DNA from: an archaeon
GTDB taxonomy: Archaea; Micrarchaeota; Micrarchaeia; Anstonellales; Anstonellaceae
Direction of reading: 5' to 3'
NCBI GenBank assembly: GCA_020056635.1
Contig: JAGVHI010000011.1
Location: 1-52,666 of the forward strand
Length of the DNA: 52,666 bases
In this document: piece by piece, positions 1-52,666 of the stretch
How the letters are laid out: each line of letters starts with the position of its first letter
Numbering within the stretch: the first letter of the stretch is position 1
The notes under the pieces: model-generated
What the model was told of the DNA's origin: nothing
The model's input: the letters and a program-made list of their open reading frames with translations, nothing else
Databases searched by the model: none
Translations under genes and position numbers: made by a program

Positions 1-550
1 CAGCTGAAACAAGGATTCCATATTTGCTCTTTATGCGCGAGAGGTTGCGGTACTGTATCACTTTCCTCCTTGTGGTCTCCTCATCCCTGCCCAAGTGGAG
101 TATTATCACCTTTGGGGGCTTGCGAAGCGTGCGCAGCACCTTGAAAGGCTCCTGCACGTTTAGCATGTCTATGAATGAGTCCATTCCGCGCTTCTCGCAA
201 GAGGAGATGAATAGGTTTAGGGTCTCTGGGGGCGAGGAGCCCATCACTGTTGCGCCGTTTGCCCCTGCAGAGGATGCCTCATCCACTTCGGCTTGCGCGC
301 CATCGACCGTTTTTATGTCCGCAACAACGTAGCCTGGCCAGTTGGAGCGGATGTGGGAAATGCCTTCTGCCCCGTAGCGCTTTATGAAAGGGGTGCCTGC
401 CTCAATCAGGATGCGCTCGTCGCGCGGAATATTTGGGAGGAGGGAACCTGCCTGCTCAAGCGAGCCGTTGAAGGCAATCTGCAGGTAGCGCTTATTCCTC
501 TCAAGCACCATTTCCCCAACGCGCCGACCTCCCTGCGAAAAACTGGTCAT
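1..550 (-). CDS. Hexulose-6-phosphate synthase / OMP decarboxylase-fold enzyme, partial
   Basis: The gene begins at the ATG at 550 and runs off the left edge, so about 183 N-terminal residues are visible and the C-terminus is missing. The stretch ADIKTVD followed by a Glu-Val and an Ala-Gly-Ala-rich helix matches the HUMPS/OMP decarboxylase barrel, where the Asp-x-Lys-x-x-Asp residues bind phosphosugar and metal. Hexulose-phosphate synthase condenses formaldehyde with ribulose 5-phosphate; in archaea it often runs in reverse to make pentoses. The slipin gene ends 11 bases upstream, suggesting one transcript. Family assignment is good; the exact substrate cannot be settled without the rest of the barrel. 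Confidence 0.6.
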   Translation of the reverse strand, partial: MTSFSQGGRRVGEMVLERNKRYLQIAFNGSLEQAGSLLPNIPRDERILIEAGTPFIKRYGAEGISHIRSNWPGYVVADIKTVDGAQAEVDEASSAGANGATVMGSSPPETLNLFISSCEKRGMDSFIDMLNVQEPFKVLRTLRKPPKVIILHLGRDEETTRRKVIQYRNLSRIKSKYGILVSA

Positions 551-561
551 CGCGTCGCCTC

Positions 562-1332
562 TCACTGCTTTTTCTTTCCCAGGAAACCAGAAACCACGTT
601 CTGGAAATCGGAGGGGACCACTATTATTATTTTCTCAGAGGGGTCCGCTGCGATGTCGCGGATGGTCTGCAGCGTCCGAAGGTGCAGCGCGCCTGATGCC
701 TGCGAGAGGTTGTCAGCAGCCTTTTTGAGGTTGTTCGAGGCTAAAAGCTCTCCCTCGGAAACTATGATTTGGGCGCGCTTCTCCCGCTCTGCCTCAGCCT
801 GCTTTGCCATTGCGCGCTTCATCTCGGCTGGAAGCTCAATTTCCTGAATCTTTATCGAGGCGATGTCTATGCCCCACTCTGAAGTTTCCGCATCCACGAT
901 TTTCTTTATGTTCTGCGCGATTTTCTCGCGCTCTGTGAGAACGAAATCGAGCTCTGCGTTGCCGATCACATCACGCAGCGCGGCTTGTGTGTATTGCGCG
1001 ACCGCAAACTGGTAATCCTCGATTTTCAGGATCGCGTCCCCAGGCCGCTCAACCTTGAAATAAACGACTGTGTTCACGAGCGCCGGGATGTTGTCCTTTG
1101 TGATCACTTCCTGCTTCGGAATGTCCTGGGTCTGGATTCTCATGTCGACCTTGCGGAGCTCTTGCAGGATTGGGATTACGAAATTTAGCCCAGGGTCAAG
1201 CGTGGTCTGGTATTTGCCGAGCATGAACAGGATGCCGCGCTCGTACTGGTAAATGATGCGTATTGAGGCTATGCCCCCAAGGAATATGATGAATAACAGA
1301 GCAGGGAAACAGATGAATAGTTCATTGGCCAT
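562..1332 (-). CDS. Slipin (stomatin/SPFH-family membrane protein)
   Basis: 256 residues from the ATG at 1332, which is preceded by a GGTGGT ribosome site; an upstream in-frame TTG at 1344 is less likely. One N-terminal membrane segment (about residues 5-27) is followed by the SPFH/band-7 domain, with the typical LDPGLNFVIP and TKDNIPALVNTVVYFKV stretches, then an Ala/Glu-rich coiled coil around residues 165-215. Slipins form membrane-bound rings or scaffolds and in prokaryotes usually sit beside an NfeD protease; no NfeD gene is visible here. It is co-directional with the downstream sugar-phosphate enzyme. Function beyond membrane scaffolding is unknown. Confidence 0.88.
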   Translation of the reverse strand: MANELFICFPALLFIIFLGGIASIRIIYQYERGILFMLGKYQTTLDPGLNFVIPILQELRKVDMRIQTQDIPKQEVITKDNIPALVNTVVYFKVERPGDAILKIEDYQFAVAQYTQAALRDVIGNAELDFVLTEREKIAQNIKKIVDAETSEWGIDIASIKIQEIELPAEMKRAMAKQAEAEREKRAQIIVSEGELLASNNLKKAADNLSQASGALHLRTLQTIRDIAADPSEKIIIVVPSDFQNVVSGFLGKKKQ

Positions 1333-1380
1333 GCCTACCACCAATTAGGGGATTCGCGAGAGAGGAATAAAAAGCTATTC

Positions 1381-1923
1381 TCATTCCCCGCTAACAGGGT
1401 GGGTTTTTTGCCACTCGATGCCGGTTACAGATACCGAGTTGCCGTTCACAGAGAAATTTACCGTAAACGTCGGGCGATCCATCCCGTCTACAGTGAGCTT
1501 AAAGCCTCGTTGTGTGCGCTCCAGCGTTGCGCCCTGGTGCACGCAGTCAGTCTTTTCAAAATTATCCAATGCATGGGCTGCCTCGGAGTTGTCGTATGTC
1601 CCTGGAACCTCATTGACCCCCTTGAGCTTGGATTTTCCAAGCTGTCCTGCAATGGCAGAGAAAACTGCCTGGGCATGGACCTTGTATTTGTCCCAATTGC
1701 CCATTTGGTCCGCAAGGTCGCAATTTAGCTTGTTCCCCGGCTCATTTTCGAGTATAGAGCTTATGGATTCCTTAAAGACCCTGCTCCCAAAGCGCATGGC
1801 TACACCTTCGGGCATTTTTGATAGATGCTCCTGTGTAGTCATCTTGGCAACAGCAACATTCCTTAATGAAGAAGTATCGGCGCCTTGAATCGGCTGGGTT
1901 GCTTCTGGCTTATATTTGTGCAT
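1381..1923 (-). CDS. Hypothetical protein, 180 residues
   Basis: I chose the ATG at 1923 because GGTGGTG lies just upstream; an in-frame start at 1944 would add seven residues. The N-terminus is polar, the middle is helical and charged, and the C-terminal ~60 residues read as beta strands with alternating Val/Thr/Asn. There are two cysteines (about 75 and 112) and no signal peptide or membrane segment. I do not recognise a family. It sits between the slipin and a BofA-like membrane protein on the same strand, with no strong operon evidence. Confidence 0.6.
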   Translation of the reverse strand: MHKYKPEATQPIQGADTSSLRNVAVAKMTTQEHLSKMPEGVAMRFGSRVFKESISSILENEPGNKLNCDLADQMGNWDKYKVHAQAVFSAIAGQLGKSKLKGVNEVPGTYDNSEAAHALDNFEKTDCVHQGATLERTQRGFKLTVDGMDRPTFTVNFSVNGNSVSVTGIEWQKTHPVSGE

Positions 1924-1966
1924 AAGACACCACCAAGCACGCATTTGCGCTGTGGGGTATAAAAGC

Positions 1967-2227
1967 TTATATCATTTTGAAAAATGAGAGAATGGCGAGA
2001 ATCGCTACCGCAGGAAGCCCGAATATTGCGATTGCAAGTAGGGTCACATAGTTTATCGGGATTCCGAGCCCGAGTGAGTTTAGCACGTAGAGCATGATTA
2101 GCCCGAGCACAGAGTTGATTGCAAGAGTGACGAGCCATTCGAGCATTTTCTTTAGCGCACCCCAGAGGAGAACAAGCGCTATGAGAACCGCGAGAGCCGC
2201 AAAAATCAGGAGAAGTGGGTTTGCCAT
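1967..2227 (-). CDS. BofA-like small membrane protein
   Basis: 86 residues, almost entirely hydrophobic, with about three membrane segments and a conserved GLGIPINYVTLLAIAIFG region. That region matches the archaeal branch of the pro-sigmaK processing inhibitor BofA family. In Bacillus BofA restrains an intramembrane protease; the archaeal homologues have no assigned function. The ATG at 2227 follows a Shine-Dalgarno-poor region 50 bases after the preceding gene. The family call rests on overall pattern and the glycine-proline motif, so it is moderate. Confidence 0.65.
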   Translation of the reverse strand: MANPLLLIFAALAVLIALVLLWGALKKMLEWLVTLAINSVLGLIMLYVLNSLGLGIPINYVTLLAIAIFGLPAVAILAILSFFKMI

Positions 2228-2277
2228 GCGCTAACTTGCTGCGCTGGGCATTATTATTGGTTGCTCCGCAAGCGACC

Positions 2278-2589
2278 TTAGAATGTGAACCGGTTGTACA
2301 GCCAGGCGGAAATGTAGCCGAGGATCAATCCGTCCACTGCACCCCAGATGCCGCCTATGATTGCGCCCTCGAGCGATTTTGTGTAGCCTATGTATGCTGA
2401 GCCTATTGCCTCTACTAGAGGGGTGCCAAGCCCGGTGTAGGTTGCAAGCAGGCCGAGGGTGACCATGTAGAGCCCGAGCAGGATTGCAAACGCCTTTGCA
2501 AACGCGAGCTCGTTGAGGTTATGGGACTTTGTGAGTATAGCGGCCTTTTTTGCTGGTTTTTTTGATTTTGTTTTAGCCAAGCGCACCAC
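2278..2589 (-). CDS. Small two-helix membrane protein (copy 2 of tandem pair)
   Basis: About 103 residues with a Lys-rich cytoplasmic N-terminus and two to three hydrophobic segments. It is clearly paralogous to the gene immediately upstream: both contain ELAFAKAFAI, then LGLYM, then AIGSAYIG, LEG and SAWLYN at matching spacing. Small-residue repeats (GxxxG-like) suggest helix packing or oligomerisation, as in holin-like proteins. No ATG fits. GTG at 2589 or 2586, or TTG at 2580 behind GGTGGTG, are the candidate starts. The upstream copy ends 7 bases before, so the two are probably co-transcribed. Function unknown. Confidence 0.7.
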   Translation of the reverse strand: MVRLAKTKSKKPAKKAAILTKSHNLNELAFAKAFAILLGLYMVTLGLLATYTGLGTPLVEAIGSAYIGYTKSLEGAIIGGIWGAVDGLILGYISAWLYNRFTF

Positions 2590-2596
2590 CCGTTTA

Positions 2597-2890
2597 CTAT
2601 AGCTTGTTGTAGAGCCATGCTGAAACGTATCCCATCAGGAACCCCACAATGGCGCCCCAGACCGCGCCGATGAGCGAGCCTTCAAGCGAGGGGACAAACC
2701 CGATGTAGGCCGAGCCTATGGCAGACACAAGCCCTGCGCCAAGCCCAATGTAGGTTGCGACGAGCCCGAGGCAAAGCATGTAGAGCCCGAGCATGATTGC
2801 AAACGCCTTTGCAAACGCGAGCTCGCGTATCATGCACGCCTTGGACAGCAGCATGAACTTCTTCGTTTTTTTTGCCGCTTTCGTTTTCAT
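2597..2890 (-). CDS. Small two-helix membrane protein (copy 1 of tandem pair)
   Basis: 97 residues from the ATG at 2890. The Lys-rich N-terminus is followed by hydrophobic helices carrying ELAFAKAFAI, LGLYM, AIGSAYIG and SAWLYN, shared with the downstream paralogue. On the minus strand a GCTTTATACAT box lies around 2925-2935, correctly spaced for a promoter. The family resembles small archaeal proteins annotated as holin-like, but no lysis genes are near. A structural or stress membrane role is as likely. The pair is a recent-looking tandem duplication. Confidence 0.72.
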   Translation of the reverse strand: MKTKAAKKTKKFMLLSKACMIRELAFAKAFAIMLGLYMLCLGLVATYIGLGAGLVSAIGSAYIGFVPSLEGSLIGAVWGAIVGFLMGYVSAWLYNKL

Positions 2891-2946
2891 TAAAGGCCAC
2901 CCTTGCTACTCCTTTCTCAAGTCTATGTATAAAGCTTTCGGTTCCC

Positions 2947-4251
2947 CTACCTCGAACCATGGGTTTTGCGGGAGAGGATAAGGCGAACCTCGCGCTTGTA
3001 TTCCTCGACCGCGGGCTGGTCGAACGGGTTCAAATCGAGCAGGTGCGCAAGGTAGATGGTTTCGAGCATCTCAAGCTGCAGCAGCGCGCCCATTGATTCG
3101 GCAGAACGGTCCGCAAGCAGGAGTGAGATGAATGGGAGCCTGCGCTTGCGGAATGAAGATTGGACGCCGCAGAATATGGCTGACATTATTTCGCCAGTTG
3201 TTTTGCCGCCTATGTTTGGCACAAGGGATTCGTATTGGTGCATGTGAGGCAGGGGATGTGGGTGAGAGTCGTGCGCTATTTGCACAAGGCGGAAGAGCTT
3301 GTCGCGCGGGCCTGCAAGGTAGAGCTGCCCGATTGAGTGAAGGTCGGTTGAGCCTATTGAAACAGTCGGGGTGATTCCATAGCGGAGGGTGCGCGCTTTG
3401 CCTGCGGGCCGTTCCTTCCCGATTGATTCTGCCAGGAGCTGGCGGTGCCACTTTCCAGCGGATTCCAAGTCCGGGGAGAATAGGAACTGGTCAAAGATGC
3501 ACTTATTGGATTTGGAATGGGAGTAGATTATGGATGCAAGGGAGGCTGCAGGGTTTTTTGGGGTGTCCGCCAGGCAGAGATTGCGCATTTTTTTCGCGCC
3601 TGAAAGCATCCCCTGCACGTCGATTCCGAGAAGCGAGAGGGGGAATAGGCCGACATTAGAAAAAACCGAGTAGCGCCCCCCAAGTTTCTTTGGGATTTGG
3701 AGCGTGTGGAACCCTTCGCGAAGCGAAAGCGAGTGAAGCGATGAGCCGCTGTCAGTGGTGACCACCACCGTAGGGTAGGTGAGCGAGGAGAGCAGGTACT
3801 CGAAATTCGCAATGGATTCCGTTGTGCCCCCGGATTTTGAAATCAGGTTTAGCACCACATTGCCCCCGGAATCCGAAACAGAGCGGGCGATGGACGAGAT
3901 TGAGGCAAGCGAGTGCGGGTCGCACGTGTCTGCGTAGAGCACTTTTGTCTTTGGGTGAAGCAGGTTGTAATGCTTCCCAAGCACAGCCTCCTGCACAGCC
4001 ATAGTTCCGAGATTTGAGCCGCCTATGCCAATGACTATGAGCAGGGCAGGAGTGCCAAGCTTTTTTGCAAGCGATTGGGATTGAGAGAGGAAAAGCTCCT
4101 CGTCCGGAAGCAAAATAGAGCACGCGTCATCTGAGTAGTTGCGCGAATCGAGCAGGGATTGGAGCTGCGATATTTTGGGCGAGAGCTTTTTTTGCAAATG
4201 TTTAAGCTTGGAATCCAAAATGAGCGCATCCTTGGTTTCTATCCTGAGCAT
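2947..4251 (-). CDS. pgi: Glucose-6-phosphate isomerase
   Basis: 434 residues from the ATG at 4251, which follows GGGGGC; an upstream ATG at 4269 is also in frame. It interconverts glucose 6-phosphate and fructose 6-phosphate. Diagnostic PGI/SIS features are GIGGSNLG near the N-terminus, SKSGGTTE in the phosphate-binding loop, KLGGRYSVFS (equivalent of the GGR signature), and a C-terminal region with conserved His. It is the bacterial-type PGI superfamily, not the cupin PGI of euryarchaea. It is shorter than classical ~550-residue enzymes, as in some bacteria and DPANN archaea. A TATA-like GGATAAAAAG lies near 4285. Confidence 0.9.
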   Translation of the reverse strand: MLRIETKDALILDSKLKHLQKKLSPKISQLQSLLDSRNYSDDACSILLPDEELFLSQSQSLAKKLGTPALLIVIGIGGSNLGTMAVQEAVLGKHYNLLHPKTKVLYADTCDPHSLASISSIARSVSDSGGNVVLNLISKSGGTTESIANFEYLLSSLTYPTVVVTTDSGSSLHSLSLREGFHTLQIPKKLGGRYSVFSNVGLFPLSLLGIDVQGMLSGAKKMRNLCLADTPKNPAASLASIIYSHSKSNKCIFDQFLFSPDLESAGKWHRQLLAESIGKERPAGKARTLRYGITPTVSIGSTDLHSIGQLYLAGPRDKLFRLVQIAHDSHPHPLPHMHQYESLVPNIGGKTTGEIMSAIFCGVQSSFRKRRLPFISLLLADRSAESMGALLQLEMLETIYLAHLLDLNPFDQPAVEEYKREVRLILSRKTHGSR

Positions 4252-4310
4252 ATGTGCCCCCGGTTGCATCTTTTCATCCGCCCTTTTTATCCTTGAGCCT
4301 TGCTCCCGCC

Positions 4311-5525
4311 CTAGAGGCGGTGGATTATTGCACGCACCACCGAATTCTTGCGCATTTCGGAAACCTGTATTTTGCAGTTGCGCAAAAGCGCTATGTCGCC
4401 CTCGCGCGGGATGCGCTGCAGGCGCTTGTGCAGGAATAGGGAGAGCGAGTCTGAATCGTCGCCTATGTCGATTCCAAGCGCGTTCTCTATGTCCGCAAGC
4501 CGCGTGTCCCCGGATGCGACTATTATTTTGGAGGAGATGTGCTGGAGCTGCTCCTGCGGCCCGATTTGGCCCACGAACTCCTCGAACAGGTCCTCAATCG
4601 TCACGATGCCCTCGAAATTGCCGAACTCGTCAAGTATGATTGCCATGCGCTTGTCCTCGTGCTGCATCTGGCGCAAAAGCGAGAGCGCTGCAAGCTCCTT
4701 TGAGGCAAAGTACGGCTTTGAGGACAGCTTGATCACAGAGGCGGAGGACATGTGCGCGCGCATGATGTGCGATAGCTCTGCCATGCCTGTGACCTCCGAA
4801 TCCTTGTTTAGGACTGGGAAGCGTGGGTGCGGGGTGCGCGAAAGCCGGGAAGCAAGCGTGGATACCTTGTCGGATTCGTTCAGGCAGACCACTCGGCTTT
4901 TTGGGACCATCACGTCCTTTGCGCGAAGATCGGAAAAGTTGAGCACCGCGGTGAGCATTTTTTTTTCCTCGCCTGAAATCGCCCTGTCCTCAACGCCCAC
5001 CTCGAGCGCTGCGTGTATGTATTCCTCAGTGATCGGGATTCCGCGCGCTGTGTAGGAATAGGTGCCAGGGATGAGGCGGATTAGGACCTCGAAAAACGTG
5101 ATGAGCGGGGTGAGGAGCCATTCGAGCGCGAGCATTGGCTGCGCGATGAGCAGTGCGAACTTAGGCCCATGGGTTGTGGTCGCAAGGCTCTTTGGAATCA
5201 TGTCCGCGAATGTGAGGAGCAGAAAGGACATCACTGCGGTTGCAACCCCAAGCCCTGCGTCGCCGAACTGGATCAGCGCGATGTCGGCAGCAAGCACGGA
5301 TGCCGCGACGTTTGCAATATTGTTGCAAATGAGCACCGTGATCAGCATCCTGCGCTGGTCGCTCTTGAGCTTTGCAAGGTTCTCGGCGCCAGGGAGCTTC
5401 TGCTTAAGAAGCGTCCGCAGGTAAACGCGGGAAACCCCCAGAAGCGATGCCTCGGCTGCGGCAAAGAATGCCGAGAGCAGGATGAAAAACAGGATTGCAA
5501 GCGAGCCTAGCACAAAGCTTTCCAT
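4311..5525 (-). CDS. CNNM/CorC (HlyC) family transporter with CBS domains
   Basis: 404 residues with the full CNNM layout. A DUF21 membrane domain (about 1-175) has four hydrophobic segments and the ICNNIANV motif; a CBS pair follows (about 200-320, with VMVPKSRVV and LDEFGNFEGIVTIEDLFEE), then a C-terminal CorC/HlyC domain (about 325-404). These proteins mediate or regulate Mg2+ or Co2+/Na+ efflux at the cytoplasmic membrane. On the minus strand a CTTTTTAAACCC box at 5556-5567 is a well-placed promoter for the ATG at 5525. The gene is divergent from the M23 peptidase. Confidence 0.9.
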   Translation of the reverse strand: MESFVLGSLAILFFILLSAFFAAAEASLLGVSRVYLRTLLKQKLPGAENLAKLKSDQRRMLITVLICNNIANVAASVLAADIALIQFGDAGLGVATAVMSFLLLTFADMIPKSLATTTHGPKFALLIAQPMLALEWLLTPLITFFEVLIRLIPGTYSYTARGIPITEEYIHAALEVGVEDRAISGEEKKMLTAVLNFSDLRAKDVMVPKSRVVCLNESDKVSTLASRLSRTPHPRFPVLNKDSEVTGMAELSHIMRAHMSSASVIKLSSKPYFASKELAALSLLRQMQHEDKRMAIILDEFGNFEGIVTIEDLFEEFVGQIGPQEQLQHISSKIIVASGDTRLADIENALGIDIGDDSDSLSLFLHKRLQRIPREGDIALLRNCKIQVSEMRKNSVVRAIIHRL

Positions 5526-5638
5526 TGAATCACGCTACAGTGGATTTAGAATTCGGGTTTAAAAAGGAAGGGGAAACAGGGAATGGTTGTGTGCATAACT
5601 TTAAATTCATGAGATGTTTAATAGGATTGGTGAGGCGT

Positions 5639-6406
5639 ATGGCAGCAGCCCGGGCCGTGGTGCCAAACAGCGGCGTTCTTCATGCGGCGCAATGGGCGAA
5701 AAAGGGGGAGGGAAGGAGCGTCTGGCTTGCAAGGATGTCTGATGGGACCGAGCGGGCGCTTGTAAGGTATGTGTACAGGGGCCAGGAATGCGTTTACGAC
5801 CCGGTGCTGAAGAACGGCTATGCAATTGGGGAATATCCGAAATACTCAAAACTGCTTATCATGTCCTGGCATCCCCAGTATGCTGGGAAAGCAAGCCCGC
5901 CTGCGCAAGGGGAAGCGCTTGAGGTAATTACCGCGCACATCCCGCCTTGGGGCGTGTTCGGGGCGCCAAGGCGCAATGGGGAGCAGGATAGGAGGTATGC
6001 GCATACTGGAGTGGATATTTACGCGCCCGAGGGGACCAACCTGCTTGCTGCAGGAAGGGGCAGGATAAGCAAGGTGCTGTACGAGCACCCGAGGGCGGGG
6101 GATTATGTAGATTTGCAGGTGACAGGTGCTGCCGGGGATTTTTATTTCCGGTACCTGCACTGCAGGGATATTTTTGTAGGAGAGAATGAGGACGTTGCGC
6201 AAGGGGCAGTGATTGCAAGCGTGGGAATGAGCGGGAACGCAAACCAGGCAAGGCCTTGGGTTACGAGAGGCAATGGGGAGCTTGCAAGGTCTCACGTGCA
6301 TTTTGAGGCAAGGGAGAGGGGCGGGAACGGGGAAGCGCTGGACCCGGTTGCGCTTCTCGTGGAAGGGAAGATGGGAATTCCGATTGATGTTGGAAAGATG
6401 ATTTAG
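5639..6406 (+). CDS. M23-family metallopeptidase (LytM-like)
   Basis: 255 residues from the ATG at 5639. A TATA box (ACTTTAAATT, about 5599-5608) would start transcription near 5628, which rules out the longer frame opening at 5495. The zinc site is complete: H122-x3-D126 and the HxH pair H219/H221, with an RYLH histidine (H174) between. M23 enzymes cut glycyl peptide bonds, usually in peptidoglycan crosslinks. No signal peptide or membrane segment is visible, so secretion would need another route. Archaea lack murein, so the substrate could be a bacterial wall or a cellular protein. Confidence 0.82.
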   Translation: MAAARAVVPNSGVLHAAQWAKKGEGRSVWLARMSDGTERALVRYVYRGQECVYDPVLKNGYAIGEYPKYSKLLIMSWHPQYAGKASPPAQGEALEVITAHIPPWGVFGAPRRNGEQDRRYAHTGVDIYAPEGTNLLAAGRGRISKVLYEHPRAGDYVDLQVTGAAGDFYFRYLHCRDIFVGENEDVAQGAVIASVGMSGNANQARPWVTRGNGELARSHVHFEARERGGNGEALDPVALLVEGKMGIPIDVGKMI

Positions 6407-6979
6407 CTAGGAATGGAATTCGAACCGCTTCCCGCTTTTTTTAACAAAGTGAGCGTATGCAAGCCCGAGGAACAGCCCGCCTAAGTGCGCTGCGCCTGCG
6501 ATTCCCGAAGCGGTGTTCATTGTATCGTACAGGCCAAAGAGCACCCAGACGAAGGCGGCCTGGTACATCTGCATCGGGAAGAACCACATGTATATCATCA
6601 TGTTGGGGCGGAGATAGGCAAGCGCCCCGAGCAACCCGTAAATTGCGCCGCTTGCGCCAAGCGCCGGAATTGCGGGGATGATGCCAATTGCGTAGGTGAG
6701 CCAGTAGAGGAGCGAGCCTGCAAGCCCTGCGGCAAAGAAAAGGGCGAGGAAGCGGCGAGGGCCGATTATCGATTCAAGGTAAGGGCCGAACATGAGAAGC
6801 GCAAAACCGTTGAAAAACAGGTGCGTGAGCCCGCTGTGCATGAACATGCTTGTGAATATCCGCCATGGCTCGGAGAGCAGCAAGTCCGGCTTGAATATGA
6901 AAGCATCGGTGAACCACGGGAGCGAGAGCTGCGCTATGAAAAAAAGCATTATCGCTGCAAGCAGGTAGTAGGAGTTCAT
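6407..6979 (-). CDS. Rhomboid-family intramembrane serine protease
   Basis: 190 residues from the ATG at 6979; a TTTATTTATT box at 7001-7010 makes this a leaderless start. Six membrane segments are visible. The catalytic serine is S110 in GASG, the histidine is H165 in AAHLGG, and the HLFFN motif (H53, N57) is in place in TM2. Rhomboids cleave transmembrane helices near the outer face of the membrane. Size and layout are those of minimal prokaryotic rhomboids. It is divergent from the GNAT gene, and its C-terminus abuts the convergent M23 peptidase gene. Confidence 0.92.
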   Translation of the reverse strand: MNSYYLLAAIMLFFIAQLSLPWFTDAFIFKPDLLLSEPWRIFTSMFMHSGLTHLFFNGFALLMFGPYLESIIGPRRFLALFFAAGLAGSLLYWLTYAIGIIPAIPALGASGAIYGLLGALAYLRPNMMIYMWFFPMQMYQAAFVWVLFGLYDTMNTASGIAGAAHLGGLFLGLAYAHFVKKSGKRFEFHS

Positions 6980-7068
6980 ATTGCAATATCGGAACAAAGG
7001 AATAAATAAACCATTTGCCAAATAGCCCCAGTGATGACAACGAGGTATTCCTGAGCCTCCTAAGGGCT

Positions 7069-7635
7069 ATGACGATGGTCTTGAGTTCTGATGTTATGTT
7101 CCAAAAGAGAATTCTTTTGAGAGACAAGACCGAAATCTCACTCGAGCAGCTTACTGGAAAGGAGAGGGCTCGCGAGTTCCAGCTATTCATAAATAAGCTC
7201 ATTTTGGAGCGCGCTTACCTGATCCATTCAAAGCAGTTCAGCCTTGCAGAGGAGAAAAAATGGTTTGCAAAAGAAATTGCCGGTAACAGGAAGGGAACGA
7301 ACATATACCTCAAGGCGCTTTTTAGGGGGAAACTTGTGGGCTCGTGCAGCGCCATGAGAGGGATTGGAAAGGAGAGCGGGAATGCAGAGCTGGGGATTGC
7401 GATTGCAAAGGGATGGAGGGGAAAAGGGCTTGGGAAGGTTATGCTCAAGGAGATGATTGGGCTTGCGAAGAGGCGGTGGAAAGCGAGGAATATTCACCTG
7501 TCCGTGTTCGAGAAAAATAAGCGGGCAAGGAAGCTATATGCATCTGTCGGATTTCGGGAGATTGCAAGGCTGCCCGGTTGGATCGACCATCACGGCGAGC
7601 GCATGGGCAAGCTGATTCTGGTCTTGAAAAAATAA
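7069..7635 (+). CDS. GNAT-family N-acetyltransferase
   Basis: About 188 residues. The acetyl-CoA pyrophosphate loop is WRGKGLGKVML, the preceding strand carries AELGIAIAKGWRG, and the C-terminal NKRARKLYASVGFRE segment is the usual GNAT motif B. The start is uncertain: ATG at 7069, 7075 and 7096 and a TTG at 7015 are all in frame, none with a clear ribosome site. The substrate is unknown; the family includes ribosomal-protein and small-molecule acetylases. The promoter region is shared with the divergent rhomboid gene. Confidence 0.85.
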   Translation: MTMVLSSDVMFQKRILLRDKTEISLEQLTGKERAREFQLFINKLILERAYLIHSKQFSLAEEKKWFAKEIAGNRKGTNIYLKALFRGKLVGSCSAMRGIGKESGNAELGIAIAKGWRGKGLGKVMLKEMIGLAKRRWKARNIHLSVFEKNKRARKLYASVGFREIARLPGWIDHHGERMGKLILVLKK

Positions 7636-7639
7636 ATGG

Positions 7640-7837
7640 CTAGACAGAGTATCCTTCTTTCTTTATCGCACCCTTGATTTTTGCAAGCGTGGCTTCTGAA
7701 TCATAGCTTACGTTAGCCTCGCCCTTCTTATGGCTGATTGAGAGCACTTTTGCTCCTGCTATCTCATCAACCGCATCCGAAATGAGCATTTCGCAGCTTG
7801 CGCAGTGCATCCCACCTATGTTCAGTGTTTTTTCCAT
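7640..7837 (-). CDS. HMA-domain copper chaperone (CopZ-like)
   Basis: 65 residues forming a single heavy-metal-associated domain. The GMHCASC metal loop lies near the N-terminus, followed by the typical beta-alpha-beta pattern ending in KKEGYSV. CopZ-type proteins hand Cu(I) to P-type ATPases. It is the last gene of the copper operon reading leftward from 13120, 20 bases after the preceding gene. The MxCxxC loop with the following Glu-Met is typical for Cu(I). Confidence 0.88.
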   Translation of the reverse strand: MEKTLNIGGMHCASCEMLISDAVDEIAGAKVLSISHKKGEANVSYDSEATLAKIKGAIKKEGYSV

Positions 7838-7857
7838 TCCAATCGCCTCGAATCAGT

Positions 7858-8637
7858 TTAGTTCAGGCTGCCCTCTGACAGTGGGATAAAATGCAGCATG
7901 TCAGCAGTCGTATTTGACTTGTCAAGCACACCCGCTATCATCACATCATTCCCGAAAAATCCCTCTAGCGTGTCCCCGGGCTTTGAGAAAAGCTTCTCGG
8001 AGCGCATCATCTTCGCCTCGTCAAAGCCGATAATGACAGGGTAGAAAGTTTTGCCTGCTATTTTGTGTATTTCATAGTAGCGCATGCTGCCTTCAGAGAA
8101 CGTGAGATTGCCCGGAAGCCGCTCGCCAAGCGGGAGCTTGTAAAATATTTTCGGGGAACCGTCCTTGGCAACTTTGGCGAAAATGATGCCCTCGGTCGCA
8201 TTAAGGGAATTGAACTTTGATTCAGGAAGGAAATGCACCATGTCTATGAGTGTGCCGGTCTTCTCAAGCACCCCGCCGACTGCAGCGTTTATGTTAAGCA
8301 TGGGTATCTGGTCGCCTATTGAGGAGAACTCTTTTTCCTCTTTCATCGCCTCGCCCTCTGTGCTGCCAAGCACAAGAGTGTCAGCCTCCTGTATCGAGCT
8401 CCCCTCCTTGGCAGGGAGTTTTGCAAGCGCGTTGTTCTTTGCAAGGGCATATACATCGATTACACCCTCGGATGAGTCAACCTTGAACCTTGAGCCCAAA
8501 AGCAGCTGCCCGTATGTCTTCCCTGCGCCCATGCGGTCTGAGCCTGTGAGGAAATAGGCAGCTGTGGCAATTAGGATGAGGGCTAGCGCGAATGCTATCG
8601 CGCCGCGGTTTTCCGAAATGAACGTTTGAATTCCCAA
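7858..8637 (-). CDS. Membrane-anchored protein of the copper island, internal repeat
   Basis: 259 residues. The start is a TTG at 8637 behind a GGTGAT ribosome site, 9 bases after copA ends. One N-terminal membrane helix (about 15-31) leaves the rest outside the cytoplasm or as a lumenal domain. Two segments resemble each other, one near residues 118-146 and one at the C-terminus (about 233-259): each reads (V/I)(G/A)GVL(E/D)K, then D-M-(V/L)-H-F-(L/I)-P, then SLN. The protein is therefore probably a domain duplication. His and Met in the repeated motif could bind copper, which is inference from position. I do not recognise a named family. Confidence 0.75.
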   Translation of the reverse strand: MGIQTFISENRGAIAFALALILIATAAYFLTGSDRMGAGKTYGQLLLGSRFKVDSSEGVIDVYALAKNNALAKLPAKEGSSIQEADTLVLGSTEGEAMKEEKEFSSIGDQIPMLNINAAVGGVLEKTGTLIDMVHFLPESKFNSLNATEGIIFAKVAKDGSPKIFYKLPLGERLPGNLTFSEGSMRYYEIHKIAGKTFYPVIIGFDEAKMMRSEKLFSKPGDTLEGFFGNDVMIAGVLDKSNTTADMLHFIPLSEGSLN

Positions 8638-8646
8638 ATAATCACC

Positions 8647-10812
8647 CTATATTTTCGCCCATTTTAGTGTCAGGGCGTTTGTAACCACGGAGACAGAAGA
8701 AAGGGCCATCGCGCCGCTTGCCATTATCGGGGAGAGCAGAATCCCGAAACCCGCGTAATAGAGCACGCCTGCAGCAATAGGTATCCCAAGCACATTGTAC
8801 GCAAGCGCCCAGAACATGTTCTGCTTTATCTTGTTTATGGTCGCCCTGCCGAGCCTGATTGCGCGCACCACGTCCATAGGGTCGCTCTTCATCAGCACGA
8901 CCGAGCCTGTTTCCATTGCAACATCCGTGCCTGAGCCCATCGCAATGCCTATGTCAGCCTGCGCAAGCGCTGGCGCGTCGTTTATCCCGTCCCCGACCAT
9001 CACCACTTTCTTTCCAGAGGACTGCAGCTGCCTTACATATTCCGCCTTCCGGTCAGGCATCACCTCTGCGAAGAAATTGGGGATGCCTGCCTTGCGCGCT
9101 ATTGCAGCTGCTGTTTTCTCGTTGTCCCCGGTTATCAACCATGATTCGATTCCAAGCTTGCGAAGCTCTGAAACAGCCTGCACGCTGCTTTGGCGGATAG
9201 TGTCCGCAACAGCGATTATTGCGGCTGGCTTCCCGTCAACCTTGAGGAGCATTACGGTTTTGCCGTCTTCAGAAAGCCTATTTACTGTGCCGTGCAGCGA
9301 ATCGGAATGGCCCCCCTTGTCCGGCTTCCCAAGATAGATTTTTGCCTTCCCGATGCTTGCTTCCACCCCTGAGCCAGTAATGGCCTTGAAATTCGTCACC
9401 TTGAGAGCCTTTGCACCGGCGCTCTCCGCGTACTCCACTATGGCATCCGCAAGCGGGTGCTCTGAATTTTTCTCAACAGAGTAGGCGAAGGAGAGCAGCT
9501 TCGATTCATCCTCCCCGGGCGCCATGAGGAAATCAGTGACTTTCGGTTTCCCTTCAGTTATTGTGCCGGTCTTGTCGAAAGCGATTGCGGTGACTTTGTG
9601 CATCATCTCAAGGCTTTGCGCGTCCTTTATCAGGATGCCCCTTTGCGCGCCAAGCCCCGTGCCGACCATGATTGCAGTCGGGGTCGCAAGCCCGAGAGCG
9701 CACGGGCAGGCAATCACAAGCACGGAAACTGCAATCACAAGCGCAAATGAGAATGGCTGCCCGAGAATGAAGTACCATGCGATGAATGAGAGAAGCGCTA
9801 TTGCAACTACGATTGGCACAAAAATCGCGCTTATCTCGTCAGCGAAGCGCTGTATGTTCGCCTTTGAGCCTTGCGCTTCCTCCACAAGCCGGACTATTTG
9901 GGATAGGACCGTGTCCGCGCCTACTTTGGTTGCCTTGAAATAAATGACGCCGTTCTTGTTTATCGAGCCCCCGATTACAGGGGCGCCCTTGATTTTCTCA
10001 ATTGGGATGCTCTCGCCTGTAACCATGCTCTCGTCCACTGCGGAATGGCCGTCAGTCACGATGCCATCAACAGGGATGCGCTCCCCTGGCTTTACAAGCA
10101 GCGTATCGCCAACTACAACCTGCTCAATTGGAACCTCGATTTCGCTTCTGCCACGGACTACAAGCGCGGTTTTTGGAGCGAGCCCCATCAGTTTCCTAAT
10201 CGCTTCGCTCGTCTTGCCCTTTGCCACAGCTTCCAGGTATTTCCCGAGTATGACTAGAGTAATCAGCACTGCAGAAACTTCGAAATATTGCTCTGAAACA
10301 AATCCGAAAAGAGCCGCGAGGCTGTAGCCGTAGGCTGCGCTTGTGCCCAGCGCGATAAGGGTATCCATTGATGCGGAGCGGTTTTGGAGCGAGCTCCAGG
10401 CACCGAGGTAGAAATTCTTTCCTGAGATGAACTGCACTGGGGTGGAAAGGATGAATAGTATTAGCATTGCGTTTGGGAGGCTGTCCATGAAAAGCATTCC
10501 AATCAGGAGTGCCGGGGCTGCGAATATTGCGCTGAATAGCAGCAGGAAGCGCAAATCGGAAATTTCCTTCTCGCGCACCTGCCTCTCGCGCTCGCGGTCG
10601 ACCCCGAGCGTTGCGGTGTAGCCGCGCTTTTGCACAGCCTCGATCAGTTGGCTTGCGCTAGCCACATTCTCATCAAACTCCACTGTTGCTTTCGCTGCCG
10701 CGTAATTGACATTCGCGCTCTTAACACCCGGGACTTTTGCAAGCCCGCGCATTATCAGCGTGGCGCATGAGGCGCAATGCATCCCGCCTATTGCAAGCTC
10801 TGTTTTTTTCAC
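8647..10812 (-). CDS. copA: Cu(I)-exporting P1B-type ATPase
   Basis: 721 residues, starting at a GTG (10812) behind GGAGGC. Order: N-terminal HMA domain with C13/C16 in GMHCASC, membrane segments, actuator domain with MVTGES, the CPC metal-site motif in ACPCALGLATP, the phosphorylation site DKTGTITEG, and GDGINDAPAL in the hinge. The CPC motif plus a terminal TM pattern with Asn/Tyr and Met-x-x-Ser identifies the Cu(I) (P1B-1) class. It pumps Cu(I) out of the cytoplasm. Neighbouring HMA proteins and cupredoxins on the same strand agree with copper export. Confidence 0.95.
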   Translation of the reverse strand: MKKTELAIGGMHCASCATLIMRGLAKVPGVKSANVNYAAAKATVEFDENVASASQLIEAVQKRGYTATLGVDRERERQVREKEISDLRFLLLFSAIFAAPALLIGMLFMDSLPNAMLILFILSTPVQFISGKNFYLGAWSSLQNRSASMDTLIALGTSAAYGYSLAALFGFVSEQYFEVSAVLITLVILGKYLEAVAKGKTSEAIRKLMGLAPKTALVVRGRSEIEVPIEQVVVGDTLLVKPGERIPVDGIVTDGHSAVDESMVTGESIPIEKIKGAPVIGGSINKNGVIYFKATKVGADTVLSQIVRLVEEAQGSKANIQRFADEISAIFVPIVVAIALLSFIAWYFILGQPFSFALVIAVSVLVIACPCALGLATPTAIMVGTGLGAQRGILIKDAQSLEMMHKVTAIAFDKTGTITEGKPKVTDFLMAPGEDESKLLSFAYSVEKNSEHPLADAIVEYAESAGAKALKVTNFKAITGSGVEASIGKAKIYLGKPDKGGHSDSLHGTVNRLSEDGKTVMLLKVDGKPAAIIAVADTIRQSSVQAVSELRKLGIESWLITGDNEKTAAAIARKAGIPNFFAEVMPDRKAEYVRQLQSSGKKVVMVGDGINDAPALAQADIGIAMGSGTDVAMETGSVVLMKSDPMDVVRAIRLGRATINKIKQNMFWALAYNVLGIPIAAGVLYYAGFGILLSPIMASGAMALSSVSVVTNALTLKWAKI

Positions 10813-10831
10813 GGATATTGCCTCCCAAAAA

Positions 10832-11467
10832 TTACTGTACTACCAGGGTTCCGGTGTACATCCCCATCGAGCATGAGAATGGGAATGTTCCTGCCTTGTC
10901 CGCTACGAATTGGAGCACATTGTCCCCGGTCTGGAACGTTTTCCTAATCCCGTATCCGGGAATTACGAACGACCGGTCGCACCCGAGCAATCGAGTCATG
11001 TCGCCCTCGAGTATTACGGTATCGCCCTTGCTTACAGTAATGACTGCAGGGTCGTATGAGCTGCCGCTTACTCCAAGCGATATGCGCTTTGTGACTCCAG
11101 TGGGCTTCACTCCAGGGTCTGCTGCCGGAACTACTGCAGGCTGGTTTCCGCCGCCCCCGCCGCATCCGCATCCGCCGCCGCTTCCCCCGGCACCGCAGCC
11201 GCCGCCGCAACCGCCACCAGAGCCCATTCCGCAGCCTCCCCCTGATTTAGAAGGCAGAAGCGCCTGAAGTGGGTTAGCAGAAGGCGCTGCCAGGGCCTGC
11301 TGCTGTGCAGCATAAGCCTGTCCTGTCCCGGAATTGGGCTGCCCCCCTTGAGCTGCCGCGAGCCGAACTACCCTTGCGGAGTTCTCCGCAGATGCGAAAG
11401 CCGCGAATAGGAACACAGATATCATGCCTATTGCCGCAATCATCCAAATTGTATTTTTGCCTTCCAT
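10832..11467 (-). CDS. Secreted cupredoxin-like protein with Cys/Gly-rich linker
   Basis: 211 residues: signal peptide or anchor (about 5-27), a Gln/Ala-rich segment, a Gly-rich stretch with repeated GGGCG units (about 75-107, eight or so cysteines), and a C-terminal cupredoxin domain (about 125-211). The domain has GCDRS and, at the end, PFSCSMGMYTG. This is the Cupredoxin_1 pattern, where Cys and Met in the last loop bind copper and the usual first His is absent. The Cys/Gly-rich linker is absent from the paralogue next door and may chelate Cu(I) like a metallothionein. Codons in the linker are strongly GC-rich. Confidence 0.88.
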   Translation of the reverse strand: MEGKNTIWMIAAIGMISVFLFAAFASAENSARVVRLAAAQGGQPNSGTGQAYAAQQQALAAPSANPLQALLPSKSGGGCGMGSGGGCGGGCGAGGSGGGCGCGGGGGNQPAVVPAADPGVKPTGVTKRISLGVSGSSYDPAVITVSKGDTVILEGDMTRLLGCDRSFVIPGYGIRKTFQTGDNVLQFVADKAGTFPFSCSMGMYTGTLVVQ

Positions 11468-11490
11468 GTTTCCACCTCTATATTGACAGC

Positions 11491-11973
11491 TTACTGAACC
11501 ACCAGGGTCCCCCTCACCATGCCCATCGAGCAGGAGAACGGGAACGTGCCCTTCTTGCTGGCAACAAATGAGATGATGTTGTCCGAGGCGGAGAGCGTTT
11601 TAGCAACCCCGAATGCGGGAATTACAATTGCGCGCGTGCAGCCCCTAAGCTGGCTCATATCACCCTCAATCGTGACCGTGTCGCCAAGGTCTACAGTGAT
11701 TTGAGCTGGGCTGTAGTAGCCGTTTGCGCCAAGCCCGAGAGTGAATGTTTTTTCAGAGCCTGTTTGGGCTTGAGCTGGGGCATCCGGCTGTGATGGTCCA
11801 GACGGCTTGAAATCTGCCGGAACATCCATGTTCAGATAATCCGGCCCGCCGCCCGATGATGCCGCGGCCCTTGCAGCGCGCTCTGAGTTCTGTGCTGATG
11901 CGAATGCTGCGAACAGGAACACTGCCACAAGAGCGACTGCGAACATTGCCCAGATTGCGTTTTTAGATTCCAT
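11491..11973 (-). CDS. Secreted cupredoxin-like protein
   Basis: 160 residues and paralogous to the gene downstream: the same MxxKNxIW N-terminus and signal helix, then a short linker and a cupredoxin domain (about 75-160). Shared domain residues include GCTRAIVIP and PFSCSMGM followed by GTLVVQ. It lacks the Cys/Gly-rich insertion of its neighbour. It probably binds copper outside the membrane and may accept Cu(I) exported by CopA. The gap to the next gene is 23 bases, consistent with one operon. Confidence 0.87.
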   Translation of the reverse strand: MESKNAIWAMFAVALVAVFLFAAFASAQNSERAARAAASSGGGPDYLNMDVPADFKPSGPSQPDAPAQAQTGSEKTFTLGLGANGYYSPAQITVDLGDTVTIEGDMSQLRGCTRAIVIPAFGVAKTLSASDNIISFVASKKGTFPFSCSMGMVRGTLVVQ

Positions 11974-11982
11974 TTTTTCACC

Positions 11983-12108
11983 TCACCTTATTCCACAGCC
12001 CGCATGCGCCCCGCCGAACGCGGCAAGCATAAACCCTGCAAAAATAACTATTGCAATGACCGCAGCAATGGCGATATGCCCGTTTTCCTTTTTCCTAGAG
12101 TTTGCCAT
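11983..12108 (-). CDS. 41-residue single-helix membrane peptide
   Basis: The ATG at 12108 follows a GGGGT ribosome site and opens a 41-codon frame. A basic N-terminus (SRKKENGH) is followed by a long Ala/Ile/Val helix, a short Gly-Gly-Ala-His segment and a C-terminal AGCGIR with one cysteine. It lies between the Met-rich membrane protein (12 upstream of its start codon, 14 bases from the stop) and the cupredoxins, so it is probably co-transcribed. A longer frame in the same phase extends upstream to 12582, but that is antisense-phase overlap with the Met-rich gene and is not credible. It may be a small subunit of the copper machinery; this is inference. Confidence 0.6.
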   Translation of the reverse strand: MANSRKKENGHIAIAAVIAIVIFAGFMLAAFGGAHAGCGIR

Positions 12109-12122
12109 GTTAATACCCCGAA

Positions 12123-12920
12123 TTATCCGATTGCAGCAAACAGCGCAGAGCGCGGCCCGTATGCCATTATTGCCACGACGGCTGCGCAAAGCACGAAAGA
12201 GATTGTGAAAAACTGCGCAAAATTTGGCGCCTGGACCTCGCTTGCGTTCGCGCGCACACCCCCTGAGAAATTCATGTAGGTGAGTCCGAAGAGGATGAGC
12301 AGGCATGTGCCGAACAGAATTGGCATGAACAGGAGAAGGTTGTCCGAGTACATCATCACCGAGGTCATCGGGCCCATGAGCCCGCCCATGAGCCCCGCCA
12401 TCATGCCCTCCATTATGCCCATTATCCCGCAGCACTTCCCGGTGAGCACACCTGATGCAAGCCCGATTGCAACCGCAACCACAGAGCCTACGAATATCCC
12501 GTTTGTCGCGCCTATTGCTGCGCCAACCATGAACGAAGCCATCATGCCAACCGTCATGCCTATCATCATGCCATCGGAGCACGAGACGTCGCCCTTGTAT
12601 GCGCGGAAGTGCAGGATTGCACCCCCATTTGCGGCAACCGCGAGTATCAGATATACCATATATATTCCGCGGCTCCAGAAGAATTCCTCAGATGAGCCAA
12701 AAAATGTGAAGAAGGAAATGGCGAACATTGCAAGCAGCAAGGCTGCGACTCCGATCGCCTGCGCGAATATTATGCGCTCAAGCGAGCACTCCTTATCGTG
12801 CAGGAAGGAATTAAGCCTCTGGGAAAGAGTGCGGTGGTTTGCCTGCGGTTTGCAGCAGTCGTGCATCTTTTCCTGTTCTTGCGGGTGGCAAGCCGCCTCG
12901 TGCTGTTTTTCCTCAGCCAT
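12123..12920 (-). CDS. Met-rich polytopic membrane protein of the copper island
   Basis: 265 residues. The N-terminal ~50 residues are hydrophilic with His and CC pairs (ACH, DCC), likely cytoplasmic metal ligands. About seven hydrophobic helices follow. Helices 3-5 are packed with methionine and glycine (MMIGMTVGMM, MGIMEGMMAGLMGGLMG) plus a KCCG motif. Met and Cys lining of membrane helices is a feature of Cu(I) transporters. Its start ATG overlaps the stop of the upstream HMA gene (TAATG), showing translational coupling. I do not recognise a named family; a copper-binding or transport role is inferred. Confidence 0.8.
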   Translation of the reverse strand: MAEEKQHEAACHPQEQEKMHDCCKPQANHRTLSQRLNSFLHDKECSLERIIFAQAIGVAALLLAMFAISFFTFFGSSEEFFWSRGIYMVYLILAVAANGGAILHFRAYKGDVSCSDGMMIGMTVGMMASFMVGAAIGATNGIFVGSVVAVAIGLASGVLTGKCCGIMGIMEGMMAGLMGGLMGPMTSVMMYSDNLLLFMPILFGTCLLILFGLTYMNFSGGVRANASEVQAPNFAQFFTISFVLCAAVVAIMAYGPRSALFAAIG

Positions 12921-13120
12921 TAGAGCACCTTGTAGCCTGCCTTGCGTATTGCAAGAGCAAGCGTTTCCTTTTTCACAGCAGCGTCTGCTTCAACCGATGC
13001 TGATTTTGAAACTCGCGAAGCATTTGCTGACTTTACTCCAGGAACAGAGAGCAGCACCTTCCTGATAGTCTGCTCGCAGCCTGGGCAGGTCATGCCATCC
13101 ACTGCCAGTTCTATTTTCAT
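12920..13120 (-). CDS. HMA-domain metal chaperone (first gene of copper operon)
   Basis: 66 residues from the ATG at 13120, preceded by GAGGCAAG; an upstream in-frame start at 13162 is weaker. The metal loop is DGMTCPGC, a variant of the CopZ loop with Pro-Gly between the cysteines, followed by a full beta-alpha-beta-beta-alpha-beta pattern. It heads the leftward copper operon and its stop overlaps the next start. On the minus strand a CTTTTATGC box near 13158-13168 is the likely promoter. Confidence 0.88.
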   Translation of the reverse strand: MKIELAVDGMTCPGCEQTIRKVLLSVPGVKSANASRVSKSASVEADAAVKKETLALAIRKAGYKVL

Positions 13121-13221
13121 TTTCTCTTGCCTCCTTTGAATCGGTTGCGCACAGGACAGCATAAAAGTGTTGCCCCAATGCGCAAGTAGTGAAAGTTGGC
13201 AACAGCTTAATATAGTTCCAG

Positions 13222-13235
13222 TGAAACTAGTTTCA
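13222..13235. promoter_or_regulatory. Perfect 14-bp palindrome, probable operator of the copper regulator
   Basis: TGAAACTAGTTTCA is its own reverse complement. It lies between a TATA box (TTAATATA, 13207-13214) and the regulator start at 13262, so a protein bound here would block transcription start. A half-site AGTGAAA occurs at 13188-13194, toward the divergent copper operon promoter. Autoregulation by the downstream winged-helix protein is the simplest reading. Confidence 0.7.
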
Positions 13236-13261
13236 GCAACCAGTTGCAGAGAGGAATGAAT

Positions 13262-13750
13262 ATGGATAGAAAAATTATTGTTGGGGCCGTTGCGCTAGTA
13301 GTGCTGCTCTTTGCGGCGACCGTTTATTTCTACAACCACGCGCTTGTGGACCTTGCAGCTGGGAGCTGCTCTGATGCGTCTGACAACTGCCCGCACGAGA
13401 AGATAGTGGGGACGCAGAATGCCATTATTGCGGCGCTGATTGCGGTGATTGCAATTTTGGCAGGCTCAGGGGCATATCTACTGTTCTGGCAAAAGCCGCA
13501 TTTGGCAGCCAGCCATTTTGCGGGGGCTGGAGAAACGCATAAGAAACCAGATGAGTCGTCGCTTGGGGAAGAGGAGAAAAAGCTGCTGGGGGTTGTGAGG
13601 GAGGGCGATGGCTCTGTGTTCCAGTCAGAGATTATGAAAAAAATGGGTTGCTCGAAAGTAAAGGTTTCGCGCATTTTGGACCGGCTTGAGTCTAAGGGGT
13701 TTGTGGAGCGCAAGCGGCGGGGAATGGCAAACCTTGTTGTGCTAAAATAG
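13262..13750 (+). CDS. Membrane-anchored winged-helix transcriptional regulator
   Basis: 162 residues from the ATG at 13262, seven bases after AGAGG; ATG at 13256 and TTG at 13244 are also in frame. Two membrane helices (about 5-25 and 52-75) enclose a short external loop with C36, C43 and H45. A MarR-like winged helix (about 105-162) follows, with VFQSEIMKKMGCSKVKVSR as the recognition region. The layout fits archaeal membrane-bound wHTH regulators, with the loop placed to sense extracytoplasmic metal. It is divergent from the copper operon, and a perfect palindrome sits in its promoter. Confidence 0.82.
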   Translation: MDRKIIVGAVALVVLLFAATVYFYNHALVDLAAGSCSDASDNCPHEKIVGTQNAIIAALIAVIAILAGSGAYLLFWQKPHLAASHFAGAGETHKKPDESSLGEEEKKLLGVVREGDGSVFQSEIMKKMGCSKVKVSRILDRLESKGFVERKRRGMANLVVLK

Positions 13751-13759
13751 CAAAGCGGC

Positions 13760-14836
13760 CTATCCAGAGCTTATTTGGAACGGGGTTGCGCCGTCGCTTA
13801 TGATGCGCACTGCAGCCCCAGGGGCAACGCGGGTTGCGTTTACGCCCTTTAGCCTTAAGCGCTCAATTATGGTCGGGTTAGGGGCGGCGTTCCCTTCAAT
13901 CACTACCGCTATTTTTGGCCGCACTTTAGTGATGAGCAAGTCCTGGGTTGCAAAGCCGGATGCATGGTCTGAGATTTTTATCAGGTCGCACTTTAAGTCC
14001 TTGCCGGTCCCGATTATCCTGTCCTCAACACCCATCACCGAATTGCCCATAAGGATTACGCAATATTGGTTGTTGGTTATTTTGAATACCAGGCTGTCGA
14101 TGTTCGGGGAAGAGAGCGAGCGGGTAGGGGGCGGGTTTAGCACCTCAATGTCCATGCCGTTTATTGTCATCCGGTCGCCCTCCTGCGGGCGCTTTGCAAA
14201 ATAGCCTTTTTGCTCAAGTGCGGCTTTCAGGTCAGGGTAGAGCCGGGTATTTGTGAAATTGCCTGGAGGCGCGCTGTTGTCCCAGTATTCAGTCACTGGG
14301 AACGAGCGGAGGATTGAGGGCATTCCGCCCGTATTGTCATCGGTCGGGGAGGAAATTGCCGCAACTTCAATGCGCACAACGCCAATTGAGCGGAGCTTCT
14401 CCGCAAGGTCAGAGGCAGAATCTTTCCCCCCTGCATCAAGCAGCATGGTGAAGCTCCCTTTCCTGATAAGTATCGCATCCCCGCCACCAAAGGACATGAA
14501 GAAGAGCTCAAGGTCGGAGAAGGGAGTGGGGGTGATTTTGAGGTCGGAGCCTATTTTGTCAGACCTGTTCACCGTGGCATTGGGGCTCTGGTTGCCCTGG
14601 GGGGTGATTGGGGGCGGCTCGACTGGCCAGAATGGGGTGTCGTTGTCGGAAGTGTTTGGCAGTATTATGTTTATGTAGGGGTTGTCCGGGTCGCGCCCGG
14701 GAGGGGTGCCATTGGGCTTGATTGGAGTGGCATTGCCAGTTGGAGGGGAATTGTCCGGCGGATTGAGGAATGGGATAGTGCAGCCAAAGAGCAGCAGGAA
14801 TAAGGAGAGCGCTGCGATTGCGTGGAACTTGTTCAT
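13760..14836 (-). CDS. Lipoprotein with degenerate ComEC-type metallo-beta-lactamase fold
   Basis: 358 residues. The N-terminal signal ends in a lipobox (LLLFGC), then a Pro/Asn-rich linker (about 20-95), then a ComEC/Rec2-like beta-lactamase-fold domain starting FFMSFGGGDAILIRKG and LLDAGG. In active members the next motif is SHxHxDHxGG; here it reads SSPTDDNTGG, so the metal-binding histidines are lost. A later DHASG retains one His. The protein is probably a catalytically dead, surface-anchored fold. It is convergent with the copper regulator and shares its strand with the translin gene. Confidence 0.8.
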   Translation of the reverse strand: MNKFHAIAALSLFLLLFGCTIPFLNPPDNSPPTGNATPIKPNGTPPGRDPDNPYINIILPNTSDNDTPFWPVEPPPITPQGNQSPNATVNRSDKIGSDLKITPTPFSDLELFFMSFGGGDAILIRKGSFTMLLDAGGKDSASDLAEKLRSIGVVRIEVAAISSPTDDNTGGMPSILRSFPVTEYWDNSAPPGNFTNTRLYPDLKAALEQKGYFAKRPQEGDRMTINGMDIEVLNPPPTRSLSSPNIDSLVFKITNNQYCVILMGNSVMGVEDRIIGTGKDLKCDLIKISDHASGFATQDLLITKVRPKIAVVIEGNAAPNPTIIERLRLKGVNATRVAPGAAVRIISDGATPFQISSG

Positions 14837-14842
14837 CCGGAT

Positions 14843-15412
14843 TCACCCCATTGCGCGCACGAGCTCGCTTCTTGCCTGCTCCACCTGCCCGCGCGCCACA
14901 TCCTGCTTCTTGCGGAAATTCGGGAGAAGCGAATTTGAGAAGCGCAGAGGCACGAGCTCGTCGTAGATTGCGTTCATAAGGTCGAAATAGTATTCCGCAT
15001 CCTTCTTTTTCCCTCGCTTTAGGCACTCAAGCATCTCGCGCCTAAGCTCGCCTACAAGGTCGCAAAGCCCGAGCAAGTAGGGCTCAAATGGCATGGAAAG
15101 CTCCCTGAACCCAGGGAGCTCCTTTCGCTCTACAGCTGCAAGCAAAAGATGCGCCTCAGCAACCTCTTGGTAGGTCTGCTCAAGAAGGTAATCGAACACC
15201 TTGGTTTTGGAAATTGGGGAGAGCTTTTTTTCAATGTGCGAAAGCTCGGTTTTTGCCTCTTTTAGCTCGCCTGCGTGCATGAGCTTTATTGAATTTGAGC
15301 AGTGCCTGATTATTTCGCGCGTGGTTGCAAGTATCCTGTCCTGCTCCTTCTCCCTGGCCTCAAGCTCGGAAACTAGCGATTGGATTTTGAGGCTGGAGAG
15401 GGACTTTTTCAT
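14843..15412 (-). CDS. Translin-family RNA/ssDNA-binding protein
   Basis: 189 residues from the ATG at 15412. It is all helical, with the family's RILATTREIIRHCSNSIK helix near the N-terminus and PYLLGLCDLVGELRREMLECL followed by the D-A-E-x-Y-F-x-L-M helix. Translin forms octameric barrels that bind RNA and single-stranded DNA; archaeal members are shorter than eukaryotic ones. The start lies close to the divergent UMP kinase promoter. Confidence 0.85.
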   Translation of the reverse strand: MKKSLSSLKIQSLVSELEAREKEQDRILATTREIIRHCSNSIKLMHAGELKEAKTELSHIEKKLSPISKTKVFDYLLEQTYQEVAEAHLLLAAVERKELPGFRELSMPFEPYLLGLCDLVGELRREMLECLKRGKKKDAEYYFDLMNAIYDELVPLRFSNSLLPNFRKKQDVARGQVEQARSELVRAMG

Positions 15413-15475
15413 GGTTGGATATCGGGCGTGCGGTATATAAACTTCTTCTTTCAATCAAATTTCGGGAGATTGCAC

Positions 15476-16174
15476 ATGGACACGGTTGTATTTTCGCTTG
15501 GGGGAAGCCTGGTGAACCCGGGAAAGCCGGACAGGGACTATGTGAAAAAGTTTGCGTCTCTCTTGCTCTCATGCAAATACAGGTTCGGGGTGGTGGTGGG
15601 CGGCGGGAAGAACGCACGGATTGCTGCGGACATGGTGAGGGCGCACGGGGGCAATGAGTTCGAGGCTGATGAGGCTGCGGTCTCTTGGACAAAGAAGAAT
15701 GCGAAAACTGCGATGAATATCATAAATGATGTTGCGAAAAAAGAGGTTGCATCCCCGGTCATGGCTGACAATTTTTCAGAGGCAAGGTCGCTTGCAAAAC
15801 ACTACAAAGTGGTGGTGATGGGGGGCACGATACCGGGAATCACCACCGATACCGATGCGGTGCTGCTTGCAGAGTGCCTCCGGGCAAAGCGGGTGATAAA
15901 CCTCTCGAATGTGAATGGGGTGTATGCCTCCAACCCGAAAAAGAACCCCAAGGCAAAAAAGTTTGGCAGGATGAGCTACCTTGAGATGATTCAGCTTGCT
16001 GGGAAGCATGATACGCGGGCTGCGGGAACGCATTTCGTGTTTGATTTTGTCGCATGCAAGCTGATTGCGCGCTCGAAAATAGAGGCCCATTTCCTGGATG
16101 GGAGGAATTTGGGAGAAGTGAGGAAAGCGATTGAAGGGAAGGGGCATTCAGGAACCGTAGTAGACGGCGGATGA
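15476..16174 (+). CDS. pyrH: Uridylate kinase (archaeal type)
   Basis: 232 residues from the ATG at 15476; an in-frame upstream ATG at 15380 overlaps the translin gene and is unlikely. Amino-acid-kinase fold: SLGGSLVNPGK binds phosphates, VVGGGKNAR follows, GGTIPGITTDTDAVLLAE is the UMP-binding region, and NLSNVNGVYASNPKKNPKAK contains the metal/ATP loop. It phosphorylates UMP to UDP. The length matches archaeal PyrH. The stop overlaps an ATG (ATGA) of a doubtful 37-codon frame. Confidence 0.93.
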   Translation: MDTVVFSLGGSLVNPGKPDRDYVKKFASLLLSCKYRFGVVVGGGKNARIAADMVRAHGGNEFEADEAAVSWTKKNAKTAMNIINDVAKKEVASPVMADNFSEARSLAKHYKVVVMGGTIPGITTDTDAVLLAECLRAKRVINLSNVNGVYASNPKKNPKAKKFGRMSYLEMIQLAGKHDTRAAGTHFVFDFVACKLIARSKIEAHFLDGRNLGEVRKAIEGKGHSGTVVDGG

Positions 16175-16354
16175 GCCTTCTTTTTACCGAACATCCTGCG
16201 CGCGGGATGGGGCTACTCGAAACTCTGCGACTGCTGCAAAAATTGAATCGGACAGGGAGATCTTTGGTTGCCTTGGTGAGATAGGGGCAGAAACGCCAGT
16301 TGGGCGAATTGTTAAAAGGGCGAGGGGCAGCTATTGAGCGAGGAGGCGATGATA

Positions 16355-16744
16355 ATGGAGATTGCGGAGCTTTTGCATACTGCAGAAACGGAAAAGGGGT
16401 TTGACGATGCGGTCGTTTCAGTACTTAGGGAAGCGGACAAGAAAGGCTGGGCGCTTTTTGCAGTATATGATGTGAGGGAGAGGCTCCTGGCCAAGGGATT
16501 TTCGCAGGAGAGGCTGAAGATAATTGAGATATGCAACGCAAGGCATGCGAACGGGATGCTTTCCAAGAACAGGCTGGTTTCACTTTGCATGCCTTGCAAA
16601 ATTAACGTGCTTGAACAGGGTGGGAAAGTCATAATTGCCACGATGCGGCCGAGCGCCATGGTGAAATTCTTCCCGGAAATAAGCGAGGGGGATGCTAACG
16701 GGGTTGAAAAGGAGCTTGTGGAAATGGTTGAGGGCGCGCGGTAG
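16355..16744 (+). CDS. DUF302-family protein
   Basis: 129 residues from the ATG at 16355, eight bases after GGAGG; TTG at 16334 and ATG at 16349 are alternatives. GFDDAVVSVLREADKKGWAL followed by a beta strand, then EICNARHANGML, LVSLCMPCKINV and IATMRPSAMVKFF, is the DUF302 pattern. The fold is a small alpha/beta dimer, with family links to redox or heme and sulfur chemistry but no defined activity. The Cys-x-x-Cys (MPC) is intact. A TTAAAAGG TATA box lies at about 16310. Confidence 0.82.
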   Translation: MEIAELLHTAETEKGFDDAVVSVLREADKKGWALFAVYDVRERLLAKGFSQERLKIIEICNARHANGMLSKNRLVSLCMPCKINVLEQGGKVIIATMRPSAMVKFFPEISEGDANGVEKELVEMVEGAR

Positions 16745-16753
16745 GCAATAAGG

Positions 16754-17767
16754 TTACTTTTCAAGCTTGCACTGCCGCAGAATTACCCCTGCATCCGAAA
16801 GCAGTTTGGCAGGAGCCTCCTGCACAGGGTATGCCTCGTTGTACACCACTTCCACTATGCCCGCGTTCACTATCATTTTTGCGCACGTGAGGCATGGGGA
16901 AAATGTGGTGTAGAGAGTCGTGCCCTTTATAGAAATCCCGTGGTAGGCGGACTGCACTATTGCGTTCTCCTCCCCGTGAGAGCAGAGGCATTCATCGAGT
17001 TTTGTGCCCGAATCCGCAAAATTGTTGCACCTTGGGCAGCCCCCTTCCGAGCAGTTTTTCACCCCCCGGGGAGTGCCGTTGTAGCCAGTTGAAACGATGC
17101 GCTTATCCTTTACAATGACTGCAGCCACATGGCGCTTTATGCAGTTGCTCCTTGTGGCAACCACTTGCGCGATTCCCATGAAATATGCGTCCCAGGAGGG
17201 GCGCGTCGGCTTGAACTCGCTCGAGAGTTCCGAGAGGAGCAAATCAACTGCGGCATACAGGTCCTTGTAAGTGGCCTCGTTCACCAGCTTCTTGTCGGAG
17301 AGCGCGAACGTGTCCTTCAGCCTCTGCTGGTGCGCGGCGCCCTCGAGCTCCTTAGCCTCGATTGCAAGGAACGATTCGTACGAGCGCGGGTCGCCCTCGC
17401 GCCTGCGCATCTTCATGCGTTCAAAGCGTATTTTGGGCGAAGCGGTGATGTAGATTAGGACCAGGCCCTGCTTCTCCTTGAGGGCCTGCGCCTCAAGTGG
17501 GTTGCGTATAGAGTCTATTATGTAGTTCTTCTCGGGCTGGACTTTTGCAAGCGTCTTTTTTGCAAGCACGGCAGGGCCGGATTCAGAGCGCATCTGGTTG
17601 CCTTTCGCAATCAGCGCTTCCCGCGTGATTTCCTTCCCTTCATCAGCAAGCGCTTCCCGGATTACATCTGAGAGAGAGAGGTAGTAGAAGCCCTTTTTCT
17701 GCAGGTATTCGGCAACAGTGCCTTTGCCTGCGCAGTTTTCGCCAGTAAGCCCGATAATAAGCCCCAT
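16754..17767 (-). CDS. Fused P-loop nucleotide kinase and dCMP deaminase
   Basis: 337 residues. N-terminal domain (about 1-180): P-loop GENCAGKGT (9-17) and an AAA_18/dephospho-CoA-kinase-like fold with DSIRNP and a lid of MKMRRREGDPRS. C-terminal domain (about 190-337): cytidine/deoxycytidylate deaminase zinc site with H264-x-E266 and C292/C295 (SPCLTCAK), plus an extra CxxxxCPxC cluster around residue 240. dCMP deaminase feeds dUMP to thymidylate synthesis, and a ThyX-like gene lies about 2 kb to the right. Fungal and some archaeal deaminases carry the same kinase fusion. Confidence 0.88.
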   Translation of the reverse strand: MGLIIGLTGENCAGKGTVAEYLQKKGFYYLSLSDVIREALADEGKEITREALIAKGNQMRSESGPAVLAKKTLAKVQPEKNYIIDSIRNPLEAQALKEKQGLVLIYITASPKIRFERMKMRRREGDPRSYESFLAIEAKELEGAAHQQRLKDTFALSDKKLVNEATYKDLYAAVDLLLSELSSEFKPTRPSWDAYFMGIAQVVATRSNCIKRHVAAVIVKDKRIVSTGYNGTPRGVKNCSEGGCPRCNNFADSGTKLDECLCSHGEENAIVQSAYHGISIKGTTLYTTFSPCLTCAKMIVNAGIVEVVYNEAYPVQEAPAKLLSDAGVILRQCKLEK

Positions 17768-17777
17768 TTGCTGCCCC

Positions 17778-18155
17778 CTATTTCCTTGAAAGCGTGAGCT
17801 TGAGTATGCCGTGCCTCATGCTTGTTTTCGCGGTTTCTATAAGCACCTTGCACGGGAGGGGGTAGAGCTTTGGGACTGAGTTTGACTTCCTTGAGGAGAT
17901 TGCAAGCGATTCCTCGCCTATTTCTACCGATATGTCGTCCAATTTCTTTCCGGGAAGGTGTGCAGTGACTATTACGGATTCCCCTTCAAACGAGGATTCC
18001 ACGAGCCAGTCAGCGCCCTCGAGCTCCTCTGCAGACTCGGCTTTCGCAAGGGTCTGCTTCCCATCCGGGCCTGCTTTCACATAGAGCCCGTACCTGGAGA
18101 GCGCCTCATCTTCCTTCTTGCGGAGCCTCTTCTCCAGCTCATCCTTGTCTTCCAT
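17778..18155 (-). CDS. Hsp20/alpha-crystallin-like small heat-shock protein
   Basis: 125 residues. A charged helical N-terminus (about 1-30) precedes a beta-rich domain with VIVTAHLPGKKLDDISVEIGEESLAI, the characteristic middle of the crystallin domain, then LYPLPCKVLIETAKTSMRHGILKLTLSR, the closing strands. The family prevents aggregation of unfolded proteins. A CTTTTTAAACCC box on the minus strand (about 18184-18195) supports the ATG at 18155. Confidence 0.8.
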   Translation of the reverse strand: MEDKDELEKRLRKKEDEALSRYGLYVKAGPDGKQTLAKAESAEELEGADWLVESSFEGESVIVTAHLPGKKLDDISVEIGEESLAISSRKSNSVPKLYPLPCKVLIETAKTSMRHGILKLTLSRK

Positions 18156-18200
18156 TGTCCCCCGGCGTAATTGCCATTCTGGGGTTTAAAAAGGCTTTGC

Positions 18201-19118
18201 CTAAACCAGAAGCGAAAGCAGCCTGGGCAGATCGGCCAGGTCAAGTACTGGCTTAGAATACAAATCGTGGTCGTCCCCTATCCTTGGGCAGGCGGTTGAG
18301 ATGTAGGCATCAAACGAGTTGAAATCATCGAGCGCGCGGGGGTTTATTTCGTTCGAAACAAGCAATACTGCGGTTTTCCCTTTCTCCTCCAGTTTCTTTT
18401 TTGCAAGCCTTGCGCCCGGCAGGTTCATCTGCCCCGCTTTCGTGCAGACCAGTATTCCGAATCGCTTTGCCTGCGAGGCTGCAAGCAATGCGCCTTTCTT
18501 TCTCTTTTCCAGCTTGATTATGTCATCAGTTATCCAGTAGGAGTTCACCTGGAACGGGTCTGCGCAAAGAACCGGCTTTTGGGAGCCTATTCCAAGCGGG
18601 TGGAACCTTCCGCCTCCAAAATAGAGTATTGCGTCTGCATTCTTAGCCGCCTTTTGGGCTGCGATGGAATCACACCCGAGCATTTGGCCTGGGTGCCGAA
18701 CATGGGCGCCCCCTTTTTCAGTAAGGATTTCAAACCCCGCTTTTTCTAGAATGGCTTTGATATCTGCGTACTGCCTGATGTGCTGAACAGTGGTCACAAG
18801 ACCGATTTTCGAGAATTTTTTCGCTTTCAGTTCCGAAATTGCTGCATAGAGGGTTGCTTGCAGAGTTTTCCCGTCTATTTTCTGCTCATATGGGACATAT
18901 TCGATTTCAATATCGGATTTGAGTTTCATGAATTCCGCGTGCCCAAAATGGATAATTTTCTGAGCTCCGACTGCCCTTGCTTCGTCAAGGCAGATATCGC
19001 ACGCTCCATAGCATGCGGAGGAGGAGATGAACACTTCGTGCCCCTCAGACGCGTATTTTTTCGCATAGGCTAGCGCCTCGCGCTTTAGCCCTTCTGGGAA
19101 TTGGAGCATTATTTTCAT
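18201..19118 (-). CDS. dph2: Diphthamide synthesis 3-amino-3-carboxypropyl transferase (Dph2/Dph1 family)
   Basis: 305 residues. It transfers the aminocarboxypropyl group of S-adenosylmethionine to a histidine of elongation factor 2. The radical-SAM-like iron-sulfur cluster is held by cysteines spread over the chain: SACYGACDIC (C36, C40, C43), MLGCDS (about 148), and STACPRIGDD (about 280). GGGRFHPLGI, a family signature, is present. Size fits archaeal enzymes. A CATATAAATC box on the minus strand (about 19152-19163) is a probable promoter, also close to the divergent tRNA-Val promoter. Confidence 0.93.
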   Translation of the reverse strand: MKIMLQFPEGLKREALAYAKKYASEGHEVFISSSACYGACDICLDEARAVGAQKIIHFGHAEFMKLKSDIEIEYVPYEQKIDGKTLQATLYAAISELKAKKFSKIGLVTTVQHIRQYADIKAILEKAGFEILTEKGGAHVRHPGQMLGCDSIAAQKAAKNADAILYFGGGRFHPLGIGSQKPVLCADPFQVNSYWITDDIIKLEKRKKGALLAASQAKRFGILVCTKAGQMNLPGARLAKKKLEEKGKTAVLLVSNEINPRALDDFNSFDAYISTACPRIGDDHDLYSKPVLDLADLPRLLSLLV

Positions 19119-19194
19119 TGGGAATCAACTTGCCTGTCCTCTGAAAGTAGGCAGATTTATATGGCGTTTTCCCATTATATATGTCTTTCCCTTA

Positions 19195-19333
19195 GGGCCC
19201 GTAGTCGAATGGTTAAGACGTCGCTCTCACACAGCGAAGACTCGGGGTTCGATCGAGGAATCGCCGCAATTTTTTTGCCGGCGGTTCCAGAGCTGCCTTC
19301 ACGGCGGCGCTTCCGAGAATCCTCGCGGGCCCA
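19195..19333 (+). tRNA. tRNA-Val(CAC) with an intron in the T-loop
   Basis: The acceptor arm pairs GGGCCCG (19195-19201) with CGGGCCC (19326-19332), with A as discriminator. The anticodon stem TCGCT/AGCGA encloses CTCACAC, giving anticodon CAC (valine). There is no anticodon-loop intron. The T-arm is interrupted instead: removing about 66 bases (roughly 19253-19318) restores T-stem CGGGG/CCTCG with loop TTCGAAT. The exact splice sites could shift by one base (TTCGATT also works). CCA is not encoded. Confidence 0.85.
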
Positions 19334-19342
19334 CTTGAAAAA

Positions 19343-19783
19343 TCAGTTACGTTCCACTTTTCCGCCTAGTTCCTTTAGCACCCCAAACAGGTATTCCCTT
19401 GCTGGCTTTTCCTTTTGCAGGAATTCCTTGTGCAGCTTCTCGAAATCCACAGCCTCGAGAGGGTTGCGGGGGTTCGGGACTATGGTATTTGCCCCTTCTA
19501 TGAACTCTATGTTCAGGTGCGCGAAGTAATTGCGTATTGTGTTCAGCCTGTTCAGGTCTTCTATTTCCACCTTGTCCAGCATTTTATGGCGAACAAGAAG
19601 CTTTTCAATCACCTTGCGCTTGAGCGCGAACGAGAAATACTCATCATAGAGCACTTCAAGTAGGAACTGGCGCGAAACTTTTCCGAAGTATGCCTGCGAG
19701 ATTATTGCGTTTAGCAGGAATTCTATGTTTATGAAGCGTTCGATTACCTCTGCGCGGCATTTGGAGAGCTTTTCTGGTTCCAT
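19343..19783 (-). CDS. HEPN-like all-helical protein
   Basis: 146 residues, almost all helix. The segment LNTIRNYFAHLNIEF contains R84-N85-x3-H89, the R-x4-H motif of HEPN ribonucleases, preceded by helices with an FxxxExLLNAII pattern. HEPN domains are RNases in toxin-antitoxin and CRISPR systems and in rRNA processing. No obvious nucleotidyltransferase (MNT) antitoxin is adjacent. It ends 10 bases from the tRNA-Val gene on the other strand and begins just downstream of the ThyX-like gene, so a housekeeping role is possible. Confidence 0.65.
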   Translation of the reverse strand: MEPEKLSKCRAEVIERFINIEFLLNAIISQAYFGKVSRQFLLEVLYDEYFSFALKRKVIEKLLVRHKMLDKVEIEDLNRLNTIRNYFAHLNIEFIEGANTIVPNPRNPLEAVDFEKLHKEFLQKEKPAREYLFGVLKELGGKVERN

Positions 19784-19787
19784 AGGT

Positions 19788-21446
19788 TCACTTCCCGTAT
19801 TTTTGCTTTAGGGATTCGAGCTTTGCATCTATTTTCTTCTCGGAGTCCAATCGTTCAAGGCCTGAACCGCTCATGTCAACGAACTTCATTCCCGATGCGA
19901 GCAATGGGTGCACTTTTTTTATCTCAAGGAACATTTTCTGCGCCATTGAGCGGTAATCTATGTGCCCCTGGGGCATGGAGCGCAATTCTATCAGGTGGTA
20001 TGCTTCGCGAAGAGTTAGGGTGACATACCAGCGGACCAAAAAGCCCATCGGGACAACGTATTGGGATTCTTCCTTCAGGCCGGCCGCAAGCAATTTGGCA
20101 TAAGTGTCGTGGGCTGCGGTTGCACACTCTTTCACTTCCTCCTCGTACCCCGCATCAGCAAGCTCGAGGGGAATCTCGAACCCGTGCAGCGTGGTGAGCA
20201 ATTGACGCTCTTGAGTTAATTGGCGGTGGCGGTGCAAATCGCGGTACATCCCGAAATTCCCGAGCAATGAGAAAGTGTAATGGATGTTCTCGAATGCGCG
20301 GCCAGGGCGGTGGCGGCGGTTCTGCCTGTTCCCAATGTAGGAAAGCATGAGCTTTTCCTTTTCTGCTTGGGGCATCGAATCGATTTTTGCATAAATTTCA
20401 GAAAGCGAGAGGGTGGAGTGCGGGAATAGCAGTGCAGCAAGCGCTTTGCGCTCAGCATCCGTATCAAAATCCACGAGTTCGACTGAAATCATCGAGGAGT
20501 TGGCTGGCAAGATATTTGGTTCTGCTTGCAGTTTTGCGTTTAGCCCAGTTTCATCTGCTTCTTTTGCAATTGCTCCCCTTACCTCCTTCATATAAGCCTG
20601 CGTAGGCTGCCCGTACCGGTCGTTCGCGCGCTTCACAAAAGAGGGGATTACCTTGGAAAGTTCTGATTGCATTTCGCTTGCAAGCAAGCGTATTTCCGCA
20701 AGGTCGGAGGAATACATCTTGAGCATCAGGTATTCGAACGCGCGCCCATTGCCGTATATGCCAACATTCGTGAATGCGGAAGCAGGAAGGAGGCAGCGGA
20801 GGTTGTCGCACACTTTTGCGCGTATTGCTGAAGCATATGCGCGGTCAGTGGTTTGAGCGTCCTTTGGGAAGCGCTCGGTAAAATAGGCAGTCATTGGCTC
20901 AATAAGCTTGGAATAGGTATCGAACAGGAGGTTGCATGTGGATTCGTATTCGGGCGCGAGGGGCGTTTGCATGATTTTAGGCTCGCGGTAGTAAGAATAT
21001 TTTCCGTTTGCGTCCTTCTGGTTGAAATACACGTAGCGGGTGGATTTCTCAAGTGGCGAAAGCCCGATGCGCGAATCCTCGAGCACTTTTGAGGCTATGT
21101 TGGAAACGTCTTCGCATGCAATGTGCGCACCGCCCAATTCCGCAACCGAATCGTCCCCGTATCCCACGAGAACGCGCTCGTAGAATTCCTCGGCCTTGCG
21201 GATTGCAACAAGCTGGGATTCGCCTGATTCCTTGCCAGTTTGCACGATGTCTGAGAAACCTGATTCTTGGTTGTTTATGAACTCATCAAGCAAAACACGC
21301 CGCAGGCTCTTGCTCGAGCGAGAATAGCGGGAAAATAGCGCGCCCATCACTACTTCTGGTAGATTAATCAGCGCGAATATCGGCTTATCAGTGTTGGTGC
21401 AGAACTTAGAGAGAATCCTCTGATCTGCTTCTGTGAAATTGTCCAT
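19788..21446 (-). CDS. Double-length ThyX-like (FAD-dependent thymidylate synthase) homologue
   Basis: 552 residues from the ATG at 21446, behind GGGGGC; the GTG at 21455 is in frame. It is about twice the length of classic ThyX. The N-half carries a partial signature ending S-P-L-E-K-S-T-R-Y, and the C-half carries RHRQLTQERQ, resembling RHRxxSxNExSxR but split and altered. ThyX makes dTMP from dUMP using FADH2 and methylene-tetrahydrofolate. Long bacterial relatives are annotated as ThyX, but activity is not certain here. A kinase-dCMP deaminase fusion lies nearby. Confidence 0.78.
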   Translation of the reverse strand: MDNFTEADQRILSKFCTNTDKPIFALINLPEVVMGALFSRYSRSSKSLRRVLLDEFINNQESGFSDIVQTGKESGESQLVAIRKAEEFYERVLVGYGDDSVAELGGAHIACEDVSNIASKVLEDSRIGLSPLEKSTRYVYFNQKDANGKYSYYREPKIMQTPLAPEYESTCNLLFDTYSKLIEPMTAYFTERFPKDAQTTDRAYASAIRAKVCDNLRCLLPASAFTNVGIYGNGRAFEYLMLKMYSSDLAEIRLLASEMQSELSKVIPSFVKRANDRYGQPTQAYMKEVRGAIAKEADETGLNAKLQAEPNILPANSSMISVELVDFDTDAERKALAALLFPHSTLSLSEIYAKIDSMPQAEKEKLMLSYIGNRQNRRHRPGRAFENIHYTFSLLGNFGMYRDLHRHRQLTQERQLLTTLHGFEIPLELADAGYEEEVKECATAAHDTYAKLLAAGLKEESQYVVPMGFLVRWYVTLTLREAYHLIELRSMPQGHIDYRSMAQKMFLEIKKVHPLLASGMKFVDMSGSGLERLDSEKKIDAKLESLKQKYGK

Positions 21447-21542
21447 TGCCCCCACTAAGAGAGAATTGGAGTGGAAAAAATATAAGCAAGCCCTTTGGCG
21501 CGGAATCGGATTTAAATATAATTTGTTATAATAACTGAATAT

Positions 21543-22763
21543 ATGTTGGATGCGAAAAGGACGCGGGAGCTTGCTACCGAGGCATTGAGGCTGCTAGGGG
21601 AGCTCCGCTCCGAGTGCCAGGGATTTTGCGGGCCTGGGGTGGAGTCGGTAGTCAGGATGATGGAGCGGGACGCGGAGAAAGTCGCGAGGGAAGCGAGCGG
21701 AATCTATCAAAATGCATCGCAGGAAAGGTCGATGAGACTGGGAATGCTCCGGCTGTTCCGGGACAAGTATGCGCCCACGCTTATGCCGGAGGCGGCGTTC
21801 CTTGAATTTTCCCGGAATTTTTCTGCATGCAAAGCCATCTCGGACAAAGTGCAGGCAGACGGGATGGCAAAGCGGCTGTGGGAAGATGTTAGGAAATTCA
21901 TTTGGGAAACTTCCATGCAAAACGAGAAGCGCATTGAGAACGGCAGGCTGATCGGGTGGTGGGGGGCACTTGCGCTCATGGCAAGCGCGGAGGAGAGCGG
22001 GGAAAAAAAGGGCAAGAGCCCAGAGCTGCCGAAAGATGAGAGGTTCCAGATCAGGAATGAATCACCAGAAGTGAGGGGAAGAGAGCCGGGGAAAAAAACC
22101 ATTAGGAAACCGAAGGAACGCCAGCCCGCGCCAAGATACTTGAAAGAGGCAGGGAGTGTGACAGAGGGGAATGGGATTGGAGATGGTGAAGTGAACAGTG
22201 CGCGGGAGGAGGAAGGCACAAACACTGCGGCTGCGCCGGTTGTTGAAGTGAGAGAACTCAGGGTGGAAAGTGCTGTGGAAACAATAACGAGCGAGTCCAA
22301 ACTGCCTCCGAACGCTAGCCCTCCCGCCGAATCAAAAGCCGAGAAGCCCCCGCATGATGCAAAAAAAAGGACTGGGAATTCAAAGGGCGATGAACGCGCC
22401 CATCCGCCGCGGATTGACCAGGAAGACCATGAGGCGCTCATGCGGATTTTCGTGATAGTGGCAGGCTGCTTCTGGAGGGAGCAGCTATGGGCGAACAATG
22501 CGGGCGTCCTGGTGCTTGTTGATGTGCAGAAGGAGCTTATTTTCAACAGGAGGGATGTTGCGGATGTGGCAAGGAAGCACAGGCTTAAGGAGCACTGGGT
22601 GGCAGGGATATTTGAGGCGGCTGCGAAAGCGATGAGGGAGAGGAAAATGGGCGAGTTCGCCCCGGATGGGAAGCTGCAGTTCGCGGACAGGGGTTCGAAA
22701 GAGTTTCCAGCAAGAGAGCCAAGCTGTGCTGAAGCTGCAGCTAGGAAAAGGGCATCGCATTAG
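21543..22763 (+). CDS. Uncharacterised protein with disordered middle and C-terminal domain
   Basis: 406 residues. A helical N-domain (about 1-155) is followed by a long charged, Pro/Glu/Lys-rich linker (about 160-290) and a C-terminal helical domain (about 295-390). The last domain reads LMRIFVIVAGCFWREQLWANN and NRRDVADVARKHRLKEHWVAGIF, which has a helix-turn-helix flavour. A TATA box (TTTAAATATAA, 21510-21520) gives an almost leaderless start at 21543. The gene ends 46 bases before the AlaRS start. I do not recognise a family. Confidence 0.65.
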   Translation: MLDAKRTRELATEALRLLGELRSECQGFCGPGVESVVRMMERDAEKVAREASGIYQNASQERSMRLGMLRLFRDKYAPTLMPEAAFLEFSRNFSACKAISDKVQADGMAKRLWEDVRKFIWETSMQNEKRIENGRLIGWWGALALMASAEESGEKKGKSPELPKDERFQIRNESPEVRGREPGKKTIRKPKERQPAPRYLKEAGSVTEGNGIGDGEVNSAREEEGTNTAAAPVVEVRELRVESAVETITSESKLPPNASPPAESKAEKPPHDAKKRTGNSKGDERAHPPRIDQEDHEALMRIFVIVAGCFWREQLWANNAGVLVLVDVQKELIFNRRDVADVARKHRLKEHWVAGIFEAAAKAMRERKMGEFAPDGKLQFADRGSKEFPAREPSCAEAAARKRASH

Positions 22764-22809
22764 CGTTTTTTGCGAGAGTTTTAAAGAATTGGGAGAGAAA
22801 GCCCAACCT

Positions 22810-25449
22810 ATGGTCACAAAGGACGAGCTTCGGGCCCAATTCCGCAAGGATTGGCAGAAGCATTACAAAATCGGCGCGCTGACCGAGAAAGGATACACCA
22901 GGCAGCAGTGCAAAAAATGCAACCGGTTCTTCTGGTCCGTGGCGCAGCGCGAAATTTGCGGGGATTCCGGGTGCATGGGGTACACGTTCATAGGGGATGC
23001 GCCTGCGAAAAAGCCATTGTCCTATGTGGAAACTTGGAAAACACTGGAAAAGTATTTTGTGAAAAACGGGCACACAAGCGTGAAACCGTATCCAACAGTG
23101 TGCAGGTGGCGGGATGACTTGTATTTCACCATCGCATCGATAAATGATTTCCAGCCTTATGTGGTGAACGGGGAGATTGAGCCTCCGGGAAATCCCCTGA
23201 TAGTGCCGCAAACCTGCATCCGCTTTTCAGATATTGCAAATGTAGGGGTGACTGGGAGGCATTTCACGAATTTTGTGATGGTGGGGCAGCACGCGTTCAA
23301 CACAAAAAAGACCGGGCAGTTCTATTGGAAAGAGGAGGCCATTTCGCACGATTTGGGGTACTTGAAAGCGCTGGGGATTGATGAGCGGGAACTGGTGTTC
23401 CAGGAGGACGTGTGGATGGGCGGCGGGAATTTCGGCCCGTGCATCGAATATTTCGCAGGCGGGCTGGAATTGGGGAACTGCGTGTTTATGCAGTATGCAA
23501 TAACCAGCGAGGGGACAAAGGAATTGCCCACCAAAGTGATTGATATGGGCGCAGGGCTCAACAGGCTTGCATGGATTACGCATGGGGCGCCCACTTCCTA
23601 CGAAATAGTGTTCGGGTCAGTTATTGAGAAAATGAAAAGGGATGCGGGAGTCGATATTGAGAAAAAGCTGTTTTTGGAATATGCAAAACTCTCCGGCGGG
23701 CTGGATGTGGAGGAGGCGAAGAATTACCAGGCTGAGAAGGAAATGGTGGCAACGGCGCTGGGAACAGATGTGAAAACGCTCTTTGGGAAGCTGCGAAAAT
23801 TGCAAAGCCTGTATGCAGCAGCGGACCACATTTGCACCGTGCTGTTCACCACAACTGACGGGATGCTGCCAAGCAACTCTGGCGGCGGGTACAATTTACG
23901 CATGATACTGCGCAGGGTGTTTGCGGAAAACGAGGAGCTGGGCCTCAATATCGATTATGCTGCGGCTGTTGCGGGGCATGCGAGGGAATTGCGCGAAATA
24001 TTCCCGCATTTGGGGGAAGGGGTTGCCACAACAGTTGATGTGATTGCTGAGGAGAGGAAGAAATACGCGGTTTCGCAGGAGAAGGGGAGGGGGAAAGTCG
24101 CGAACATGATTGCAAAAGCTAGGGGAACAGGAAGAGGCATTGGAGAAGCTGAGCTGGTTACGCTTTACCAGTCGGATGGGATTCCGCCTGAGCTTGTTGA
24201 GCAGTTGGCAGCCAAAGAAGGGTTTGAGGTAAAGGTTCCTGACAATTTCTATGCAAAGGTGCGGCACGCGGATGAGGAAGTGGAAGAGAAAAAAATGGAC
24301 CTGAGCGAGTATGAGAAGACCGCGCAGATGTATTATGAAGGAGTTTATGAGTTCGATGCGAAAGTTGCGGGCGTGAAGGGAAAGTACGTGATACTGGATA
24401 AAACTGCATTCTACCCTGAAGGCGGAGGGCAGTGCGCAGATGCGGGATCGCTTAATGGGGAAAGAGTGGTTAACGTTGCAAAAGAAGCAGGGGTTGCGCT
24501 GCATGAGGTTGCGCATCCGGAAAAGTTCAAATCAGGGATGAAAGTGCACGGGGAGGTGGACAGGGAGAGAAGGCTGCAAATCACCAGGAACCACTCTGCG
24601 GTGCATCTTCTGAATGCGGCAGCAAGGAAGGTGCTGGGAAACCACGTGTGGCAGGGCGGAAGCTACAAAGATGAGCACAAGGCGACCCTTGATATAACGC
24701 ATTACAAGCACGTGAGCAAGGAGCAGCTTTGGCAGATTGAGAGGCTTATTAACGATTATGTGATGGCGGACATGCCAATTGCGCTGCAGGTTTTGCCAAG
24801 GGGCGAAGCTGAAGGGAAGTACGGGTTTAGGCTGTACCAGGGGGGCGCGGTGCCAGGAAAGGAGCTTCGAGTGGTGTCGATTGGGGACGTGGACCACGAG
24901 GCATGCGGCGGGACCCATTACGTGATAAAGCGGACTGGGGAGATAGGGCCTGTGCGCGTGGTGAAATGCGAGGGGATTCAGGACGGGTTTGAGAGGATCA
25001 CTATAAAGGCGGGGAAAGCTGCTGCGGAATATTCGCTTGCAAGGGAAAGGCTGCTTGAGGAGGCATCGGAATCGGTGAAAGTGCCGCCGGAGCAGCTTCC
25101 TGCGACTGTGCGAAGGTTTTTTGAAGAATGGAAGGAGAGGGGCAAGTCACTTGAGCAGTATTCGAAAGTTGCAGCAGAGGGCGAGGCTGAAAGGATTGTG
25201 CATGAAGCAAATGCAAAAGGGCAAAAGATAGCGAGGGCTGCCGGGTTGCCGTATCCTGCAAAGACGCTTGGGATGATTGCGGAATCTGTCTCGAAAAAAG
25301 GGATAGGGGTAGTGCTGGTCGGAAGCGATGGGTATGTGGTTGCAAGGTGCCCGATAGGGGCAGGAAATGCATTGGAACTGCTCAAAAAAGAAGGGGCAGT
25401 AGGGGGCGGTAACGAGTCTTTTGCACAGGGGAAGATTGTGAAAAGATAA
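22810..25449 (+). CDS. alaS: Alanyl-tRNA synthetase (archaeal type)
   Basis: 879 residues from the ATG at 22810; upstream in-frame codons back to 22666 overlap the preceding gene. It charges tRNA-Ala. Features: an N-terminal zinc-type cluster (CKKCNRFFW, later CGDSGC), class II catalytic motifs within about 60-300 (GNPLIVPQTCIRF), the editing site HxxxH in RNHSAVHLL, and CGGTH completing the editing zinc site, then a C-Ala-like domain. The N-terminal cysteine extension is the archaeal form of AlaRS. The length is typical. Confidence 0.95.
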   Translation: MVTKDELRAQFRKDWQKHYKIGALTEKGYTRQQCKKCNRFFWSVAQREICGDSGCMGYTFIGDAPAKKPLSYVETWKTLEKYFVKNGHTSVKPYPTVCRWRDDLYFTIASINDFQPYVVNGEIEPPGNPLIVPQTCIRFSDIANVGVTGRHFTNFVMVGQHAFNTKKTGQFYWKEEAISHDLGYLKALGIDERELVFQEDVWMGGGNFGPCIEYFAGGLELGNCVFMQYAITSEGTKELPTKVIDMGAGLNRLAWITHGAPTSYEIVFGSVIEKMKRDAGVDIEKKLFLEYAKLSGGLDVEEAKNYQAEKEMVATALGTDVKTLFGKLRKLQSLYAAADHICTVLFTTTDGMLPSNSGGGYNLRMILRRVFAENEELGLNIDYAAAVAGHARELREIFPHLGEGVATTVDVIAEERKKYAVSQEKGRGKVANMIAKARGTGRGIGEAELVTLYQSDGIPPELVEQLAAKEGFEVKVPDNFYAKVRHADEEVEEKKMDLSEYEKTAQMYYEGVYEFDAKVAGVKGKYVILDKTAFYPEGGGQCADAGSLNGERVVNVAKEAGVALHEVAHPEKFKSGMKVHGEVDRERRLQITRNHSAVHLLNAAARKVLGNHVWQGGSYKDEHKATLDITHYKHVSKEQLWQIERLINDYVMADMPIALQVLPRGEAEGKYGFRLYQGGAVPGKELRVVSIGDVDHEACGGTHYVIKRTGEIGPVRVVKCEGIQDGFERITIKAGKAAAEYSLARERLLEEASESVKVPPEQLPATVRRFFEEWKERGKSLEQYSKVAAEGEAERIVHEANAKGQKIARAAGLPYPAKTLGMIAESVSKKGIGVVLVGSDGYVVARCPIGAGNALELLKKEGAVGGGNESFAQGKIVKR

Positions 25450-25929
25450 TCATGCCTGCTTTTGCGCCCGTGCCGTCTTCTCAACCATCTCCTTGAAGTG
25501 CGAAAAGCCTTCTTCTTCGTGCGGCAGGGAGGCCGACTGGGGGCGTGGCTTAGGCGCATAGACAATTAGCTTCTCGTTCTTCATTTTCTCGATAACTATG
25601 GTGAGGAACAGGGCGAAATCCGACAGGTCGATAGAGTGGCGCTTTGCAAGCATTTCACATCGTTCAAGGAGCTTTACGGTTTTCACCAGCAGCTTTGCGG
25701 GCGGTGCGCGGTGCTTAGCATGCGATATATGCTCGAGGAGCACAAGCTTTGAAAGCTCAAGCTCGCGCGCCATCTCCTCAGTCTCCTTGCGCCCCTTATG
25801 CGCTTGAAAATTGAGGTCCGATGCAAACTGCGCAAGGCTTTCCCATTCCATTTTCGCAAGGTCCTTGCGGAATCCCTCTGGGAGTATGAAACGGTAGCTC
25901 GGGTCCATTTGGCGGCCTGGCGCTTCCAT
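25450..25929 (-). CDS. Uncharacterised helical protein
   Basis: 159 residues, charged and mostly helical, with no signal peptide. The stretch LEHISHAKHRAPPAKLLVKTVKLLERCEMLAKRHS and a following DLSDFALFLTIVIEKMK helix are the most ordered parts, and the tail is Pro/Gln-rich. The gene is convergent with alaS, its stop overlapping the alaS stop region. No recognised domain. Confidence 0.6.
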   Translation of the reverse strand: MEAPGRQMDPSYRFILPEGFRKDLAKMEWESLAQFASDLNFQAHKGRKETEEMARELELSKLVLLEHISHAKHRAPPAKLLVKTVKLLERCEMLAKRHSIDLSDFALFLTIVIEKMKNEKLIVYAPKPRPQSASLPHEEEGFSHFKEMVEKTARAQKQA

Positions 25930-26039
25930 TGGGGGGATAACCCGTGCTTGGCTTATAATCCTTATCGGGCAGACGCAAGCATGGCTTTAGGAAAACCATT
26001 ATATTGTATCCAAGGGAAAGCCAGGATGGGGTGCTCCGA

Positions 26040-27956
26040 ATGAAAATGTTATTCCTGTTTTTTGCAATTGCGCTTGCCGCCTTGCCGCTTTCCACGTTCA
26101 ACTATGCCAAAACAATAGATTTGGAAGGCACCGTGAACAGCTTTGAGGAACCGGTGGGGCTTGCATATGCAAATGGCAAGCTGTATGTTTCCGATGCGAA
26201 AAAGGATTTTATTTATGTTGTGGACGGTGACGGAAATTACGTCCAGAAAATAGGTGGGCCAGGCCATACTGACTCGAACTTAGATGGACCGGAGCATATT
26301 TACCATGACGGGCAGAAGCTTTACATGGCTGATAGATCCAATGGCATAGTCAAGATATATGCCGGCAGCTCCTCATTTGAGAAAATAGGGCAGGGAATTT
26401 ATGAAATGACAGAACCGAAAGGGATCTATGCTTATGGGGGCAAGGTCTACGTCATTGATGCTGGAAGCGACAGGCTGTTCGTATATGACAAGGCAAACAG
26501 GGATTACATCGGGTCGCTTGGGATGCCAGGGTTAAGGGACGGGCAGTTTAACAACCCCTCGGGGATTTTCATCGAGGACGGGCTAATTTATGTCGCAGAC
26601 ACCATGAACAGCAGGATTTCAGTATATGACCTTAATTTGACCCCCATCAGGACCATTGGCCGCGGGGAGGGAGGGGTGCAGCTGAACAGGCCAGAAGACG
26701 TGTATGTCACTGACCTGGTTTACGTGGTTGACACCGGAAACAATAGGATAGTGGTGTTCTCAAAGGATGGCTTTCCGCTTGAAACGTTTGATGGATACGG
26801 CCCAGGAAATGCGAGCTTTGATTCGCCCAAGGGATTACTTGTAATGGAAAGCCAATTGTATGTAGCGGACACGGGCAACTCCCGCGTCCTTGTATTCAAC
26901 ATGGATAAAAGCTCGCTTGGGCGGGGGGTAGTTGGGGCGATAGAGTCCGCAAACAGGAGCGTCAGCGAGTATCTTGCGCTTGCCGCAATTGGAAACCGGC
27001 TTAATGCGACTGTCTCGACAACTGCGCCTGGACTGCTGCTGCAGGCATCAACCTTTTATGCGCAGGGCAAGCTCACGGATGCGCAGACGATTGCGGCGCA
27101 AGCCGAATCGGATGCAAGGAGCGCAAAGACCGAGCTTGAGCAGAAAATCATTGTGAGAGGGAGGTCGCTTCTTGAGTCCGCTAGGCAGAAGCTTGCGCTC
27201 TATGAAAACCGCTCCAGCGATGTTGAGTTCAGGCTGAAGCAGACTGAAGTGAAAAACAAGATTGCATCCGGAGCCTCAAAACTGGATGCCAAGGATTATG
27301 CTGGAGCGGCTGATTCTATAATCGCTTCGCTTGCATCGGCATCCGAGCTCGAAAAGATGTACGTTTCCAAGAGCCAGCAGAAGATAGATGACGAGCAGGA
27401 GCAGGCCAAGGCAGGCATAGAAGCCAGGCTTGTTGAGTATGAGGCCCAGGCCAAGGCAGTCCAAGCGCGCGCCCTGGAGCTCAATGCAAGCGCACAGCTT
27501 GGGTATGCGCAAAGCCTGATTGCGTCTGCGCGAAATGCACTTTTGGCTGGCAACCTGCTTGATGCGAACGCAAGCCTTGAATTCATAGGGCAGGAGATAC
27601 TAAAGGCGCAGGGGAAGCTCAATGCCACTGGCAGCGAGGTCGGGTTGGCTCTTTCTGCAATCAACGCTACCGAGAGCGAGTTCCGGCTGATTGAGAATGG
27701 GAAGATATTGCTGGGCCCGAACCTGCAAGGCGCCAGGCTGATGCTTGCAGCAGCCAAGGAGAAAGCGTACTCGGACCCCGCGACGGCGCAGGAGATTGCC
27801 AAGCAGGCGGGAGATGCAGCGCGGCAGGAAGGCGGAAACGCCAGGCTGCTCAGCGTGGCGATAATAGTGCTCGGCGCGTTTATGATGGCATTCTTCGCAG
27901 CGCTCGTAGTTGGAATCTTCCTATACTTTAAGGGGAGGAGGAAAAAGGGAATCTAG
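26040..27956 (+). CDS. Secreted NHL-repeat protein with coiled coil and C-terminal anchor
   Basis: 638 residues from the ATG at 26040, leaderless behind ATTATATTG (about 25998-26006). Signal peptide at 1-20. Six or so NHL/beta-propeller repeats (about 25-295) show YVADTGNSRV-type units. A long Ala/Glu coiled coil (about 300-605) follows, then a C-terminal membrane helix (about 612-633) and a basic tail. It is a surface-exposed propeller on a stalk, likely for adhesion or cell contact. Function not assigned. Confidence 0.87.
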   Translation: MKMLFLFFAIALAALPLSTFNYAKTIDLEGTVNSFEEPVGLAYANGKLYVSDAKKDFIYVVDGDGNYVQKIGGPGHTDSNLDGPEHIYHDGQKLYMADRSNGIVKIYAGSSSFEKIGQGIYEMTEPKGIYAYGGKVYVIDAGSDRLFVYDKANRDYIGSLGMPGLRDGQFNNPSGIFIEDGLIYVADTMNSRISVYDLNLTPIRTIGRGEGGVQLNRPEDVYVTDLVYVVDTGNNRIVVFSKDGFPLETFDGYGPGNASFDSPKGLLVMESQLYVADTGNSRVLVFNMDKSSLGRGVVGAIESANRSVSEYLALAAIGNRLNATVSTTAPGLLLQASTFYAQGKLTDAQTIAAQAESDARSAKTELEQKIIVRGRSLLESARQKLALYENRSSDVEFRLKQTEVKNKIASGASKLDAKDYAGAADSIIASLASASELEKMYVSKSQQKIDDEQEQAKAGIEARLVEYEAQAKAVQARALELNASAQLGYAQSLIASARNALLAGNLLDANASLEFIGQEILKAQGKLNATGSEVGLALSAINATESEFRLIENGKILLGPNLQGARLMLAAAKEKAYSDPATAQEIAKQAGDAARQEGGNARLLSVAIIVLGAFMMAFFAALVVGIFLYFKGRRKKGI

Positions 27957-28636
27957 CCACGGTATTGGAGCAGCAGGAAAAGATGATCCTTGTCGTAGGG
28001 GTCAAGCTCGCATGAAAAAAGCGTTTCAAATTTTGCCCCGAGCTCCTTTTCTGTTTTTTCGAAAATCCTGTGCTTGTTTGCAGTCACATCGATGCTCTGG
28101 GATTTTACAGCCAGCATTGCAAATCCGCCTTTTGCCAGGAATGCCTTCGCGTTTGCAAGCAGTATCTCGGCTTGGTTCGGCTGCGCAACATCCTGGTAAA
28201 TGCAATCCACTTTCCCGATTTCCAAATACTGATGCGGCTGCCTTGCGTCCGCATGTATCGGGAGCATGTTGGGGCGCTTGGAGCAGACCTGTATTAAGTC
28301 CCTCATTGAGCGCGCGGAGAACTCAACGCAGTATACCTCGCCTGGTTCGCCGGCAATATCCGAAACGTGAGATGGGGTGGTGCCGCTTGCTGCCCCAAGG
28401 TAAAGCACTTTTGAGCCCTGCTTGATTGGGAGCAGTGGCATGCCGCGCTTTATCGCTGCTGCAAGCTTGCTTCGGTACAGGTCCCAGATGCGGAATTCGC
28501 CTTTCTCGGATTTCACCAGCCGCTCCCCGTATACTTTGGAGCCAGGGGCGAGGTTCTTTGTGGCAAGCATCCTGTCCACAGTGTAAACGCCAGGGAATTT
28601 TTCGATTATTTCCATTTGGCTCGCCGTATATTTCAT
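27953..28636 (-). CDS. flpA: Fibrillarin-like rRNA/tRNA 2'-O-methyltransferase
   Basis: 227 residues from the ATG at 28636. It is the SAM-dependent catalytic subunit of archaeal C/D box RNPs. VLYLGAASGTTPSHVSDI is the SAM-binding loop, YCVEFSARSMRDLI follows, and IYQDVAQPNQAEI and LAVKSQSIDVT are conserved fibrillarin segments; the catalytic K-D-K-H set is recognisable. No Nop5 gene is present in this window. The gene lies downstream of tRNA-Lys on the same strand with two hairpins between. Confidence 0.94.
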   Translation of the reverse strand: MKYTASQMEIIEKFPGVYTVDRMLATKNLAPGSKVYGERLVKSEKGEFRIWDLYRSKLAAAIKRGMPLLPIKQGSKVLYLGAASGTTPSHVSDIAGEPGEVYCVEFSARSMRDLIQVCSKRPNMLPIHADARQPHQYLEIGKVDCIYQDVAQPNQAEILLANAKAFLAKGGFAMLAVKSQSIDVTANKHRIFEKTEKELGAKFETLFSCELDPYDKDHLFLLLQYRG

Positions 28637-28646
28637 GGCGAAAAAA

Positions 28647-28664
28647 CCTGCGCACAAGCGCAGG
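28647..28664 (-). other. Hairpin before fibrillarin gene
   Basis: CCTGCGC and GCGCAGG form a perfect 7-bp stem with a four-base loop, ending 11 bases upstream of the flpA start (minus strand). It could be a 5' leader structure or part of a small RNA with the hairpin at 28703-28727. Confidence 0.45.
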
Positions 28665-28702
28665 ATATTTTTCGCAGTCCTGGTTCTTTTCTTTCCCAGG
28701 GG

Positions 28703-28727
28703 TTTCTTTTCCCGGAGGGAAAAGAAA
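28703..28727 (-). other. Perfect 11-bp hairpin between tRNA-Lys and flpA
   Basis: TTTCTTTTCCC and GGGAAAAGAAA form a perfect 11-bp stem with a three-base loop, seven bases downstream of the tRNA-Lys 3' end. No U-run follows on either strand, so it is not a typical terminator. A related half-repeat (CTTTTCTTTCCC) lies at 28686-28697. Confidence 0.5.
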
Positions 28728-28733
28728 GGCCTA

Positions 28734-28844
28734 CGGGCCCAGAGGGATTTGAACCCTCGGCTTTCTGATTTCAGCCTGCTATTCTGCTCAATTGCAGACG
28801 AGCGTTAAAAGTCAGACACTCTGGCCAAGCTGAGTTATGGGCCC
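28734..28844 (-). tRNA. tRNA-Lys(TTT) with anticodon-loop intron
   Basis: Acceptor pairs GGGCCCA/TGGGCCC with discriminator G. Anticodon stem TCTGA/TCAGA encloses CTTTTAA, giving TTT (lysine). An intron of about 36 bases (28770-28805) follows position 37, the standard archaeal site. T-arm GAGGG/CCCTC with TTCAAAT. CCA not encoded. Confidence 0.93.
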
Positions 28845-28911
28845 TTGTTTGCAGAGTATGATGCTCAATCGGATTTTAAATTGGTTTGCGTCCCTGAAAG
28901 GTTTGGGATTT

Positions 28912-29709
28912 TTATTCGAAGAGCTTGTTTTTCCCCGGTTGAATAAAGTAGATGAACACGCATATTATAAGGGCGGACAGGAATGCTGCCAGCGTCCCGT
29001 AGAATACTCCAAATAGGGGGAATGCGAGGGATATGGTGAGGGAATATGCAATCAGCGAGGCAAGGCCCACAGGGAAATTCTTGATTATGGTGTGCACGTG
29101 CTTCACATCGTACGTATAATGGACTATGAGGAGCAGGGGAAAAGTCGTGGTTGGGAAAGCGGTGAGAAGACCAGCCCACTTTGGCCCGACCAATCCCGCA
29201 ACTTCGGTTACAGCGAGTATTATTGCAGCAGCTGCGATTGCACGCGCCAAAACAACCGCAGGGCTTAGCTTTATCCGCTCAGTTATTTTTGTGTTTTCTA
29301 TTTTTCTAAAGAGATAAGTGAAAAGGAATATGGAGGCAAGCGGGAGCAGGACAGCTAGGGGTATGTCCTTTGGGAGGAATTGCAGTAGGTAAATTACGAT
29401 TAGGTAACCTGTGACTGAAAGAATGGAAGACAATACCAGGGAATTGCCCTTGAACGTGATGCTTGCTTTGTAATAGGCAAAGAGCAGGGCTTGCATGGCG
29501 ATAATCCCAATCATGTTGTATAGGGCAGCTTGGGATGCAAAATCGGTTCCGTTCTCAAGCCCGATGAAAAAAAGCGTGATTGCAGAGCCGGTTGGAATGC
29601 CTGCTAATATTCCAGCGAGCTTTGGGCTAATCCTCTCCGTAACTATTGAAAGGCCCAGCACCACTGAGATTGCGACAGCCAGCTTAATGACAAAGAGATA
29701 TTCAAACAT
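28912..29709 (-). CDS. Polytopic membrane protein with internal repeat
   Basis: 265 residues from the ATG at 29709, with about nine membrane helices. Two halves repeat a motif: PKLAGILAGIPTGSAITLF near the N-terminus and PKWAGLLTAFPTTTFPLLL in the second half, indicating a duplicated transporter-like fold. This resembles the DUF3147/GlpM-like pattern, but I cannot assign a substrate. Divergent from the asparaginase gene. Confidence 0.75.
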   Translation of the reverse strand: MFEYLFVIKLAVAISVVLGLSIVTERISPKLAGILAGIPTGSAITLFFIGLENGTDFASQAALYNMIGIIAMQALLFAYYKASITFKGNSLVLSSILSVTGYLIVIYLLQFLPKDIPLAVLLPLASIFLFTYLFRKIENTKITERIKLSPAVVLARAIAAAAIILAVTEVAGLVGPKWAGLLTAFPTTTFPLLLIVHYTYDVKHVHTIIKNFPVGLASLIAYSLTISLAFPLFGVFYGTLAAFLSALIICVFIYFIQPGKNKLFE

Positions 29710-29768
29710 AATGCAATTTTGACAAGAGTTAATAAATAGCATTGGCATATTTTTGCGGGTGAAGGAGG

Positions 29769-30800
29769 ATGAAACTTACTGGAGGGAAGCCCCGCATTTG
29801 CGTACTTTTCTGCGGCGGAACCATAGTGATGGAGCCGGACCCGAAAACTGGCGCATTGGATGTTGGCGGCGGAACAGAAACCATATTGAACCTTGAGCCA
29901 AGGCTTCGGGAAGCGTACGACCTGAACGTCATTTTCATAGACAACATTGACAGCAGCAACATGACAATGGGGCATTGGGACAGGCTCGTGAAGACGATTT
30001 CGGAGAATTACGAAAAATATGATGGTTTCGTGATTACTCACGGGACAAATACTATGGGATACACTTCAAGCGCACTTTCGTTTGCGCTGCGAGGGATAGG
30101 AAAGCCAGTGGTTTTGACCGGGGCGCAGATACCTGCAAACAAGCTTGAGAGCGACGCGCGGCAGAATTTTGTGAATGCAGTGAAGCTTGCGGCGATGGAT
30201 ATTTCAGGTGTATATGTAGTGTTCGGGAGCAGGATAATGCTTGGGTGCAGAGCGAAGAAAGACAATGAATATGACCTGAATGCGTTCAAGACGTTCAATG
30301 GGAAGGATGTTGGAGAGATTGGGATAAAAATACAAATGAATGGAAAATATGCAAGGAGGCATGAGAGGAAACTGGAAGCTAAACCGGGGTTTGAATCCAA
30401 TCTTGCAGTAATAACAATGGAACCGGGAATTTCCGGGGAAATGTTCAATTCGCTGGTTGAGGCCGGAATTCAGGGATTTGTGCTAAGGGCTTTCGGAGCG
30501 GGCGATATGCCACATTGGCTCATCTCGTTCCTGGACGAGGCACACAAAAGGAAAATCCCGGTAGTAGTAACAACCCAATGCCCGAATGGGGTTACGCGAA
30601 TGAACCTGAACCTAGTTGGCAAGCATGCGCTTGAGACAGGGGTTATTCAGGCATTTGACATGAGCATGGAGTCCATGACTACAAAGTTGCACTGGCTTTT
30701 GGCACACAGGACGCCGTATGAAAAAATCAAGGGGATGATGGAAACAGATATGTGCGGGGAGGTTGCGCCACAGAACAAGGATGATGAGGAAAACGGCTGA
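29769..30800 (+). CDS. ansA: L-asparaginase type I
   Basis: 343 residues from the ATG at 29769, six bases after GGTGA. It hydrolyses asparagine to aspartate and ammonia. The two catalytic threonine motifs are present: CGGTIVME near the N-terminus and ITHGTNTMGYTSSAL, plus LTGAQIPANKLESDAR. It lacks the N-terminal extension of archaeal GatD, so free asparaginase is preferred over the glutamyl-tRNA amidotransferase subunit. A convergent gene just downstream makes an asparagine-synthetase-like enzyme. Confidence 0.88.
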   Translation: MKLTGGKPRICVLFCGGTIVMEPDPKTGALDVGGGTETILNLEPRLREAYDLNVIFIDNIDSSNMTMGHWDRLVKTISENYEKYDGFVITHGTNTMGYTSSALSFALRGIGKPVVLTGAQIPANKLESDARQNFVNAVKLAAMDISGVYVVFGSRIMLGCRAKKDNEYDLNAFKTFNGKDVGEIGIKIQMNGKYARRHERKLEAKPGFESNLAVITMEPGISGEMFNSLVEAGIQGFVLRAFGAGDMPHWLISFLDEAHKRKIPVVVTTQCPNGVTRMNLNLVGKHALETGVIQAFDMSMESMTTKLHWLLAHRTPYEKIKGMMETDMCGEVAPQNKDDEENG

Positions 30801-30807
30801 TATTGCT

Positions 30808-31572
30808 CTAGCTAAGCGCCCTATTTTTCTTAAGCAAAAGAAGCACCTTGTGAACCCCGCTCCCGTACTGCATCGCCTTCTTTGGCCGTGAGCATGCAAG
30901 CTCTGGAACCCCAAGAGACCTTGCAATCCTTCTCAAAATAGGCTTTTTTTCGCTTCTCTCGCCCGCAAGCTCGGGAATCGGAATTGCTTTTATTTTTTCA
31001 AAAAGCGGTTTGTTTGTGAATGGATAGAGGAACAGAACTGAATGGAATTTTGCAATCGCGTTTGCAGCCGAAATGTCGCGGGAGGGAAGCGTTTTCATTT
31101 CATCATCTAGTATTTTTCGCAAATCCTTTCCCTCTCCTAGGTATTTGTAATACCGGTCATAGCCGAAGAATGCCTCTTCCGCGCCTGAACCTGAGAGAAG
31201 TGTTGCGCATCCTTGCTCTTTTGCGAGTTCGCAGCATTTGTAAAGAGGCACGAGAAGCTCGCCAGTGAGGAAATCGGAAGGATAAATTGATTGGCACTTT
31301 GGGTAAAGGGCCGCAAGCTCCTCTTTTGTAAAAATATGCTCAATTTGCTCAATTCCCAATTCATGCGCAGCTTTTTTTGCATATTCCAAATCTGGCGCAT
31401 CTTTAGTTCCTACTGTTATTGAAAGCACTTTTACTTTTTTTGAGGCAATGGTTGCAAGGAGCGAGGAATCGAGCCCGCCAGAGAGCGGAACGGCCACTTT
31501 TGAGGGGAGGTTAGCGCATATCGCGTCTTCCAGCAATTTTGCGAGAGAAGGAATTTCAGTTTCCGAAACCAT
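30808..31572 (-). CDS. Asparagine-synthetase C-domain protein without glutaminase domain
   Basis: 254 residues from the ATG at 31572. The PP-loop ATPase motif SGGLDSS (31-37) sits at the N-terminus, and LLSGSGAEEAFFGYDRYY is the AsnB core. The N-terminal glutaminase domain of AsnB is absent, so ammonia would have to be used directly or from a partner. The C-terminus keeps LRRIARSLGVPELACSRPKKAMQYGS, a typical segment. It may make asparagine or a related amide on a different substrate. It is convergent with the asparaginase. Confidence 0.82.
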   Translation of the reverse strand: MVSETEIPSLAKLLEDAICANLPSKVAVPLSGGLDSSLLATIASKKVKVLSITVGTKDAPDLEYAKKAAHELGIEQIEHIFTKEELAALYPKCQSIYPSDFLTGELLVPLYKCCELAKEQGCATLLSGSGAEEAFFGYDRYYKYLGEGKDLRKILDDEMKTLPSRDISAANAIAKFHSVLFLYPFTNKPLFEKIKAIPIPELAGERSEKKPILRRIARSLGVPELACSRPKKAMQYGSGVHKVLLLLKKNRALS

Positions 31573-31601
31573 ATGAACCACTTGCAAACGAAAATCAGGA
31601 G

Positions 31602-31798
31602 CGGGCCCGGAGAGATTTGAACTCTCGACCTTCACCTTTCTCCAGACCAATTTCCGGGAAAGAAAAGCCAATGGAGCACTTTCGCAATTGACGGGAAAAC
31701 GATTGTTTTTCCGTCAACGCTTTTTTTCGCGTACCCATCTGGAGCGAAAAAAAGGGTTGTAGGAGAGTGCCGCTCTATCCAAGCTGAGCTACGAGCCC
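31602..31798 (-). tRNA. tRNA-Arg(CCT) with two introns
   Basis: Acceptor GGGCTCG/CGGGCCC with one G-U pair, discriminator G. Anticodon stem GCACT/AGTGC encloses CTCCTA plus A, giving CCT (arginine). Intron 1 (about 31682-31759, 78 bases) lies after position 37 and contains two strong hairpins. Intron 2 (about 31632-31675, 44 bases) separates the anticodon stem from variable loop AGGTC. The T-arm GAGAG/CTCTC with TTCAAAT is intact. The spliced RNA folds as a full cloverleaf. Confidence 0.85.
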
Positions 31799-31855
31799 TT
31801 TATGGATAAGTTTGCGCTGCGGATGTTTAAAAAGATTCAATTGGAGAATCATGCG

Positions 31856-32416
31856 ATGGACAAAAAAGCAAGAAAGCAGCTGCCCTATGCGCTGTATATG
31901 GCAGCGATGGCAATTTGGTGCGCCCTGATAGTCGCAGCACCGTTGCTTGGGATGGCTAAAAGCCCGCTTGCAAAGCCATTGTATGGGGCATTTGCGCCCA
32001 CCTGTCACCAGCTCAACTCGCGCTCGCTTTGCGTGTTCCCATCAGGCAGCAGTGTGATAGGGGACTGCACCGAAAGCGCGGAGCTTTCTTATTCAAAGAC
32101 AAGCGAGGTCGCAGTTGCGGGCGGAACTGGGTATAAGCTGCCTGTCTGCGCGCGTGATTTGGGCATTTATTTCGCAATGCTTATTGGCGGGATTGCACTA
32201 CCGTTTTTCTGGAAAATTGAAAGCGAGAACATACCGAACAAATGGCTGCTTGTGGTTGCGCTCATTCCGATTGCGATAGATGGGGGGACCCAGATAATCG
32301 GGATGCGCGAGAGCACGAACTCACTTAGGCTCTGGACAGGGGCAATTGCGGGGTTTGCGCTACCATTCTACATTGTTCCGATGGCCAACTGGGCGGCAAG
32401 GAAAATAGGCTTCTAA
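31856..32416 (+). CDS. DUF2085-family membrane protein
   Basis: 186 residues from the ATG at 31856. A TATA box (GTTTAAAAAG, about 31826-31835) makes this leaderless; an in-frame ATG at 31802 lies before the promoter. Four membrane helices. Signature segments are CHQLNSRSL, PVCARDLGIYFAMLIGG, and IDGGTQ with MRESTNSLR and TGAIAGFALP, as in the DUF2085 family. Conserved Cys and His suggest metal or redox chemistry, not established. Confidence 0.87.
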   Translation: MDKKARKQLPYALYMAAMAIWCALIVAAPLLGMAKSPLAKPLYGAFAPTCHQLNSRSLCVFPSGSSVIGDCTESAELSYSKTSEVAVAGGTGYKLPVCARDLGIYFAMLIGGIALPFFWKIESENIPNKWLLVVALIPIAIDGGTQIIGMRESTNSLRLWTGAIAGFALPFYIVPMANWAARKIGF

Positions 32417-32496
32417 CAGCCTCGCAAAATTGCTCGGCCGTTAGCTAGCAAGCTTGTTTGCTATGGTTTAAATATTGGAGCTGGGGAAATCGCATT

Positions 32497-33933
32497 ATGA
32501 AGGCGCTCTGGGCAGTCGTATTCTTGTCGCTGTTTGGGGCAGCATTTGCCTCATGGATGGAAAATGCGACCGTGCGAATAGTGGACAGCGAAGGAAAGCC
32601 GATACCGGATGTCTGGGTAGTAATCACTTACCAGAAATCCAATGCCAACCTGGTTAGCGACGGGGAAGAGAAGGGGTTCACTGACCTTGCAGGCGAGTTC
32701 CGCGCTTCGCTTGAGAACAGGGTTGCCCAGGAGTTCCGCCCGCTTGGGCGCTACAACATAAGTGCGAACACGTATTTTTGGAGCAGCAGCCAGGTTGTGG
32801 AGGCCACCAACGCAAGCGAGAAGCTCACGATTTTCCGTGCGCCCATAAAGGTCGATGAAGTGAGCGTAAAGGTGCTTGACCAGGCTGGATTGCCGGTTCC
32901 CGGGGCAGTCGCATCCACAACATCGCCGTTCATAGCGCGCAGGTCAAGCGACCCGAGCGGGACAATCAGGTTTTATGTTGCAGCAGGGTTTGCACTAGAA
33001 GGGGCAGTCGGCTACGGACCGTACAGCACCTCATTTAGGAGCGAGCCTGGAAGGAGGGAGCAAATTTTTTTCTACATCCCAGTATCGCTTGCCGGCTTGA
33101 ACATCACGGTTAGGGATGAGGCGGGAAAGCCGCTTGCAGGGGTGAGTGTGAGGTCTTCCGCAGGGGGGCAGGTGCTGCAAACCGACTCTCAGGGCATCGT
33201 ATCGTACCAGAACGTCCAAACCCAGAGGTTCGAGGTGTATGCCGCTTATTCCGGGGTGTATGTGAAAAAGACCATAATATCTGCAAACCCATCCACCCAT
33301 GAGCTCACCATCCCAAGGCAGCTTCTCATAGCATCGGTTGCGCAGGAGAGGGTAAAGGAGAATACGGTGAAACTCACAGTTGTAGTGCACGACCCGGCAA
33401 GCCAGGGGGGGCAGCTGGAAGGAAATGCAACTGTGGAATATTCTGCAGTAGGGGGCCCAACAGCGAGCAAGAGCCTTATTTTTGTGGCCCCGTCCAGCTT
33501 TGTGAATGATTTTGAGATTGATGCGCCAGCCCGAGCAGAAGCTGTAATAAAAATAGGGGACAGGGAGCTGCGGCACGGGTTCGTAATTAATCCCTTCATC
33601 CTGCCCTATTATTCCGCACCAGTCAGCCCAGGAGGGCAGATTAACCAGACACCAGGGGCGAATGGCACTGCCGTTTCAGGCTGGGGCGGAGGCGGGGCCG
33701 CTACGCCCAACCCGCTCGAGGATTACCTGCCGATTATACTCCCAATAGGGATAGCATTCTTCGTAGTGGGGGTCTTCTTTGTATACAAAACAAGGGTCGC
33801 GGCGCCCAAGAAAGAAAAAGAGGAGAAAAAAGAGCAGCTCAAGCCGCAAAATGCAAAGCTCGATATTGGAGGGCAGGTTACGTACTATGCCCGCTGCCTT
33901 GTGAAATTCGTGCGGGACATATTTAAGAAATGA
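32497..33933 (+). CDS. Secreted Ig-like/carboxypeptidase-regulatory-repeat surface protein
   Basis: 478 residues from the ATG at 32497, leaderless behind GTTTAAATATT (about 32466-32476). Signal peptide 1-18; four beta-sandwich repeats start at VRIVDSEGKPIPDVWV, VSVKVLDQAGLPVPGA and ITVRDEAGKPLAGVSV, typical of carboxypeptidase regulatory-like or Ig-like folds. A Gly-rich linker is followed by a C-terminal membrane helix (about 417-435) and a Lys/Glu-rich tail. Likely a cell-surface protein. Confidence 0.85.
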   Translation: MKALWAVVFLSLFGAAFASWMENATVRIVDSEGKPIPDVWVVITYQKSNANLVSDGEEKGFTDLAGEFRASLENRVAQEFRPLGRYNISANTYFWSSSQVVEATNASEKLTIFRAPIKVDEVSVKVLDQAGLPVPGAVASTTSPFIARRSSDPSGTIRFYVAAGFALEGAVGYGPYSTSFRSEPGRREQIFFYIPVSLAGLNITVRDEAGKPLAGVSVRSSAGGQVLQTDSQGIVSYQNVQTQRFEVYAAYSGVYVKKTIISANPSTHELTIPRQLLIASVAQERVKENTVKLTVVVHDPASQGGQLEGNATVEYSAVGGPTASKSLIFVAPSSFVNDFEIDAPARAEAVIKIGDRELRHGFVINPFILPYYSAPVSPGGQINQTPGANGTAVSGWGGGGAATPNPLEDYLPIILPIGIAFFVVGVFFVYKTRVAAPKKEKEEKKEQLKPQNAKLDIGGQVTYYARCLVKFVRDIFKK

Positions 33934-33951
33934 ATGAAAAGGGGAATCGGG

Positions 33952-35844
33952 CTACCTCAGCCTTATTGTATCAAGGTTCATGGGAGGTCTTGATTCCACG
34001 CGGAACATGCGGGTTATGGCCTGCGAGAGCTCGGAGCACTTGGTTTCGTCCCCGTGGTTTGTGAAAACGCGCTCTGGCATCGGCCGTATGTTTTTTAGGA
34101 ACGAAAGCAGCTGCTGCCTGTCTGAATGGCCTGAGAACCCCTCAACTGTTTCGATTTGCATGTTCACCTTAAGGGAGGTGGAGCGGCCGTCTTCCCCGCT
34201 TATTGGCAGGTCCTTCATGCCACGCTGGAGCTTGCGCCCAAGCGAGAGAGCTGATTGGTAGCCAACGAACACGAGCGCGTTTTTCGGGTCGTCCGCAAGC
34301 ATCTTCAGGTACGCAAGCGAAGGGCCGCCTGAAAGCATGCCGGAGGGCGCAAGTATGACTGCAGGGTCGCCCTCGGCCACTTCCTTCCGGTTGCCTTTCA
34401 CAGGCTCGAATATCTTTGACTCGAACGGCGAGTCGTTTGAAAGGATCCTTCTTTGGATATTGTGGCGCAGGTATTCCGGGTATGCGGTGTGGATCGCGCT
34501 TGCCTCAAGAATCATCCCGTCTATGTAGACCGGGAAGTTCATGTCCGGGTTGCGGGATGCCATCTCCTCAAGCACCAGCATGATTTCCTGCGAGCGGCCG
34601 ACCGCGAATACCGGGATCAGCACTTTCCCTTTCCTTGAAATAACGTCGCGGCAGATTGAGTAGAGGCGCTTGTCAGCCTCGAACCTGTTTGGCGAAATGT
34701 CGTTGCGCCCGCCGTACGTGCTCTCCAGGAACAGCGTCTCCATCCTTGGGAACTGCGTGGTCGCTTGGTCGAATAATTGAGTGAACCCGTACTTGATATC
34801 CCCTGAGAACACCAGGTTGTGGAGCCCCTCGCCCACGTGCAGGTGCACCATGGAGCTTCCCAGGATGTGGCCGGCATTGTAGAACGTGAGCTTGATTTCG
34901 GGCGTGATGTCCATCACTTCCCCATAATCCACAGTGACCATGTGCGAGAGCTCCTTGTGTATCTCCTTAATCCCGTAAGGCGCTTTTGCGTTCTGGTTCT
35001 TGTTCATGATGTCGATGTAGTCCATCTGCAGCAGCATCGCAAGGTCACGCGTCGGGGTTGTACAGTAGACCGGTCCATCGTAACCGTATGCATAAAGGTA
35101 GGGGATGAAGCCGCAGTGGTCCATGTGCGCGTGAGTGAGTATGATTGCATCAAGCTCGTCAAGCTCAAAGCCCATCGAGGTCAGGTGCGGGTACGCTTTT
35201 GCCGGCTCGACCGTATCAGGGTTGATGCCGCAGTCTATGAGTATCTTGGTGTTCGGGGTTTCGAATAGGGTGCAGCTCCTGCCGACCTCCTGGAACCCGC
35301 CAAGCGCGGTCACCTTCACCCATTCGCTCTTTACAGGCGCAGAGCATATTTTCCGCCCTAGCGCCGTGAGGAACTTCTTGCGGGATACGGCCTCTTTTAG
35401 GATTGTGGAGCGCACGCCCTTTATTGTTGATGACTCCATGGTCGGGGTGCGAAGCACGATTGGGGCCCAGCCAGTCTGCTGTATGATTGCCTTTAGCGTC
35501 ACGCCGCCCTTCCCGATCACAAGGCCGGGCTTGAGAGCCTCGATGTTAACCTCGCAGAAATCAGGGTTGAACTTAACGTCCGAAACCGACGCCTCGGTAG
35601 CCACAAGGGACTTTATCTTCTGCATCGCCTCCTCAGGGGGCACGAGCGAAGAGGGGTCGGAGCGTATGAGCACCCGCTTTCGCAGCGCCCCTGCAATTTT
35701 CCTGATTAATTGGTCGTTTGAGTAGAACTCGTTTATGTCGCGCACATAGATTACGATGTTGAGCCCTTCCGCGTCCACCTTGGTCACCTGGCAAGACGGG
35801 GGCATCAGTTCTGCAACTTTCCGTTCGATTTCCTTAATGTCCAT
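33952..35844 (-). CDS. aCPSF1/FttA, KH-domain beta-CASP ribonuclease
   Basis: 630 residues, the usual length. Two N-terminal KH-like domains (about 1-140, GKGGVTLKAI) precede a metallo-beta-lactamase domain with HAHMDHCG and a beta-CASP domain, ending in a segment with VEGFSGHSD. In archaea this protein is the transcription termination factor FttA, which cuts RNA behind RNA polymerase. The start ATG at 35844 lies behind AAGGAGGAAGG. No archaeal operon partners are obvious. Confidence 0.95.
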   Translation of the reverse strand: MDIKEIERKVAELMPPSCQVTKVDAEGLNIVIYVRDINEFYSNDQLIRKIAGALRKRVLIRSDPSSLVPPEEAMQKIKSLVATEASVSDVKFNPDFCEVNIEALKPGLVIGKGGVTLKAIIQQTGWAPIVLRTPTMESSTIKGVRSTILKEAVSRKKFLTALGRKICSAPVKSEWVKVTALGGFQEVGRSCTLFETPNTKILIDCGINPDTVEPAKAYPHLTSMGFELDELDAIILTHAHMDHCGFIPYLYAYGYDGPVYCTTPTRDLAMLLQMDYIDIMNKNQNAKAPYGIKEIHKELSHMVTVDYGEVMDITPEIKLTFYNAGHILGSSMVHLHVGEGLHNLVFSGDIKYGFTQLFDQATTQFPRMETLFLESTYGGRNDISPNRFEADKRLYSICRDVISRKGKVLIPVFAVGRSQEIMLVLEEMASRNPDMNFPVYIDGMILEASAIHTAYPEYLRHNIQRRILSNDSPFESKIFEPVKGNRKEVAEGDPAVILAPSGMLSGGPSLAYLKMLADDPKNALVFVGYQSALSLGRKLQRGMKDLPISGEDGRSTSLKVNMQIETVEGFSGHSDRQQLLSFLKNIRPMPERVFTNHGDETKCSELSQAITRMFRVESRPPMNLDTIRLR

Positions 35845-35938
35845 TTTCCTTCCTCCTTAATTTTTCCATTGGTTTGCTAGCCTATAGCCTAAGCTGCCTT
35901 ATTTGGCAAACGTAAAATTCACTGGCAGAAAACCCAAT

Positions 35939-36580
35939 CTATTCTGCCATCTTGGCAATTTCAGAGCGCTCGTAGCGCTTGAAACCCGATTTGGTCACGG
36001 TCACCAGGTCGATGCTCTCGCCTGTTGCCGCATCGCGCTTCATCGCGGTTGCGATTGCCTTGACTGCGATTTTCAGGTTGTCCTTGATCGTACCGTCCTT
36101 CACGTACATCGCCTCAAGCAGGCCGTACGCCATTGGCGAGCCGCTCCCTGTGGAAACGAACTTCTCGTCCGTCACGCCCCCAAGCGGGTCAAGCGAGAAT
36201 ATGGACGGCTCGTCCTCCACCCCTGCAAGCAGGAGCTGGACGTAGAACGGGTAGAACTTGTACTGGAACATGATGTTCGAGAGCAGCGTGGTTGCGGATT
36301 TCACAGTTATGTTTTTACCGTGCCTTAGCTTGTAGAGCTTTGTCTCGGCCTGCATTATCCGCACGACCGACTGCGCGTCAGCGACCGAGCCTGCTACGGT
36401 CATCGCGATCTTGTCGTCGATTTGGAATATTTTTGTTACATCCTTGCTTGCGATGAAGTAGCCCATGCTCGCGCGCCTGTCCGATGCAAGTATTATGCCG
36501 TCGGTGCAGACCAGGCCAACCGTGGTCGTGCCGGTCTTGAGTTCCTTCTCCTTTGCTGCAAGAATAGAGTTCTCTTCCAA
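35939..36580 (-). CDS. psmB: Proteasome beta subunit
   Basis: 213 residues from a TTG start at 36580, with GGTGAT a few bases before; no ATG precedes the mature protein. Cleavage after G17 exposes the catalytic T18 (KTG|TTTVG). The D and K of the Ntn site lie in GIILASDRRAS and KDVTKIFQI. The subunit forms the 20S core with an alpha subunit, which is not in this window. The product is a threonine protease. Confidence 0.95.
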   Translation of the reverse strand: MEENSILAAKEKELKTGTTTVGLVCTDGIILASDRRASMGYFIASKDVTKIFQIDDKIAMTVAGSVADAQSVVRIMQAETKLYKLRHGKNITVKSATTLLSNIMFQYKFYPFYVQLLLAGVEDEPSIFSLDPLGGVTDEKFVSTGSGSPMAYGLLEAMYVKDGTIKDNLKIAVKAIATAMKRDAATGESIDLVTVTKSGFKRYERSEIAKMAE

Positions 36581-36659
36581 AGTATCACCACAAGCAATAA
36601 ATGAAATTGGAAAAAATAATTCGCCTTGGTATTCCTTCTACATGGTAGCATTTATATTG

Positions 36660-38279
36660 CTATTCCCTAACCTTGGTTTTTGGCATTTTGATATTGTAGA
36701 TTGTGAGGGGGAAATCGCCGCTCTTCTCAATTCTGCCTCCGAGCGCATCAAGCAGTATTTTCTTTATTCGAATATATTCTTCCTTCCCAACCTCGTAATT
36801 CCCTATCGCGTGCCTAAGGTTCTTCACGTTGAAGCAGAACATGCAGTCATGCAGGTTCTCGCAGTTGTGGATGAAATAGCAGTCAGAGCAGTTCGAGCTG
36901 TTGTCGCACTCAAAGCATCTGGTGAGCTTTACTGAATCATTGCAGTTGATGCAGAATGAGAGGTTCCTCGCATCTGTGCACCCGAACGCGTGTTCGCAGG
37001 TCCTTGCCATGAAACAAGAGGCGCACAGGCGCGATTCGATGAACGTGACTCCGCGGTAGGTGTCTGTGGAATAAAGGTTTATCGGGCTGTCTATGTTGTT
37101 CCGAAGGGTGCCAGTGAGCCATATCGGGGTGAAATAGGCAATCTTGGAGAGAATCGCGGGCGCATTTTCAAAGTTCAGCGAATCGGTTTCCTGCCCAAAG
37201 AGCGATAGCTTCTCGCCAGTGAAATCGGCTTCCTCCAAAGTCAGGAGCCGCTCGCGCGGGAACTTCCCTATCCATCCATAGTGGCTGCCTAGCTTGATTG
37301 GCTTTCCTGACAGGCACGATTTGCAGTCCTCGGTGGTGCCGCTTGAATTTTTCTCAAGCAATCCTAGGCATTTGTCTATTCCCAAAGGCTTGGCGCCAAG
37401 GACCAGATGGGCAGTTTTTGCGAATGCATCCTCTATGATGGGCTTGTCCTGCACTTCCGCCTGCCGGCTTGGCATCCCAGAAGCAACATCCTTTAGCAAG
37501 CGGTAATCCGGTTTCGTTGCCCCTGCGATTTCCATAATGTTTGGAAGCCGCTTGTTTTTCTTAAGCATCCCAAGCGCTTCGGCCAGCAGTTTTCCTTTAA
37601 GCTGTGCGTATTTTTCAGGCGAAAGCTGTAGATTCCCGATGCGGTTGCGCTTGGTGCGGATATTGAAGCAAAAAAGGCATTCCCTGCATCCGAACAGCCC
37701 GTGCGAAAAGTAACAGTCCTGTGAATTGTCGGACTTTGTGAGCGCAAGGCAGCGTGCCAGCTCGAAAACTGCGCCGCACCGCATTAGGAACTGCGACCTG
37801 CCAAAGTTCTGGCACCCGAAAATGTTCTCACTTGAGCTGCCGTTGTTGGAGTAGGCGACGTATTTCGCATATGCAATCCGTTCGGAGCGATAAACGTAAT
37901 AGGAGTCATAAACAGTAGTGCTGCTCTGCACGAATTTCGAGTTTCCGAGAATTATGTTCCCTGTGAAGCATGCGCGCTCGCTTATGGCTGCAATTAGCGA
38001 ATCAATATCCTTGATTTCGTTTATGCTTATTGGTGGGTATTTTTTCTCAAAGTCCACTTCATCAAGGGCTATTGCAGGAGTGCCTGGCGAGTAGTATTCA
38101 TGCGGAAACACAACCTCTTTGCCGCTTATGGCCGATTTGCAGATCAGCCTCGGCTCGTTATCTTCCCGCAGCCATTTCCCGTAATCCGAAAGCTCGCCTG
38201 CCTCTTCCCCAAAAAGAATTTTGCATAGCGATTTCCATTTCCTGTTCGTTTCATCGTATGCCTCGTTATTTTCCTTCAT
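36660..38279 (-). CDS. Cysteine-rich duplicated protein, paralogue A
   Basis: 539 residues from the ATG at 38279; a start at 38339 would overlap the regulator gene by 17 bases. It is an internal duplication. Each half has a short domain (CKILFGEEAGEL...SGKEV in half one, CKSCLSGKP in half two), an IKDIDSLIAAISER-like segment, and a cysteine-rich repeat region ending IGN followed by a KEEYxxxKxxLL helix. The C-half has dense Cys pairs (CINCNDS, CFECDN, CSDCYFIHNCEN, CMFCFN), about 30 cysteines in total. No signal peptide. Metal or iron-sulfur binding is likely; function unknown. Confidence 0.8.
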   Translation of the reverse strand: MKENNEAYDETNRKWKSLCKILFGEEAGELSDYGKWLREDNEPRLICKSAISGKEVVFPHEYYSPGTPAIALDEVDFEKKYPPISINEIKDIDSLIAAISERACFTGNIILGNSKFVQSSTTVYDSYYVYRSERIAYAKYVAYSNNGSSSENIFGCQNFGRSQFLMRCGAVFELARCLALTKSDNSQDCYFSHGLFGCRECLFCFNIRTKRNRIGNLQLSPEKYAQLKGKLLAEALGMLKKNKRLPNIMEIAGATKPDYRLLKDVASGMPSRQAEVQDKPIIEDAFAKTAHLVLGAKPLGIDKCLGLLEKNSSGTTEDCKSCLSGKPIKLGSHYGWIGKFPRERLLTLEEADFTGEKLSLFGQETDSLNFENAPAILSKIAYFTPIWLTGTLRNNIDSPINLYSTDTYRGVTFIESRLCASCFMARTCEHAFGCTDARNLSFCINCNDSVKLTRCFECDNSSNCSDCYFIHNCENLHDCMFCFNVKNLRHAIGNYEVGKEEYIRIKKILLDALGGRIEKSGDFPLTIYNIKMPKTKVRE

Positions 38280-38322
38280 CGAATCCGCCGTGTTTTTTAC
38301 AGATTTGAGATTAATAATCCAT

Positions 38323-39309
38323 CTAGCCTTGCCCTGCAATTGCCCCGTAACCAGGCATCCAGCGCTCCTCCATGAATATCACGTGCTCGCAATTGCGCAC
38401 CACGTTCGGGAACTTCCTGCGCATCTCGTCTATGATTTGGTTGAACTGCATGTAGTTCTCCACTATGAACTCGAACTCCGCCTCCCAGGGGGCAAGCGAG
38501 CGTATGTAATAGACAGAGTGCGGCTCCTGCCTCATCCATTCCATAAGCGCGATCTCCTCCTTGCGCGAGAGGGATTTGAAATAGACGATTGCCTTGAAAA
38601 ATTCATAGCCCAGCTTGTTTATGTCCACGTCGATGCGGTAGGAGAGTATTATGCCCAGTTCTTCCATACGCTTCATTCTTCTTCGCACAATCTCGACGGT
38701 TGATTTTGTCCTTTGCGCCAATTTCGTGAGAGGGATTTTCGCATCGTTTGCAAGAATGTCAATAATTGCAAAGTCCAAATTGTCGAGCTTGTTATCGACA
38801 ACGTTTCCTGCGAAAACGACGCTTCTCTGAGGTGCGTTAGACAGCAGGTACTTCTTGTTGTACTGCGTAGTGTCCACCATCACCCCGAGGAGCTTGCGTA
38901 TTATGAGCTTGCGGAACTGCGCGCAAATCGCATTTATTTCCTCATAGTATTCGGTTATGCCCCTGGAGAGGATTGCGAATATGCAGTCAAACGCCCCATC
39001 TGAGATGCCATACCAGTAGATGTTCTTCCTTGTGCGCAAAAAATCGTAAAATTTGGCGCGCTCTTCTGGGATGTTCTCAAGCTGGAGGTAGACCTTGAAC
39101 ATGTAGAAGCCGAACTTGTTGGGGTTTATCGAGGTGAGGTAGCCTGTTATTATGCCGTTTTCTTCCAGTTGCTTAATCCGGTATTTGACTGCTTCCCTTG
39201 ATTTTCTCACTTTTTTCGCAAGCTGCGCTGTTGAGATGCGGCAATTTAGGTCAAGCTCAGTGAGTATTCGCCTGTCAGTGATGTCGAGAAAAATGCGCTC
39301 TTTTTCCAT
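38323..39309 (-). CDS. Double Lrp/AsnC-type transcriptional regulator
   Basis: 328 residues comprising two Lrp-like units in one chain. Each has an N-terminal winged helix (DRRILTELDLNCRISTAQ at about 11-28, and NLDFAIIDILANDAK in unit two) followed by a ligand-binding-like region. The fused form could bind as a monomer where normal Lrp proteins dimerise. It lies between two cysteine-rich paralogues, divergent from one and co-directional with the other. An inverted repeat sits directly upstream. A ligand is not evident. Confidence 0.88.
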   Translation of the reverse strand: MEKERIFLDITDRRILTELDLNCRISTAQLAKKVRKSREAVKYRIKQLEENGIITGYLTSINPNKFGFYMFKVYLQLENIPEERAKFYDFLRTRKNIYWYGISDGAFDCIFAILSRGITEYYEEINAICAQFRKLIIRKLLGVMVDTTQYNKKYLLSNAPQRSVVFAGNVVDNKLDNLDFAIIDILANDAKIPLTKLAQRTKSTVEIVRRRMKRMEELGIILSYRIDVDINKLGYEFFKAIVYFKSLSRKEEIALMEWMRQEPHSVYYIRSLAPWEAEFEFIVENYMQFNQIIDEMRRKFPNVVRNCEHVIFMEERWMPGYGAIAGQG

Positions 39310-39324
39310 AAAGTATTACCAGTT

Positions 39325-39352
39325 TATGCTAAATTTATAATATTATAGCATA
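39325..39352. promoter_or_regulatory. 28-bp inverted repeat at divergent promoter
   Basis: TATGCTA (39325-39331) and TAGCATA (39346-39352) form a perfect 7-bp inverted repeat around an AT-rich centre. It sits 16 bases upstream of the Lrp-like regulator start (39309) and about 55 upstream of the paralogue B start. The AATATTATA motif recurs at 39380-39388 as part of the TATA region of paralogue B. A binding site for the Lrp-like regulator is likely. Confidence 0.6.
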
Positions 39353-39407
39353 TTTCGGTTAAAAATAGCTTGAAAGTTTAATATTATAGATACATTGTAA
39401 AAGGACT

Positions 39408-40961
39408 ATGGAAATCAACGATGCGTTCAAATCAACGTGCAAGGTGCTTTTTGGGGAGGAGGTAGGGGACCTGCGCGATTTCCATGAGTACCTAAGCGAG
39501 ATGGTAGTCCCAAGCTGCAGGATGGAAAAATCGTTTGTTTCCGGCAAGGACGTGATTATTTCAGGCGAGCACTACCCCAAGGGCGCGAAATTCATTTCGC
39601 AGGATGAGATGGGCGCCCTGAAATTTGCGCCCCTGAATACGAATGAGATAAAGGACATTGATTCGCTGTTTATGGCTGTTTCCGAGCGCACTGTTTACTG
39701 CGGGAACAAGCTGTTTGGAAGGAACCAGAATGTAAGCAGCGTTGACAATTGCGTGGATTGCGTCGGGGTGAGCAACTCGCACAATGTGTTCGAGGTGAAG
39801 TACGGGGCATACCTTTCCTATGTGCGCAATTCGGACTTCGTGTTCGGGCTAGGCCCTTTCCCCCAGTGCCATTTCACCATGCGCTCATGTGAAGGGATAG
39901 ATGTGAACAGGGTTTTCGAGAGCTACTACTGCGCGAACATAAGCGACGCGTACTATACTTTCAACTGCGTGGGCTGCGCGAATATCCTCTTTTCATTCAA
40001 TTTGCGCTCGAAGAGCAATTGCATCGGCAACCTGGAGCTTCCAAAAGACCGGTTCAATTCGCTTAAGAAAAAGCTCCTTTCCGAAATGGCAGATGAGCTG
40101 AAAAGAAAAAAGAGGCTGTTCTCGATTGCGGATATTGCGTATTATGGCAGGGATAGGCGCAAAATGCCCGAGGAAAAAGTAGCGTATGATGACCCGGTGC
40201 CGCAAAAAGTGGAGGAGGCATTCCGAGCAACTACCAGGATAGTGCTCGGACATGAGCACCGGGAGATTAAGGGATACGGACCATGGCTGCTTAGCAAGGC
40301 GATGAAAATAAAGAAGGTGAAAGGCGCGTTCGGGAGCCCCACGTTCAAGGTGGAGGGGCTGCCGGCGATACGGGAGATTCCTGCAGACAGGCTTGTAACA
40401 CTGCAGGAGAGTGTGGAATGCGCGAAAACGCACGTGGAGATTGCAGAGGGGGAGGAGCCGTCTTTGCAGGAGATGCTAGCCCTATCCTCTAAATGCGCCT
40501 ACTTCAGCGCGGAATTCGTTGACGGGCAGAACCAGAACTGCGTGGATACCCCTTCGGTGTTTGCAGGCTCGAATGTTTACAAGATTTGGGATACCACCAA
40601 GTCCAAGAATTCGGCATATTCCACAGGGGTAATCCAATCAGAGCACATATTCGGAGGGTATTTGAGGATATTGAACTCGGCATTCTGCATTAATTGCTTT
40701 GATGTTACGGATACGAAGAACTCGTTTGAAGTGGACAGCACCTACACCACCAAGAACGCGTACTTCTGCCACAACTGCGAAAATATGGATAATGCTATGT
40801 TCTGCTTCAATGCAAAGGGGCTAAGGTACGCGGTAGGGAATACTGAAGTTGGGAAGGAAGAATACACGAGGGTGAAAAAAATGCTTCTCGATTATTTAAA
40901 TTCAGAGCTTGAGAAGGAAAAGGGGCTGGATGTTGGGATATTTTGCGTTAAGAAAAAATGA
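39408..40961 (+). CDS. Cysteine-rich duplicated protein, paralogue B
   Basis: 517 residues from the ATG at 39408, near-leaderless behind TTTAATATTA (39378-39387). It is paralogous to the gene at 36660 and shares its architecture: KSTCKVLFGEEVGDL, IKDIDSLFMAVSER, two cysteine regions and IGN/VGN with a KEEY helix at the end of each half. The cysteines are fewer in the first half. The C-terminal region has CINCFDV, CHNCENMDN and MFCFNAKG. No membrane segment or signal peptide. A metal-binding role is inferred. Confidence 0.82.
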   Translation: MEINDAFKSTCKVLFGEEVGDLRDFHEYLSEMVVPSCRMEKSFVSGKDVIISGEHYPKGAKFISQDEMGALKFAPLNTNEIKDIDSLFMAVSERTVYCGNKLFGRNQNVSSVDNCVDCVGVSNSHNVFEVKYGAYLSYVRNSDFVFGLGPFPQCHFTMRSCEGIDVNRVFESYYCANISDAYYTFNCVGCANILFSFNLRSKSNCIGNLELPKDRFNSLKKKLLSEMADELKRKKRLFSIADIAYYGRDRRKMPEEKVAYDDPVPQKVEEAFRATTRIVLGHEHREIKGYGPWLLSKAMKIKKVKGAFGSPTFKVEGLPAIREIPADRLVTLQESVECAKTHVEIAEGEEPSLQEMLALSSKCAYFSAEFVDGQNQNCVDTPSVFAGSNVYKIWDTTKSKNSAYSTGVIQSEHIFGGYLRILNSAFCINCFDVTDTKNSFEVDSTYTTKNAYFCHNCENMDNAMFCFNAKGLRYAVGNTEVGKEEYTRVKKMLLDYLNSELEKEKGLDVGIFCVKKK

Positions 40962-40968
40962 CCGAAAC

Positions 40969-41202
40969 CTAACCCCCTGCGATTTTCTGCTGCGGTGGCG
41001 AGATTGCAAGATAGAACTGCCTTGCCTGGGGCTCGTTGCCAGTTTCGGTATATGCGATTTGCACCTTGTCCCACGAGTTTGGGGCAAGCTCCCAAGAGGT
41101 AATCTCGTTCAGCTGGCGCTTTAGCTCCGAGAACTGCTGCTGCGCCTGCTTTGTAAGGGGCTTTGCAACCGGAACCGAAGGGAGCTGCTCCATGAACACC
41201 AT
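40969..41202 (-). CDS. Small hypothetical protein, 77 residues
   Basis: The ATG at 41202 is leaderless behind the GATTATAACC box (on the minus strand, about 41225-41234) shared with the TPR gene. Gln/Pro-rich with a central amphipathic helix (QQQFSELKRQLNEI) and a C-terminal strand region. ATG at 41193 is also in frame. No recognised family. Confidence 0.55.
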   Translation of the reverse strand: MVFMEQLPSVPVAKPLTKQAQQQFSELKRQLNEITSWELAPNSWDKVQIAYTETGNEPQARQFYLAISPPQQKIAGG

Positions 41203-41223
41203 AGTGGGGGATTGGGCAAAAAA

Positions 41224-41236
41224 GGTTATAATCCTT
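41224..41236. promoter_or_regulatory. Shared bidirectional TATA element
   Basis: GGTTATAATCC reads as GGATTATAACC on the other strand. ATG starts lie about 25 bases away on both sides (41256 plus, 41202 minus), so one TATA box may drive both genes, each leaderless. Confidence 0.5.
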
Positions 41237-41255
41237 TGAGCTGCAACAGGCTTTC

Positions 41256-41804
41256 ATGGCAGACGAGCTCAAGGAGGAAATTGTCGCGCACGCTGAGGAA
41301 CTCTCTGGAGAGAAGAGGGTGGACGAGGCGAAGGAATCCGCAGACGAGCTTGTGAAAATCGACCATAAGGAGGCGATTGCCTGGTTCGTGAAAGGGCGCG
41401 TGCATTATGAGGCAGGCGAGTTCGAGGAGGCATTAAGCGCTTTTTCCGAGGCTGCAAAGATTGCCAAGGAGAACCCGGAGGTCTGGCACATGCTTGGCTA
41501 CGCGCTCATTTCGCTTCGCAGGTACAAGGAGGCCAGGGATGCGCTTGAGTATGTTTGCAAGGTGCAGCCCGAGAACACTGAGGCGCGGTGCGCGCTTGGA
41601 ATTGTCTTTGTTATCCTTGGGGATGGGAAGGCAGCGCGCGAGCACATAACCGCTGCGGTCCGCCAAAACCGCACTGTGGCTGCCGCGATGATTGAGCACT
41701 TCCACGACAAGTTTTTCGGGCCTAGCAAGGATACGAGCGCAACTACCAAGGCGCTGATTGACCGGTGCATCGAGATGATAAAGGTGCCGCCCGTCATAGT
41801 GTAG
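41256..41804 (+). CDS. TPR-repeat protein
   Basis: 182 residues with at least three tetratricopeptide repeats (AIAWFVKGRVHYEAGEFEEAL, VWHMLGYALISLRRYKEAR, ARCALGIVFVILGDGKAAR), giving a helical scaffold for protein contacts. Its C-terminal third is overlapped in antisense by the end of the 628-residue frame on the other strand. A GGTTATAATC box precedes a leaderless ATG. Confidence 0.85.
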   Translation: MADELKEEIVAHAEELSGEKRVDEAKESADELVKIDHKEAIAWFVKGRVHYEAGEFEEALSAFSEAAKIAKENPEVWHMLGYALISLRRYKEARDALEYVCKVQPENTEARCALGIVFVILGDGKAAREHITAAVRQNRTVAAAMIEHFHDKFFGPSKDTSATTKALIDRCIEMIKVPPVIV

Positions 41805-43319
41805 GGCCGCAGCCTTCGCTTCTTTTGCGGTAATTGCTATCGCACTTAGTCTGCTTCCGCTGATTCTTAGTTGAACCGAATGCTGCTGTTCCAAGCCCCT
41901 TGTTTCATTTGCCATATTCACTTGTGCCTCCGGCGCTGCGAATGAAACATGTGCCTTATTCCCTGCTTGCACGAACTGGGGGATTGCTTGAGCAACAGAG
42001 CTTTTCGTTGCATTGGGCATTCTTTCAGGGATGTTTTGAGCCAGGCTTGTTTCTGCCGCAAAATTGGTCAGAAGATTAATATGCTGTATCGAATTGCGCG
42101 AGAATTGCCTGGTTGGAACAGGCACGTGTGAAGAAAGCAGAATTGGAGCAGAAACGGAATTGCGGACTGGTGCAGCCAGCAGGGCTGGTACGTGTGACTG
42201 GGCGGGATGGTAATGCGGAATCTTGAGGGAAGGCGTCCGCAAGGCTTGTTGATAGCTGTTCTGGGCTGCAATTGAGGAGAAGGTTGCAACCGCAACTGGA
42301 TTTGAGCGCATGGAAGCTAGCGTGCTTGTTGCCATTTGAATCTGGCAGCGAAGTTGCAATAGCAAAGCCTGCTGGGAGCTGGCCGAAACTGGCATTTCAT
42401 TTGGAAATGCATTCATTTGCGCATTAGAGGGGCTGGAAAGGTTTGGCAGCTTGATTGGGGTTTGAGGTGGCGGGAAATCGGAATCGGATTGTGCGGATGC
42501 TTCGGGCTGGAAGAAAAAGGGAAGTTGTAGCATTGCGGAAGGGGCAAGAGCAAAATGCAGGCGCGAGCTTGTTTCGTGCCTGTCCGGAAGCCCGAAAGTC
42601 GAGCGCAGCAGAGTGAAGTTGCAAAGCGCGTTTACCCCCCAGTGTTGCAAACGCCAGTCGCTTGCCTGCACCTGCGAAAGAAGGAAAAATGAATAAAACT
42701 GCCTTGGGCTTGAAAAATCGAATAGCGATGAGCTGTAGCCCACCCCCAGGTTGCGCATTTCGCGGGCTATTTGCCGCGTGGAGGGCTCATCGATCAGGGG
42801 CAATAGCGAACTGCCAAGCGCAAGCGACCGCATTCCAGGGTCAAATGAGCCAGTAGCGCAGCCTGCAATCCGCCTATCCGTGAGGCTCTGCCAAAGGTAA
42901 TTCGCACTTGAGGAAAGCCAGTTGAAAAATGCGGGGCGCGAGTCCTGCCTTGCGGTAAGGGCGTTCGGCGCACGCAGACCCCGGGACGCGGTGTCGTTTA
43001 GCCAGTAGAGCGCCATGTTGCGGTCAACTACTATGTTGTCGATGCCGACGAAGACCTTTCGCCCATGCGGATCAGTGAAGTACGGAAGGCCCAGCCTGCC
43101 TTGCGGATCTGCGATGTAGAACTGGGGGCCCTTGGAAAGCAGGACGTTCCTTGTAATCCTGCCTATGCCAGTCACTTCAGAGCCGAATATCGGATGGCGG
43201 TTTATCCTTGCTATTTTGGCAAGCCCCTCGGACAGCGGCTGCCCGTCTTTGAGGAAAATGTCATAGCGCGTCCATCCGCCCGATTCCATCACATAATTGG
43301 TAACCCTGTTGAGTATCAT
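41433..43319 (-). CDS. Uncharacterised large protein, tail antisense to TPR gene
   Basis: 628 residues from the ATG at 43319 (GGAAGTG before it; ATGs and a TTG at 43391 are alternatives). N-terminal ~250 residues contain a compact region with Trp/Tyr and FVGIDNIVVDRN; the remainder is Ser/Gln/Pro/Ala-rich low complexity. The last ~124 codons lie antisense to the TPR gene, an unusual 372-base overlap. A frameshift or mis-called C-terminus is possible. No recognised domain. Confidence 0.55.
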   Translation of the reverse strand: MILNRVTNYVMESGGWTRYDIFLKDGQPLSEGLAKIARINRHPIFGSEVTGIGRITRNVLLSKGPQFYIADPQGRLGLPYFTDPHGRKVFVGIDNIVVDRNMALYWLNDTASRGLRAPNALTARQDSRPAFFNWLSSSANYLWQSLTDRRIAGCATGSFDPGMRSLALGSSLLPLIDEPSTRQIAREMRNLGVGYSSSLFDFSSPRQFYSFFLLSQVQASDWRLQHWGVNALCNFTLLRSTFGLPDRHETSSRLHFALAPSAMLQLPFFFQPEASAQSDSDFPPPQTPIKLPNLSSPSNAQMNAFPNEMPVSASSQQALLLQLRCQIQMATSTLASMRSNPVAVATFSSIAAQNSYQQALRTPSLKIPHYHPAQSHVPALLAAPVRNSVSAPILLSSHVPVPTRQFSRNSIQHINLLTNFAAETSLAQNIPERMPNATKSSVAQAIPQFVQAGNKAHVSFAAPEAQVNMANETRGLEQQHSVQLRISGSRLSAIAITAKEAKAAALHYDGRHLYHLDAPVNQRLGSCARILARPEKLVVEVLNHRGSHSAVLADRSGYVLARCLPIPKDNKDNSKRAPRLSVLGLHLANILKRIPGLLVPAKRNERVAKHVPDLRVLLGNLCSLGKSA

Positions 43320-43399
43320 GCGCCCACTTCCCACTTCGCCTTCCCTGTTTGAAAGTGAATGCTTAAAACCGAATTGCCGGGGCTTTTGCAAACTCCTGC

Positions 43400-43774
43400 T
43401 TAATCCGTTGATTGAGCAAAAGACAGGAATTTTTCAGCAAGCTCGATTGCGGATTTTGGGGATTTCTGCTGGGAAAGGAAAGGCAAGAGCTGCTTTGCAA
43501 CCTCGGGTTCCGCAGTTTCAAAGAATTCGTGCACCGTTTCCAAATCCCCGTCACGGGTGGGCAGGTAGCCGTAGCGCGACATTAATGCGCAAGCAGAGCA
43601 AAACGCGCACGATTGGCACATTCGAAAGATCCATTCCAGGTTCCCGAGGGGCAGGTTGTCCTTCGCTGCCTTGAGGTCTGATTTTGCGCTGGAGAGAAGC
43701 GATGATGCTTTGCTTGCCGCGCGTTTTGCCTTCTCAATCCGCCCTTGCGAAACAAGCTGCTCGGCACTCGCCAA
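43400..43774 (-). CDS. HEPN-domain protein
   Basis: 124 residues from a TTG at 43774, with AGGGTG seven bases upstream. Helical HEPN pattern: GRIEKAKRAASKASSLLSSA, DLKAAKDNL and a following hydrophobic helix, with a cysteine-rich stretch (MCQSCAFCSAC). No clear R-x4-H motif, so it may be a non-catalytic HEPN. It begins 10 bases after the upstream membrane-protein gene ends. Confidence 0.65.
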   Translation of the reverse strand: MASAEQLVSQGRIEKAKRAASKASSLLSSAKSDLKAAKDNLPLGNLEWIFRMCQSCAFCSACALMSRYGYLPTRDGDLETVHEFFETAEPEVAKQLLPFLSQQKSPKSAIELAEKFLSFAQSTD

Positions 43775-43783
43775 AAAAACACC

Positions 43784-44182
43784 CTAGGAAAATTCCTGCC
43801 CGAAGCGTATGCGGTCCTTCTGCGCAATCCTTGGGCCCCTGCCAAACCTTCCTGAAATCTCAGCAGCAGAGCGCAGTATCAGGCCGACGAACACAAGCCC
43901 TATTCCAAGGATTACCAGATAGATGTACTGCTGCACGACCGGCTGGAACGTATCCTGTATGGCATTCCCGGAAGTGTAGTCCACCCTGCAATCATCGGAT
44001 ATTTGGCCGGGCTCGCAGAGCGGGCGCATGTCCTGCGCTCCGGAACCGGTTGTCTGTATTGTAGAAATGACTGTAGAGTACGTGGTCTGGAACCCAGAGC
44101 TGAGCTGGAAAAATGCGAAGAACATAATCAGCATGCCTGTGACCTGGAGCAGGTAGCCCATTAGTTTCAGAGCCGAGACCAC
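43784..44182 (-). CDS. Two-helix membrane protein
   Basis: 132 residues from a GTG at 44182; the ATG at 44161 is an alternative. A TATA-like AAATAAAAAC on the minus strand lies 25 bases upstream. Two membrane helices flank an external loop with two cysteines (GQISDDCRVDY and PLCEPG). Longer in-frame codons overlap the upstream nuclease gene. Function unknown. Confidence 0.6.
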   Translation of the reverse strand: MVSALKLMGYLLQVTGMLIMFFAFFQLSSGFQTTYSTVISTIQTTGSGAQDMRPLCEPGQISDDCRVDYTSGNAIQDTFQPVVQQYIYLVILGIGLVFVGLILRSAAEISGRFGRGPRIAQKDRIRFGQEFS

Positions 44183-44219
44183 GGAGTTAGATTGCAGGGC
44201 AATGTTTTTATTTTGCCAC

Positions 44220-45209
44220 CTAAAGCGCTGGAGCTTGCGCTTTTTCACCCATTTCCGAGGAGAGAAGGGTGAGCTGCCTTGCCTGGCCAAGCTCAAAGAG
44301 CGCAACTGCATCAAAGCCCGCACGGCGCAGGTGCTCGGCGATCACACCCTCCTCCCCGTGCGTGCAGACCGCCCGCTTGGCCCCGGATTCGCGCAAGTAC
44401 TGAACAATCCCCTCGAAATCCACGTGGTCCGAGAGCGGGAATGCCCTGTCCACGGGGAACTGCTCGCGAAGCGCCCAGCCAGTCACCAGCGCGGTTTTCG
44501 CATCGCGCCCGTATGCCGATTTCATGGTGGATGCGAGGGAAAAGTTCACCCGGTTGTGCGGGAGGAGCGCGACGAACCCGTGCGAGAGCATCTCCTGCCC
44601 TTCAAGGGACTCGATGTTCACCCGCCCAAGCTTCACCCCGAATTTTTCGTATATTGAGCAGATTTTGTCCATCCTTGGGGTGACAAGCGGCACAATTGAG
44701 CAGTACTTGTTTAGGAACGCCACAATCTCCTGGGCCTTTCCCACCTCGTATGCGCCGAAAATGAGGTTTGAGCCCCTATTCTGCGAAACCCATTTCTCGA
44801 TTTGCAAAAAAACAAGCTCGCGATTTGGGAATTTCCATTCAGGGGAGCCGTAAGTGCCCTCGATAAGCACAGTGTCCGCCTGAGGGATTTTAGCTGGAGG
44901 GGAGGTGAGCCCTGCCTCGAGCCGCAGGTCGCCGGTGTATGCAAACACGCCACCATCGTACTCGGCAACCAGCTGCTTTGCGCCAAGCATGTGCCCGGCA
45001 TCGATCAGCCTGCAGCCTATGTGGGAGTGGGGCTGTTTTTTGCTTCCTGCAATCGCGATTGTTTCCTCGGATGCAAGAACCGGCTTTCTTGAGTGAAGCG
45101 GCGCTGCATGGTCCGAGTGCGCATGCGAAACAAAGCACAAATCCCCTTCGGAGTGGTCAAGGGAGATTGTAAGCTCGGGAAGCTTAAGGCACTTTTCACT
45201 GGTCAGCAC
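44220..45209 (-). CDS. Metallo-beta-lactamase-fold RNA nuclease-like protein
   Basis: 329 residues from a GTG at 45209, about 25 bases after an AATTTATTC box. The metal site HAHSDH is intact near the N-terminus, followed by DAGHMLGAKQ, TGDLRLE and the C-terminal PLSDHVDFEG and THGEEG. It resembles archaeal MBL/beta-CASP mRNA 3'-processing-type exonucleases without a KH domain. The substrate could be RNA or single-stranded DNA. Confidence 0.8.
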   Translation of the reverse strand: MLTSEKCLKLPELTISLDHSEGDLCFVSHAHSDHAAPLHSRKPVLASEETIAIAGSKKQPHSHIGCRLIDAGHMLGAKQLVAEYDGGVFAYTGDLRLEAGLTSPPAKIPQADTVLIEGTYGSPEWKFPNRELVFLQIEKWVSQNRGSNLIFGAYEVGKAQEIVAFLNKYCSIVPLVTPRMDKICSIYEKFGVKLGRVNIESLEGQEMLSHGFVALLPHNRVNFSLASTMKSAYGRDAKTALVTGWALREQFPVDRAFPLSDHVDFEGIVQYLRESGAKRAVCTHGEEGVIAEHLRRAGFDAVALFELGQARQLTLLSSEMGEKAQAPAL

Positions 45210-45237
45210 GCGGAATAAAACGAGGGGAAAGAATAAA

Positions 45238-45729
45238 TTAGTCCTCTTTTCTTGAGGAGAGCTGCTTTTCAAGCTTGTCCAATTGCTTGTTTATCCGCTC
45301 CATCATCGAGCGGATGTTCGCGATCTCGTACTGTATGGATTGCAGGTATACCTTGTCAAATATGATGGTGGGCTTGGGCATCGGCACTTCCATGAGCTGC
45401 TGCGTCTCCTCCTTCAAGTCGTTGAGGCTGCGCTCCACTTTCGAGCTTAATGACATTATCCTTGCTTCGGGTTCCGCGCCTTTTTGCTCGTGCTCGATTT
45501 TGGTCGCATGCTCGCGTATTACGGATTTGCCCGCCTTCTTTGCTTCCGCGTGCATATCCTTCCGAACCAGCTTTATCCACTTCTTGAAGTTTGAGAACGG
45601 GGCGAACTTATTCTTCCTTGTCTTCTTGTACACCTCATCGCGAAGCTCGGAGAGCTTGTCCTTGTCGATTACTTCGCCGGACCATTTCTCAAGCTTTGCG
45701 CGGATGATTGCCTTGGTCTTGTCGTCCAT
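45238..45729 (-). CDS. Coiled-coil hypothetical protein
   Basis: 163 residues, charged and helical. N-terminal region resembles a helical bundle (KAIIRAKLEKW, KFAPFSNFKKWIKLVRKDM), followed by a coiled coil at about 85-160. No signal or membrane segment. The leaderless ATG at 45729 follows CATTTTATGG. Directly upstream of the MBL nuclease, 28 bases before it. Confidence 0.6.
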   Translation of the reverse strand: MDDKTKAIIRAKLEKWSGEVIDKDKLSELRDEVYKKTRKNKFAPFSNFKKWIKLVRKDMHAEAKKAGKSVIREHATKIEHEQKGAEPEARIMSLSSKVERSLNDLKEETQQLMEVPMPKPTIIFDKVYLQSIQYEIANIRSMMERINKQLDKLEKQLSSRKED

Positions 45730-45859
45730 TATACCACGTTACCCATAAAATGAGCGCAAACAGGCATTAAGGGGTATTTCTTTAAGAACCTATCGAAGCG
45801 CCGAGGGGGCTACGCCGTGGGATTGCGGGGGAAAGGTGTGGTAGGAATTAGAAAAATAG

Positions 45860-46528
45860 TTAGGCATCATCCTCTTTCTTGTACCGTTGCGTGATCACCC
45901 TCCGAAGTTCCTTTGCCTTTTTCCCGCCCATCTTGTCCACTTCCAAAAGCTCGGATTCAGGAGCGGTGATTACGTTCTCCACAGTGTAGAAATAATCGAG
46001 CAGCTTCCTTGCAAGGGTCGGGCCCACGTTCGGCAGGGATTCGATTATTGCCCTTTGCTGGGATGCTAGCGTTAGGGCTTTCCTTTTCGCATAGACGCTT
46101 GCAGGGGGCTTTCTTGCAATCTGCTCGTGCTTTGCGATTGCGAACACAAGCTCAGCGGTTGCAGAAAGGGAGCGCGTAAAAAAGAGGGAAATGCCAAAGT
46201 CGGTTACAAGGGAGGAATATGCCCCAAGGAGCGCAGCGCGGGAAATCCTTGTTTCGTATTCCTGCCCCCCTTCGATTACCATGATTGCACGACCGAAATT
46301 TTCCGCCATTGCCCTGCACTGGTTAAACAGCCTTCCATCGAGAATAGAGCTCTCAAAATCATTCCTCGTTTTCCGCTCGATTACAGTGCGCTCTGAGGTT
46401 ATGAAATCCCCTATTGGAAGCGTTTTCACCTCAACATCCGCGCCGAGCGATTTTAGCTCGCCTATGATTCCGGAGCGCTCGCGCTCGTCCGCGATTATTT
46501 TTGGGACCGAAGCTGGTGCGGCTGGCAT
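45860..46528 (-). CDS. ERCC4-type (XPF/Hef) nuclease with helix-hairpin-helix
   Basis: 222 residues. ERCC4 nuclease domain (about 10-150) with the catalytic IERKTRNDF motif (E51-R52-K53 and D57), then tandem helix-hairpin-helix (about 165-215) with LPNVGPTLARKLL. It cuts branched or flap DNA in repair, usually with PCNA. It is the short archaeal Hef/XPF form lacking the helicase domain. The gene starts 11 bases after the PIN protein gene ends. Confidence 0.92.
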   Translation of the reverse strand: MPAAPASVPKIIADERERSGIIGELKSLGADVEVKTLPIGDFITSERTVIERKTRNDFESSILDGRLFNQCRAMAENFGRAIMVIEGGQEYETRISRAALLGAYSSLVTDFGISLFFTRSLSATAELVFAIAKHEQIARKPPASVYAKRKALTLASQQRAIIESLPNVGPTLARKLLDYFYTVENVITAPESELLEVDKMGGKKAKELRRVITQRYKKEDDA

Positions 46529-46538
46529 GTATTTGCAC

Positions 46539-47219
46539 CTATTTCCTCAGTTCCTTTACAAAGGATTCTATTTCATCAAAGGAGACTGCGCACCCCTCGT
46601 TCTTGAGCGAGTAGAGCGAGGCAAGGAGCATGTCCTGCTCCATGTCCTTGTATGCCTTGAAAAACCCGTGCTCGTATGCCGCTATGAGAAGCTCGGTCGA
46701 GCGGAAGAAGCTCATTCCCTGTATGTACCCTGAAAAGCGCTCCAGGAACTCCTCGTTTACAGATACGCTGTGGCGGAACTCGTCTTCCAGGTGGCGCTTG
46801 AGCCGCCATGGGCTTTCCGCAAGCATCCTTGTTGTCCGCTCGTCTATCAGTATGTTCTTCACCCCGAGCTCGTGCGCGAGTGCGAGCATCTCGGTTTCCC
46901 CCCGGTGCAGCAGCTTTACCGGCCTTTCCCCCATGAAAAATATGTTGTTTGCAATCCAGGAGAGGTCGTGCGACTCGTCTGAAAGCTCGCGCGTCACCAC
47001 ATGAAGCACCCCGTCCGAAACCGCCTGCTTTATCCGGATTGCGTGCAGCGCGTGCTGCCTTGAGCGCATCGGCACTGTGACGCACTCGTCCTCCACGGAT
47101 TTGGGAATGAGGAAATGCCCGTCCAGGCGGCGCGAAAGCTCGTAGAATATGTTCACGAAACAGGAGTCTGTGAGGGAGATGAGCGCGCTTGAGTCGCACA
47201 CTATCGAATTGTCGGCCAT
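46539..47219 (-). CDS. PIN-domain protein
   Basis: 226 residues. PIN fold: VCDSSALISL carries the first Asp, LHRGETEMLALAHEL supplies a conserved Glu, and ILIDERTTRM the next Asp. C-terminal ~80 residues are helical and contain KEL at the end. PIN proteins are RNases, often toxins or ribosome-assembly factors. No antitoxin-like gene is adjacent. It is co-directional with the ERCC4 nuclease. Confidence 0.82.
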   Translation of the reverse strand: MADNSIVCDSSALISLTDSCFVNIFYELSRRLDGHFLIPKSVEDECVTVPMRSRQHALHAIRIKQAVSDGVLHVVTRELSDESHDLSWIANNIFFMGERPVKLLHRGETEMLALAHELGVKNILIDERTTRMLAESPWRLKRHLEDEFRHSVSVNEEFLERFSGYIQGMSFFRSTELLIAAYEHGFFKAYKDMEQDMLLASLYSLKNEGCAVSFDEIESFVKELRK

Positions 47220-47291
47220 GCGTGCGCTAATGGAAAGGGGAAAAATAAAAAAGAAGTGGATTGCATCGCTGCAATTCCAGATTACTGAAAG

Positions 47292-47570
47292 CTAGTATGG
47301 CCTGTGCTTTGCAAAGCAGTCCCGGCAATAGACCGGCCTGCCTTCGGTCGGCTTGAATGGGACCTCGCACTCCTGCCCGCAGTCCGCGCAGGTTGCCTTG
47401 TGCATTTCCCTCGGGCCTCCACCGTAGCCTCCGCCTCCGCCGCCACGGTAGCCTCCGCCGCCACCGCCTCTTCCGCCGCCACCGCCACGGTAGCCTCCGC
47501 CGCCACCGCCTCCTCCTCGGCCCCTGTCACGGCCCCTTCCATAGTCGTCGTCTCCTCTTCCGAATCCCAT
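47292..47570 (-). CDS. RGG/glycine-rich protein with C-terminal zinc ribbon
   Basis: 92 residues. The first ~52 residues are Gly/Arg/Tyr-rich with RGG repeats; the C-terminal ~38 residues contain CADCGQEC and CRDC, a CxxC-x17-CxxC zinc ribbon. RGG domains bind RNA; the combination resembles cold-shock or RNA-binding small archaeal proteins. The DNA encoding the Gly region is a near-tandem repeat (about 47420-47525). Confidence 0.85.
   Translation of the reverse strand: MGFGRGDDDYGRGRDRGRGGGGGGGGYRGGGGGRGGGGGGYRGGGGGGYGGGPREMHKATCADCGQECEVPFKPTEGRPVYCRDCFAKHRPY
47420..47525. repeat. Low-complexity GC-rich repeat encoding the RGG region
   Basis: Near-tandem units such as GCCTCCGCCGCCACCGCC recur within the glycine-rich gene. 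It is coding, so length changes would alter the RGG segment. Confidence 0.7.
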
Positions 47571-47635
47571 TCAAATCAGTCCTCGTGTGTATTATCGTGT
47601 CGCAGGGTTCATAAGGCTTTTGGCAAGCCAGGGGG

Positions 47636-47899
47636 CTATTGCCGCCCAAGGCTATAGATATCGAAGGGCAAATCATGCTTTTCCTGAATCCTTTTTGCAA
47701 TCTCCCAAAGCACCATTTTTTTCATCTCGAGGTATTTCTCGCGCCCCACTTCTACGTTCCCTATTGCGTACCTCATGTTCTTCACGTTGAAGCAGAACAT
47801 CGAATCGTGCACGTTCTCGCAGTTGTGAGAGAAATAGAGGTCTGAGCAGTTCTCGCACGAGTCGCACTCGAAGCACCTTGTGAGTTTGATGGTTTGTTT
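47636..47899 (-). pseudogene. Truncated third copy of the cysteine-rich family (C-terminal remnant)
   Basis: About 87 residues of open frame, without a start codon at its upstream end, match the C-terminal end of paralogues A and B. It reads TRCFECDS, CENCSDLYF, SHNCENVHDSMFCFN, KNMRYAIGN, then VGREKYLEMKKM and a stop at 47636-47638. Upstream the frame runs into the lipoprotein gene. It is a decayed or recombined copy, probably not translated. Confidence 0.75.
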
Positions 47900-47928
47900 G
47901 CGAAATTGCAGAAGAAATGAAAAAGGGC

Positions 47929-48771
47929 CTATTGCGCCCCTTGGTTGCAGACTTCCTTCAGCATTTCAGAATTTTGGATTTTATTGCAGATTGATGCATC
48001 TTTTTTGGCGATGCCCACATGCATAAAGCACTGGTCTTTCCAGTCGATTAATGGAGAGTCGTCCGATTCTATCCTGTCGCATATCGATGCATCTCCGGAG
48101 TTTTTTGCAACTTTATCGTAGCAACTCCATTTCGAAAAACCGGGATATTTCTTTCGGTCGACGGCCGGCAACCTGTCGCATATTGAAACATCGTGCATTT
48201 CGGCAGCGACTTCTGCATAACAGCTAGCGATGCTATAGTTATCATTATCCATATCACAGACAGAGATATTCTTTGTTGCTGCAGCTATACTGACATAACA
48301 ACCGCTTAATAGCTCGGATTCCGCACGAAGACCGCCGAAATTGATTGATTTTATTTTCTCGCATAATGAAACGTCTTTAGTGTTGACTGAGATATTACCG
48401 TAGCAGTAAGCCACGTTCAATGGATTTTGAATTTTTGAACAGCTGTCAGAATCGTTAGTGGCTATCGAAACAAACACGTAACAATAGTCTTTGGTTGGCT
48501 GAAAGTGTATCAATCCGCATTGCGATATGTCATTATTTGCTGTTGCATTGTCATAATATTTTTGGTCCTGTGCCTCGAAGCAATGCTCCTGCGCAGTACG
48601 ATTGGTTATTTTCTCGCATGGAATAGAAGTGCCATTTTCAACAGTCAACCCAGTTTTATTTTCAACGAGGGAGTTGCTTGTGGTGTTTGGTTGGTTAGTT
48701 TGGCCTGGTTGCTGAGTTGCACATCCAAAGAGTAGAAAAATGCAAATGACCGCCAGGATTGGACCCTTCAT
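47929..48771 (-). CDS. Cysteine-repeat lipoprotein
   Basis: 280 residues. Signal ending in the lipobox LLFGC, a Thr/Asn-rich spacer, then about seven repeats of ~30 residues (about 80-280). Each runs D-x-S-x-C-x-K/R-I ... C-Y/F ... I/V. Repeated cysteine pairs suggest one disulfide per repeat in a surface-exposed helical array. No family recognised. The DNA is more AT-rich than its neighbours, a possible sign of transfer. Confidence 0.8.
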   Translation of the reverse strand: MKGPILAVICIFLLFGCATQQPGQTNQPNTTSNSLVENKTGLTVENGTSIPCEKITNRTAQEHCFEAQDQKYYDNATANNDISQCGLIHFQPTKDYCYVFVSIATNDSDSCSKIQNPLNVAYCYGNISVNTKDVSLCEKIKSINFGGLRAESELLSGCYVSIAAATKNISVCDMDNDNYSIASCYAEVAAEMHDVSICDRLPAVDRKKYPGFSKWSCYDKVAKNSGDASICDRIESDDSPLIDWKDQCFMHVGIAKKDASICNKIQNSEMLKEVCNQGAQ

Positions 48772-48783
48772 ATGACCACCGTT

Positions 48784-49335
48784 TTATCCGAATATCTTCC
48801 TCACAACCTTGAGCCTGTCATGGATTGTTTTCTCCTCTTTTACCCGGTCGAACATCATGGTCTGCCCGGCGTACGCGAGGATTTCGCGCTTCTCTATACC
48901 GGTAAGCTCGGATGCCTGCCCAAGCGAGAACCCCTGCGCATAGAGGGTGGATGCGACCTTGAGCTTGGCTTTTTCCTGCAATTTGATTACGAACCTTCGG
49001 TCACGGGAATCCAGCCTTTCGATTGTCTTGAAAGTTTTTTTCATGCTTGCGGAAAATGCGCGCTCGTTCTCCTTTTTTGCCCAGGAAGAGCACTCCGCCA
49101 GGGAATCCCGTATCGATGCAAGGAAATCCGCAATCCCCTGCTTCTGGAAATAGCGGGGCTTCGAGAGTATTTTTGAGAGCACGTACGAGAGAATCGCAAG
49201 GTTGTACGTGTCGGAATCGAATTCCATCCCTATTGATTCTATGCACCGGTCGTTTATCTTTCTTAGAAGCCGGACATCCTTTTTCTGGAAAGCGGAATAG
49301 ACCTCGGAGGCCAGTTGTGCGACAGTTGCTGCCAT
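48784..49335 (-). CDS. Uncharacterised protein with HTH-like C-terminus
   Basis: 183 residues from the ATG at 49335; an in-frame start at 49353 is weaker. Helical throughout. The C-terminal segment LYAQGFSLGQASELTGIEKREILAYAG reads as a helix-turn-helix. A TTTATAAAC box on the minus strand (about 49390-49400) fits the start. It is divergent from a winged-helix gene with an intervening promoter region. Confidence 0.6.
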   Translation of the reverse strand: MAATVAQLASEVYSAFQKKDVRLLRKINDRCIESIGMEFDSDTYNLAILSYVLSKILSKPRYFQKQGIADFLASIRDSLAECSSWAKKENERAFSASMKKTFKTIERLDSRDRRFVIKLQEKAKLKVASTLYAQGFSLGQASELTGIEKREILAYAGQTMMFDRVKEEKTIHDRLKVVRKIFG

Positions 49336-49387
49336 CCATCCACCATTTCTCACAAAGAATCGGAAGTTTTGCCGGGAGAGGGCAATA

Positions 49388-49466
49388 TGGGTTTATAAAT
49401 ATTATCATGAGTAAATCATGACACTTGAACAACAAATCGCGATGCACTCATGGAATGGATCGCGAT
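49388..49466. promoter_or_regulatory. Promoter with paired palindromes
   Basis: TATA TTTATAAATA at 49391-49400 serves both directions. TCATGA occurs at 49405-49410 and 49416-49421 (TCATGA-GTAAA-TCATGA), and ATCGCGAT at 49436-49443 and 49459-49466, 23 bases apart. The GTGAT before the ATG at 49488 suggests the ATCGCGAT pair lies in the leader of the plus-strand gene. They look like operator sites. Confidence 0.45.
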
Positions 49467-49487
49467 CAACAACTGGCAAGTGATTCC

Positions 49488-49985
49488 ATGGAGCAAAGCG
49501 CAAAAAACGAATATAAGCCTATGCCCACCGGCCTTGAGGAGTCCCTCAAAGTGGTGAGCGCGGCGCGGGACGAAATCCGCAGGGAAGTCCAGTCCATAAA
49601 AGACAGGCTTGACGACCCGGTCGTGATAGGCGCGCTGATGCACAGGACGGTCATAGAGAAGGAAAACACAAACAGGATACTAAAGAACATCTCAGAGATG
49701 TTCGAGCGGCTCGAGAGGAAGATGGGTGAGCTCGAGTCGCGGATTTCAAGGCTTGAGGCGGGCGTGCCCGCGCAAGCGCCTTCCCAGGAAAGGATGCTCG
49801 GGGAGGTTGACGATGAGATATTCGCATTCGTAAAGGAAAGGGGCAGGGCCTGCGCGGCAGAGGTGCAGAAGCACTTCAAATACCGTGGGGCGAATGCCGC
49901 AAGCGCGCGGCTGTCCCGGCTTTACGAACTCGGCCTGCTTGAAAAACAACAGGTCGGGAGAAAGGTGTTCTACCAAACAAAGTGA
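49488..49985 (+). CDS. Coiled-coil winged-helix protein
   Basis: 165 residues from the ATG at 49488, which has GTGAT upstream; ATG at 49455 and TTG at 49425 are in frame. A coiled coil (about 20-100) precedes a C-terminal winged helix (about 105-160) ending KQQVGRKVFYQTK. Likely a DNA-binding regulator, possibly of the gene cluster that follows. Two palindromes lie upstream. Confidence 0.72.
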   Translation: MEQSAKNEYKPMPTGLEESLKVVSAARDEIRREVQSIKDRLDDPVVIGALMHRTVIEKENTNRILKNISEMFERLERKMGELESRISRLEAGVPAQAPSQERMLGEVDDEIFAFVKERGRACAAEVQKHFKYRGANAASARLSRLYELGLLEKQQVGRKVFYQTK

Positions 49986-50171
49986 TGCTTGCAAAAGTTG
50001 CAAGGCGACCACTTATTTTTGGGGAATGGGAAGGGGCCGCAAAGTTTTCAGCCGTAACTTCACCTCCCACTATAAGATTTTTGCGCCCTTCCCCTCCCCA
50101 CAAAATAAGCACCTGCCTTTTTCATCTGATTAAAAATGTTTTGATCGAAAAACCGCACAGGGGAACCGCAC

Positions 50172-51080
50172 ATGGAAGAAACAGTGACCATCTCGAACCG
50201 GGACTTAGTCGAGTACGTAACGCTTGAGAGGAAGAAGAGCGAGGCCGATTTCAAGAGGAATTTCCTGGTGCGCAATGGCGCATCAGTTGAGGATTACCAC
50301 GTAAAGGCGCTTACAGAGGCCGCTGCCGAGCTTAACAGGAAGCTCTCCCCGATAAAAATAAAGCTTGAGAAAGCGGACGTGCTGCGCTTCACCCTTCATT
50401 CTTCCGAAATTTCCAAGCTGAGCTCCGAGATTGATTCCTACCCCGCCGAACAGCGCGAGGAGGCGATAGTCTCCAAATCCGGCCCGATTTACGAGAAAAT
50501 GAAGAGGAGGGGAGTGCTCTCGAAGCAGAATTTCGAGCGGAAGGAGGATATCGCAAGGCTTACTATTTTGCTGAACGGGATGCCCCGCGCGGATGCCGAG
50601 ATGATTAAGGGGATGCTTGAGGAGGGGGAGAGCAATAACATCGATGTTGCGCACCTTGAATTCGAGAGGCAGCAGCAGGTGGTCAACCTGCTGAACCGGC
50701 TCGGGCTGCCGGCTTATGTGATTGACGGGACGCTTACTACAGATAAGAAGCTTGCGGAGGATAAGGGGGTTTCCCCGGATGAGGAAGTGAAGCGGATGAT
50801 CAACGGGCGGGCTGTGTGGATTGCAAAGGACAGGGTTGAAGCGATAGATGAGAATGAGAAGAGGCTTGCGGAAGTGGGCGGAAAGATACAGGCAATGACC
50901 GCAAAGCACACTGTTGAGGAGTTCTCGATTGAGGGGCAGCAGAAGTTCGATGAGCTGCAACAGGAGTACATAGACGGGCTGAAAATGAGGAATGTTTACC
51001 TTACAAGCGCGGACCCGTACGAGGAAGTGGCAGTCCCGCTCAAGAAAGAGAATGTGAATGAAGCCAAAATGAAGAGCTAG
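50172..51080 (+). CDS. Uncharacterised charged helical protein
   Basis: 302 residues from the ATG at 50172. Mostly helical and charged, with a central domain around VAHLEFERQQQVVNLLNRLGLPAYVIDG and a C-terminal segment ending VPLKKEN. A TATA-like GATTAAAAATG precedes it (about 50128-50138). No membrane segments. The start of the next gene lies 8 bases downstream, so co-transcription is likely. No family recognised. Confidence 0.68.
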   Translation: MEETVTISNRDLVEYVTLERKKSEADFKRNFLVRNGASVEDYHVKALTEAAAELNRKLSPIKIKLEKADVLRFTLHSSEISKLSSEIDSYPAEQREEAIVSKSGPIYEKMKRRGVLSKQNFERKEDIARLTILLNGMPRADAEMIKGMLEEGESNNIDVAHLEFERQQQVVNLLNRLGLPAYVIDGTLTTDKKLAEDKGVSPDEEVKRMINGRAVWIAKDRVEAIDENEKRLAEVGGKIQAMTAKHTVEEFSIEGQQKFDELQQEYIDGLKMRNVYLTSADPYEEVAVPLKKENVNEAKMKS

Positions 51081-51088
51081 GTTTTTCG

Positions 51089-51748
51089 ATGGAGGATGGG
51101 GCAGGCCGAGTTCTTTTTCTTGCTTTGATAGGAGTGGTTTTGCTTTCTTCTTTTTCCTTTGCCGCATTTTTCAATTCCACCCTTACGCAATCCAAAGCCT
51201 ATTGGAATTCGACTAAACCTCTCTCGATTGCAGACGCAAGGCAGATGATTGACGGGTCGATAGAGCTTGAGCTTTGGAACAGCGGGGAAGAAGTGCTCAC
51301 GCTCAAGGGAGTAAACCTAACGCTTGCGAGGAATGAAAGCGAATCGAAAGTCACGGAAATGAACTATGATATTTACCCAGGCATTGCGCAGGCTGTGAGC
51401 ATCGCCGGGATACGCTGCTCTGAATGCGGAGTGGTTTCATACAACCTCACGTTCATATATGAAAGCGCAGGCGGGGAAGTGATGCAACAGGGAGGGGAGA
51501 AATCGCTTTCCCTCCGCTGCACCAATCCGGAAGGGATAATTCCGTGCGACAAGCCGTTCAGTTCGATAGTTGACATATGCATACTCCTGCTCGGGCTCGT
51601 GATTGGGGTTTATGTGATTTACCATATGAGGAAGGGATACTGGGGCGAGAGCACAGTAACGTATATTTTGGACAGGTTCTTCCCGGTAGTGGCTGCGCTG
51701 CTGGTTATTGTGATTGTGCTTGCGCTCCTGCAGCAGCAGGCGTTCTAG
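51089..51748 (+). CDS. Secreted/anchored membrane protein with Cys-containing ectodomain
   Basis: 219 residues. N-terminal signal or anchor (about 9-27), a beta-rich ectodomain (about 28-160) with CSEC and CTNPEGIIPC cysteines, two C-terminal membrane helices (about 163-182, 195-215). Follows the preceding gene by 8 bases. Function unknown. Confidence 0.72.
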   Translation: MEDGAGRVLFLALIGVVLLSSFSFAAFFNSTLTQSKAYWNSTKPLSIADARQMIDGSIELELWNSGEEVLTLKGVNLTLARNESESKVTEMNYDIYPGIAQAVSIAGIRCSECGVVSYNLTFIYESAGGEVMQQGGEKSLSLRCTNPEGIIPCDKPFSSIVDICILLLGLVIGVYVIYHMRKGYWGESTVTYILDRFFPVVAALLVIVIVLALLQQQAF

Positions 51749-51749
51749 C

Positions 51750-52052
51750 CTATTCCAATATTCCGATAAACGTTTGGCAGAACTGCATTTTTGCGGCTTT
51801 CAGCACTCGCAAGCCGAGGCTTGTGAGCGAATAGGTGATGGTTTTCCCTCCTTTCTTCTCATCAACCAAGCCCGCTTCGCTTAGGGCTTTTAGCGCCGGG
51901 TAAATGGTGCCCGGGCTGGGCTTTGAGCCCTTGCGCTTTGCAATCTCTTTTGCAATTTCCTGCCCGTGCATCGGCTTTTTCGAGAGTATGAACAGGATTA
52001 GGAAGGAGAGCATGCCCCTCATGTCGCAGCAGTAGTCGCCCTTTCCTGGCAT
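51750..52052 (-). CDS. PadR-family transcriptional regulator
   Basis: 100 residues from the ATG at 52052; a longer frame upstream to 52487 would cross the divergent promoter and gene. It has the PadR winged helix: MRGMLSFLILFILSKKPMHGQEIAKEI, then SPGTIYPALKALSEAGLVDEKKGGKTITYSLT, and a short C-terminal helix. Two matching operators lie between this gene and the divergent small gene. It probably represses both and responds to a ligand. Confidence 0.88.
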   Translation of the reverse strand: MPGKGDYCCDMRGMLSFLILFILSKKPMHGQEIAKEIAKRKGSKPSPGTIYPALKALSEAGLVDEKKGGKTITYSLTSLGLRVLKAAKMQFCQTFIGILE

Positions 52053-52058
52053 AGTATG

Positions 52059-52074
52059 TATTGGGTGCCCGATA
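52059..52074. promoter_or_regulatory. PadR operator copy 1
   Basis: TATTGGGTGCCCGATA, an imperfect inverted repeat (TATYGG..CCGATA), lies just before the PadR start. Confidence 0.7.
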
Positions 52075-52099
52075 TGTTTAAATACTTGAGCAATTTGAA

Positions 52100-52115
52100 T
52101 ATCGGGTAACCGATA
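52100..52115. promoter_or_regulatory. PadR operator copy 2
   Basis: TATCGGGTAACCGATA, a perfect 6-bp inverted repeat with a 4-base spacer. It matches copy 1 at 13 of 16 positions. A TTTAAATA box (52077-52084) lies between the two copies. Confidence 0.72.
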
Positions 52116-52144
52116 GATGCTCTGGAGAGCGGGAGGTGAAAGAG

Positions 52145-52297
52145 ATGGAGGGGAATTGCTGCGGAGGATGCTGCGGCCCAAGGAACTTCCTGACCAAGGG
52201 AGAGAAGGTTGAGATGCTGAAAGAGTACAAGGAATCCCTTGAGAAGGAAGCGAAAGGAGTTGCGGAAAGGATAAAGGAGCTTGAGAAGGCCAACTAA
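52145..52297 (+). CDS. Small Cys-pair protein, DUF5320-like
   Basis: 50 residues from the ATG at 52145, behind a strong GGAGGTGA site. The N-terminus has CCGGCCGP, two cysteine pairs, then a charged amphipathic helix. Similar short charged helices occur in DUF5320-type proteins next to PadR regulators. The cysteine pairs could bind metal. A T-rich run (about 52306-52314) follows as a possible terminator. It is divergent from padR with two shared operators. Confidence 0.72.
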   Translation: MEGNCCGGCCGPRNFLTKGEKVEMLKEYKESLEKEAKGVAERIKELEKAN

Positions 52298-52435
52298 GGC
52301 CTTTCCTTTTTTCGAGGGTTCGCGCATCGGAAGGCCTTCGGCCGTTCGAGCTTGCAACGATAGTTGCATGATTTTTTCGCGCGCTCCCGAGATTTGTTTT
52401 TCCATATTTTTGGGCTGGAGCGTGAGGAGATGAAA

Positions 52436-52561
52436 ATGGAATTTGAGATTGAGGATAGGGTAATAGGGCCCGGGGACGGGGTGCCAACCGGGCCTGATGA
52501 GGATTTCCGCAGGCCTGAGAACTACCGTGAGAAATACAGGAGAAGGAGGCAGTTCAACTAG
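52436..52561 (+). CDS. Short charged hypothetical peptide
   Basis: 41 residues from the ATG at 52436, six bases after GGAG; ATG at 52430 and ATG at 52364 are in frame. Acidic start, PGDGVPTGPDEDFRRP centre, basic C-terminus (REKYRRRRQF). It ends at the tRNA-Thr gene region. No family recognised. Confidence 0.45.
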   Translation: MEFEIEDRVIGPGDGVPTGPDEDFRRPENYREKYRRRRQFN

Positions 52562-52567
52562 TTTTGG

Positions 52568-52666
52568 AGCCCCCGATGGGGATTGCACCCATGACCTCCT
52601 GTTTACTCGAAAGTCCCGGGCTCTTTCTTTGAACCCAGGGGCCTTACGAGACAGGCGCTCTACTGC
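52568..52666 (-). tRNA. tRNA-Thr(CGT), partial, with anticodon-loop intron
   Basis: The 5' end is outside the window. The 3' acceptor strand CGGGGGC (52569-52575), discriminator U (52568), and a genomically matching CCA (52565-52567) are present. Anticodon stem CCTGT/ACAGG encloses CTCGTA plus A, giving CGT. An intron of about 41 bases (52604-52644) follows position 37. The T-loop reads TGCAATC, with G where pseudouridine-55 usually is. Confidence 0.8.

Follow-up and report, generated by a model that had tools for sequence, protein, structure and literature searches.

Gene organization of the locus

The window analysed here, a stretch of 52,666 nucleotides, corresponds to contig C8 in an assembly of 1.10 Mb that is 79% complete. 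As the first-pass annotation had described from the letters alone, three open reading frames lie at positions 36660-40961, in which two paralogous two-unit proteins flank an Lrp-like regulator with two HTHs (Table 1); the ORF check reproduced all three positions and phmmer aligned the two flanking proteins with an E-value of 6e-84. The gene at 39408-40961 is transcribed divergently from the regulator and has orthologues of up to 72% identity in other Micrarchaeota, and the gene at 36660-38339 follows the regulator on the same strand. For the latter, alignment with its paralogues favours a start codon other than the first TTG, probably the ATG at 38279, which lies some 43 bp beyond the stop codon of the regulator gene.

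Table 1. Positions of genes, protein units and candidate regulatory elements in the window
Feature	Position	Strand	Basis and remarks
Two-unit paralogue with putative Cys-ladder β-solenoids	36660..38339	-	ORF, 559 aa from first TTG; 3′ of Lrp gene, same strand
Double Lrp/AsnC-type regulator, two HTH halves	38323..39309	-	ORF, 328 aa; PF13404 and PF13412
Promoter region shared by the divergent regulator and solenoid genes, 98 bp	39310..39407	.	∼95-100 bp spacing recurs at many double-Lrp loci
Tentative candidate Lrp operator ATTTCGGTTAAAAAT, mid-intergenic	39352..39366	.	Palindromic motif scan
Two-unit protein with putative Cys-ladder β-solenoids, divergent from Lrp gene	39408..40961	+	ORF, 517 aa; AlphaFold2
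N-terminal unit of 39408-40961, about residues 1-246	39408..40145	+	Profile comparison and AlphaFold2
C-terminal unit of 39408-40961, about residues 262-504	40191..40919	+	Profile comparison and AlphaFold2
Family-member remnant, C-terminal cap only	47651..47878	-	43% identity to residues 438-513 of 39408-40961

Each flanking protein had been read as two copies of a ∼250-residue unit, each closed by an IGN/VGN motif and a KEEY helix. A profile-profile comparison built from 15 paralogues of the same genome matched the N-terminal to the C-terminal unit with an E-value of 3.9e-53 across 237 columns, which confirms the internal duplication. In the paralogue alignment the motif and helix emerged as a conserved cap at the C-terminal end of each unit, with IGN-L at about residues 206-211 and VGN at about 476-478. 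Family proteins come in two lengths, ∼258 aa with one unit and ∼528 aa with two.

Cysteine periodicity and predicted fold

With 115 homologues, AlphaFold2 modelled the protein at 39408-40961 at a pLDDT of 93.0 and a pTM of 0.91, superseding an earlier model from 15 sequences whose solenoid part was of low quality (pLDDT about 60). In the model each unit opens with a helical pair and a β-hairpin, continues as a series of very short strands up to the conserved GN cap, and ends in a long C-terminal helix; the N-terminal unit shows this order as helical pair, β-hairpin, solenoid, IGN cap and long helix. Of the cysteines that lie up to 60 residues from the cap Asn, 98% in the C-terminal unit and 91% in the N-terminal unit occupy a single one of the three residue phases. 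In this core phase Cys interchanges with Ser, Leu, Ala and Val, and the Cys columns mostly hold 35-83% Cys (34-90% over the full range besides the top column), the substitutes being S, A, V, L or T. Such phasing, together with the swaps for small residues, argues for a β-solenoid core ladder rather than for metal sites, and the cysteines look like the rungs of it. The dense CxxC pairs that the first reading had singled out are indeed present, but they belong to a strict three-residue periodicity and are not separate motifs; they arise because the core itself repeats every third residue.

The same pairs had led to the hypothesis of a metal-binding or redox-responsive system under the local regulator. 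In such proteins the CxxC pairs would coordinate Zn or Fe-S, or else serve as switchable disulfides. The sheer cysteine content (up to 33 per protein, median 22) speaks for such a role, as does the one column that exceeds 95% Cys, C466 (97%). The invariant, co-conserved Cys ligands typical of Zn and Fe-S Cys proteins were otherwise not found among the family columns, and no metal-site family in Pfam or NCBIfam matched. On the variability of the Cys columns and their common phase we rejected a metal or redox role, which now appears quite improbable. The case also cautions that CxxC motifs need not be metal sites where a strict three-residue core period explains them.

The exact class of solenoid is putative. 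Foldseek returned no significant match to the predicted structure, so the fold class is deduced from the periodicity and the AlphaFold2 secondary structure. Its top, non-significant matches (E ≥ 0.26) were left-handed β-helix hexapeptide proteins such as LpxD and γ-carbonic anhydrase, which have a similar coiled solenoid look; in contrast to these, the family has a period of three with Cys instead of the hexapeptide pattern, and no family protein matched a hexapeptide model in Pfam.

An expanded family in Micrarchaeota

Neither Pfam nor NCBIfam holds a model that matches the flanking proteins, bearing out the earlier remark that they belong to no recognised family, and no description of the family was found in a literature search limited to an open library. 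The two copies beside the regulator had been viewed as a pair; they are real paralogues, but only two of 16 full-length copies in the genome, one of which carries an in-frame stop, and to which the remnant at 47651-47878 is to be added. The copies form tandem pairs or triples on C5, C11 and C21 and stand singly elsewhere. On contig C2 (L020:6183-7745), one in-frame TAG splits a family gene into two single-unit ORFs that follow one another without a change of frame.

Among 59 relatives, 33 carried the family, and the Micrarchaeota relatives ranged from none to 27 or more copies each, one genome yielding up to 27 matches; in a survey of the phylum it occurred in 47 of 245 genomes. Named relatives are mostly labelled Candidatus Micrarchaeota. 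A distant branch of single-unit relatives, arrayed in tandem, occurs in other families within the same class, and profile comparison ties it to both units (E = 8e-28 for the C-terminal and 2e-29 for the N-terminal unit). Tandem arrays and decayed copies point to birth and death of the genes. This is a large, undescribed and expanded family of predicted β-solenoids in Micrarchaeota, and a DPANN genome of 1.1 Mb gives about 2% of its length to it, though such organisms are noted for genome reduction. Certain Patescibacteria (CPR) proteins, often misnamed ‘caib/baif family’, presumably resemble it, with a Cys-rich solenoid and an ‘NKQY.KEEY’ cap.

The double Lrp is a recurrent but not a defining neighbour

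The regulator passed the test for an AsnC-type winged HTH, matching PF13404 (1.1e-20, 73.6 bits against a cut-off of 27) and PF13412 (3.3e-22) in two stretches each. It thus shares its HTH with Lrp/AsnC regulators but has two of them fused in tandem, and the RAM/AsnC ligand-binding domain (PF01037) usual in that family is absent from its Pfam matches and falls below the cut-off in the homologue L067 (19.9 bits versus 25).

At about 16 distinct loci a double-Lrp gene precedes a family member in divergent orientation, at a distance of 45-270 bp, and these loci include the orthologues of 39408-40961 in the nearest relatives (L037, L039 and L042), where the counterpart of 36660-38339 is not beside the regulator. 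The suggested link between regulator and family therefore recurs, but not as an exclusive one: double Lrps also face unrelated genes (in G013, G044, G050 and G058) and occur in family-negative genomes, and on the family tree the Lrp-linked copies are scattered, with 13 changes for 14 labelled rows. Being freely lost and gained, the Lrp was rejected as the defining partner. Other regulators adjoin family genes as well, HTH_10/Bat-like ones in 14 loci and TrmB-like ones in seven. The recurrent but scattered Lrp, taken with these neighbours, suggests that local one-component control is a habit of the family and not a fixed pairing, and the variety of regulators is consistent with separately controlled copies.

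A palindromic motif scan over 25 double-Lrp intergenic regions scored 136.9 versus 133.9, just above all 20 shuffled controls searched with equal effort, and marks 39352-39366 as a candidate operator whose margin over the controls is slight. Beyond the family, double Lrps stand divergent to many unrelated genes at a gap of about 95-100 bp (L124-L155, from the four genomes above and others), a general habit of Micrarchaeota.

A HerA/VirD4-superfamily ATPase co-occurs with the family

In a survey of neighbours, a gene for a HerA/VirD4-superfamily ATPase was found beside family genes in 20 loci. The copy of the present genome is located outside the window (G000:C5:4797-6848, L211), has a proline-rich tail and overlaps the start of a two-gene family run; the two solenoid genes of the window are not adjacent to it. 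Across the 245 genomes of the phylum, 43 carried both family and ATPase, four the family only, two the ATPase only and 196 neither (Fisher p = 9.5e-41, uncorrected for shared ancestry), i.e. the ATPase was present in 43 of 47 family-positive versus 2 of 198 family-negative genomes, and assemblies are incomplete. Adjacency is separate evidence for the link: of the 43 genomes, at least 28 have a family gene no more than 800 bp from the ATPase gene, and at 2 kb the number rises to at least 36. Such pairs also occur in the distant single-unit branch (G135, G194 and G195), and in G023 only a 35-residue family remnant is kept, 71 bp from the ATPase gene. At two loci (G001:C1:63389-65314 and G029:C1:36476-38257) the ATPase is kept with no detectable solenoid gene nearby.

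That the association is real we hold with high confidence, and the ATPase is a stronger partner of the family than the Lrp. It could be argued that a housekeeping or selfish family has simply expanded by tandem duplication and decay, with Lrp and ATPase nearby through inherited synteny, but this is the least probable reading of all, since the orientation of ATPase and solenoid genes and the flanking genes vary over the 20 neighbourhoods, and only three other gene families recur there (three times each), so that synteny inertia does not explain the pairing; the co-presence is of the order of p = 1e-40 (again uncorrected for shared ancestry). The near-perfect co-occurrence offers a first functional handle on a family of genomic dark matter.

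Genomes with the ATPase have a single copy of it, broken into fragments in three assemblies, compared with 1 to 27 or more family copies in the genomes that carry the family. DUF87 scored above the cut-off in the own-genome copy, and a homologue had both DUF87 and TrwB_AAD_bind above theirs (PF10412, 39.9 versus 20.5 bits in L092), domains that it has in common with HerA, VirD4 (TrwB) and FtsK-EccC ATPases. By sequence, the ATPases of solved structure that come closest to it are EccC/FtsK, HerA and TrwB, the best PDB-profile match being the FtsK/SpoIIIE ATPase of T7SS EccC type, 4nh0 (9.3e-8). Unlike those proteins, it has a distinct ∼190-aa N-terminal domain and a variable tail, and it falls far under every curated equivalog cut-off, among them those of the DNA-repair helicase HerA (19.8 versus 970 bits), TraD (20 versus 521) and CedD (30.5 versus 600). 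A separate and better DUF87 match is encoded elsewhere in the genome, on contig C25.

A proposed ATP-driven solenoid system and its alternatives

The combination of a single-copy motor with numerous soluble paralogues under different control suggests interchangeable subunits, with the solenoids conferring specificity, acting as adaptors or being themselves the cargo. Our preferred reading, to which we give somewhat less than an even chance, is that the window proteins are soluble two-unit Cys-laddered solenoids forming one system with the HerA/VirD4-superfamily ATPase encoded elsewhere, as interchangeable and separately regulated subunits. In such a system the solenoid proteins would serve an ATP-driven motor for recognition, as adaptors or as cargo, and the copies dispersed from the ATPase locus may each be switched on by a local one-component regulator. 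At the present locus, the double Lrp would act from the shared divergent promoter on its own gene and on 39408-40961, and probably also control 36660-38339 by read-through. The specific role of the solenoids as specificity, adaptor or cargo subunits is a tentative assignment, at less than an even chance; we infer a physical contact of the solenoids with the ATPase and, on the same footing, what might be moved or recognised. More speculative still is the wider picture of a DPANN machine in which one HerA/VirD4-type motor would use up to dozens of separately regulated, signal-peptide-free solenoids as cargo or to set specificity, perhaps in encounters with viruses or partner cells. Motors of HerA/VirD4 type that work with partner proteins we rate as a known kind of arrangement, and a multi-copy solenoid partner as unusual.

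Two further uses of such a motor were weighed against this proposal, both unlikely and to a similar degree. By analogy with HerA-Sir2 or HerA-DUF4297 pairs, the ATPase might act in anti-virus defence with fast-turnover solenoids as sensors, as could be expected from its matches to PADLOC mad8 (1.6e-10 to 7e-15) and HerA models, from the patchy distribution of the family and from a strongly variable copy number with decaying copies. No PADLOC family covers the solenoids (best 0.04), however, the single-copy ATPase does not behave as a mobile cassette, and Lrp-, Bat- and TrmB-type regulators would in our judgement be unusual in defence. A known HerA defence system is disfavoured because an effector nuclease is absent: neither a nuclease nor Sir2 nor any other effector recurred near the ATPase-solenoid pair in the 20 neighbourhoods.

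The ATPase could instead be a VirD4/EccC-like coupling protein of a transfer or secretion machine that exports either solenoids as its cargo or DNA to the partner cells of a DPANN symbiosis. The TrwB_AAD_bind domain and the match to 4nh0 are compatible with such a function, and effector repertoires likewise combine a single motor with numerous paralogous cargos. This reading is weakened because the ATPase has no predicted transmembrane helix or anchor of VirD4/TraD type; its hydropathy maximum of 1.33-1.68 lies, in most copies, near position 405 and not at the N-terminus. Besides, no membrane partner or T4SS context recurred in the 20 neighbourhoods, and every curated T4SS and T7SS model scored far under its cut-off.

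Resemblances to viral proteins

The protein at 36660-38339 matched phrog_15341 at 7.4e-6, as did 11 of 15 own-genome paralogues (best 1.8e-9), a weak match over the Cys solenoid that covers part of the profile and may partly reflect shared Cys periodicity. In the phage fragment P0002 (IMGVR_UViG_3300025030_000857), the cap ‘KKQYCILNKQYTKEEYEEI’ matched the distant Micrarchaeota branch at 31 bits. The two-unit organization and the ATPase link of the Micrarchaeota family were not seen in either. A scan of viral contigs with the own-genome alignment (A1) retrieved no relatives, and four viral DNA-pattern scans yielded a single fragment, so a viral origin of the family was rejected. That fragment (L113:5841-5966) lies at the end of a myovirus-like contig, bears the same cap and links the family to phages. 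A tblastn search of phages and plasmids retrieved only weakly similar Campylobacter phage proteins with CxxC at every third residue, which are most likely convergent. Two of these (L176:2977-3348 and L177:1968-2663), in which Cys occupies almost every third residue (NCxxCxxC), are encoded beside portal and ligase genes and probably represent an independent Cys-ladder solenoid.
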